Assembly: GCA_944324705.1 (NCBI GenBank)
Contig: CALUXI010000014.1
Coordinates: 1-40,391 of the forward strand
Length of the DNA: 40,391 nt
Reading direction: 5' to 3'
Source of the DNA: an uncultured Acholeplasmatales bacterium
GTDB taxonomy: Bacteria; Bacillota_I; Bacilli_A; Acholeplasmatales; Anaeroplasmataceae
Translations under genes and position numbers: made by a program
Shown: in pieces, positions 1 to 40,391 of the stretch
How positions within the stretch are numbered: the stretch's first letter is position 1
Layout of the letters: each line of letters starts with the position of its first letter
Notes under the pieces: generated by a model
What the model was told of the DNA's origin: nothing
What the model saw: the letters and a program-made list of their open reading frames with translations, nothing else
Databases searched by the model: none

Positions 1-49
1 TTTTGCATTGCCTTAATATTATCAATTTTTCATATTTTTATTAAATTTT

Positions 50-679
50 CTATCTTGACATATTACCAGTATGCTTTCGTACACCAATTTCTATATCAAA
101 AGTTTTATTATTTAAAACAGTTGTCATATTAATACAATTTGTAAAATCAATAACTAACTTCACATCTTTTCTATCATTACCATTAAGAATGTAATTTAAA
201 TAATTATTATCAAATATACTTTCTTGAGCTAAAGGCATAGTTGCCGTAAATTTATTATTAGAACGAGATACATTAAAATAACTTGTTTTACTTGCAAAAC
301 TTAAATAAATTTGAGGTAAAAGAGTGTTATTTATAGTATTAAAATTATTAGTAATATCAAACTCTAAATAATATCTACTATAGCCAAGACTATTAGCTTT
401 TAGCATTCCTTCAAAATTCATTGACATAGTCAACTCAATTTTAGCTTCATCTGTTATTATATAATTAGTCTCACTATCATAAGTAAAACCTTTAGATTTT
501 TCTTTTGTTACTTCAGTAAAATTAAGGTCTGATAGAGATGAAGTTGATGTATTTATAGAAACAGGACTCGTTTCTATTGTTATACTAGAGTCACCATCTA
601 GAAGAAAACTAGCATAACTGATTGATATTATTGAAATTAAACAAACAAAAAATGTTAATATTACGCCAAATTTCTTCAT
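50..679 (-). CDS. Secreted TasA/camelysin-like protein (second copy)
   Basis: This 209-residue secreted protein is the last gene of the operon. Its N-terminus is a signal peptide: two lysines, a hydrophobic stretch to about residue 20, then Y-A-S-F near residue 22-25. That resembles the T-F-A-A-F site of the TasA-like protein at 5410-6027, so both may be cut by the SipW-type peptidase encoded between them. The remainder is beta-rich, with many Ser/Thr/Asn and no Cys apart from one near residue 183, and I see no catalytic motif. An AGAAAGGAG ribosome binding site supports the ATG at 679, 17 bases after the lipoprotein gene. A role as a minor fibre or coat subunit is inferred from the signal peptide and neighbours. 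Sequence similarity to TasA is weak by eye. Confidence 0.6.
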   Translation of the reverse strand: MKKFGVILTFFVCLISIISISYASFLLDGDSSITIETSPVSINTSTSSLSDLNFTEVTKEKSKGFTYDSETNYIITDEAKIELTMSMNFEGMLKANSLGYSRYYLEFDITNNFNTINNTLLPQIYLSFASKTSYFNVSRSNNKFTATMPLAQESIFDNNYLNYILNGNDRKDVKLVIDFTNCINMTTVLNNKTFDIEIGVRKHTGNMSR

Positions 680-696
680 TTTGACTCCTTTCTAAA

Positions 697-1755
697 TTAT
701 TCTATTACCTCTTCAAAACATGCATACAAAACTAGATTTGTCATAACTGGTGTCAAATCCGTAAACTTCTCGGCATTCGGATTTGTATTAGCATTAGGAT
801 CTGTGTACCAACCTACAAATTTATAACCTTCTTTATAAGCAATTGGAATACTTCCTAAACTAATATAGTCACCTTTAGTACATTCAATAATGGAATTGCC
901 AGAGATTATATTACCACCATTCTCTACCGCATTAAATGTAGCTGTACAAGCCTCACCAGTAATTCCTAAATCCGCTACTAACTCCCATTTCATTTGTGTA
1001 CTAATATAACGATAAAATCTAAAATTGGCTGTGTCAAAATAATAATCACCATTTTTGGCCCCCGTAATCATATTAGGAGCTCCTGCACCACTATACCAAG
1101 CTGTTGATTGTGGTTTTTGAAAAATAAACGTCTCAGTTGTTTCTTCTTCATCATCATAGGTAACATGTAAAATATATTCTGTATTATTTTCTTCAGCTAC
1201 AATACTTGCTATACCTTTACCAGGTTCGCCTTTTTCACCTTTAGGAATTATTATTTCTTTTTTAGTACCATTTGTTAATACTATTTCAATAACAACATTA
1301 CCTGTATTACCATCTGTAGTACTTGTTACTTCACTAATACCAACCGGATCTTTGATTACAAATTCATAATCTTCTTTATTTGTACTGATTGTTATTGTAG
1401 TTTCTCTTGTTTTTTCATCATATGTTGAAGAAATATTAGTTATTTCTTCTTTATCAATAGGTATTTCTTTAACTGTATTATCTGTAAATGTTATGACCAA
1501 GATACCATCTTTTTCTTCAATACTTGTAATACCTACCCCATTTAAACCATCATTACCTTGTTCACCTTTAGGTATAGTAAATGTAACATCATCACTACCA
1601 TCAGTGAAAGTAATTGTAACTGTAGTGTCTCCATTGCTATTTAAATTAGTAGTAATCGTATCAATTAACTTCCCATCATCACCACCAACAAAAGCACTAC
1701 ATGATGTTAAGAATAAAATAATTGGTAATATGATAATTAAAATAATTTTTTTCAC
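697..1755 (-). CDS. Collagen-like lipoprotein with InlB-type repeat
   Basis: This is a predicted membrane-anchored surface protein of 352 residues. The lipobox L-T-S-C places the lipidated cysteine at about residue 19. After it come beta-rich repeats of about 100 residues, each with a short collagen-like Gly-X-Y piece (PKGEQGNDG near residue 61 and PKGEKGEPG near 175). The C-terminal 80 residues (F-x-x-x-G-G ... Y-x-F-x-G-W-Y-x-D) look like a Listeria-Bacteroides/InlB B-repeat. I take the GTG at 1755 as the start, because AGGTGG lies 8 bases upstream inside the last codons of the preceding gene. Longer in-frame GTG starts at 1767 and 1764 would lose that spacing. The stop of the preceding gene is one base away, so translation is coupled. 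Confidence 0.72.
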   Translation of the reverse strand: MKKIILIIILPIILFLTSCSAFVGGDDGKLIDTITTNLNSNGDTTVTITFTDGSDDVTFTIPKGEQGNDGLNGVGITSIEEKDGILVITFTDNTVKEIPIDKEEITNISSTYDEKTRETTITISTNKEDYEFVIKDPVGISEVTSTTDGNTGNVVIEIVLTNGTKKEIIIPKGEKGEPGKGIASIVAEENNTEYILHVTYDDEEETTETFIFQKPQSTAWYSGAGAPNMITGAKNGDYYFDTANFRFYRYISTQMKWELVADLGITGEACTATFNAVENGGNIISGNSIIECTKGDYISLGSIPIAYKEGYKFVGWYTDPNANTNPNAEKFTDLTPVMTNLVLYACFEEVIE

Positions 1756-1756
1756 T

Positions 1757-2818
1757 TTATTCACCACCTAAAGGTAAAGCTAATAAATTATATAGCCATA
1801 AATAATTTTTATTATTAATTTTAATTTTGTTAAATTTAAGCCCACAGTTAGAACAACTATCTTCTTCTAAAATATTAGAACAATAAGGACAGTTATCCCC
1901 ATCTTCTTCTACTAAATAAATTAATGTTTTAAAGATATCATTATATGATTTGATATTTATTAAAGGAACATTAGTAATAATATCCCCTGTAATATTTAAT
2001 AAAGGTAAAAAAGTGTTAGCTATATTTAATTTATAATTATGATTAATATTATTATTCTCTATGTTTAAATTAATTGTTTTGTTTATTATTTTAATATCAA
2101 TAATAAAACTATTATTTTTAAGTTTAATTTCATTTTTATTATTATTTATAACATCATTATTACTTAATAAATCGTTAATAAATAATTCTTTAAATTTAAT
2201 AAAATAATCTTCTTTATTTAAATAAAATTTATAACAATAATTATAATCTTTATCACTAATAAATATATTAGTTAGTAAGATTTCATTAAATACTTCATCT
2301 TTAATATTTTTGTAATAATTACTATTTTTTATTTGATTGAATAAAATATTAATATCAGCTATCTTTCTAATATTATTATTGATATATTTAAGATCTAAAC
2401 TTTTCAAAGTATTTAAATTATTAAAATTACCAAAATAGGAAAAATCTAACTTACCTTTTAAAGCATTACTAATATTAATATTTCTATATATACCTTCTAA
2501 AATATTTAAATTAATTAATATTTGTTTAATTAAATATTTAATAAACCTATTTTCATAAGTATCTAAATTATCTATTAAATCATAACTATATATTTTAGCT
2601 AATTTTATTTTTCCATTATCGCTAATATACAATTTGGGATCTTTTAGAGTTCTTTTTAATAAATTAACATCATATTTATATTTTTCATCTATTCTAACAA
2701 TCTTTTCTTCCTCTTTTAAAGCAAATACATATTTATTTATAATATTTATTATATGATTAACTACTTCATTAATATTATCTAATAATTCATCTAAATTTAT
2801 TAATTCATAACTTTTCAT
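1757..2818 (-). CDS. McrC/DUF2357-like protein with C-terminal zinc ribbon
   Basis: This 353-residue, Asn/Ile/Lys-rich protein carries D-T-Y-E-N-R-F-I-K-Y at residues 86-95. That resembles the signature of McrC-type (DUF2357) partners of McrB-like AAA+ ATPases, and the gene directly follows such an ATPase. A possible remnant of the PD-(D/E)xK nuclease core is I-I-D-I-K at 239-243, but I cannot find a convincing upstream acidic partner, so nuclease activity is doubtful. Four cysteines (C310, C313, C322, C325) in a CPYC...CSNC pattern form a zinc ribbon. There is no signal peptide or membrane segment. The ATG at 2818 has no clear ribosome binding site and lies four bases after the ATPase TGA stop, which suggests translational coupling. 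The family call is from motif and context only. Confidence 0.55.
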   Translation of the reverse strand: MKSYELINLDELLDNINEVVNHIINIINKYVFALKEEEKIVRIDEKYKYDVNLLKRTLKDPKLYISDNGKIKLAKIYSYDLIDNLDTYENRFIKYLIKQILINLNILEGIYRNINISNALKGKLDFSYFGNFNNLNTLKSLDLKYINNNIRKIADINILFNQIKNSNYYKNIKDEVFNEILLTNIFISDKDYNYCYKFYLNKEDYFIKFKELFINDLLSNNDVINNNKNEIKLKNNSFIIDIKIINKTINLNIENNNINHNYKLNIANTFLPLLNITGDIITNVPLINIKSYNDIFKTLIYLVEEDGDNCPYCSNILEEDSCSNCGLKFNKIKINNKNYLWLYNLLALPLGGE

Positions 2819-2822
2819 ATCA

Positions 2823-4580
2823 TCACATTAATCTATTTAAATATTTATCAATTAAGGAAATAGTATCATTTAATTTATAACTAAAATCATTTAATAAATA
2901 TTTCTTAAATTTAGTTAAAGATTGTTTTAAAGAAGATTCAAAATGACCTTCTAATTTTCTTAAAATCTTATTTTTAAACATAAAATCAATAGCTTCATCA
3001 ATAGTTCCGCCACAAGATCTATAAACTGGTATAAATATTTCAAGTTGTTTAATAATACGATTACCTATTACAATATCAAACAAATCATTAATTTGTTTCA
3101 ATAAATTCGTTATATTTTTTAAATCATTTTCTTTTAGTATATAGTCATTATTATTTAAGGCATTAATATATAATTCCTTTAAACCTTGATAAGTTAAAAT
3201 AATTGGATCTACTTCTTTATTAAAGTCTAATTTATCCTCATGTTCATTAAAATTAATAACTATAGCTCTATCAATAACTTTATCTGTTAAAGTATAAGTT
3301 GAGTCATCTTTATTACATGTTCCTATAAAATAATTATTAGGAGTAATAGTTAATAAACCATCTTTTAAATTACTAGGAGCATCATAACCATCCGGTATTT
3401 CCATTATTCTAATATATCTTTCATCTTCAGGGTATTCTAAAACTGATAAGAAGTCAGCAAAATAATACTCAACTCTACTAATATTCATTTCATCTAAAAC
3501 TAAAAAGTTTAAATGATTAGGGTAAATAGATGCTTTATATAATGATTTTAAGAAATCTGTTTCCATATAAGTATTAGTAAATTCATTATAATAACCTAAT
3601 AAATTAGATTTGTCTCTATAAGTTGCCTGAATAGCCTCGAAATAAGCATCTTCACCAATAAATTTCGCAAAATATCTTGGTAATGAAGATTTACCAGTAC
3701 CAGATATACCTTCTAAAATAATTAAATTAGAGGCAGCAAGACCAGCAATGAAAGCTCTTAAATTAGCTATATCATAATATAAACTACAGGTATTAGCTAA
3801 ATATATTTGTAAATTAGAACATATTTTTTTTAAAGATAAGCTTGTAGAGTCTAAATTTAAATTACCACTATTTAAATAAGCTTTATCAATTTTAGTTAAG
3901 CCTTTAAATAATTCTTCTTTTTCTTTTAAGTTATTACCAACACTTACAGTAGAAACCACATTTGAACTTGTTGATAGAACTTTATCATTTTCTGTAGTAT
4001 TAAAGGTTGTAGCTAAACTTTGTTCCATTTTAGGTTCTGCAATACTATTATTTTCTGTAATATTAAATAATGGTTTATGATAATTTTTAATATTTATAAA
4101 TAAACCAACCACTACAAAACAAATTAAGCCCAAAAATACAGTTATCAATAGACCAAATAAAATAGATTCAAAAACAAAAGCTAATGATAAACCATAAATA
4201 TCAAAATTATCCGGAATATAAAATAAAGAAGATACTCCAAACGATAATACTAAACATATTAATAATATGACTCCATAAGTAAATAAATATTTTGTACTAT
4301 AAGGAGATTCTTCTTTAGATCTAGCATATGAATCTACAAAACAAACACTAAAGACAAAAATAATTAACCAAATGACAAAAAAAGTCAACATTACCCACAT
4401 TTGACTAACAGGTTTGATTTCATTAAAACCTATAGCCTTAGCTAATAAAGCTATTGGATTTTTTTCTTTAAACATTATATAATTAGCATCTATAGATAAT
4501 GCAGAAAATAGTGTCATAAAGCCAAATATTAATGTAATACACAATATAATAATTTTATTTCTCGAAATTTTTAGTTTCAT
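2823..4580 (-). CDS. Membrane-anchored McrB-like AAA+ ATPase
   Basis: The N-terminal 165 residues of this 585-residue protein contain four hydrophobic segments (about 8-30, 60-80, 98-120, 133-163). A Ser/Thr/Asn linker leads to an AAA+ domain in the cytoplasm. Walker A is G-I-S-G-T-G-K-S-S at 291-299. Y-R-D-K-S-N-L-L-G-Y-Y at 321-331 matches the McrB-type 'LLGYYN' signature. Walker B is L-V-L-D-E-M-N at 360-366, followed by R-V-E-Y-Y-F. Sensor 1 (G-T-C-N) and an arginine-finger region follow near 420-440. McrB ATPases form hexamers that work with a McrC-like partner, here the next gene. A transmembrane McrB is unusual. The ATG overlaps the sipW stop (ATGA), with AGGTGAG upstream. Its function in surface protein assembly is inferred from context. 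Confidence 0.8.
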   Translation of the reverse strand: MKLKISRNKIIILCITLIFGFMTLFSALSIDANYIMFKEKNPIALLAKAIGFNEIKPVSQMWVMLTFFVIWLIIFVFSVCFVDSYARSKEESPYSTKYLFTYGVILLICLVLSFGVSSLFYIPDNFDIYGLSLAFVFESILFGLLITVFLGLICFVVVGLFINIKNYHKPLFNITENNSIAEPKMEQSLATTFNTTENDKVLSTSSNVVSTVSVGNNLKEKEELFKGLTKIDKAYLNSGNLNLDSTSLSLKKICSNLQIYLANTCSLYYDIANLRAFIAGLAASNLIILEGISGTGKSSLPRYFAKFIGEDAYFEAIQATYRDKSNLLGYYNEFTNTYMETDFLKSLYKASIYPNHLNFLVLDEMNISRVEYYFADFLSVLEYPEDERYIRIMEIPDGYDAPSNLKDGLLTITPNNYFIGTCNKDDSTYTLTDKVIDRAIVINFNEHEDKLDFNKEVDPIILTYQGLKELYINALNNNDYILKENDLKNITNLLKQINDLFDIVIGNRIIKQLEIFIPVYRSCGGTIDEAIDFMFKNKILRKLEGHFESSLKQSLTKFKKYLLNDFSYKLNDTISLIDKYLNRLM

Positions 4581-5407
4581 AACTCACCTGTTTTAAACTT
4601 ACCTGAATCTATAATTTTATTATTTTTATATAGACTAAAAGTATTATTATTTATTTCTAACTTATAAATAGAATTACTTAATAATAATTCATTCTTATAA
4701 ACTTCTTTAAATCTTTTTAATCTTATTTTTTTAACTTTACTATCATATATAGAATAAATAATTAATAATATATAAATAAAGACTACTGCCGATATACCAT
4801 AACTAGATTGTAAATAAAAAACTATATAACCTAAATATGGTATTCTAACATTATTATATACGCCTATAATATCATTGCTATTAACAAACTCATCACTAAT
4901 ATTATTAGCATCTCCTCTAGTAATATAACCATTATCTTTAATCTCTATAACTCTATGAATTATTAATTTATTATCTTTTTTATAACAAACAACATCATAT
5001 AAATTAATTTCTTGATTAGTTTTTATAACAATTAAATCATATTTATTAAATTGATTATTTATATTTTCTAAATAAATATTTTCTTCATTCTTATAAGACA
5101 TTGAATTACTAGCTACTACTAATATTTGATAAGGCATATTATAGGTATTAGATATCTTAGATATTAAACTAAAGATAAATATAATAAAAAGGGCTATAAA
5201 TACAATATCTATAGTCCCCTTACCAATCAATGATATAACTTTAAATAAAGTATTTTTTTCTTTATTATGAGATATATAATCATAAATTATATCAATATCT
5301 AACTCACCTAAATTTATGTCTTTAATTATTTTCTTATAACTATAAATTAAATAAATTGCAAATAATAATATTATTAGAACTAGTATTATAATTAATACTA
5401 TTAACAT
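4577..5407 (-). CDS. sipW: ER-type (SipW-like) signal peptidase I
   Basis: This membrane serine protease cuts signal peptides from exported proteins. It belongs to the S26B (SipW/ER) branch: the catalytic serine is in S-N-S-M (Ser102), and the general base is a histidine in I-I-H-R-V (His151) instead of the lysine of ordinary LepB/SipS enzymes. The R-G-D-A-N-N-x-x-D box lies at 164-172. Hydrophobic segments are at about 3-23, 65-84 and 190-220. SipW enzymes in Bacillus process TasA and TapA, and here TasA-like proteins sit on both sides in one operon. The ATG lies two bases after the preceding stop and lacks a good ribosome binding site, so it is probably translated by coupling. The C-terminal cytoplasmic tail of about 55 residues is longer than usual. 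Confidence 0.88.
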   Translation of the reverse strand: MLIVLIIILVLIILLFAIYLIYSYKKIIKDINLGELDIDIIYDYISHNKEKNTLFKVISLIGKGTIDIVFIALFIIFIFSLISKISNTYNMPYQILVVASNSMSYKNEENIYLENINNQFNKYDLIVIKTNQEINLYDVVCYKKDNKLIIHRVIEIKDNGYITRGDANNISDEFVNSNDIIGVYNNVRIPYLGYIVFYLQSSYGISAVVFIYILLIIYSIYDSKVKKIRLKRFKEVYKNELLLSNSIYKLEINNNTFSLYKNNKIIDSGKFKTGEL

Positions 5408-5409
5408 AA

Positions 5410-6027
5410 TTATTCAGCTGGATTAACAACTACATTAACCTTAAATTTATAACCATCAATGGTTGTCTTCCATTGTCTTAGAATATCAAGCTTTTTTTGA
5501 GGATTAGTGTATTCAGTATTAGAAGCACTATCTAACCAATATGAAGGGTTTACTTCTGAACCATCTACATTAAATCTATCATTCCAAGCAAATGTTAAAT
5601 CTTTAGTAATAGTATAAACTCCTCCTGAAGCTGTTCCAGCATTAGCCTTATTAACTGTAATTTCTTCTGGTAATTTAATTAATTCATCAGTATCTTCACC
5701 AACTAGGGCAGTTGTAATAACTACACTTGACCATCCTTCACCAGTTATTTTAATTTCCACTGTAGCTGTATAATCACCATCATAATTAGAAACTGTTACA
5801 TCGCCTTCAGTATCACCTTCAGCAGCATCAAATTTAATCTTAGCATCTGTTAAACTAGCTTCTACTTTAACTATATTTGAAGTTACATCCCCCATAGTAA
5901 TGCTTCCACCATCTACTTCATCTTTCATACCATCTTTATTACCAACGATAAAAGCAGCAAAAGTTGTACTTATAATAGCTACTAATCCAAACATTACAAG
6001 TCCACCTAATAAAAATTTTCTCTTCAT
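5410..6027 (-). CDS. TasA/camelysin-like secreted protein
   Basis: This 205-residue exported protein is encoded first in the operon, directly after the G9 promoter. Residues 1-25 form a signal peptide ending T-T-F-A-A-F, the SipW-type site seen in TasA/camelysin proteins. The mature part has no cysteine and is rich in beta strands, Thr, Val and Asp. It has a Ser/Gly-rich 'D-G-G-S-I-T-M-G-D' stretch near 40, as expected of a fibre-forming or camelysin-like protein. Known relatives form amyloid-like or donor-strand fibres in biofilm matrices. The start is backed by AGAAAGGAG 10-12 bases upstream of the ATG. As the first and best-placed gene it is likely the major subunit. Assignment to the TasA family comes from the signal peptide, size and sipW linkage, not from a database search. 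Confidence 0.72.
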   Translation of the reverse strand: MKRKFLLGGLVMFGLVAIISTTFAAFIVGNKDGMKDEVDGGSITMGDVTSNIVKVEASLTDAKIKFDAAEGDTEGDVTVSNYDGDYTATVEIKITGEGWSSVVITTALVGEDTDELIKLPEEITVNKANAGTASGGVYTITKDLTFAWNDRFNVDGSEVNPSYWLDSASNTEYTNPQKKLDILRQWKTTIDGYKFKVNVVVNPAE

Positions 6028-6073
6028 AAGTTTAAATACTCCTTTCTAGAAAACTATATGAAAATGCTTTCTC

Positions 6074-6109
6074 AATTGTAATTATAACCCCCCCCCATAG
6101 ATTTGTCAA
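6074..6109 (-). promoter_or_regulatory. Sigma-A promoter with G9 tract in the spacer
   Basis: On the minus strand a perfect -35 TTGACA (6109-6104) and a perfect -10 TATAAT (6086-6081) are separated by exactly 17 bases. Nine of those spacer bases are an uninterrupted run of G (6096-6088). In an otherwise AT-rich window such a run is out of character. Slipped-strand mispairing in it would change the spacer to 16 or 18 bp and so alter promoter strength. The promoter drives the six genes at 50-6027. Confidence 0.85.
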
Positions 6110-6120
6110 CTTTTTTAATT

Positions 6121-6158
6121 AGTGTGTGTTATGTGTGTAGTGCTATCTGTAGTGCACC
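6121..6158 (-). repeat. Direct repeats just upstream of the G9 promoter
   Basis: TGTAGTGC occurs twice on the plus strand (6136-6143 and 6148-6155), 12 bp apart. Next to it TGTGTGT also occurs twice (6123-6129 and 6132-6138). All lie within 15-50 bp upstream of the -35 box. The spacing is close to one helical turn, so this could be a site for a dimeric activator or repressor. No regulator is identified. Confidence 0.45.
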
Positions 6159-6184
6159 TCAGATTAATTAAAGATATTGTATTA

Positions 6185-6334
6185 TTATTTAATTATAGAT
6201 GAATATTCATAACTAATATGGATTATTTCATATATCATTACGCTTAAATACGGCCTAATATAGCCATAATTATTAATAATCAATTGCACGTTGACATTCC
6301 CAACATTTTCTAGATTAGTAGTAATTTTATACAA
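6185..6334 (-). pseudogene. Short open frame, possible TasA-like gene fragment
   Basis: A 49-codon frame runs from a TTG at 6334 to a TAA at 6185 in the intergenic gap. It has no ribosome binding site and no ATG start. Its product contains E-N-V-G-N-V-N-V-Q-L-I-I-N-N, which is like the 'N-x-G-N-V-x-V' strand seen in camelysin/TasA-type proteins. It may be the remains of another fibre gene that lost its 5' end. It may equally be a chance frame. Confidence 0.25.
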
Positions 6335-6358
6335 AAAAATACCTAGTTTCCTAGGTAT
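6333..6358 (-). terminator. Rho-independent terminator after the phosphatase gene
   Basis: Read on the minus strand, ATACCTAG (6358-6351) and CTAGGTAT (6346-6339) form an 8-bp perfect stem around a 4-base loop, followed by a run of seven Ts. The stop codon of the gene at 6351 lies inside the stem. This ends the natAB-phosphatase operon. Nothing else clear is seen between here and 6158 apart from the short frame listed. Confidence 0.85.
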
Positions 6359-7064
6359 CTTCTAATACTATACAATTAACTTTTTTACTAAAAATTGTAC
6401 AGGCATCTAAACCAATAAATCCTTTAGTTATGAAAGGACTATAGTTAGCTTTAGGTCCGAACTCACTATATTTATCGGGGTTAAAATAGGCATGAAAAGC
6501 TGAGACATGCCAGTGGCCTGACACTATGGTTTTATTAGGTTCAAAGACTTTCCTTAAATAATAGTCTAAGGGGTTTACCCATCTTGATCTAAGTCTACTA
6601 CTATAACTTGTATTACGCCAATTATTGTCATATGTTCCGTCTATTTCAGTAGGTATCCAAGAATGGGTAAAGATATATTTACTAGTTTCGTAATAATCTT
6701 GATATAAATCTAAGACAGCCATTAAGCCTGATTCTTTAGCTACTTCTTTCATGCGTTTAGTTTCATCATAACCAAGTTTAACTAATGTATCAAAAGTTTT
6801 ATTATGTAAGTCTGAATTACTAGGGTAACCTCTTAAAATCATATCGTGCATTAAGTCTTCGTGATTACCTTCAATTAAGATAATTTTATCTTGATTCTTT
6901 AAAACAAAATCTATTATTTCTTTGGGTTCTTCTCCTCTATCAAATAAGTCCCCACAAATTATTATTTTATGTTCTTTATTATTAATATCAAAGTTATTTT
7001 CTTTTAAAGCTTCTTGCCAATAAGTATAATAGCCATGAATATCTGAACTAACAAAATATTTCAT
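6351..7064 (-). CDS. Metallophosphoesterase (PPP/Ap4A-hydrolase type)
   Basis: This 237-residue cytoplasmic phosphatase is of the calcineurin-like fold. All metal-binding motifs are present: D-I-H-G at 8-11, G-D-L-F-D-R-G at 38-44, G-N-H-E-D at 66-70 and G-H-W-H near 198. The order and the G-D-x-x-D-R-G form match the PPP family, including bacterial serine/threonine protein phosphatases and diadenosine tetraphosphatases. The substrate cannot be told from sequence. The gene starts one base after the stop of the ABC permease and has no evident ribosome binding site, so it is likely translated by coupling as the last gene of the operon. Confidence 0.82.
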   Translation of the reverse strand: MKYFVSSDIHGYYTYWQEALKENNFDINNKEHKIIICGDLFDRGEEPKEIIDFVLKNQDKIILIEGNHEDLMHDMILRGYPSNSDLHNKTFDTLVKLGYDETKRMKEVAKESGLMAVLDLYQDYYETSKYIFTHSWIPTEIDGTYDNNWRNTSYSSRLRSRWVNPLDYYLRKVFEPNKTIVSGHWHVSAFHAYFNPDKYSEFGPKANYSPFITKGFIGLDACTIFSKKVNCIVLEDT

Positions 7065-7065
7065 T

Positions 7066-8196
7066 TTATTTATTAAACATTACTTTTTCAGAATTAAACA
7101 TCTTACCTAATATTACCGCAAATACTATTGAATAAACTATATTAGATACTATAGATATCACAACTCCAGCAATATTAATATCTAGTGCTAAAATACCAGA
7201 CATAGCTATAGCACTATTATAAACTGGTATAAAATAAATACCAAGATTATCAGTAGGGGCATTACCAAACATTGATAAAACTGCTACAATCATTACCAAA
7301 ATCATAATAGGTGTTGAATAAGCTGAGGCTTCTTTGACACTTTTAGCCATTGCACTACAAATACTATAAATACCAACAAAGAAAAATAAAACAGAAATAA
7401 TAATTAATAAAAGATATACATAATCTAATGCTGAATAAAATAACTGCATACTACCTGAATTAGTTAATTTAGGTAAAGATAAAATAGTTCCAATAAAACT
7501 TGATATACCTCCAACTAAGGAAATAATACTTAAACTAATAATTTTACCTATTGCTAAATCAGTTCTTTTTAGTGGCGTAACAAGTAGGGTTGCGATAGTT
7601 CCTCTATCTTTTTCACCAGCTATACTTTCTGGGGCTACTGACATAACACCAGTACATAAGAAAATCATTATTAAGAATGGTAATAACATAGAAATTATGC
7701 TTGAACTAATTTGTTCTTCACTTGCTAAATCATTAGGTGTATATGTAAATTTATAGTCAACAGGATCCACTTGTATACTATTTAAAAATCCTGTTGTAAA
7801 GCTATAAATTGTTTGTGATTCTGTTCTAGCTGAATTGTAATATAAATTAATACTAATAGGTGTTGTATCATTATTAAACTCGATAATTAAATCAGTATTT
7901 TCATTAGCTACTGCATCCTCAATTAATCCTAAGTCTGTAGCTTCTAATATTTCTACATTATATTCTGCTACTTTAAAAGCTTCCTCTAAACTACTAATAA
8001 TCGTTTCATCTTTATTAATAACATAAACTTGATACTTATAATCTTTACTAGTACTCATATTAGAGTTTATAGCAGGGCCTAAAAAACTATAAATTACATA
8101 AATTAAAATACCAGGAATTATCATTGCCCCTAACATTCTATAGTCCGTAAAGAAACGAGTTAATTCTTTTTTAATTATTGTTAATATATCTTTCAT
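7066..8196 (-). CDS. natB: ABC-2 type transporter permease (NatB-like)
   Basis: This 376-residue membrane subunit belongs to an ABC exporter. One transmembrane helix at about 22-42 is followed by an extracytoplasmic domain of about 120 residues. Five more helices follow (about 168-190, 213-235, 258-282, 290-310, 335-365). The P-E-S-I-A-G-E-K-D-R-G-T stretch at 187-198 is the typical coupling region of ABC2_membrane_3 permeases. Bacillus NatB, which with NatA pumps out sodium, has this layout, as do antibiotic and lipid exporters of the same family. The ATG overlaps the stop of the ATPase gene by four bases. Sodium as substrate is a guess from similarity of layout. Confidence 0.78.
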   Translation of the reverse strand: MKDILTIIKKELTRFFTDYRMLGAMIIPGILIYVIYSFLGPAINSNMSTSKDYKYQVYVINKDETIISSLEEAFKVAEYNVEILEATDLGLIEDAVANENTDLIIEFNNDTTPISINLYYNSARTESQTIYSFTTGFLNSIQVDPVDYKFTYTPNDLASEEQISSSIISMLLPFLIMIFLCTGVMSVAPESIAGEKDRGTIATLLVTPLKRTDLAIGKIISLSIISLVGGISSFIGTILSLPKLTNSGSMQLFYSALDYVYLLLIIISVLFFFVGIYSICSAMAKSVKEASAYSTPIMILVMIVAVLSMFGNAPTDNLGIYFIPVYNSAIAMSGILALDINIAGVVISIVSNIVYSIVFAVILGKMFNSEKVMFNK

Positions 8197-8969
8197 TGTT
8201 CTCCCTCCACAGTATCCTTATAAATATCAAAGAAAACATCTTCTAATTGTCTACCGTTACATATCTTTTTTACATCATCAGATACAACTAATTTACCATT
8301 TATGATGATACCAACTCTATCACACAATTTTTCTACAAGCGAAAAAATATGAGTAGATAAAATAATAGTTTTACCTTCATTCCTTAAATCAACTAAATAG
8401 TCAGTAACTACCTTAGCTGTTAAGACATCTAGACCATTAGTAGGTTCATCAAATATTACTATGCTAGGATCATGACATATCGCAATAACAATACTTACCT
8501 TTTGTTTCATACCTGTAGATAGATCTGCCACTTTTACTTCTTTAAATTCATTAATACCAAATTTACTAAATAATTCTTCTTTTCTTTTTTTAATAGTTTC
8601 TTCATCAATATTATGTAATCTGGCAAAAAAATCAAATAAATAATTTGGGGTAAAGAAATCTTCTAATTTTAATTCACTTGTTAAAAAACCTATTTTTTGT
8701 CTAACTTTATCTGGTTCTTTGACAATACTAAAACCATCTACTATTGCATCTCCATCTTCAGGTTTTATCAAAGTAGATAGCATTCTAAGTGTTGTAGTTT
8801 TACCAGCACCATTAGGCCCCAATAATCCATAAATTTCCCCTTTATGAACATTAAAACTAATATTATCTACTGCTACTTTAATATCATTATTAGTTTTTTC
8901 TAATTTCTTTTGTTTACGTGATAATTTAAAAGTTTTTCTTAAATTATTTACCACTAAAATATCTTCCAT
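8193..8969 (-). CDS. natA: ABC transporter ATP-binding protein (NatA-like)
   Basis: This 258-residue ATPase powers the permease encoded next to it. Walker A is G-P-N-G-A-G-K-T-T at 51-59. The ABC signature is L-S-T-G-M-K-Q-K near 150. Walker B is V-I-F-D-E-P-T-N-G-L-D near 170, and the H-loop is L-S-T-H-I-F near 205. I start at the ATG at 8969, nine bases after an AAAGGAG site. A TTG three codons earlier would sit inside the spacing. An extended -10 box lies just upstream, so this is the first gene of a natA-natB-phosphatase operon. Confidence 0.85.
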   Translation of the reverse strand: MEDILVVNNLRKTFKLSRKQKKLEKTNNDIKVAVDNISFNVHKGEIYGLLGPNGAGKTTTLRMLSTLIKPEDGDAIVDGFSIVKEPDKVRQKIGFLTSELKLEDFFTPNYLFDFFARLHNIDEETIKKRKEELFSKFGINEFKEVKVADLSTGMKQKVSIVIAICHDPSIVIFDEPTNGLDVLTAKVVTDYLVDLRNEGKTIILSTHIFSLVEKLCDRVGIIINGKLVVSDDVKKICNGRQLEDVFFDIYKDTVEGEQ

Positions 8970-8992
8970 TAGTTTCAACTCCTTTGCCTAAA

Positions 8993-9001
8993 ATTATAGC
9001 A
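8993..9001 (-). promoter_or_regulatory. Extended -10 promoter for the natAB operon
   Basis: TGCTATAAT on the minus strand (9001-8993) is an extended -10 element, 24 bases before the natA start. No good -35 hexamer lies at 17 bp. Confidence 0.55.
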
Positions 9002-9037
9002 AAATATGATATAAATAGCTACAAAAATCTAGTTAAT

Positions 9038-9062
9038 GAAAAAAGGTAGCTAAAAAGCCACC
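9038..9062 (-). terminator. Rho-independent terminator after the ferredoxin gene
   Basis: On the minus strand GGTGGCT and AGCTACC pair (7 bp, one G-T wobble) around a 4-base loop, followed by TTTTTTC. It lies 28 bases after the ferredoxin stop. Confidence 0.8.
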
Positions 9063-9089
9063 TAATTTAATATTATTTTTTGTTTAAAA

Positions 9090-9536
9090 TTAATCATTTT
9101 GTTCAATTTTTAATAATTCTTTAGCTATATCATTATTAATTTCTTTTAATAAATCATGAGTATTTTTACTTTGTGGTAACATATAACCTGATTCTCTAAA
9201 TAAGTCTTCATTTACTAAACGCATTGATTTATTAATAGCAACTAATAATTTAGATTTGTCATTACTTGCTATATTTTCTTCCCTAGCTTTATTTTTAGTT
9301 AAATTACGAGCTTTATTAACTAACTCATTATTATGAACTTGTTGTTTAGGGTAATTAACTGGAACTAAAGATATAGCCTTACTCGGACAAGCATCAGCAC
9401 AAGCTCCACAACCAATACATTTATCAACATCTATTATACTATTTTCTGTATCACTTGCTCCGGTAGGACAAACATATAAACATAAACAATCTTTTGTACA
9501 TAAGTTTAAATTACGAACTGCATACTTTTGTTTCAT
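9090..9536 (-). CDS. 4Fe-4S ferredoxin-domain protein
   Basis: This 148-residue protein has two iron-sulphur motifs in its first 51 residues. The second is canonical (C40-x2-C43-x2-C46-x3-C50-P). The first is spaced unusually as C13-x3-C17-x-C19-x3-C23-P. The rest, after P-V-N-Y-P near 60, is helical, charged and without Cys. It starts in a 4-base overlap (ATGA) with the rubredoxin-like gene, so the two are likely co-translated and are probably electron-transfer partners in oxygen or peroxide defence. Proteins of this kind paired with rubrerythrin-like genes occur in anaerobic Firmicutes, from memory. The role of the C-terminal half is unknown. Confidence 0.8.
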
Positions 9537-10162
9537 TTTAAGTCCTCCTTAATTTCTACAAATTTAAAGCTAGGAACTTTGCATACCGGACAAATATTAG
9601 GTAAATTATTACCAACATAAATAAATCCACAAATTGAACAGACATAAATTTTTTTATCTTCTAAAAAGCTTGGTCCTTCTTTTAAATAACGTTCTAACAA
9701 ATTCTTAGACATATTAGTTACTTTTTCACCCCAAGTTAGAGCTCTTAGAATACCTCTATCGCCCTTGTCTTTAGCTTCTGACATTAAACTAGGATAGTAT
9801 TTAGTCATATCCTCTTTTAAAAGTTCTAATAGGGCTATATTGTCCGTATTTTCTTTTTCAGCTTTGTTTGTAAAATAGTTCGCTAAATCATTAAAACCTT
9901 GTTGCCAAGCCGTTTTATATTGTTTTTCAGAACCTCTAGCTAAATTAGAAAATATAGCTGCTAACTCAAGATAACTAAATTCTTCCATATCATTAGCACT
10001 TTCTATTTCATTAATTTCCACAGTTTTTTCTTCTAAAGGTTCAAACAAATCTTTAGGTGCTCCACAAGCCGGACAAGCCCAATCATTTGCTAAATCTTTA
10101 AATAAAACTTTTTCTACATCTTCATCATAAATGTAGCCACATATTGTACATTTATACTTCAA
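9533..10162 (-). CDS. Rubredoxin / ferritin-like / rubredoxin fusion
   Basis: This protein of about 209 residues has an iron-binding rubredoxin domain at each end: C-T-I-C-G-Y-I-Y ... C-P-A-C-G-A-P at the N-terminus, and C-S-I-C-G-F-I-Y ... C-P-V-C-K-V-P at the C-terminus. The helical middle (about 60-165) is placed like the diiron domain of rubrerythrin, but I see no ExxH motif, so the diiron site may be lost. Rubrerythrins reduce peroxide with electrons from rubredoxin. I prefer the TTG at 10162 (giving M-K-Y-K-C-T-I-C, nine bases after AGGAGG). The ATG at 10171 sits only one base from that site. The neighbouring ferredoxin gene overlaps by four bases. Confidence 0.75.
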
Positions 10163-10184
10163 ATTAATCATTCCTCCTGCTTAT

Positions 10185-10213
10185 ATTTTAATTTATAAAT
10201 TACTTATAAACAA
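10185..10213 (-). promoter_or_regulatory. Promoter of the rubredoxin-ferredoxin operon
   Basis: On the minus strand TTGTTT (10213-10208) and TAAAAT (10190-10185) are 17 bp apart, directly before the AGGAGG site of the rubredoxin gene. The untranslated leader would be very short. Confidence 0.6.
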
Positions 10214-10215
10214 GA

Positions 10216-10242
10216 AAAAAAGAAAAAAGGTTTAAAACCTTT
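10216..10242 (-). terminator. Probable terminator after purE
   Basis: AAAGGTTT and AAACCTTT (10242-10226) can form a short hairpin on the minus strand, followed by a T-rich tract. It begins at the purE stop codon. The stem is AT-rich, so it is weaker than the others in the window. Confidence 0.6.
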
Positions 10243-10708
10243 AATCTAAATTAGTATTTAAAACAGTTTCTGTTTGTTTATTTCTGAATTCTTCTAGTTT
10301 AGAAGCTATTTCTTTATTGTTGATAGCTAAGATAGAAATAGCACTTAAAGCTGCATTCTTAGCACCATTAATGGCTACCGTTAAAACCGGAACCCCAGCT
10401 GGCATTTGAACAATAGATAGTAAAGAATCCAAACCATTTAAAGCTCTTGATTTAACTGGGACCCCAATAACTGGTACAATCGTGTTAGCTGCAAGCATAC
10501 CAGGTAAATGAGCCGCACCACCAGCACCGGCAATTATAACCTCTATATTTCTAGTTTTAGCAGTTTTAGCATATTCAACTAATAAATCTGGAGTTCTATG
10601 AGCTGAAACAATTTTTTTCTCATAAGGAATTCCAAATTCTTCTAATACATTGCAAGCATCTTTCATTACTTCATAATCTGAGATAGAACCCATTACTACG
10701 CCAACCAT
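10241..10708 (-). CDS. purE: N5-carboxyaminoimidazole ribonucleotide mutase
   Basis: PurE class I moves the carboxyl group of N5-CAIR to carbon 4 to give CAIR in purine synthesis. The 155-residue length is typical. M-G-S-I-S-D near 6-11, S-A-H-R-T-P near 40-45 and [12 protein letters not shown] near 66-77 are the active-site motifs. No purK or other pur gene is in this window, but purE follows fhs and a P-loop gene in one operon, and fhs supplies the 10-formyl-folate used in the same pathway. It starts three bases after the preceding stop, with GAGGGG as ribosome binding site. Confidence 0.95.
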
Positions 10709-10711
10709 AAT

Positions 10712-12421
10712 TTACCCCTCTATTATATTTAATAAAATTTCTGCCATTTCTTTTGGTCCTTCTTGTTCATAACCAGGTAAAGCTAATCTAGTATACATTT
10801 GACCTACTAAAATATGATCTTTAAATAATTTATCAAACATAATATCTAAAATTTTTCTAGTTTCTGTCTCCATTTGTACAGGACCAAATGGGTTAGCAAA
10901 GAATGATTTAGTTAACCCAACTTCTCCAGTTGTTCCTTTAGCCATTCTAGCCCCAGCAATAAATACTTCTAAAGCTTCTTCTTTATTATTAAATACTTGT
11001 AATTCTTTCTTATCTTCATAATTATTAGCGTATAATACCATATCAACATCATATCCTCGCATAATTATTTGATAAGGAGTTACAGGAACAACTAAACGTG
11101 AATTTATTTTATCTGGATTTAAGAATATTGCTCTATCCATTTCTTTATATGCATAATCACTAGACATATCATCTAAACGCACAAAAGCTCCAATTTCTGT
11201 ACCATAGGCTTTAATATGTCCATCAACTATTTTAAATGTTCCCATATCATCAAAAATAGTAGTCATAGCTGTAATTTCATCACCAGCTACACTTGATAAT
11301 GCTTCTAAAGTTTCAGATTTACCTGCTCCACTATCACCAATAATTACAACATTTTTAGTGATACCATTTTTTAAAGAAATATTAACACAAGCACCATGAA
11401 TAGGTAAATGTCCTTCTTTAATCATTTTTGTATTATATAAAGTTAATAACATTTTCTTCATATAACCAAAATAATCAACATCATCACTTAGCGGAGCTAT
11501 ACCAACATAAATATTTTCTTTCTCATCATAATAATACGTAGATTCATTTTTTCCATATCCAAATAAATAAAGTAATTCCGGTTTTTTATTCTTAACAGTT
11601 GAAAGATCAGCTGCTTCAAATAAATTAGATAATGTTATACCATGAGTCATAAAATGTTTATGGAAATAAACATAAGCTAAAGCACTACCAACATAAATAG
11701 GGTAACATAAATAATCATTAACATTTAATTTTACATCATTTAAAGGATTAACCTTACTAATTGGGTATACCCCTGTCCTTTTATTCTTTTTAGTATAGGA
11801 AATAAATGGAGGTCTAATTAAAACAGATTCAATTTGAGGAATATCATTAAATATATTATAAAGAGAATCTTCTTTAGCCCAAGGATAATAATTAATTAAT
11901 AATGCCGCATTAATACCTGCTGGAAGTTGACGGTAAACTAAAAATTTATGACCAGCTATTTTTTCTGAAATAGAACGATATGTTTTTAAAATGACCTCAG
12001 TAAAAGTTTGATTAGTAGCCATAAAGATACCACTTTGTACACCACCTTCTACTTTCTTTGCCACAATATAACTATAACGTTCTAATTTACGCCAATAGTC
12101 ATAGAATTCTTCAACAAAGAAATATAAATTACCACGTTCTAACAAAACTCTTTCATATTTAGGGTTAATATGTTTAACTTCTTCATAATCAAAAGCATGA
12201 AGTAAACGGAACAAATCAACTAAATCTTCTAATGGATTAGATAATAATTCAATAATTTTAATAATATTAGTTTTATCATGTTTTTTAGAATGATTAATAA
12301 AACTATTTAAAATATTCTTAAAAGAATCACTATTTAAAACTTCTGTCACACTCTTACAATAAACTTCAGTAAAGTTCATTATAATCATTTTATCTGTTAA
12401 TTGATAACCATATTTTTTCAT
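10712..12421 (-). CDS. HPr kinase/PEPCK-superfamily P-loop protein
   Basis: This 569-residue cytoplasmic protein is of uncertain function. Its C-terminal half shows the nucleotide-binding pattern shared by HPr kinase and PEP carboxykinase: L-P-I-H-G at 339-343, P-loop G-D-S-G-A-G-K-S-E at 362-370, and F-D-D at 390-392 as metal-binding acids. The P-loop is closer to HPr kinase (G-D-S-G-x-G-K-S-E) than to ATP-PEPCK. The 340 residues before it are helical and unlike either enzyme, so this is neither a standard HprK (about 310 residues) nor PckA. It starts 11 bases after fhs with an AAGGGGG site, and purE follows three bases later. A kinase linked to C1 or purine metabolism is inferred from context only. 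Confidence 0.65.
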   Translation of the reverse strand: MKKYGYQLTDKMIIMNFTEVYCKSVTEVLNSDSFKNILNSFINHSKKHDKTNIIKIIELLSNPLEDLVDLFRLLHAFDYEEVKHINPKYERVLLERGNLYFFVEEFYDYWRKLERYSYIVAKKVEGGVQSGIFMATNQTFTEVILKTYRSISEKIAGHKFLVYRQLPAGINAALLINYYPWAKEDSLYNIFNDIPQIESVLIRPPFISYTKKNKRTGVYPISKVNPLNDVKLNVNDYLCYPIYVGSALAYVYFHKHFMTHGITLSNLFEAADLSTVKNKKPELLYLFGYGKNESTYYYDEKENIYVGIAPLSDDVDYFGYMKKMLLTLYNTKMIKEGHLPIHGACVNISLKNGITKNVVIIGDSGAGKSETLEALSSVAGDEITAMTTIFDDMGTFKIVDGHIKAYGTEIGAFVRLDDMSSDYAYKEMDRAIFLNPDKINSRLVVPVTPYQIIMRGYDVDMVLYANNYEDKKELQVFNNKEEALEVFIAGARMAKGTTGEVGLTKSFFANPFGPVQMETETRKILDIMFDKLFKDHILVGQMYTRLALPGYEQEGPKEMAEILLNIIEG

Positions 12422-12432
12422 GAAGAACCCCC

Positions 12433-14085
12433 TTAAAATAATCCTTTAATAGACCCATTATTTAAATCCATATTCATAGCTGCCGGTTCTTTTGGTAAAC
12501 CAGGCATACGCATTATTTCACCGCATAAACAAACGATGAAACCAGCCCCAACAGCGGGTAAAACATCTCTAATTTCTATGCCAAAATCACTAGGTGCCCC
12601 TAATAATTTAGGATTATCAGAAAAAGAATATTGAGTTTTAGCCATACATATAGGTAAATTTTGATATCCTAATTTAGTAAGTTTACTTAAATTATTTTTT
12701 GCTGTTTGTGAGAAATTCACTTCTTTAGCATGATATATTTCTTTACAAATTTTTGTAATTTTTTGTTTTAATGTTAAATCTAAATTATATAAATAATTAA
12801 ATTTATTTTCTTCTTCACAAGCTTTTAACACTTTATTTGCTAAATCAAGACCGCCATCGCTACCTTTACTAAATACTTCAGATAAAGAAATTTGATAATC
12901 ATTTTCTTTAGCAAATTCTTCTAAAGCTTGAATTTCTTCTTCACTATCACTAGCAAATTTATTAATAGCAATTACAAAAGGTAAATTAAATTTTTTAATA
13001 TTTTCACAATGTTGTTTTAAATTAGCTAGACCTAATTTTAAAGCTTCAACATTTGATTCTTTTAAGTCTTCCTTTAAAACCCCACCATGCATTTTTAAAG
13101 CTCTAATAGTAGCAACTACAACCACTGCATTTGGTTTTAAATTACCTACTCGACATTTAATATCAAAGAATTTTTCTGCCCCTAAATCAGCACCAAAACC
13201 AGCCTCAGTTACTACATAATCAGCCAAATTAAGTCCAATTTTAGTCGCAATCAAACTATTACAACCATGAGCTATATTAGCAAAAGGACCTCCATGAATA
13301 ATAGCCGGTGTATGTTCTAAAGTTTGAACTAAATTAGGCTTTAATGCGTCCTTCATTACTACACAAATAGCCCCAGCACAACCTAAATCTCTAACTGTTA
13401 CTGGCTTTTTATCATATGTATAAGCAACTAGCATATTATTGATTTTTTCTTTAAAATCTTCGCTATCTCTAGCTAAACATAAAATGGCCATAACTTCACT
13501 AGCTACTGTTATATCAAAATGATCTTCTCTAGGTATTCCATTAGTTGAACCACCTAAACCAATTACAATATTTCTTAAAGCTCTGTCATTCATATCAAGA
13601 ACTCTATGAATCATAATTCTAGTTGGATCAATTCCCAAACTATTACCTTGATAAATATGATTATCTATAATAGCACATATTAAATTATTTGCTGTTGTGA
13701 TAGCATGTAAGTCACCAGTAAAATGTAAGTTAATATCTTCCATCGGAATAACTTGGGCATAACCACCGCCACAAGCCCCGCCTTTAACTCCAAATACTGG
13801 ACCTAAACTTGGTTCTCTTAAACATACACAAGTTTTTTTGTTTAACTTGGTTAAAGCATCAGCCAAACCAATTGTAGTTGTAGATTTACCTTCACCTGCT
13901 GGTGTTGGTGATATAGCAGTCACTAAAATAAGTTTTCCTTTAGTTTCTTTATTTAATAAATCTAAACTTAATTTAGCTTTATCATTACCATAACACATTA
14001 ATAAATCTTCATTAATATCTAATTTTTTAGCAATATCTTTAATATTTAAAGCTTTAACACTTTGTGCAATCTCTAAATCTGTCAT
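12433..14085 (-). CDS. fhs: Formate-tetrahydrofolate ligase
   Basis: Fhs joins formate to tetrahydrofolate using ATP to give 10-formyl-THF, the one-carbon donor for purines and fMet-tRNA. The P-loop [11 protein letters not shown] near residues 58-68 and the [11 protein letters not shown] stretch are hallmarks. The 550-residue length from the ATG at 14085 is normal for the family. I chose this start because a GGGGGTG ribosome binding site lies seven bases before it. An ATG at 14106 lies upstream of that site. It is the first gene of an operon with the P-loop gene and purE. Confidence 0.96.
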
Positions 14086-14114
14086 AACAGCACCCCCAAT
14101 AATCAATATAAGTT

Positions 14115-14143
14115 ATTTTAGCACAATTCGAGTTTTTTTTAAA
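14115..14143 (-). promoter_or_regulatory. Promoter of the fhs operon
   Basis: On the minus strand TTTAAA (14143-14138) and TAAAAT (14120-14115) are 17 bp apart, and the -10 box has the TG extension (TGCTAAAAT). It starts right after the terminator of the upstream lipoprotein gene. Confidence 0.6.
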
Positions 14144-14146
14144 GAT

Positions 14147-14178
14147 AAATAAAAAGATTGCCTAAAACTAGACAACCT
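14147..14178 (-). terminator. Rho-independent terminator of the lipoprotein gene
   Basis: On the minus strand AGGTTGTCTA (14178-14169) pairs with TAGGCAATCT (14164-14155), ten pairs with two G-T wobbles and a 4-base loop, followed by a T-rich tract. The stop codon at 14168 lies in the loop region. Confidence 0.85.
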
Positions 14179-14581
14179 CTTCTAATTCAGTTTCATATTC
14201 TTCTAAAGAATAACATTGGGCATTAGGTGAATCAATTTTATAAATATCATCTGTTTTTGAACAATAGAAATGATATATTTCTCCTATAATTAAATCACTA
14301 GTTCCTTTGACAGATATAGCATACCTAATAGTTACCTCATCACTTGTTTCACCTTTATAATTTTCTTTTATTTTTAATCTATAATAATCAAATTTATATG
14401 GTATACCATTTTGCATTTCAACTTTTGAATCTGTCTTTTCCTCTACTAAAGCCGTAAAATGATAGTCAGCAATTTCATTTAATTCTGTAATACTAGCACC
14501 ATCATAAATTGTTTCTACTAAATAAGAACAACTAGTTAATGATAATAATATTATACTTAAAAAAACAATAATTTTTTTCAT
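14168..14581 (-). CDS. Small lipoprotein of unknown function
   Basis: This 137-residue protein has a lipoprotein signal peptide, with lipobox L-T-S-C and the lipidated cysteine at residue 18. The rest is an acidic beta-rich domain with two further cysteines (near 107 and 122). I recognise no family. The ATG at 14581 has no ribosome binding site next to it. The nearest, GGAAGGAG, is at 14630-14623, over 40 bases upstream. The gene stands alone, with its own terminator downstream and a terminator upstream. Confidence 0.7.
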   Translation of the reverse strand: MKKIIVFLSIILLSLTSCSYLVETIYDGASITELNEIADYHFTALVEEKTDSKVEMQNGIPYKFDYYRLKIKENYKGETSDEVTIRYAISVKGTSDLIIGEIYHFYCSKTDDIYKIDSPNAQCYSLEEYETELEEVV

Positions 14582-14630
14582 GTTTTTAATAATATAATCA
14601 AATTGTACTTTTTAATTATATACTCCTTCC
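14578..14630 (-). promoter_or_regulatory. Distant ribosome binding site and possible 12-codon leader
   Basis: GGAAGGAG (14630-14623) is followed six bases later by an ATT codon at 14616. That opens a 12-codon frame whose TGA overlaps the lipoprotein ATG as ATGA (14581-14578). ATT starts are rare, so this is tentative. It would explain how a gene without its own ribosome binding site is translated. The rest of the 267-base gap (14582-14848) holds an inverted repeat, TTATG-N7-CATAA, near 14650-14666, and the terminator below. I found no confident promoter. Confidence 0.3.
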
Positions 14631-14778
14631 TAAAATTATTTTTATTGTTATGAGTACAACATAACTTTTATCTACTTCACCCCTTTTTAATCTAAATAAT
14701 CAATTGTTTTATATAAATGCCATATATCTATTTTTAGTATATATCACTTTTTAATTAATAACAATATTAATTTCATAA

Positions 14779-14828
14779 ATAAAACCCTATAAGTCTTTCC
14801 AATTTTACTTGGTCCAACTTATGGGGTT
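14779..14828 (-). terminator. Long hairpin terminator of the pseudouridine synthase gene
   Basis: On the minus strand AACCCCATAAGT (14828-14817) pairs with ACTTATAGGGTT (14794-14783) with one mismatch, and an inner TTGG/CCAA pair narrows the loop. A T-rich tract follows. Confidence 0.75.
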
Positions 14829-14848
14829 CACTATATAAACCTTAGATG

Positions 14849-15745
14849 TTATTTAAACAAAGTATAAAATGAACTAGGAATATTTGCAACAATACTAATT
14901 TCTTTATGATTATAGGGGTTAATAAATACTAATTTATTAGCATGTAATCCCAATCTTTTAAATGTTTCTTTATGACCATATTTTTCATCACCAATAATAG
15001 GATGACCTAAATGGGCTAATTGAACCCTAATTTGATTTTTCCTGCCTGTATCAATATTAATATCTAATAATGACATAGTTTTATTTTCTTTAATAACTTT
15101 ATAATTAGTAATAGCTAGTTGATCTTGTTTATTATTAGACACATAAACTAAATTATATTCATTATTTGCTAGATAATTTTTTAAAGTTCCTTCTTTTTTT
15201 TCTAAATGCCCTTCACAAATTGCTACATAACCCCGATACTTTACATACTTATTCCAATCTAATCTAAGTCTAGATTGCAATTTAGGATTGGTAGTAAAAA
15301 CTAAAACACCTGATGTTTCTTTATCTATTCTATGTATTACATATGGCCTTTTATTCTTAACTTTTAAATATTCAAATACTTGATTATAAGCTGTATCAAC
15401 TAGTTCTTTATCACTAGCTACAGCAAGTAATCCGGCTGGTTTATCTATAGCTATAAAATCTTCATCTTCATAAATAATATTAATTTTAGGTTTTTTCACT
15501 TTTATTTGTGCCTTTATACTATTTGATAAAACTGGATGTTTTGTAATACTAACCTCATCTTCATTAGCTAAAGGGAAATTAAATTGGCTTACTTGATTTC
15601 CATTAACTAATACTTGTTTATTACTTAATAAATGTTTAACATTATTTCTTGATGTATTTAATTTTTCTAATAAAAAAGTTAATAATTCTGTACTTCTTTT
15701 AACTTTAAATTTTTGTGTAATTATTAATTTATTTTCTTTGTTCAT
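14849..15745 (-). CDS. RluC/RluD-family pseudouridine synthase
   Basis: This 298-residue protein converts uridine to pseudouridine, most likely in 23S rRNA. An S4 RNA-binding domain lies at about 14-75. It is followed by the catalytic domain with I-D-K-P-A-G near 100-105 and the active-site motif H-R-I-D-K-E-T-S-G near 138-146, whose aspartate is the nucleophile. The L-G-H-P-I-x-G-D-x-K-Y-G motif comes near the C-terminus. I start at the ATG at 15745, close to an AGGGA site. A TTG nine codons earlier (15772) lacks one. The exact target uridine cannot be told, so I leave the symbol blank. Confidence 0.88.
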   Translation of the reverse strand: MNKENKLIITQKFKVKRSTELLTFLLEKLNTSRNNVKHLLSNKQVLVNGNQVSQFNFPLANEDEVSITKHPVLSNSIKAQIKVKKPKINIIYEDEDFIAIDKPAGLLAVASDKELVDTAYNQVFEYLKVKNKRPYVIHRIDKETSGVLVFTTNPKLQSRLRLDWNKYVKYRGYVAICEGHLEKKEGTLKNYLANNEYNLVYVSNNKQDQLAITNYKVIKENKTMSLLDINIDTGRKNQIRVQLAHLGHPIIGDEKYGHKETFKRLGLHANKLVFINPYNHKEISIVANIPSSFYTLFK

Positions 15746-15816
15746 GTTATCCCTACAATCTAATAATTTCAATTAATTATACTATAAATTATCGCATAAT
15801 AATAGAGTTTTAAACA

Positions 15817-15843
15817 AAAAGAAAAAGCTGCTAAATGCAGCTT
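15817..15843 (-). terminator. Terminator of the alpha (ribosomal) operon
   Basis: AAGCTGC (15843-15837) and GCAGCTT (15831-15825) form a 7-bp perfect stem on the minus strand with a 5-base loop, followed by TTTCTTTTTG. It lies just after the rplQ stop. Confidence 0.85.
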
Positions 15844-15850
15844 AATCATA

Positions 15851-16210
15851 TTATTCAACCCATTCAATAATAGCCATAGGAGCAGCGTCACCACGACGGA
15901 AACCTGTCTTGATAACTCTTGTATAGCCACCATTACGATTTGTAAATTTAGGTGCTATTTCATCAAATAATTTTTGAATAGCATATTTACCTTCATTATC
16001 TTTTTCAAAACGAATTAAAGTAGCAGCTTGTCTACGTGAATGTAATGTATTAGTTTTACCTAATGTTACCATTTTATCAGCTAATCTTTTTAATTCTTTA
16101 GCTTTAGTTTCAGTAGTTTCAATCTTACCATTTAAGATTAAATCTGTAATTAAATCACGAAGTAAAGCTTTTCTTTGTGAACTGCTACGACGTAGTCTAG
16201 AATAAGCCAT
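15851..16210 (-). CDS. rplQ: Large-subunit ribosomal protein L17
   Basis: L17 binds 23S rRNA near the exit-tunnel side of the 50S subunit. The 119-residue length is usual. It begins [18 protein letters not shown], the conserved N-terminal helix, though bacterial L17 more often starts with R-K-L-G-R. It ends with [11 protein letters not shown], the family's C-terminal strand. It is the last gene of the alpha operon, 16 bases after rpoA, with a good AGGAGG site, and a terminator follows directly. Confidence 0.96.
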
Positions 16211-16226
16211 GTTGTATCCTCCTTAA

Positions 16227-17183
16227 TTAGTCTTTACGAAAACTTAAACCTAATTGTTCTAGTTTTTCTTTGATTTCTTTTAATGATTTACGTCCTAAAT
16301 TACGAACTTTCATCATATCTTCTTCTGTTTTAGTAATTAAATCAGCAACAGTGTTGATAGCAGCTCTTCTTAAACAGTTATATGAACGAACAGATAAATC
16401 TAAATCTTCGATAGTTTTTTCCATCTTTGAATTAGTTGTATCTACTTCAGCTTCAATCATATAGCTATTCATCTTAGCTTGTTCTGATATTTCGTCAACA
16501 ATTACTTCTAAATGTTCAATCATCATTTTTGCAGCAACACCAATAGCATCAGTGGCTGAAATTGAACCATTAGTTGTAACATTAACTGTTAATTTATCAA
16601 ATGAAGCATCATTATCAACAATATCTTTATCAACATTATAAGATACATTTGTAACTGGAGTATATATAGAGTCAATAGCAATAGTAGATTCATCTGAAAC
16701 ATATTGTTTGTTTTTGTCAGCACTAACATAACCAACACCACGACGAACCTTTAAGAACATATTAACACTACCACCAGCAGCAACTGTACAAATATGTTGT
16801 TCTGGATTTACAACTGTAACATCTAAATCATGAATGATATCTCCAGCTGTAACTTCACCTTCACCCTTATTAATTTCTAATATAGTTTCAAAATTAGGGT
16901 CTTCTGATTCAGTTTTTAAAACAACACGTTTTAAATTTAAAATAATAGTGATGACATCCTCAATCACGCCAGATAAATTTTCAAACTCATGTTGAATGCC
17001 TTCGATTTTAGCACTAACAAAAGCTGTACCTGGTAAAGAAGATAACATTATTCTTCTCAAGGCATTACCAATAGTAAGACCGAAGCCTCTTTCTAATGGT
17101 GCTATTTCAAATGTACCTTGTGATTTATCATCTGAAAGGTACGTAACTATAGCTTTTGGTTTTTCAAATTTTAATTCTTTCAT
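16227..17183 (-). CDS. rpoA: RNA polymerase alpha subunit
   Basis: Alpha dimerises to start assembly of core RNA polymerase and contacts upstream promoter DNA and activators. The N-terminal domain (about 1-230) has the conserved L-E-R-G-F-G-x-T-x-G-N-A-L-R-R stretch near 27-41. A linker leads to the C-terminal domain (about 250-318), with L-x-x-S-V-R-S-Y-N-C-L and the helix-hairpin-helix V-R-N-L-G-R-K-S-L. Length and layout are normal. It sits between rpsK (31 bases upstream) and rplQ, the standard order. Confidence 0.98.
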   Translation of the reverse strand: MKELKFEKPKAIVTYLSDDKSQGTFEIAPLERGFGLTIGNALRRIMLSSLPGTAFVSAKIEGIQHEFENLSGVIEDVITIILNLKRVVLKTESEDPNFETILEINKGEGEVTAGDIIHDLDVTVVNPEQHICTVAAGGSVNMFLKVRRGVGYVSADKNKQYVSDESTIAIDSIYTPVTNVSYNVDKDIVDNDASFDKLTVNVTTNGSISATDAIGVAAKMMIEHLEVIVDEISEQAKMNSYMIEAEVDTTNSKMEKTIEDLDLSVRSYNCLRRAAINTVADLITKTEEDMMKVRNLGRKSLKEIKEKLEQLGLSFRKD

Positions 17184-17214
17184 AATGGGACCTCGTTTCT
17201 ATAAAAAAATATTA

Positions 17215-17598
17215 TTAACCACGAGGACGTTTTGGTGGACGACATCCGTTATGTGGAACTGGTGTACAATCTTTAATAGATGTAATTTCAAGACCAGCAA
17301 CTTCAAGTGAACGAATAGCAGCATCACGTCCTTGACCTGGACCTTTAACTGATACTTCTACTTTTACTACACCTTGATCTAAAGCTGATTTAGCTGCAGC
17401 TTCACTAGCTGATTGAGCAGCGAAAGCTGTAGATTTACGACTTCCTTTAAAACCTAATGCACCAGCACTGCTCCATGCAATAACGTTACCAGCAGGATCA
17501 GTAATTGTAACTATTGTATTATTAAAACTTGCGTGAATATGAGCAACACCAACAGGGCAGTTTCTCTTTACACGACGTTTTGTAACTTTACGTGCCAT
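17215..17598 (-). CDS. rpsK: Small-subunit ribosomal protein S11
   Basis: S11 lies on the platform of the 30S subunit and shapes the cleft where mRNA and E-site tRNA meet. The 127 residues include H-I[13 protein letters not shown], K-G-x-G-x-G-R-D-A-A-I-R and the C-terminal [18 protein letters not shown], all family hallmarks. It follows rpsM by 13 bases with an AGGAGG site and precedes rpoA. Confidence 0.98.
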
Positions 17599-17611
17599 AA
17601 ATTAATCCTCC

Positions 17612-17977
17612 TTATTTCTTTTTATTTGCGATAGTACGTGCTGGACCCTTACGAGTACGAGCATTATTACGTGTATTTTGACCACGAACTGGAAGACCTT
17701 TACGATGTCTTAAACCGCGGTAACAACCAATTTCCATTAATCTTTTAATATTTAAAGCTACTTCTCTACGAAGTTCACCTTCAATTTTATATTTAGAGAT
17801 TTGAGCTCTAATACGAGTTAATTCATCTTCTGATAAATTTTTAACTCTTGTATCTTCTGATACATTAGCATCTTTTAAGATATTTTTCGCAGTTGTTGGG
17901 CCAATACCATAAATGTATTGTAATGATATAACAACGCGTTTTTCATTTGGAATATCTACACCTGCAATACGTGCCAT
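17612..17977 (-). CDS. rpsM: Small-subunit ribosomal protein S13
   Basis: S13 sits at the head of the 30S subunit and contacts the large subunit and the P-site tRNA. The 121 residues begin [10 protein letters not shown], contain Y-I-Y-G-I-G near 22-27, and end in the basic tail with G-L-x-V-R-G-Q-x-T-x-x-N-A-R-T-R-K-G. All of these are expected. It lies 18 bases after rpmJ with AGGAGG upstream. Confidence 0.98.
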
Positions 17978-17995
17978 AATCTAATCCTCCTATAA

Positions 17996-18109
17996 TTATC
18001 CTTGTCTTTGTTTATGTTTTGGATTTTCGCAAATAACCATAACGCGTCCTTTGCGTTTGATTACTTTACATTTATCGCACATTGGTTTAACTGATGGTCT
18101 AACTTTCAT
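17996..18109 (-). CDS. rpmJ: Large-subunit ribosomal protein L36 (zinc-binding)
   Basis: This 37-codon gene lies between infA and rpsM, its standard place. The product starts M-K-V-R-P-S-V-K and has the zinc ligands C11, C14, C27 and H32, so it is the zinc-binding form. L36 is the smallest protein of the 50S subunit and helps fix 23S rRNA near the base of the stalk. The stop is TAA at 17996 and a GGAGG site precedes the ATG. Confidence 0.97.
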
Positions 18110-18128
18110 TTTATTTACCTCCGTTATT

Positions 18129-18350
18129 TTACTTATGTCTATAAGTGATTCTTCCACGTGTTAAATCGTAAGTTGACAATTCAACTGTTACTTTGTCACC
18201 TGGTAAAATGCGTATGTTATTCATGCGGATTTTACCAGAAACGTGGGCTAAAACTTGATGATCATTTTCTAATTTTACAATAAATTGAGTATTTGGTAAT
18301 ACATCTACTACTTTTCCCTCTAACTCAATAACATCATCTTTTTTTGCCAT
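18129..18350 (-). CDS. infA: Translation initiation factor IF-1
   Basis: IF-1 blocks the ribosomal A site during initiation. The 73-residue single OB-fold protein starts [14 protein letters not shown] and ends G-R-I-T-Y-R, with the usual V-x-A-H-x-S-G-K-x-R-M-N-x-I-R-I core. The AGGAGG site is seven bases before the ATG. In Bacillus map lies between adk and infA. Here there is only a 111-base gap holding a GC-rich hairpin. Confidence 0.97.
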
Positions 18351-18403
18351 GCTTCCTCCTATGTTATAGTTGACAATAAAGTCAAAAGCAAAGTTTTATC
18401 TAA

Positions 18404-18423
18404 CCGCCCCTTAAAAGGGACGG
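18404..18423 (-). promoter_or_regulatory. GC-rich hairpin between adk and infA
   Basis: On the minus strand CCGTCCCT and AGGGGCGG pair (8 bp, one wobble) around a 4-base loop, standing out in an AT-rich gap. No T-run follows, so it is not a normal terminator. It may be an RNA processing, stability or regulatory site between the secY-adk part and the infA-rplQ part of the supercluster. Nearer infA, TTGAC-N6-GTCAA forms another small inverted repeat. Confidence 0.45.
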
Positions 18424-18461
18424 CCTATAATACTAAAACAATGTGCTAAATAATAGTATTA

Positions 18462-19106
18462 TTACTTAGTTAAAACTTTTTTGATATCTTCAAATACTTT
18501 TGCAAAATCTTGATCACCATTTACTGTTTTTAATAAATGTTGATTCTTATAATAATCAAGTAGTGGAGCAGTTTGTTCATCATAAACCTTAAGTCTATTT
18601 TCAGCTGTAGCATAAGTATCATCATTTCTTTGAATTAACTTAGCACCACAAACATCACATACACCTTCAACTTTTGATGGGTTATTTTTAATGTGGAAAG
18701 TAGCTCCACATTGTGGACAAACTCTTCGACCTACTATTCTGTCAATTAATATTTCTGGTTTAACATCAATATCTAAAACTGCATCTAAACTATCATTATT
18801 AGCTTTTAAGAAATCATCTAAAGCCTTAGCTTGTTCTAAATTTCTTGGAAAGCCATCAAGTAAGAAACCCTTTTGACAATCTTCTTGACTTAATCTATCT
18901 TTAACTAAGTCAATTGTTAAACTATCAGGAACAAGTAAACCCTTGTCCATATATTCTTTAGCTTCTTTACCAAGTTTAGTTTGACCCTTGATGTTAGCTC
19001 TAAATATATCCCCTGTTGAAATATGAGGTATATTATAATATTCCCTAATATTTACTGCCTGAGTACCTTTACCAGCCCCAGGACGACCCATAATTAATAG
19101 TTTCAT
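18462..19106 (-). CDS. adk: Adenylate kinase (zinc lid)
   Basis: Adk interconverts ATP + AMP and two ADP. Its 214 residues carry the P-loop G-R-P-G-A-G-K-G-T-Q at 7-16, the AMP-site S-T-G-D at 30-33, and D-G-F-P-R at 84-88. The long lid carries four zinc-binding cysteines (C130, C133, C150, C153), as in Gram-positive bacteria. In secY-adk linkage it follows secY by three bases. No methionine aminopeptidase gene comes next. Confidence 0.97.
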   Translation of the reverse strand: MKLLIMGRPGAGKGTQAVNIREYYNIPHISTGDIFRANIKGQTKLGKEAKEYMDKGLLVPDSLTIDLVKDRLSQEDCQKGFLLDGFPRNLEQAKALDDFLKANNDSLDAVLDIDVKPEILIDRIVGRRVCPQCGATFHIKNNPSKVEGVCDVCGAKLIQRNDDTYATAENRLKVYDEQTAPLLDYYKNQHLLKTVNGDQDFAKVFEDIKKVLTK

Positions 19107-19109
19107 AAA

Positions 19110-20417
19110 TTACTCCAAAAAGCCTTTATAATCTTTTGTTTCTGAAGCTGTTTCTAATTGATTTGCAGTTTCAATAGCAACACCAACTACGATAATTAAT
19201 GAAGTACCACCAATTGTAATAGTTGAAGCTTCAGTAGCTGTAAAGCCAAATGATAGAGAAACAATAATAGGAACTAAAGCAACTAATGCTAAATAAGTAG
19301 CACCTATTAAAGTTGTTCTAAATAATATTCTAGCTAATTGATTTTTTGTGTCTTCTCCTCTTCTATAACCTGGAATATAAGCTCCTTGCTTATCTAAATT
19401 ATCACTAATTTTTTCAGGATCTACAACCATAAAAGCATAGAAGAATGAGAAAAAGAAAATTAACAAAATATATAATGCCATACCAATTGGTTCTTGATAT
19501 GAGAATATATTATTAATCCAAATACCTGCTGTCGTACTATCTTGTCCTAACATACCTGTGATAGATAAAGGTATAGATAAAATAGTTGAAGCAAAGATGA
19601 CAGGAATTACACTAGCACTATTTAATTTAATAGGTAATTCACTTTGTCCACCTTGTTGACGATTAGCATATTGTAATGGGATTCTTCTTTTAGCACCTTC
19701 AAAAAATACTACAGCTAAAATCATTAAGATATATAGTACTATGATAACGATAAATAATGTAATATTAACTGCATTAGCAGCACCTTCAGCAATATATTTA
19801 GTCCATAATGTTGTGAACATTGCAGGAACTGAAGTAATAATACCAGCAGCAATAATCATTGATGAACCATTACCAATACCATGACGAGTAATTAAATCAG
19901 CTAACCACATTGTAAAACATGAACCGGCTGTAATAACTAAAGCCATGTAAATATAGAAAACCCAGAACAAATTTTTATTTTGTAGGGCATCAGGAACTAA
20001 AATGTTCTCAGGACGTGCACCTAAACCATATAATAAGGCTAAGCCTTGAATTAAAGCGATAACTAGAGATACATATCTAGTTACACGATTTAATTTTTGT
20101 TTACCTACTTCACCTTGTTCAGACCATTCCTTCCATTTAGGAATAACAACCTGTAACATTTGAATAATAATTGATGAAGTAATATATGGTGAAATACCTA
20201 AAGCTAAAATTGAAAAATTAGATAAACCTCCACCTGAAAAGGCGTTTAAAATAGTTAAGAAATTATTATTTCTTATTGTTTCAGTAATAGCTAAGGTATC
20301 AACCATTGGGATAGGGATGTAAGTTCCAATTTTAAATACCAAAAGAATTAGAAATGTGAAAATAAGTTTTTTTAGTATTTCACGATTACTTAAAATCTTT
20401 TTTAGTTTTTCAAACAA
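19110..20417 (-). CDS. secY: Preprotein translocase channel subunit SecY
   Basis: SecY forms the protein-conducting channel for exported and membrane proteins, including the secreted and lipoproteins at 50-6027. The 435-residue protein has about ten hydrophobic segments. Conserved features are I-P-I-P near 35-38, the plug-region L-N-A-F-S-G-G-G near 58-65, and R-R-I-P near 245 in the loop that contacts SecA. It starts one base after the rplO stop, so translation is coupled, and adk follows after three bases. Confidence 0.98.
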   Translation of the reverse strand: MFEKLKKILSNREILKKLIFTFLILLVFKIGTYIPIPMVDTLAITETIRNNNFLTILNAFSGGGLSNFSILALGISPYITSSIIIQMLQVVIPKWKEWSEQGEVGKQKLNRVTRYVSLVIALIQGLALLYGLGARPENILVPDALQNKNLFWVFYIYMALVITAGSCFTMWLADLITRHGIGNGSSMIIAAGIITSVPAMFTTLWTKYIAEGAANAVNITLFIVIIVLYILMILAVVFFEGAKRRIPLQYANRQQGGQSELPIKLNSASVIPVIFASTILSIPLSITGMLGQDSTTAGIWINNIFSYQEPIGMALYILLIFFFSFFYAFMVVDPEKISDNLDKQGAYIPGYRRGEDTKNQLARILFRTTLIGATYLALVALVPIIVSLSFGFTATEASTITIGGTSLIIVVGVAIETANQLETASETKDYKGFLE

Positions 20418-20418
20418 C

Positions 20419-20856
20419 TTACATCACCTCTACAGTTCCACCAGCTTCTTCGATTGCAGCTTTTGCTTTTTCTGAAAACTTGTGAGCCTTTACTGTTAGT
20501 TTCTTTGTAAGTTTGCCATCCCCTAAAATTTTTACACCATCATTTAGTTTCTTAACTAAACCAGCTTTTTGTAATGCTTCAACATCTACTACGCTGTTAT
20601 CAGCAAATACATTTAAATCTTCCACATTAACTACGCTATATACAACACGACTTATATTGTGGAAACCTCTTTTAGGAAGACGTTGGAATAAAGGTAATTG
20701 TCCACCTTCAAAACCAGGTCTTACACCGCCGCCAGAACGAGCATTTTGACCTTTATTACCTTTACCAGCAGTTTTACCATTACCACTACCGATACCACGG
20801 CCAATTCTCTTTCTAACGTGTCTTGCACCTTCTACAGGTTTTAATTCATTTAACAT
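20419..20856 (-). CDS. rplO: Large-subunit ribosomal protein L15
   Basis: L15 is a late-assembling 50S protein with a long Gly/Arg-rich N-terminal tail reaching into 23S rRNA. The 145 residues include G-R-G-x-G-S-G-x-G-K-T-A-G-K-G, G-Q-x-x-R-S-G-G-G and F-E-G-G-Q[12 protein letters not shown], as expected. An AGGAGG site precedes the ATG. It stands between rpmD and secY. Confidence 0.98.
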
Positions 20857-20873
20857 TTCGAGGCACCTCCTTA

Positions 20874-21047
20874 TTACTTGATTTCAACTTTTACCATATG
20901 AGCTATGGTAACAATCATACCTTTAATGGCTTCATTTTCCTCTTTTTCTACACATTGACCAATCTTTGTTAAGCCTAGAGCTTTTGCAGTCTTAACTTGG
21001 TTAGGTTTACGGCCAATTAAACTTTTAACTAATGTAATTTTATACAT
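20874..21047 (-). CDS. rpmD: Large-subunit ribosomal protein L30
   Basis: This 57-codon gene fills the place between rpsE and rplO. The product begins [14 protein letters not shown] and contains [11 protein letters not shown], matching L30, a small two-domain 23S rRNA-binding protein. It starts five bases after the rpsE stop with a GAGGTAACA-like site. The stop is TAA at 20874. Confidence 0.95.
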
Positions 21048-21052
21048 GTTTG

Positions 21053-21562
21053 TTACCTCAAAATTTCTTCCACTGTTTTACCACGTTTAGCAGCAACAGC
21101 TTCAACAGAATTTAATTGTTTTAAACCATCAACGGTAGCTCTAATAACGTTGATAGGAGTTTTTGAACCTAATGATTTAGATAAAATATTAGAAATACCA
21201 GCAAGTTCAACTACAGCACGAACTGGACCACCGGCAATAACACCAGTACCAGGAGCAGCAGGTCTTAATAATACATTACCAGCTCCATAATGACCAATAA
21301 CAGCGTGAGGAATTGTAGTATTTATAACTGTAACAGCGAAAACATTTTTCTTAGCATTTTCAACTGCTTTCTTTATTGCATCAGGTACTTCGGCTGCCTT
21401 ACCAGTTCCGAAACCTACGTGACCTTTACGATCTCCGATTACTACAAGAGCAGCAAAACGCATATTTTTACCGCCTTTTACAACCTTTGTTACACGATTA
21501 ATAGCAACAACACGTTCTTCGTATTCAGGTTGTACGTCTTTAATTTCTTTATCTTGACGCAT
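21053..21562 (-). CDS. rpsE: Small-subunit ribosomal protein S5
   Basis: S5 sits at the mRNA entry tunnel of the 30S subunit and affects accuracy. The 169 residues include the double-stranded RNA-binding fold with V-V[16 protein letters not shown] near 28-46, and G-x-G-V-I-A-G-G-x-V-R near 107-118. The gene follows rplR by ten bases with an AGGAGG site. Confidence 0.98.
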
Positions 21563-21572
21563 GTTAACCTCC

Positions 21573-21932
21573 TTAGAACTCTAAGCCAGCTGCTCTAGCA
21601 GCATCAGCTAAGGCTTTTACACGACCATGATATAAATAGCCACCACGATCAAATACAACATTAGAAATTTTTAATTCTAAAGCACGTTTAGCAACTAATT
21701 TACCAACTTCAGCAGCAGCTTCAACATTAGAACCATTCTTTAAATCTTTTAATTCTAATGAAGATGCTTGACATAATGTCTTACCTGCTTCATCATCAAT
21801 AATTTGAGCATAAATTTGTTTATTAGAACGGAAAACGCAAAGACGTGGTTTAGCTAATGTACCAATAACTGTTTGACGAATACGCATATGACGTTTTTGT
21901 CTACTAACATTACTTGAAATTTTATTAATCAT
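21573..21932 (-). CDS. rplR: Large-subunit ribosomal protein L18
   Basis: L18 carries 5S rRNA into the large subunit with L5. The 119 residues include R-L-C-V-F-R-S-N-K-x-I-Y-A-Q-I-I-D-D near the start and V-x-F-D-R-G-G-Y-x-Y-H-G-R-V near the end, diagnostic of the family. It lies between rplF and rpsE in the spc order. Confidence 0.98.
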
Positions 21933-21951
21933 ATTTAGTACCCCTTTCTAA

Positions 21952-22491
21952 CTACTTCTTAGCAGTTTTTCCTTCCTTACGACGAATATGTTCATCGCTA
22001 TATTTAATACCTTTACCTTTATATGGTTCAGGTTTACGAACTTCTCTAATTTCAGCTGCAAATTGACCAACTAATTGTTTATCAACACCAGAAATGTTAA
22101 TAACTGTATTCTTTGGTAATTCAACTTTTAAACCAGCTGGAATAGGTAATTCAACTGTATGAGAATAACCTACAGTTAATACAACTTTATTACCTTGTAA
22201 AGCAGCACGGTAACCAACACCGTTAATTTCTAATGATTTAGTGAAACCTTTAGAAACACCTTCAACCATATTATGAATTAAAGCTCTTGTTGTACCATGA
22301 ATAGTTTTCATCCATTTTGTATCATTTGGACGTTTAACATGTAATTCGTTTCCTTCAACAACAACGTTTAAGTTAGCGTCGAAATCAAAACTTAACTCTC
22401 CCTTAGGACCTTTTACATTAATGTGACTATTTTCAACATTAACAGTAACGTCTGCAGGAAGTAAAATTGGCTTATTTCCAATACGTGACAT
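21952..22491 (-). CDS. rplF: Large-subunit ribosomal protein L6
   Basis: L6 lies near the sarcin-ricin loop and the factor-binding site of the 50S subunit. The 179 residues start M-S-R-I-G-N-K-P-I and end with [11 protein letters not shown], followed by I-R-R-K-E-G-K, the rRNA-binding C-terminal signature. Two repeated domains of about 80 residues are recognisable. The gene follows rpsH by 21 bases. Confidence 0.98.
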
Positions 22492-22512
22492 TTTAATTTT
22501 CCTCCTAATTTA

Positions 22513-22905
22513 TTACCAAACGTAAGCTAAAACTTCGCCACCGATATTTAACTTACGTGCTTGCTTATCAGTCATTACTCCTTGTGAAGTAGAAATGATA
22601 GCAATACCTAGACCATTTAAAACCTTAGGTAAATCATCTGCTTTAGCATATACTTTTAAACCTGGTTTAGAAACAATCTTTAAATCTCTGATTACACTTT
22701 CATTATTTTCAGTATATTTTAATGTAACAGTAAGTATGCTTTTAACACCTTCAGTAGCTTTATATGAAACAATATAGCCTTCATTCTTCATTACTTCAAG
22801 AATAGCTTGTTTTAATTTAGAATTTGGCATATCTACTGTTTGATGATGCATTGCTTTAGCATTGCGAATACGTGTAAGCATATCTGCAATTGGATCTGTC
22901 ATCAT
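22513..22905 (-). CDS. rpsH: Small-subunit ribosomal protein S8
   Basis: S8 binds helix 21 of 16S rRNA early in 30S assembly. In Escherichia coli it also represses the spc operon. The 130 residues begin [14 protein letters not shown] and end with the S-T-S-Q-G-V-M-T-D motif followed by G-G-E-V-L-A-Y-V-W. Two ATGs stand in tandem. GGAGG lies eight bases before the first, which I use. Confidence 0.98.
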
Positions 22906-22930
22906 GTGAATTTCCTCCTTTTAGATGATA

Positions 22931-23116
22931 TTACCAGCTAGCTTTTTTAACGCCAGGGATTTGTCCTTTATAAGCTAGTTCACGGAAACATAAACGACAA
23001 AGTTTAAAGTCTCCCATAACAGCATGAGGACGACCACAACGTTCACAACGTGTATATTTGCGAACATTATATTTTGGTTTTCTATGATTTTTAACAATTA
23101 ATGATGTTTTTGCCAT
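22931..23116 (-). CDS. rpsN: Small-subunit ribosomal protein S14 (zinc type)
   Basis: This short, 61-residue S14 has four zinc-binding cysteines (C24, C27, C40, C43), the type found in most Gram-positives. It ends G[10 protein letters not shown], the family's conserved tail. S14 sits in the 30S head near the tRNA sites. It lies between rplE and rpsH as usual. Confidence 0.98.
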
Positions 23117-23128
23117 AATTATTCCTTT

Positions 23129-23668
23129 CTACTTTCTAAAAGGCATACCTAATAATTGTAATAAAGTACGACCTTCTTCATCGCTCTTAGCTGTAGTAAC
23201 AATAACGATGTCCATACCTCTAATTTTCTTTACTTTATCGAAATTGATTTCTGGGAATATTAATTGTTCCTTTACACCTAATGTATAATTGCCACGACCA
23301 TCGAAAGCATTACCATTAACACCACGGAAATCACGAACACGTGGTAAAGCAATTGAAACAAGTTTATCTAAGAATTCATACATTCTTTCGCCTCTTAGAG
23401 TAACTTTACAACCAATAGGCATACCTTCTCTTAATTTGAAGTTTGCAATTGATTTTTTTGCTTTTGTTACAACTGGTTTTTGACCAGCAATTTGTGTTAA
23501 TTCTTCAACAGCATCATCTAAAACTTTGGCATTAGCAACGGCATCACCAACACCCATGTTAATAACAATTTTTTCAAGTTTTGGAATTTCCATTGAAGAT
23601 TTATAATTAAATTTATTAGTTAATTCTTTTCTAACAGAATTTAAATAAACTTCTTGTAAACGATTCAT
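23129..23668 (-). CDS. rplE: Large-subunit ribosomal protein L5
   Basis: L5 binds 5S rRNA and contacts the P-site tRNA across the subunit bridge. The 179 residues contain V-I-N-M-G-V-G-D-A near 31-39, Q-K-P-V-V-T-x-A-K-K-S-I-A near 58-70, and R-D-F-R-G-V near 113-118. AGGAGG precedes the ATG, and the gene follows rplX by 18 bases. Confidence 0.98.
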
Positions 23669-23686
23669 ATAGTTTCCTCCTTGCCA

Positions 23687-24037
23687 TTACTTGAATTCAT
23701 AACCAGATTTTTTAGAAACTCTAACCTTTACAACTTTACCTTTTACTTCTTTTTCAACGTAACTTACACGTGTAGGTACGTTTTTCTTTGGATCTAATAA
23801 CATAACATTAGAAGCATCAATTGGAGCTTCTCTTTCAATTATTGAACCACTTTGATTTTGTTGAGTAGGTTTTTGATGTTTCTTAATCATGTTTACGCCT
23901 TCAACTAATACGCGATTTGTTTTAGGGTAAACCTTTAGAACTTTACCAGTCTTAGGGACTTTGTTACCTTTTTTATCAGTTGTAAATCTATCACTACCAG
24001 CAATAACAACAACTGTATCGTTAACTTTTATATTCAT
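23687..24037 (-). CDS. rplX: Large-subunit ribosomal protein L24
   Basis: L24 starts assembly of the 50S subunit by binding the 5' end of 23S rRNA. The N-terminal KOW motif ([10 protein letters not shown] ... G-K-V-L-K-V-Y-P) and [10 protein letters not shown] are present. At 116 residues it is slightly longer than usual, because the N-terminal part carries an extra piece around residues 16-26 (F-T-T-D-K-K-G-N-K). Confidence 0.97.
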
Positions 24038-24052
24038 TCCTAAGCCTCCTTA

Positions 24053-24421
24053 TTAAAGTACTTCTGGAGCTAGAGATACAATTTTCATGAAGTTCTTATC
24101 ACGTAATTCTCTTGCTACAGGACCGAAAATACGACTACCACGAGGTGTACCATCTTCACGGATGATAACTGCTGCATTTTCATCAAATTTAATATATGAG
24201 CCATCGTTACGTCTTAAGCCGTTTTTAGTACGTACGATAACAGCTTTTACAACATCGCCTTTTTTAACTGCACCGTTAGGAATTGCTTCCTTAACAGAAC
24301 AAACAACGATATCACCAACATTAGCATAGCGGTGTAATGCGCCACCTAATACTTTTATAATTAATAACTCACGTGCACCTGAATTATCAGCTACAGCAAG
24401 TCTTGTTTCTTGTTGTACCAT
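24053..24421 (-). CDS. rplN: Large-subunit ribosomal protein L14
   Basis: L14 sits at the 50S-30S interface and forms bridges to 16S rRNA. It is a 122-residue protein with V-A-D-N-S-G-A-R near 10-17, G-D-I-V-V near 36 and [17 protein letters not shown] near 91-107. Position and length are standard. Confidence 0.98.
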
Positions 24422-24442
24422 AATTGTTACTCCTTTCAGAAA

Positions 24443-24703
24443 CTAAATTGATTCTTTAGTTTTAACCACTTCGATTAAACGATAAAACTTAGTTTTTGAA
24501 AGTGGTCTAGTTTCCATGAAGCGAACAACATCGCCAACTTTAGCACTATTGTTTTCATCATGAACGTGGAATTTAGATGTTTTCTTGATACGTTTTTTGT
24601 AGATGCGATCAGTTGCGAAAGTATCAACAGCTACAACTACAGTTTTATCCATCTTATCTGAAACTACAGTTCCTTGAAAAACTTTACGACTATTACGTTC
24701 CAT
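24443..24703 (-). CDS. rpsQ: Small-subunit ribosomal protein S17
   Basis: S17 is an OB-fold protein binding 16S rRNA helices 7 and 11. The 86 residues include [16 protein letters not shown] near 11-26 and [10 protein letters not shown] near 64-73. The gene lies nine bases after rpmC. Confidence 0.97.
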
Positions 24704-24712
24704 GTTGTCCTC

Positions 24713-24916
24713 CTACTTCTTCTCCGCATTTTGTTTTTCTGTTAAAACAGTTAACATGCGGGCAATTGTTCTTTTTATTTCATTCATCTTTGAAGGATTT
24801 TCAGCTGTACCTAAAGCAGCTTGAAAACGAAGATTGAATAATTCTTCTTTTAAATCGGCAATCTTTTTATTGATTTGTTCAACACTTAATTCGCGAATTT
24901 CTTTAGCTTTTAGCAT
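24713..24916 (-). CDS. rpmC: Large-subunit ribosomal protein L29
   Basis: L29 lies at the exit of the peptide tunnel beside L23, where it can help recruit nascent-chain factors. The 67-residue helical hairpin contains [10 protein letters not shown]-x-G near 25-36. Its ATG overlaps the end of rplP by seven bases, so coupled translation is likely. Confidence 0.97.
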
Positions 24917-25335
24917 TGCTCGTCACCTACTTTTTTAACAAATTTTGTCGTACAAGGTAATTTGTGTGATGCTAAACGTAAAGCTTCACGAGCTACTTCC
25001 TCACTAACACCAGCTACTTCAAATAGAATTAAGCCAGTCTTAACTACAGCAACCCAAGATTCAGGAGCACCCTTACCAGAACCCATACGAACTTCTAGAG
25101 GTTTATGAGTTTTAGCTAAGTGTGGGAAAACTTTAATCCAAACTTGACCTTGACGATTCATATAACGTGTAATAGCAACACGGGCAGCTTCAATTTGTCT
25201 ATTAGTTAACCAGCAGCCTTCAGTTGCTTTTAAACCATATGTACCAAATGCTAATTCAGTACCGCCTTTAGCTAATCTATCACGATAATAAACGCGATGA
25301 GGACGACGATACTTAACTCTTTTAGGCATTAACAT
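24910..25335 (-). CDS. rplP: Large-subunit ribosomal protein L16
   Basis: L16 helps place the acceptor arm of A-site tRNA. Its 141 residues start [10 protein letters not shown], equal in form to Bacillus M-L-x-P-K-R, and GGGAGG is nine bases before this first ATG. I therefore prefer it to the ATG two codons later. The middle contains [10 protein letters not shown] near 81-90. Confidence 0.97.
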
Positions 25336-25337
25336 AA

Positions 25338-26102
25338 TTATTTACCTCCCTTAGAGTCATCTTTTTTTGGAGTTGCTGCATCCTTTTTACCATTTTTATT
25401 TTGTGGACGAGGTTTTCTAGGAGCACGACGTTCTTCAACTTGACGTGGTTTTAACTCTAAAACTTCACCTTTATAAATCCATACTTTAATACCTAATTTA
25501 CCATAAGTAGTTAAAGCTTCAGCAACTGCATAATCAATATCTGCACGAAGAGTATGTAAAGGTACTTGACCTTCAATATAACCTTCTGAACGAGCAATTT
25601 CAGCACCAGCTAAACGGCCAGAGATAGATGTTTTAACACCTTTTGCACCAGCTTTTAAAGCACGTTGAATAGCCATTTTTTGAACACGGCGGAATGATGC
25701 TCTATTTTCTAATTGTTCAGCCATTGATCTAGCTACTAATGTAGCATCTAATTCAGGCTTTTTAATTTCAACAACATTTAAAATAATGTCTTTTTTAGTT
25801 TGATAAGCTAATTCTTTAACAACAGCATTTTTAGTTTCAGCATCACGACCGATAACTGAACCTGGTCTTGCTGTATAAAGAGTAATTTTAACTCTATCTT
25901 TGTGATCTTTACCTACGCCTTTTAAACGTTCGATAACAACACGAGAAACTTGTGCCTTTTTATATACTTCATCAAGATATTTTCTAATTTTAACATCTTC
26001 TAATAATAAATCAGCAACTTTAGTTTTATCAGCATACCATGCGGCATCCCAATCACGGATAATACCAACACGTAATCCGACTGGACTTACTTTTTGACCC
26101 AT
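25338..26102 (-). CDS. rpsC: Small-subunit ribosomal protein S3
   Basis: S3 lines the mRNA entry channel and acts in the helicase activity of the ribosome. It has a KH domain near 35-105 (with R-P-G-S-V-I-G near 79-85) and a C-terminal domain with G[11 protein letters not shown] near 163-174. The 254 residues include a charged Lys/Arg/Pro-rich tail of about 35 residues after R-R-A-P-R-K that looks disordered and is longer than in many relatives. Confidence 0.98.
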
Positions 26103-26113
26103 GATACTCCTCC

Positions 26114-26449
26114 TTACTCTTTCTCAGCAACAACTACAGTGATGTTGCAATATCTTTTAATGATTACGTCGCCTCTACCTTTAGCACGAGGGAACATTCT
26201 CTTTAAACGCATGCCATCGTTAACATAGCAAGTTTTAACATATAAATTTTCTTTATTCATACTATGATTGTTTTCAGCATTAGCTACAGCTGAATTTAAT
26301 ACTTTGATTACTGCTTCACAAGCTTGCTTATTAGTTAATCTTAATATAGCATTAGCTTCCATAACACTTTTGTTACGAATTAAGTCAACAACTAAACGAG
26401 CTTTACGTGGAGTAATTCCAACATTTTTTGCTATTGCTTTTACTTCCAT
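26114..26449 (-). CDS. rplV: Large-subunit ribosomal protein L22
   Basis: L22 extends a hairpin into the peptide tunnel, near the macrolide-binding constriction. The 111 residues contain the motif [14 protein letters not shown] near 12-25 and the loop region [10 protein letters not shown] near 83-92. I see no macrolide-resistance insertion in the loop. Confidence 0.98.
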
Positions 26450-26460
26450 AATTATCCTCC

Positions 26461-26736
26461 TTATTTAGCTGCTTTCTTATCGTCACCATGACCGCGATAA
26501 GTTCTAGTAGGTGCAAATTCACCTAACTTATGACCAACCATATCTTCAGTAATGTAAACTGGAGTATGTTCACGACCATTATAAACGGCAATCGTATGAC
26601 CAACAAATGCAGGGAAAATGGTTGATCTACGTGACCAAGTTTGAATTACTTTTTTATCGCCTGAAGCATTTTGAGCTTCTACTTTCTTTAATAAATAATC
26701 ATCGCAGAAAGGGCCTTTTTTAATTGAACGAGCCAT
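26461..26736 (-). CDS. rpsS: Small-subunit ribosomal protein S19
   Basis: S19 binds 16S rRNA in the head together with S13. The 91 residues begin [10 protein letters not shown] and include I[17 protein letters not shown] and [14 protein letters not shown]. Position between rplB and rplV is standard. Confidence 0.98.
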
Positions 26737-26756
26737 TATTTCATTTCCTCCTTACA

Positions 26757-27590
26757 TTATTTGTCATTTCTTCTACGTACAATTAAACGATTAGAAGATT
26801 TTTTATGTTTACGAGTTTTAACACCCATAAGTCTTCTACCCCAAGGTGATAATGGAGCAGGTCTACCAATAGAGTTTTTACCTTCACCACCACCGTGTGG
26901 GTGATCATTAGGGTTCATAACCGCACCACGAACTTCAGGACGTTGACCCATATGACGAGCACGACCAGCTTTACCGATACGTACTAATTCATGAGTTTCA
27001 TTACCAACTTCACCGATAGTTGCTAAACAAGTAGATAATACTTTTCTAACTTCGCCTGACATTAAACGAAGTAATACATAATTTTCTTCACGGCCTAAGA
27101 TTTGAGCTGATGTACCAGCTGAACGAATCATTTGACCACCTCTACCAGGATGAAGTTCGATGTTATGAACTAAAGCACCAACAGGAATGATTCCTAAAGG
27201 TAAAGCATTACCAACTTTAATTTCAGCATCTTTACCAGACATAACAGTATCACCAACTGTTAAACCTTTAGGAGCTAAAATATAACGTTTTTCACCATCT
27301 TTATAAATTACTAAAGCGATGTTAGCACTACGATTTGGATCATATTCAATAGTTGCTACTCTACCTGGAATACCAAATTTATTTCTTTTGAAATCAATAA
27401 TACGATATTTTTGTTTAACACCACCGCCTTGATGACGAACAGTGATTTTTCCTGAATTGTTACGTCCTGCATGCTTTTTATGAGGAGCTAATAATGATTT
27501 TTCAGGAGTTGTACAAGTAATTTCTTCAAATGTAGAAACACTCATATTACGTCTACCATTAGACGTTGGCTTATATACTCTAATTGCCAT
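26757..27590 (-). CDS. rplB: Large-subunit ribosomal protein L2
   Basis: L2 is a core 50S protein near the peptidyl-transferase centre, with a histidine in the conserved loop H-P-H-G-G-G-E-G-K near 229-237. The 277 residues also carry G-R-N-N-x-G-x-I-T-x-R-H-Q-G-G-G near 42-57 and G-x-A-x-A-R-H-M-G-x-R-P. All are as in other bacteria. Confidence 0.98.
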
Positions 27591-27601
27591 GATTTATCCT
27601 C

Positions 27602-27886
27602 CTATATTTCAAAAGCTTCTATTTTTTGTCCCTCAGCAACTTTGCAAATAGCTTTTTTATAAGCTGCAGTATAGCCAACATGTTGACCTACTCTTTTACG
27701 TTTTGGAAGAACATTAATAGTTGCTACGCTTAATACTTTAACTTTGAAGATTTCTTCTACAGCTTGTTTAATTTGAATTTTATTAGCTTGTTTTGCTACT
27801 TTAAAAGTATATTTGTTGAAATCTTCTTTTAATTTCATAGTTTTTTCAGTTATAATTGGGGCTTTTATAATATCTCTAGCTTCCAT
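27602..27886 (-). CDS. rplW: Large-subunit ribosomal protein L23
   Basis: L23 forms the docking site for trigger factor and SRP at the tunnel exit. The 94 residues begin with [10 protein letters not shown] and contain Y-T-F-K-V-A near 26 and a V-x-V-L-S-V-A-T-I-N segment. The gene starts one base after rplD, and rplB follows after 11 bases. Confidence 0.97.
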
Positions 27887-27887
27887 A

Positions 27888-28517
27888 TTACTTCAAAACC
27901 TCCTCAAAGTAAGCTACTGCTTTTTCAGTAATTACTAATTTATCAAAACATAAAATTTCATAAACTGAACAATTATCGCAGCTTGTTAAGAATACATCAG
28001 CAATGTTTCTTGCTGAACTAATAGCATTTTCTGTTAATTCATCTTTAGTACATACAACTAAAGTTTTACCATTTGCTTTAACATTATCTAAGAATTTAAT
28101 GAAATCCTTTGTTTTTCTGCTTTCAAAAACAATAGTGTCAACAGCAACAAATTTTTCATTTTTAACTTTATATGATAAAACAGATTTCATACCTAATTGT
28201 TTTACCTTTTTATTTAATTTGAAAGCATAGCTTCTTGGTGTAGGACCAAATACTATACCTCCTCCACGCCATTGTGGTGCTCTGATTGAACCTTGACGTG
28301 CTCTACCTGTTCCTTTTTGTCTCCAAGGCTTTTTACCGCCGCCTCTAACTTCAGAACGATTTTTAACGTCATGAGTTCCTTGACGCATAGCTGCGCGTTG
28401 GCAATTAACAACATCGTAAACTACTTGTTGATTAGGTTCAATACCAAAGATATCATCATTTAAAACTAAATCTTTTACTTTATCTCCAGCTTGATTTAAT
28501 AATGCAATTTTAGGCAT
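27888..28517 (-). CDS. rplD: Large-subunit ribosomal protein L4
   Basis: L4 has a loop that reaches into the exit tunnel, here around 44-90: [10 protein letters not shown], then [21 protein letters not shown]-x-P. The protein is 209 residues long. In Escherichia coli it represses its own operon by binding the S10 leader. The region 29516-29650 here is structured, but no matching L4 target is identified. It lies between rplC and rplW. Confidence 0.98.
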
Positions 28518-28536
28518 AATAAATCTCCTTTCCTAA

Positions 28537-29178
28537 TTAATTAGATTTTACGGCTGTCTTAATCATAACTAAACCTTTTCTTGGTCCTGGAACATTACCA
28601 CGAACTAAGATTAGATTACGTTCTGTATCTACAGCAGCAATAACTAAATTTTGTAAAGTAACCCTAACGTTACCCATATGACCTGGCATTTTCTTACCTT
28701 TCATGTTTCCTTTGATAGGACCCATAGAACCAACAATACGATGACAAGCAGATGTACCGTGGCTCATTGGTAAACGGTGATGATTATAACGTTTGATTGT
28801 ACCAGCAAATCCTTTACCTTTAGATGTACCAGTTACATCAACTACATCACCAGCCGCAAATATATCACATTTAACTTCTTGACCAACATTATAAGATGTT
28901 AATTCGTTCCCGCGATCATCTGAGAAACGAATTTCTCTTATGAAGCGCTTAGGAGCAGTGTTAGCTTTAGCAACGTGACCTTTTTCTGGTTTGTTACTTA
29001 AAGATTCTCTTTTATCTTCGTAACCTAATTGAACAGCTACATAACCATCATTTTCAACAGTTTTTTGTTGTAAAACAATATTTGGAGTAGCGTCAATAAT
29101 TGTTACTGGAATTAAATTTCCAGCTGCATCGAAAATTTGAGTCATGCCCAATTTTCTGCCTAAGATTCCCTTAGCCAT
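28537..29178 (-). CDS. rplC: Large-subunit ribosomal protein L3
   Basis: L3 binds early to 23S rRNA and reaches towards the peptidyl-transferase centre. Its 213 residues start [16 protein letters not shown]. They include [10 protein letters not shown] near 123-132 and H-G-T-S-A-C-H-R near 140-147. The second gene of the S10 operon, it follows rpsJ by 28 bases. Confidence 0.98.
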
Positions 29179-29206
29179 TTGTTTTACCTCTTTCTTAATT
29201 TATTTT

Positions 29207-29515
29207 TTACTTCTTTAACACGATATCAATACCACTAGGTAAGTCGATATGCATTAAGGCATCAATTGTTTGAGATGTAGGATTTACAATCTCAATTAAT
29301 CTCTTATGAGTTCTACGTTCAAATTGTTCACGTGAATCTTTATTAACGTGTGGTGAACGTAAGATTGTGAAGATTTCTCTTTCTGTTGGTAATGGAATAG
29401 GACCATTAACTTCAGAACCAGTCTTCTTAACACTATCAACAATTTTCTTTGCTGATAAGTCTAATAATCTGTGATCATAAGATTTTAATCTAATTTTAAT
29501 TTTTTCTTTTGCCAT
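29207..29515 (-). CDS. rpsJ: Small-subunit ribosomal protein S10
   Basis: S10 is in the 30S head and also pairs with NusB in antitermination. The 102-residue product starts [15 protein letters not shown], with G-P-I-P-L-P-T near 38-44 and [13 protein letters not shown] near 59-71. AAAGGAG lies 11 bases before the ATG at 29515. An upstream in-frame ATG (29590) lies in the untranslated leader and is rejected. It is the first gene of the whole S10-spc-alpha supercluster. Confidence 0.98.
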
Positions 29516-29650
29516 TTTTAAATTTCTCCTTTCGCCTATAATCAAGCATAGACTAGCTCCATGGGAAAAACTCAACACGCTGTATGACAACGCCCCTCAG
29601 CGTATCAACAACCTCCCACTTCAAAGCCTTTAATTTTGCTCGAAAGCTTT
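29516..29650 (-). promoter_or_regulatory. Structured 5' leader of the S10 operon
   Basis: About 130 bases lie between the predicted transcription start and rpsJ. Read on the minus strand, ACGCTG (29603-29598) and CAGCGT (29582-29577) pair around a 15-base loop, and TGGGA (29618-29614) with TCCCA (29566-29562) encloses it. The loop is rich in G (AGGGGCG). This looks like a cis-acting leader that a ribosomal protein could bind, but I cannot match it to a named class. Confidence 0.5.
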
Positions 29651-29653
29651 TAA

Positions 29654-29682
29654 ATTATATAATATAAATCAATCACTTGCAA
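29654..29682 (-). promoter_or_regulatory. Promoter of the S10-spc-alpha supercluster
   Basis: On the minus strand -35 TTGCAA (29682-29677) and -10 TATAAT (29659-29654) are 17 bp apart. This is the only good promoter found before rpsJ. The -35 lies in a 10-bp palindrome, ACTTGCAAGT. Confidence 0.8.
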
Positions 29683-29829
29683 GTATTTTTTTAATTATTT
29701 TTTCTTTTTTCTATTATATATAATAAGGTTAGATACAAAAGGTTACATAAAGCTTAAAAACTCTAATATCCCGGTAATTTTCTAAAGGTTTCTTAATTTG
29801 TTCTACTTTATAAACCTTAGATATCATAC

Positions 29830-30380
29830 TAGACAAACATGGCCTTATCATGTAAATCAGGAGACAAATAGCTATTAGGCTGTTTAATCTCAGTCACTAA
29901 ATTATCCTCACCTAAAGCTAACATAAATTCTTCCATATCAACCTTACTAGCTAAAAAAGAATATTCAACCATAGTTACGGTCACCTCAAGAAAACTACTA
30001 ATAACTATAATATGATAGTTAGGAGACTCCTAACAAAAGTATTTTAAAGTTGTCAAAGCACGCTCACAAAGTTCTATCTCATCAAATACAATCATAGTCT
30101 TTTCTTTTATTATATTTGGCCTACTATGTTAGATAAAAGTTGGTATTATATAATCAGGACTAATATTTTACACAAATACGTCATTTAACTTAGGATTATT
30201 TTTAAAATTAAAGTAAACCACATTTTCATAATACATTTTGTCAAAGTCTAAAACTGAATAGATTTTACAAGCTTGTCATACTCATTCTAATAGTAAGAGT
30301 TTACGATATTTATTTTTCTTCCAGGCTTCAAATATTCTCATTATCTTCCAATACATTTCAAGGTATTCTTTAAGTAAAAT
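29830..30380 (-). pseudogene. Decayed AAA ATPase gene (AAA_14/DUF4143 type)
   Basis: One minus-strand frame reads through this gap as a recognisable ATPase of the AAA_14/DUF4143 kind, but it is broken by at least five stop codons (TGA, TGA, TAA, TAA, TAG). Visible pieces are M-Y-Y-E-N-V-V-Y-F-N-F, the Walker B F-D-E-I-E-L-C-E-R-A-L-T-T-L-K-Y-F, and further on F-M-L-A-L-G-E-D-N-L and S-P-D-L-H-D-K. The Walker A region (expected G-x-x-x-x-G-K-T) is destroyed, and the region after it has small deletions. Intact relatives are often found singly in gut Firmicutes. The flanks (29690-29830 and 30380-30455) hold nothing I can identify. Confidence 0.72.
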
Positions 30381-30454
30381 TCGCGTGAATCAATGTAATT
30401 TATAACACTAAAATGTACGAGATTTATATTAAAATTTAGACTATTTGACCTGAA

Positions 30455-30482
30455 TAAAAAAATGAGCAGTTAGACTACTCAC
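30455..30482 (-). terminator. Rho-independent terminator of the small membrane gene
   Basis: GTGAGTAG (30482-30475) pairs with CTGCTCAT (30469-30462) on the minus strand, eight pairs with two wobbles, followed by seven Ts. Confidence 0.8.
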
Positions 30483-30487
30483 CTTGT

Positions 30488-30682
30488 TTATTTATTATTT
30501 TTCTTTTTGGCTTCTTTAACATCTTTAATAAACAATAATAAAACACAAACAAATAAGATTGGGGCAAATATACCAGCTATACAAGCATTAGCTACTACAT
30601 TGCCTTCTGGTAAACTTAAACCAATCATACTAGCCGCAATCATTAATGTTGAAATAAAGATAAATGCGTAAATTGTTCTCAT
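30488..30682 (-). CDS. Small membrane protein of unknown function
   Basis: This 64-residue protein has two hydrophobic helices (about 3-24 and 31-52) and a Lys/Asn-rich tail. The last residues A-K-K-K-N-N-K suggest a cytoplasmic C-terminus. GGTGGGAGG lies six bases before the ATG. It follows the 98-residue gene by 15 bases and is probably co-transcribed with it. No family is recognised. Confidence 0.6.
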   Translation of the reverse strand: MRTIYAFIFISTLMIAASMIGLSLPEGNVVANACIAGIFAPILFVCVLLLFIKDVKEAKKKNNK

Positions 30683-30697
30683 ATTTTTCCTCCCACC

Positions 30698-30994
30698 CTA
30701 AACAATTTCTAATAAATCTTTTACTTTAATATCTTTAGATAGAGGAATCGTATAATATTCATCTACCCAAGGAAATGGCCAATTTTGATATTTTTCAATT
30801 CTTGCTGTAATACTTGAATCATAACCAAGAGTATCACTATCTTTAGAAACCCTAAGAATTACCATACTGCATTGCATTGTTTCGTTAGAATTATAATCAC
30901 AATAATGACCATACCAAGACCCTGGATCCACATAGTTAAAGTCTATACTAACATAACCATTACCTATACTATCATTCCCATTTAATATAAACAT
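30698..30994 (-). CDS. Hypothetical 98-residue protein
   Basis: This acidic soluble protein is rich in Tyr, Trp, Asp and Ser, with two cysteines (near 32 and 42) and no signal peptide. It looks like a compact beta domain, and I recognise no family. The ribosome binding site is poor: AAGGA abuts the ATG. A TATAAT lies about 13-19 bases upstream, so the messenger may be nearly leaderless. The gene pairs with the small membrane gene at 30488-30682. Confidence 0.5.
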   Translation of the reverse strand: MFILNGNDSIGNGYVSIDFNYVDPGSWYGHYCDYNSNETMQCSMVILRVSKDSDTLGYDSSITARIEKYQNWPFPWVDEYYTIPLSKDIKVKDLLEIV

Positions 30995-31028
30995 TCCTTC
31001 ATTACTATTATACTATAATATTAGAAGT

Positions 31029-31056
31029 AAAAAAACTAAGAAATAACTCTCAGTTT
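31029..31056 (-). terminator. Second terminator after manA
   Basis: AAAACTGAGA and TCTTAGTTTT (about 31056-31033) form a 10-bp stem with one wobble on the minus strand and end in a T-tract. It follows the stronger terminator next to manA and precedes the promoter of the 98-residue gene. Confidence 0.65.
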
Positions 31057-31068
31057 TAGTATACGAAG

Positions 31069-31120
31069 AAAAAAGACTGCAAAAATTGCAATCTAAAATT
31101 CAAAATTTATTTTTGCAGTC
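31069..31120 (-). terminator. Rho-independent terminator of manA
   Basis: GACTGCAAAAA (31120-31110) and TTTTTGCAGTC (31085-31075) are perfect 11-bp arms on the minus strand, followed by six Ts. It starts two bases after the manA stop. Confidence 0.85.
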
Positions 31121-31122
31121 AC

Positions 31123-32088
31123 TTAGTTAGCTTTACTACTTAAACCTATAAATGTTCCTTTTATTGTAAAATCAAAATCATCAGCTGGAATAAAGATACT
31201 ATCACCTTTTTGATATTTAATACTACCATTATTCCACACTACTTCACCTTGACCATCATAGCATAAAAGATGAATAAAACTATCTTTTGTAGCTTTTAAT
31301 TTAGCTTCAGTTTTTACATCTAATCTAGTAATATCAAAGTATTTAGAACTTACTACATGACGACTAGTATATCCATCGTGGGTAATAATTTCTCCTTGTT
31401 TAATAAAAGGATTTTCTAATTTATGATAATTTAAGACATCTAAAGCTTTTTTTATTTGAAAACCTCTATGGCCTGGTTTTTCTCCAAAATTCCAAAGATT
31501 ATAAGTTGTATTTGAATTTTGTTGAATTTCAATACAGAAAGTTCCTGCACATAAAGCATGAATAGTACCAGCCGGGACTAATACTGCATCACCTGGGTGA
31601 ACTTTAACTTTATTAACTAAATCAAGAACTTCACCAGCTACTAATTTATTTAAAAAATCTTCTTCTGTTACATCCTGATTAAAGCCTACGTAAATATATG
31701 AGTTTTCATCCGCCTCAAAGAAATAATACATCTCCATTTTACCTGGTTCATGTTCAACTCTAAAAGCATATTCATCATTAGGGTGAACTTGAATAAATAA
31801 ATTCTTCTTATTATCTAAGAATTTAATTAATAAAGGAAAACGATCATATTTTTGTGAATTATTTCCTAATATTTGAAAACCATGTTTTTTAACATAATCT
31901 CCAAGTTTTAAACCTTTATCTGGCCCACTATCTATTAAAGATTGACCAAATTCATGAGCTGATAGTTCCCAACTTTGGGCTATAGTTTCTGAATCTAGTT
32001 CTTTATGAAACTCTTCTTTTAATTTTGTTCCACCAAGAGGCCAATATGGTAAGCCCATTAAGGCTGATTTTAATTTTACAGGTTCCAT
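31123..32088 (-). CDS. manA: Mannose-6-phosphate isomerase, class I
   Basis: ManA converts mannose 6-phosphate and fructose 6-phosphate using a bound zinc. The 321-residue length fits the Bacillus type. The zinc ligands are seen as Q100 and H102 in F-I-Q-V-H-P-N-D, E119 in K-M-E-M-Y-Y, and H177 in A-G-T-I-H-A. A W-E-L-S-A-H motif lies at 40-45. Its ATG overlaps the upstream stop by one base (TAATG). It is the last gene of the uxuA-type operon or a sub-operon, and two terminators follow. Confidence 0.93.
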   Translation of the reverse strand: MEPVKLKSALMGLPYWPLGGTKLKEEFHKELDSETIAQSWELSAHEFGQSLIDSGPDKGLKLGDYVKKHGFQILGNNSQKYDRFPLLIKFLDNKKNLFIQVHPNDEYAFRVEHEPGKMEMYYFFEADENSYIYVGFNQDVTEEDFLNKLVAGEVLDLVNKVKVHPGDAVLVPAGTIHALCAGTFCIEIQQNSNTTYNLWNFGEKPGHRGFQIKKALDVLNYHKLENPFIKQGEIITHDGYTSRHVVSSKYFDITRLDVKTEAKLKATKDSFIHLLCYDGQGEVVWNNGSIKYQKGDSIFIPADDFDFTIKGTFIGLSSKAN

Positions 32089-32708
32089 TATATAACTTGC
32101 TTCTTTCCTAATGCAAAAATTTTGTTATAAACAAGAGGAGAATGCTTTAAATTAGTTAATAATTTAGCGAAGTGCATAGCCGCTATTTCTCCTGATACCA
32201 TTAAATAAGATTTTGTCTTAATTAAGCCAAATATTTTTGCATCTATAATTTTTTGATTTGTATATAAATCAGGTTTAATTAACTCAAAGTAATGAAATAG
32301 CTCGTGAGCTGTTACTGTGTCTTTTATTCTGTCAACATCAACTAAATCTAAAAGATTAAATTGTTCAGCAAACTCTTTAATAAGTCTTACAGTTTCTATA
32401 TTTATAGTTATAAGTTTTTTCTTTTCATTAAAGAGACCAATATAAGTATAATATTTAGTTGGTTTTTCTTTAACATATAAGATTTCAACTTGTAACTTAA
32501 TGGCATACTTAGTAATAGTTTGTTCACCACACATATTTAATAATTCATTATAACAATCTACAGCTGTTTGCATTGACTTAGTTATAACTTCTACTTTTTT
32601 CTCATCTGGCAGATTACGACCACTGATATCTCGATTTATCATATCTAAATAGATATCATAATCAGATTTATTGATTATTTCTTTAATTGTCTCACGAGCG
32701 TTTTTCAT
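32088..32708 (-). CDS. HExxH putative zinc metallopeptidase
   Basis: This 206-residue soluble protein has H-E-L-F-H-Y-F-E at 135-142, the HExxH zinc-peptidase motif. A possible third ligand, E174, lies in S-G-E-I-A-A-M 35 residues later, the gluzincin-like spacing. No signal peptide or membrane segment is seen. I do not recognise the family, and peptidase activity is unproved. It starts 11 bases after the hydantoinase-family gene with AGGTGATGA, and overlaps manA by one base. Confidence 0.55.
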   Translation of the reverse strand: MKNARETIKEIINKSDYDIYLDMINRDISGRNLPDEKKVEVITKSMQTAVDCYNELLNMCGEQTITKYAIKLQVEILYVKEKPTKYYTYIGLFNEKKKLITINIETVRLIKEFAEQFNLLDLVDVDRIKDTVTAHELFHYFELIKPDLYTNQKIIDAKIFGLIKTKSYLMVSGEIAAMHFAKLLTNLKHSPLVYNKIFALGKKQVI

Positions 32709-32719
32709 TTCATCACCTA

Positions 32720-34843
32720 TTAATATAAACCATTCTTAGCAGCAACTACGGCAATTTCTGCAGTAACATCTAAATCAATTAATTCAGTTTTTGCTAAACC
32801 AATTACTTGTTCAACAGTACTTAAACCAGAATAATCTATTACTCTACCTTCAACAATAACATACATATCTGGATTAATTCTAACTTCACTAGAATAGTTA
32901 CCTGTTTCATGCCATAATTTCTTTAACACTTCTTCAAGATCACCAAACGCTAATTTAACAACTTTACCTTCAGCACGTTGAACTTTTACGAAACCTTTAC
33001 TATCAATAATACGAATACCATCACGATTTTTAATTTTACCGCTTACGACAAATGTTTTACCATTACTATAAGAAACTCTCATATCTTGAACTTCGTTAGA
33101 GAATGTTTCCTTAGCAATTTCTAAGGCTTCTTTATCATCAATCTTCTTAGATAAATCTGTTGTCTTAACTTCAGTAGAACCCATAGCAATAGCTGTAACT
33201 TTTTGAGTTGTATCATCAATTTCTAAGAATACTTCAACAGTATCAGCAACAGCACCACTCTTAACTGCTCTATCTTTAGCTTCACGTTTAATCTTAGCAA
33301 TATCTTCAACTGTTGGGTTAGGAATAGTTCTTTCAACCATTTCACGAACCATAGCTAAAGCTACACCAATTGAAGAAATAACTTCCGCATTTTCTGGAAT
33401 TTGATATTTGAAATTCATCATCTTACCAGTATAAGCAAGTAATGTACCAGCACCACCACCGGCACCAACTAAGATAATTTGATCACGTTCAACTTTATAT
33501 TTAGCAATTAATTCTTCAATAACAATTTTAATCTTATCACAAGATGTTTTTAAGATTTGATTTGCTGTATCTTCAACTGATTTACCAATATAATCAGCTA
33601 ATAGTTTTACAGCTTTATAACTTGCTTCATAACTACCTTTTGCAAAATCGCCATCTTCTAATAGTTTTAAGGCATTAGCTGCACAAGTGTTAGTAATAGT
33701 GATACATTTACCACTCTTACATCTAATAGCAACATAATCTGATGGATCATTTGGTTTAGGTTGTACGAAGTAAAGTTCAGCACCATCTAATTCTTTTGGA
33801 TCAGTAAATGCAGCATACTCTAAATCGGCAATGTGAGCAGAACGTGGCCCTACATCCACAATGCCATCTTTAGTAGCTCTAACCATTGAACCACCGGCAA
33901 CACCAAGAACTCGAACATCTAAAGAGTTAACATATGTTCTATGTCCGCCTAAGATTGTATAGTCAACAGCAGGTCTACCATTTTTAATGACACCGATGTT
34001 TGTTGTTGTACCACCAACTTCAAAATAGATACCATTTGAAGCACGTAAGTACATTAAAGCACCAATAACAGAAGCAGCTGGTCCTGATAACATAGTTAAA
34101 ATAGGACGTTTTTTCATTTCTGTAACTTCCATTACACCACCATCACCACGCATGATCATTAATGGAACAGTAATACCAGCTTGTCTAACACTTTGTTCTG
34201 TACTATTAGCAGTTTCAAGCATCTTTGGTAAGATTGAAGCGTTAATAACTGCTGTTTGTGTTCTGATTGCTAAACCATATAATTTAGTAATTTCAGAAGC
34301 TGCAGTACTTAATATGCCTTTCTTATTACAAATATCAGAAATAACTTTTTCTTCTGTCATATTATCAACACCAAAAGCTTTACTTGCAACAATAACTTGT
34401 GCGCCTTGAGCTATTAATTTGTCGATAACTTCCTCTGCTTTCTTTTCATTGAATTCTTTTAATTTGATGTAATCATTAATAACTTCAATTTTTTTATGAT
34501 TACCTAAATCAATACTATTGATTGCTGTTTGTTTTTTTACTAACCAGCCGCCTAGGCCGCCACCACCTAAGCCGATAACTCCAACTTTAGCAACGTCGCC
34601 TTCAATTAAGGCATTTGTAGCTTGAGTTGTAGAGTGAGCAACGAATACTACTTCTTCTGGTTTTATATTATTATCAGCAACACACTTTTGGAATGCTTGT
34701 ACAACCCCAGTAGCAACACCATATTTGCTATCATGAGTTGTTTTTACTGAACCTTTACCGACAATTTGGTTAGTAGCATTATCAATAGCGACAGCTTTAG
34801 TGTGTGTACCACCAACGTCGATACCAATTCTTATATTCCTCAT
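32720..34843 (-). CDS. Hydantoinase/oxoprolinase-family protein
   Basis: This 707-residue ATP-dependent hydrolase-like protein belongs to the HyuA/acetone-carboxylase-beta group. The ATP-binding start is G-I-D-V-G-G-T-H-T-K near 7-16. Further on are M-R-G-D-G-G-V-M near 232, L-S-G-P-A-A-S-V-I-G-A near 250 and V-G-G-T-T-T-N-I near 275. The last 190 residues resemble nothing I can name. No hyuB partner is present. I start at the ATG at 34843, eight bases after AAAGGAG, rather than the TTG one codon earlier. It follows the permease gene by 66 bases. The substrate is probably a small organic acid or amide carried by that permease, which is inferred. Confidence 0.8.
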   Translation of the reverse strand: MRNIRIGIDVGGTHTKAVAIDNATNQIVGKGSVKTTHDSKYGVATGVVQAFQKCVADNNIKPEEVVFVAHSTTQATNALIEGDVAKVGVIGLGGGGLGGWLVKKQTAINSIDLGNHKKIEVINDYIKLKEFNEKKAEEVIDKLIAQGAQVIVASKAFGVDNMTEEKVISDICNKKGILSTAASEITKLYGLAIRTQTAVINASILPKMLETANSTEQSVRQAGITVPLMIMRGDGGVMEVTEMKKRPILTMLSGPAASVIGALMYLRASNGIYFEVGGTTTNIGVIKNGRPAVDYTILGGHRTYVNSLDVRVLGVAGGSMVRATKDGIVDVGPRSAHIADLEYAAFTDPKELDGAELYFVQPKPNDPSDYVAIRCKSGKCITITNTCAANALKLLEDGDFAKGSYEASYKAVKLLADYIGKSVEDTANQILKTSCDKIKIVIEELIAKYKVERDQIILVGAGGGAGTLLAYTGKMMNFKYQIPENAEVISSIGVALAMVREMVERTIPNPTVEDIAKIKREAKDRAVKSGAVADTVEVFLEIDDTTQKVTAIAMGSTEVKTTDLSKKIDDKEALEIAKETFSNEVQDMRVSYSNGKTFVVSGKIKNRDGIRIIDSKGFVKVQRAEGKVVKLAFGDLEEVLKKLWHETGNYSSEVRINPDMYVIVEGRVIDYSGLSTVEQVIGLAKTELIDLDVTAEIAVVAAKNGLY

Positions 34844-34909
34844 CAATTACACTCCTTTTGCGTTTTTTTGTTTTACTTTATACTAATTTTTCTATATTAA
34901 ATATCTATT

Positions 34910-36364
34910 TTACAATGGCATTAAGATGAAATATGCTAATAAAATGTTTATAGCACAACATACCCAACCCCACGGCAAATCAGTCTTGATGTAGACATTT
35001 GGTTCATATTTAGAATATGATAGAGCCCACATACCCCAAGATTGAGTTGGACATGAATCAGCAGTAATAGCTACTGGTTGAACATAGAATAATACTAATA
35101 ATAATGGACTAGTTGCTGGAATTACAGCTGATAATACTGAAGCTAAAGCAATACCAGAACCCCAAATCATGAATGGACCTCTGAATAATGCTAGAGGAGC
35201 TAAAACAATAGCTACAATTACAATAATCCAAGCTTTATCATTTACCCAATCTAAAGCTCCACCTAAAGCAGTTTGGAAAATAGGAGCTGCTAAGTTAGAA
35301 GCTGCAGTTGAGAACATGTTCATAACTAATAACATACCGATTAATAATGCAACATCGGAAATACCGTTGAATAAGGTCTTTTGAGTCATTTCAAGAGCTT
35401 TCTTATAACTCTTTAAATTACCTGTTAATAATAGACCGAAGAATATAGCGACAATGAACAAGAAGATTGGTTGGAATGTTGTTAAAGCTAAATCACTGAA
35501 TAAGTTAATTAAAGCAATGATTAAAGCAAATACGATAGGAATGAAAGGAACAATAAATGACCAGTTAGATACATGTTGTTCTTCACCATCTTCATCTTCC
35601 ATAGCCCATGCTTTAACTTTACCTTTAGCATTACCAATCCAATAGTTGAATAAAATGAAACCAACCATAATTACAACGTGTACAACGAAAGCAATCCAAG
35701 AGAATACTAAGAAATCATTTTGGAATCCTTCAACACCCCATAATGTTTTGAATAAGTCATGGCCACTGAATTGTGTGTAATAACCACTATTTACATACAT
35801 ACCAGCAGCTACTGAGAATAGGAATGAACCTACAGCAATTTTCTTACTGACACCAATTGATAATAAAATAGGAAGAATAATAGCACCGATAGCCATAACA
35901 CTACCAGGACCGAATACTGATGTGAAGATTAAAGCTGAAACAATAGAAACTAATAATACAGTTAATAATTGTTTATTACCAGATAATTCAACAACTTTTC
36001 TAATTAAAGCTTTAGCAATACCAGTATCTACGATAACACGACCAAACCAGCTTGCAAAGATAATGATAGTAGTGGTTGTACCATAATTAATAGGACCATC
36101 ACTAAATACATTGTTGATAACAGAAATTATGGCATTCCATCCGGTTCTTCCATCTTCAATTACAATTGTATTACCACCAACTTTAAATTGACCACTAATT
36201 AGAACATAAACTATACCTATAAGTACCCAGAATGTAGTAGTTATAAATAAGCCAATGATTAGGTTTCCGCCTTTCATACAGTACCAAACGAAACCTACAA
36301 GTGCAAGTAATAATAAGATTGAAGCAATTATACAATAAACTTCAAGTCCAGTTACTAAAAACAT
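34910..36364 (-). CDS. Ion-transporter-superfamily permease (CitMHS/GntP-like)
   Basis: This 484-residue integral membrane protein has about 11-12 hydrophobic segments, including F-G-P-G-S-V-M-A-I-G-A-I-I-L-P near 150-165 and repeated Gly/Pro-rich loops. Such permeases (citrate, gluconate or small-acid carriers) take up organic acids with a cation. Its substrate cannot be told. The neighbours uxuA and the hydantoinase-like gene point to an acidic sugar or related acid. I start at the ATG at 36364, after AAAGGGG, rather than the ATG 20 codons upstream. A hairpin with AATCAA/TTGATT arms (near 36437-36460) lies in the gap to uxuA. Confidence 0.75.
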   Translation of the reverse strand: MFLVTGLEVYCIIASILLLLALVGFVWYCMKGGNLIIGLFITTTFWVLIGIVYVLISGQFKVGGNTIVIEDGRTGWNAIISVINNVFSDGPINYGTTTTIIIFASWFGRVIVDTGIAKALIRKVVELSGNKQLLTVLLVSIVSALIFTSVFGPGSVMAIGAIILPILLSIGVSKKIAVGSFLFSVAAGMYVNSGYYTQFSGHDLFKTLWGVEGFQNDFLVFSWIAFVVHVVIMVGFILFNYWIGNAKGKVKAWAMEDEDGEEQHVSNWSFIVPFIPIVFALIIALINLFSDLALTTFQPIFLFIVAIFFGLLLTGNLKSYKKALEMTQKTLFNGISDVALLIGMLLVMNMFSTAASNLAAPIFQTALGGALDWVNDKAWIIVIVAIVLAPLALFRGPFMIWGSGIALASVLSAVIPATSPLLLVLFYVQPVAITADSCPTQSWGMWALSYSKYEPNVYIKTDLPWGWVCCAINILLAYFILMPL

Positions 36365-36496
36365 ATTTTTTACCCCTTTATAATTTTTTATCTTTTTTAT
36401 TTTTAACAATGATGTGGCGTTCATTGTTTTTAATGTATTGAATCAAGGAAATTCCTTTTGATTCCTAAAACTAAAAATAGCTTAATAGAAAGATTT

Positions 36497-37567
36497 TTAA
36501 CGTTTTTCTTCTTTAGAAATAGCTTCCCATAAACCATTAAGATAGCAAGCGCCTAAGGCTCTATCATATAAACCATAACCAGGCATTCCTACCTCACCCC
36601 AAATCATACGACCATGATCAGGACGAATACAACCATCAAAACCAGTTTGATATAAGGCTTGCACAATTTTAAACATATCCATTGAACCATCACTTGATAA
36701 ATGAGCTGCCTCTTCAAAATCACGTGGTGTATTGTATTTTAAATTTCTTACATGAGCGAAAGGAATTCTACCTTTACAAGCATGAATAATATCTACAATA
36801 TCATTCTTTGGATTTGTTCCTAATGAACCTGTACATAAATTTAAACAGTTATATGGTTCATCAACAGCATGTAATAATTTTAAAATCTTTTCTTTACCAG
36901 TAATGATTCTTGGTAAATTAAATACTGGCCATGCTGGATCATCTGGATGAATTGCCATTTTAATATTATATTTCTTACATACAGGACCAAGTTTTTTCAA
37001 GAAATAAACTAAATTATTAAATAATTTTTCTTCATCTACATCCTTATATGCTTCAAACAATTCTTTTAATTTAGCTAATCTTTCTGGTTCCCAACCTGGC
37101 ATAACATAACCATTAGAATTATTATTGATAGAATCAAACATGCTTTGTGGATCAATTTTATCAATTACATCTTGGTTATATGCTAAAACTGTAGATCCAT
37201 CTGGTCTAACACGAGCAAGTTCTGAACGTGTCCAATCAAATATTGGCATAAAGTTATAAACAACAAGATGAATATCTTCTTTACCAAGATTTTCTAATGT
37301 AGTAATATAGTTGTCAATGTATTTATCACGATCTGGGCTACCAATTTTAATAGCGTCATGAACATTGACACTTTCAATACCTGCAATCTTTAATCCTGCA
37401 GCTTCTACTTCCATTTTTAATTTATGGATAGCATCTTGTGTCCAAACTTCACCTGGCTGTGTGTTATATAGTGTAGTAATAACACCAGTTACACCTGGAA
37501 TTTGTCTGATTTGTTCTAAAGTTACACTATCATAACCTGTCCCAAACCAACGAATTGTCATTTCCAT
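36497..37567 (-). CDS. uxuA: Mannonate dehydratase
   Basis: UxuA removes water from D-mannonate to give 2-keto-3-deoxygluconate, the step after fructuronate reduction in glucuronate breakdown. The 356-residue TIM-barrel begins M-E-M-T-I-R-W-F-G-x-G-x-D-x-V-T-L-x-Q-I-R-Q-I-P, typical of the family, with I-H-P-D-D-P-A-W near 211 and R-P-D-H-G-R near 318, metal-site motifs. It is the first gene after the regulated promoter at 37682-37719. The other enzymes of the pathway (uxaC, kdgK, kdgA) are not in the window. Confidence 0.95.
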   Translation of the reverse strand: MEMTIRWFGTGYDSVTLEQIRQIPGVTGVITTLYNTQPGEVWTQDAIHKLKMEVEAAGLKIAGIESVNVHDAIKIGSPDRDKYIDNYITTLENLGKEDIHLVVYNFMPIFDWTRSELARVRPDGSTVLAYNQDVIDKIDPQSMFDSINNNSNGYVMPGWEPERLAKLKELFEAYKDVDEEKLFNNLVYFLKKLGPVCKKYNIKMAIHPDDPAWPVFNLPRIITGKEKILKLLHAVDEPYNCLNLCTGSLGTNPKNDIVDIIHACKGRIPFAHVRNLKYNTPRDFEEAAHLSSDGSMDMFKIVQALYQTGFDGCIRPDHGRMIWGEVGMPGYGLYDRALGACYLNGLWEAISKEEKR

Positions 37568-37589
37568 TGTTTTAATCCTCCTTCTTCTT

Positions 37590-37623
37590 GTTTGCGCTTT
37601 TTACCCCTTACGCAAAGCGCTTT
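37590..37623 (-). promoter_or_regulatory. LacI-type operator palindromes in the uxuA leader
   Basis: AAAGCGCTTT (37614-37623) is a perfect 10-bp palindrome with a central CG step, the usual form of LacI-family sites. A close variant, AAAAAGCGCAAA, lies at 37592-37603. Both are in the transcribed leader between the promoter and uxuA, so a repressor bound here could block transcription. The LacI-type protein encoded at 37766-38740 is the obvious candidate. Confidence 0.55.
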
Positions 37624-37681
37624 TTGTAGAATGACAAATTAAAAACGATTCTTTTATAACCGCTTTCTGTACCACGAATCT

Positions 37682-37719
37682 ATTATAAACTATTATTTTT
37701 TATAATGCAATCGTTTTCA
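37682..37719 (-). promoter_or_regulatory. uxuA promoter overlapped by a cre-like site
   Basis: On the minus strand -35 TTGCAT (37710-37705) and -10 TATAAT (37687-37682) are 17 bp apart. TGAAAACGATTGCA (37719-37706) overlaps the -35 and agrees with the catabolite-responsive element consensus in 13 of 14 positions by my count. CcpA or the LacI-type protein bound there would hide the -35. A third AAACGATT copy lies at 37643-37650 on the plus strand. Confidence 0.7.
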
Positions 37720-37734
37720 TCAATTTTCATAAAG

Positions 37735-37761
37735 AAAAAAGTTGTCTATACAACAACTTTT
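37735..37761 (-). terminator. Terminator of the LacI-type gene
   Basis: AAAGTTGT and ACAACTTT (37761-37738) form an 8-bp stem on the minus strand, followed by TTTTC. It lies just after the stop at 37766. Confidence 0.8.
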
Positions 37762-37765
37762 AAAA

Positions 37766-38740
37766 TTATGCTGAATCCTTAATAACTAAAGAACAAGGAA
37801 TTGTAATATCTTTTACTTCTTTACCTTGTAAAACATCTAATAACATGTCTGCGCATTTAACAGATGTCTCTTCTACCTTATTATCGATAGATGTCATTTT
37901 AGGATTAGATACATCAGTGAAAATACTAGCATTAAACCCTATAACATCAATATCAACACCTATTTTATAATTCAAAGCAGATAGCTGTGAAATACAAGAT
38001 AAAGCTAACAAGTCTTCGCCACAGACAATAGCGTCCTTTGCTACACCATCTTCTAGCATTTTTTTAATATCTTCATAAGCAGCAGTCATTAAATCGTTAG
38101 TATAATAAATTGTTTGTTTTAAACCATATTTATCAATTGCATCCTTATAGCCTTGACACTTAAGATTTGAAGATGCCGTAGTTAAATATTTCAAATAAAC
38201 AATATTTTTTCTACCTTTTTTAATTAAATATTCAGTTGCTTGATATACTCCAACTCTATCATCGGCATATACTGAATGTGAATTTTTCGTATTAATATGA
38301 CCATTGTTACAAATAATAGGTATATTATCTATTTTATTTAAAACCTTAGGATATTTATTTAAAAATTCAAAAATAGAACCAATAAATATAATTCCATCAA
38401 CACTAAGTTTCATTAAAGAATCCAAATATCTGATACTGTTTTCTTCATCACCTAAAGTGTTACAAATTATTACTCTATACCCCAATTTAGATAAAGTTTT
38501 GTCAATAGTATAGGCCGCAGCAGCATAATAAGATACTTGCAAATCAACTACCATAACCGCAATTAATTTAAGTGATTTAGAAACTAAGCCTTGGGCTACC
38601 GCACTAGGAACATAATTATATTTTTTTATTACATATTCTATTTTTTCTTTTAATTCTGGTCTTATATTTTTATTATTTAAATATTTTGAAACTGTAGATA
38701 TAGATACTCCCGCTTCTCTTGCTATATCATAAATATTCAT
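37766..38740 (-). CDS. LacI-family transcriptional regulator
   Basis: This 324-residue repressor has an N-terminal helix-turn-helix (I-Y-D-I-A-R-E-A-G-V-S-I-S-T-V-S-K-Y-L-N), a hinge helix with V-A-Q-G-L near 55, and a periplasmic-binding-protein-like effector domain over the remaining 260 residues. Its effector is probably a sugar acid of the uxuA pathway (inferred). I start at the ATG at 38740, because AAAGGTGAG is correctly spaced for it. The GTG three codons earlier (38749) is part of that site. It lies between the uxuA operon and the divergent esterase gene, and probably controls both. Confidence 0.92.
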   Translation of the reverse strand: MNIYDIAREAGVSISTVSKYLNNKNIRPELKEKIEYVIKKYNYVPSAVAQGLVSKSLKLIAVMVVDLQVSYYAAAAYTIDKTLSKLGYRVIICNTLGDEENSIRYLDSLMKLSVDGIIFIGSIFEFLNKYPKVLNKIDNIPIICNNGHINTKNSHSVYADDRVGVYQATEYLIKKGRKNIVYLKYLTTASSNLKCQGYKDAIDKYGLKQTIYYTNDLMTAAYEDIKKMLEDGVAKDAIVCGEDLLALSCISQLSALNYKIGVDIDVIGFNASIFTDVSNPKMTSIDNKVEETSVKCADMLLDVLQGKEVKDITIPCSLVIKDSA

Positions 38741-38756
38741 TACACTCACCTTTCAT

Positions 38757-38785
38757 ATTATAAAATAAAATATAAAAGTAGTAAA
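38757..38785 (-). promoter_or_regulatory. Promoter of the LacI-type gene
   Basis: TTTACT (38785-38780) and TATAAT (38762-38757) are 17 bp apart on the minus strand, just before the ribosome binding site of the regulator gene. Confidence 0.5.
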
Positions 38786-38798
38786 TAAAATATTTAAG

Positions 38799-38827
38799 TT
38801 GTAAAGCTAATAAAGTTGACTTATAAT
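38799..38827 (+). promoter_or_regulatory. Promoter of the divergent esterase gene
   Basis: TTGTAA (38799-38804) and TATAAT (38822-38827) are 17 bp apart on the plus strand. The predicted start is only a few bases before the GTGGAGG ribosome binding site. Confidence 0.6.
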
Positions 38828-38848
38828 TTAAAAGTGGAGGTAAATGTT

Positions 38849-40303
38849 ATGGCACATACATTATATATAGTTGGCGATTCAACCTTATCGAGTTTTAAAG
38901 ATACTTATTACTACCCACGTTATGGTTATGGAACTATGATTGATAAATATTTAAATGATGACATTATAGTTAAAAACATAGCCTTATCAGGTAGAAGTTC
39001 TAAATCTTATTTAAAAGAAAAAGAATATACTTATTTAAAAGAAAATATAACAGATGGTGACTACTTAATAATTGGTTTTGGACATAATGATGAAAAAGAC
39101 GAAGATCCTAATCGTTTTACTACAGCTAACAAAGATTTAAATGATCCTACTTCTTTTCCTTATTATTTATATAATTATTATATTAAATTAGCTAAAAGTA
39201 AAAATGCCACCCCTATTTTATGCACACCAATTGTTAGAGCCGATATAAATAATAATTACACTGCTAAAAGCTATCATATTACTAATAATGGCAACTATAG
39301 ACAAGCTATAATTAATTTAGGCAAGCAAACTGATACTACGGTTATAGACTTATGTTTAAAAACAAAGGAATTATACGAAAAAATTGGTTATGAGAAAGCT
39401 ATTTATTTTCATGCTTGGCCAAAAAGTAAAAAAGAAACTGTTGATACTACTCATTTAAACATATATGGGGCTAAAGTTATAGCTTATATACTAATCGATG
39501 AACTTAGTAAAACCGATAACTCCCTTAAAAACTATATCAAAAAAGATATAGTTATTCCTAATAAGGAAAGAGATTTAATAACTAACCCTAATTATATTGA
39601 ATCCCCTTATGAACCATTTAATAAAGAAAAGTATACACCAACTCCTAACTTTAAAGATGGTTGTCGTGATGGTTGGTTTACTACAGCCTTTGGTGACAAT
39701 GGCAGTAATCCCTTGCTAGAAGAAACGGGTTATTTTGCAAAATTTCAAAATAATGATTTAATAATTGGTCAAGATGGCACCTATCTAAAAGGTTTAATCG
39801 GTCAAACTGAAGGTATTGTTTTTACCTTTAAGCAAATAAAAAAGTCAGAAAACTTTACTTTAAGTGCTAGAGCTACTTTAATCAAAAAGAAAATTGATTA
39901 TGAGGCTGGCTTTGGTATTATGCTAAGAGACGATACGTACACTGATCAAAGTATTCCAGATGCCTCAATTTTATCTAACTATGTAGCTTGTGGTATTTAT
40001 AATGATGAAATAAACAGTCATCTAATTTATTGCCGTGAAAATAAGCTTTTAAAGCCTAGTCAATATACTACTAGTTATTTAAATCAAGGCGATACTATAG
40101 ATTTAAAATTAGAACGAATTGGTCAAGTAGTTAATTTAAGTTTAACTTATAAAAATAAAACTTATCAAAAAACCTATACAGATTTTGATTTCGTCGCTAT
40201 TGATACTAATTATATGTACTTAGGTTTTTATGCAACTAAAGGTATGACTGTTAAATTTGATAACATTAAATTTAATTATACTGGTAAATCACAAGGAGCA
40301 TAA
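38849..40303 (+). CDS. GDSL/SGNH esterase (rhamnogalacturonan acetylesterase-like)
   Basis: This 484-residue protein has an N-terminal SGNH hydrolase domain: G-D-S-T with Ser11 as nucleophile, G in L-S-G-R-S near 47-51, G-H-N-D at 78-81, and D199-x-x-H202 in D-T-T-H-L-N. These blocks fit rhamnogalacturonan acetylesterases (CE12) such as Bacillus YxiM/RhgT. The C-terminal 220 residues look like a jelly-roll carbohydrate-binding or DUF1349-like domain. No signal peptide is present, so it would act on oligosaccharides inside the cell. The start at 38849 follows GTGGAGG. An upstream ATG at 38816 lies before the promoter. It is the only plus-strand gene in the window. Confidence 0.82.
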   Translation: MAHTLYIVGDSTLSSFKDTYYYPRYGYGTMIDKYLNDDIIVKNIALSGRSSKSYLKEKEYTYLKENITDGDYLIIGFGHNDEKDEDPNRFTTANKDLNDPTSFPYYLYNYYIKLAKSKNATPILCTPIVRADINNNYTAKSYHITNNGNYRQAIINLGKQTDTTVIDLCLKTKELYEKIGYEKAIYFHAWPKSKKETVDTTHLNIYGAKVIAYILIDELSKTDNSLKNYIKKDIVIPNKERDLITNPNYIESPYEPFNKEKYTPTPNFKDGCRDGWFTTAFGDNGSNPLLEETGYFAKFQNNDLIIGQDGTYLKGLIGQTEGIVFTFKQIKKSENFTLSARATLIKKKIDYEAGFGIMLRDDTYTDQSIPDASILSNYVACGIYNDEINSHLIYCRENKLLKPSQYTTSYLNQGDTIDLKLERIGQVVNLSLTYKNKTYQKTYTDFDFVAIDTNYMYLGFYATKGMTVKFDNIKFNYTGKSQGA

Positions 40304-40316
40304 AATCCTTTAATAA

Positions 40317-40391
40317 ATAGGGTAGAGAAAAAGTTTTAACTTTTGTCCCTCCCATTGCACCGTACGTACGGGTCTCGTATACGGCGCTACA
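40317..40391 (-). mobile_element. Group II intron 3' end (domains V and VI), cut by window edge
   Basis: Read on the minus strand, AGCGCCGTATACG ... CGTACGTACGGTGC (about 40389-40356) forms the 34-base domain V fold. It has an 8-bp lower helix with one wobble, a two-base bulge and a short upper helix, and it starts with the catalytic AGC. A second hairpin follows (about 40354-40320, GGGAGGGAC/AAAAGTT ... AACTTTTTCTCTACCC), as expected of domain VI, ending CTACCCTAT, an AY-type 3' end. The rest of the intron, including any reverse transcriptase, lies beyond the window. Confidence 0.72.

Follow-up and report, generated by a model that had tools for sequence, protein, structure and literature searches.

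The promoter on the minus strand at 6109-6081 of the window (the whole stretch of 40,391 nucleotides analysed here) carries a run of nine Gs between its -35 and -10 hexamers, and porA-like control through slippage in this run is probably its best explanation. Across one bacterial family, promoters of this anatomy recur non-randomly before genes encoding exported proteins, and the run changes in length between species at orthologous promoters. In the mechanism proposed, a sigma-A promoter would hold a contingency tract in its spacer, in which replication slippage would add or remove Gs; the number of Gs would set the distance between the hexamers (17 bp for G9, 16 for G8, and 18 for G10), and the changed distance would raise or lower transcription of a six-gene operon for exported proteins and a SipW-type signal peptidase. 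We infer that such slippage occurs within the population, is reversible, and affects expression; the change in expression would then be heritable and reversible, that is, phase variation of the porA type.

Promoter architecture and the predicted operon downstream

Read directly from the sequence, the minus strand at 6109-6081 is TTGACA-AATCTATGGGGGGGGGT-TATAAT, with the following features:

6104..6109, minus strand: -35 hexamer TTGACA, 6/6 consensus
6087-6103, minus strand: 17-bp spacer AATCTAT-G9-T, between the -35 and -10 hexamers
6088..6096, minus strand: G9 homopolymer (C9 on the plus strand) inside the spacer, with non-G on either side
6081..6086, minus strand: -10 hexamer TATAAT, 6/6 consensus
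6028..6080, minus strand: 5' leader with the RBS AGAAAGGAG before the ATG, partly common to a second promoter copy (G000:C1)

An earlier sequence-only reading had claimed perfect sigma-A hexamers around a G9 run and a 17-bp spacer in the sampled copy, and both claims were confirmed, with the run at 6096-6088. The homopolymer thus stands between recognisable hexamers, as in a porA-type promoter, in a layout of 7 nt, G9, and T. It is the longest G/C homopolymer of the window, the runner-up having 5 nt, and the promoter is the single 12/12 match within 5400-6700. The distance from the promoter to the ATG of the operon, which the good RBS AGAAAGGAG precedes, is 53 bp. That 17 bp is the strongest state also for a spacer with poly-G is an assumption.

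Downstream, six genes on the same strand extend from 6027 down to 50 with small gaps or overlaps:

5410..6027, minus strand: predicted exported protein, 205 aa, leading the operon; SipW-type signal region (MKRKFLLGGLVMFGLVAIISTTFAAF); syntenic orthologs in G002 and G003
4577..5407, minus strand: signal peptidase I of SipW/archaeal type, 276 aa; TIGR02228, E 2e-18, above cut-off
2823..4580, minus strand: membrane-anchored AAA-type ATPase, 585 aa; weak AAA matches, 64-65% identity to syntenic orthologs
1757..2818, minus strand: DUF2357-domain protein, 353 aa, with a zinc-ribbon-like end; PF09823, E 1e-8; syntenic in G002 and G003
697..1767, minus strand: lipoprotein-like protein, 356 aa, with a Listeria-Bacteroides repeat; PF09479/TIGR02543; syntenic in G002 and G003
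50..679, minus strand: predicted exported protein, 209 aa, last operon gene visible before the contig end; syntenic in G002 and G003

Because of this gene spacing and the conserved synteny, the six genes would form one transcript. The peptidase also matched the SipW model (E 4e-14), under that model's cut-off. The 205-aa protein shows 45-51% identity to its syntenic orthologs in G002 and G003, and received no confident name from Pfam or NCBIfam. Its structure model is beta-rich and of low confidence (pLDDT 59), a PDB search with it gave no match at E 0.001, and for these reasons an identity as TasA is not claimed; relatives sought in viral contigs were not found. The operon had been described beforehand as one for surface proteins, a description that holds as a prediction of surface type given the SipW-type peptidase and the exported proteins, and the predicted location of these products agrees with what is expected downstream of a porA-type promoter.

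Recurrence of poly-G promoters in the genome and the family

The genome is AT-rich, with a GC content of 19-35% in the window. Taking the same promoter pattern reversed as a control, TTGACA-N-G5+-N-TATAAT had 4 matches in the genome of the window vs 0 for the reversed pattern, and its G6+ form identified 33 promoters in 14 of the 160 genomes of the order, again vs 0 control matches; all 14 genomes belong to the family of the window. The expectation that such a run would not arise by chance in an AT-rich genome was therefore borne out by these counts. The whole genome (1.64 Mb) has just 6 separate G-runs with at least 8 Gs, 4 adjoining a -10 box and 2 in coding sequence. Among the 33 promoters the runs were G6 (n=1), G8 (n=10), G9 (n=12), G10 (n=6), and G11 (n=4), and the non-G stretch before the run was exactly 9 nt in 23/33, the run there ranging from 8 to 11. 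Their spacers span 14-20 bp, vs a peak at 16-17 in the ordinary promoters of the family. In three genomes of the genus and part of one Anaeroplasma, the longest spacer G-run in the perfect promoters listed was bimodal, being either 0-5 or 8-11, with none of 6-7.

The genes behind these promoters form a distinct set. A hydrophobic, signal-like N-terminus was predicted for 35/47 first genes (~75%) vs 27/132 background ORFs (~20%; p = 6e-11), and a lipobox, by a simple rule, for 11/47 vs 6/132 (p = 5e-4), contrasts that are approximate since the background includes some spurious ORFs. The first genes include SipW-type operons, prepilin-like proteins, and repeat lipoproteins, and also a glycosyltransferase-like gene and a sugar-nucleotide enzyme. 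One might instead regard the G-run as neutral, or as an accident of assembly or composition in an already strong promoter, given that the window comes from a single assembly and that some sequencing methods tend to misread homopolymers. We consider this highly improbable, as the pattern is found in many independent assemblies with zero reversed-control matches, G-runs are very rare in the genomes concerned, and the association with exported-protein genes is strong. Hypermutation through the loss of mismatch repair was ruled out, MutS being present in this genome and in nearly all of the family; the slippage reading thus has no hypermutator background to draw on, which weighs against it.

Other sequence elements were observed at promoters of the family. 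Sequences like TGAAAGCGCTTGACA overlap the -35 box at three loci (L007, L011, and L018) and likewise precede the tract-free promoter of G002 (L252); they resemble a CcpA cre site, from which catabolite control of SipW-type operons would follow. Promoters of the form TTGACAGTGCCAA...TATAAT recur in several genomes of the family (G000:C3:87578, G000:C16:8060, G000:C43:4317, and relatives), which suggests a shared regulator. Interrupted G-rich spacers also occur, namely GGGGGAGGG, of 18 bp, before a repeat lipoprotein gene (G000:C16:20667-20696) and GGGAGGGG, of 17 bp (G041:C51:1394-1422). These may represent the switch in a locked form; such interrupted runs could not slip readily, a point against the slippage reading.

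A 35-bp core identical to that of the window, G9 included, precedes an IclR-family regulator gene at G000:C1:76996-77024. The two copies are unlinked and their partial similarity continues to the start codon, which suggests that a promoter module was duplicated. Both loci also have the same non-G part of the spacer, AATCTAT, a degree of conservation that slippage alone would not require and that counts against it. An identical core at two loci would also suit an ordinary regulon, in which the G-run is the operator of a CsoR/RcnR/FrmR (DUF156)-type repressor overlapping the spacer. Known operators of this repressor family likewise hold G-tracts near or in promoters, with TATA-like flanking arms, a mild AAANTATAY preference is seen in the non-G part of the spacers, and DUF156 genes are present in 44/55 genomes of the family, including that of the window. 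However, the operators of the DUF156 genes of the family themselves are short, of another form (ACCC...GGGG or G4-6, e.g., TATACCCYATRGGGGTATA), and located at other genes, and the DUF156 promoter in the genome of the window has CCCCC/GGGGG in a different arrangement. Poly-G promoters are present in G004 (95% complete) and G005 (91%), two slightly incomplete assemblies that lack DUF156, whereas most genomes of genus g2 have DUF156 and no poly-G promoter. In addition, the run varies from G6 to G11, an orthologous operon has no tract, and in other phyla poly-G promoters share the G-run but not its flanks. The operator reading was rejected on the differing form of the operator and the missing gene in G004 and G005, and we regard it as very unlikely.

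Long G-runs were also found outside promoters. One, a G10 run in the genome of the window (G000:C1:2019-2028), lies at the WAGGKRQ motif of a gene encoding a Dam-like adenine methyltransferase; the genes of five relatives have no run there. The gene with the run reads in several frames, appears to be disrupted by more than one frameshift, and is probably a decayed copy and not a clean on/off gene.

Tract length among relatives and in other taxa

Tract length was compared among relatives using one genome per species. The operon of the window is gene-for-gene syntenic in G003, where the promoter is TTGACA-N9-G8-TATAAT, and in G002, where perfect hexamers flank an 18-bp spacer with no G-run. At the promoter of this operon, the three syntenic species thus have G9, G8, and no tract, with diverged flanks. 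In the near twins G006 and G007, the promoter of another SipW-type operon has G8 vs G6, with spacers of 18 vs 16 bp; their alignment of 3,009 columns differs by 33 substitutions and four gaps, the two Gs accounting for one gap, and the flanks adjoining the run are identical. Across five species, the spacers at the promoter of this other SipW-type operon are 18, 15, 17, 18, and 16 bp, and a pair of Bacilli relatives at ~85% identity has G8 and G9. These differences at the same promoter are as anticipated for a porA-type promoter, and the sequence-only reading, which proposed counting the run in relatives and would have been contradicted by nine Gs in all of them, passed this comparison. Next to the changed run, the leader of G006 also carries a 36-bp tandem duplication relative to G007, repeating the RBS and the start of the first gene of the SipW-type operon.

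The tracts are not always different. Orthologs in G042 and G044 have equal lengths at three loci with 2.5-10% divergence, as do those in G044 and G047 at one locus with 17% divergence; free drift would have produced more differences, which argues against the slippage reading. Between species, then, lengths do change, though less freely than in a random walk, pointing either to modest slippage or to selection for a preferred length. Equal orthologous tracts may also be read as a fixed structural element of the spacer, or as the site of an unknown lineage-specific regulator, that tunes the strength of exported-protein promoters, with slippage incidental. The spacer core kept at two loci is consistent with this, as are the interrupted versions that keep the spacing (GGGGGAGGG, GGGAGGGG, and the G7TG vs G9 paralogs in G016), and because of the latter such a role is less easily excluded than a DUF156 operator. 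We still judge it unlikely, as changes in length fall mostly within the run and leave the remaining spacer constant, one ortholog has G8 vs G6 in G006 and G007, and the tract is wholly lost in G002.

Runs of differing length were also observed directly before a HAD-family phosphatase gene (G002:C23:14184, G006:C7:21445, and G007:C1:135552). They comprise 9, 8, and 8 Gs, respectively, in DNA otherwise ~99% identical, and no obvious ATG, GTG, or TTG is present from the run to the presumed catalytic motif.

Beyond the family, a scan of species genomes with TTGACA-N5-10-G8-N0-3-TATAAT found at least 118 stretches spread over many phyla, with Clostridia, Helicobacter, Streptobacillus, Saccharibacteria, and Ca. 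Ancillula among the taxa; a scan of this size should yield some of these stretches by chance. Among the matches listed from these taxa, 71/101 first genes had a hydrophobic N-terminus by a loose rule. A 17-bp spacer was found in 5/107 poly-G promoters (91 genomes) among the matches listed, when ~16 were expected assuming that run length and flank length are independent, and 0/5000 shuffles were as low; counting one promoter per genome among the same matches, there were ~4 vs ~14 expected. In contrast, the commonest spacer of the ordinary perfect promoters in these stretches is 17 bp (13/22 among the matches listed). This avoidance was found post hoc and was not planned, and the family of the window does not have the gap seen in the other taxa. 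It suggests either that most sampled copies have a spacing other than the optimal one or that this optimum is moved by poly-G. Rather more doubtfully, poly-G spacer promoters might have arisen convergently as a widespread switch for the surface genes of gut and other bacteria, normally one or two slips off the optimal 17 bp, with most cells weak and rare slips fully on; the same 35-bp core in the genome of the window would also drive the IclR-type regulator, so the surface operon and this regulator may share the switch design.

Comparison with known phase-variable promoters

Phase variation through homopolymers in promoter spacers is textbook knowledge for a few pathogens. The recurrence of this design at dozens of genes for exported proteins and lipoproteins in Anaeroplasmataceae, a mostly uncultured family, and its presence in many other phyla suggest that commensals commonly switch their surface stochastically, and that a simple sequence pattern may be enough to read such switching from assemblies. 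The avoidance of 17 bp in other taxa offers a testable prediction of the state in most cells. A literature search on Anaeroplasma and phase variation found no link beyond passing mentions, and the poly-G promoter switch proposed for Anaeroplasmataceae is well supported by comparison, its function being putative.

In the porA promoter of Neisseria meningitidis, the poly-G tract lies between the -10 and -35 elements, and surface PorA is ~2-fold lower with 10G and ~13-fold lower with 9G than with 11G (PMC3639595). The porA-like design claimed for the window promoter is supported by its poly-G within the spacer between perfect hexamers: in both, the number of Gs would set the spacer and a gene for a surface protein, here a predicted one, follows, and porA and the promoter family of the window have tract lengths of about 9-11 in common. 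Unlike porA, the window promoter has both hexamers perfect, belongs to an Anaeroplasmataceae lineage, and precedes a six-gene SipW-type operon. A further likeness is with opc of N. meningitidis, which has a poly-C in its promoter (cited in PMC5084427); organism and gene are unrelated, and the likeness covers a G/C homopolymer in a surface-protein promoter.

Within Mollicutes, a poly-A in the promoter region of vlp and a dinucleotide change in the promoter spacer of vmm switch surface proteins of mycoplasmas (PMC10502178). As in vlp of Mycoplasma hyorhinis and vmm of M. mycoides, whose tracts slip and control surface lipoproteins, the window promoter has a repeat tract; it differs in being poly-G and not poly-A or a dinucleotide repeat, and no homology is claimed. 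By anatomy and comparison, the window promoter would work like those of porA, vlp, and vmm.
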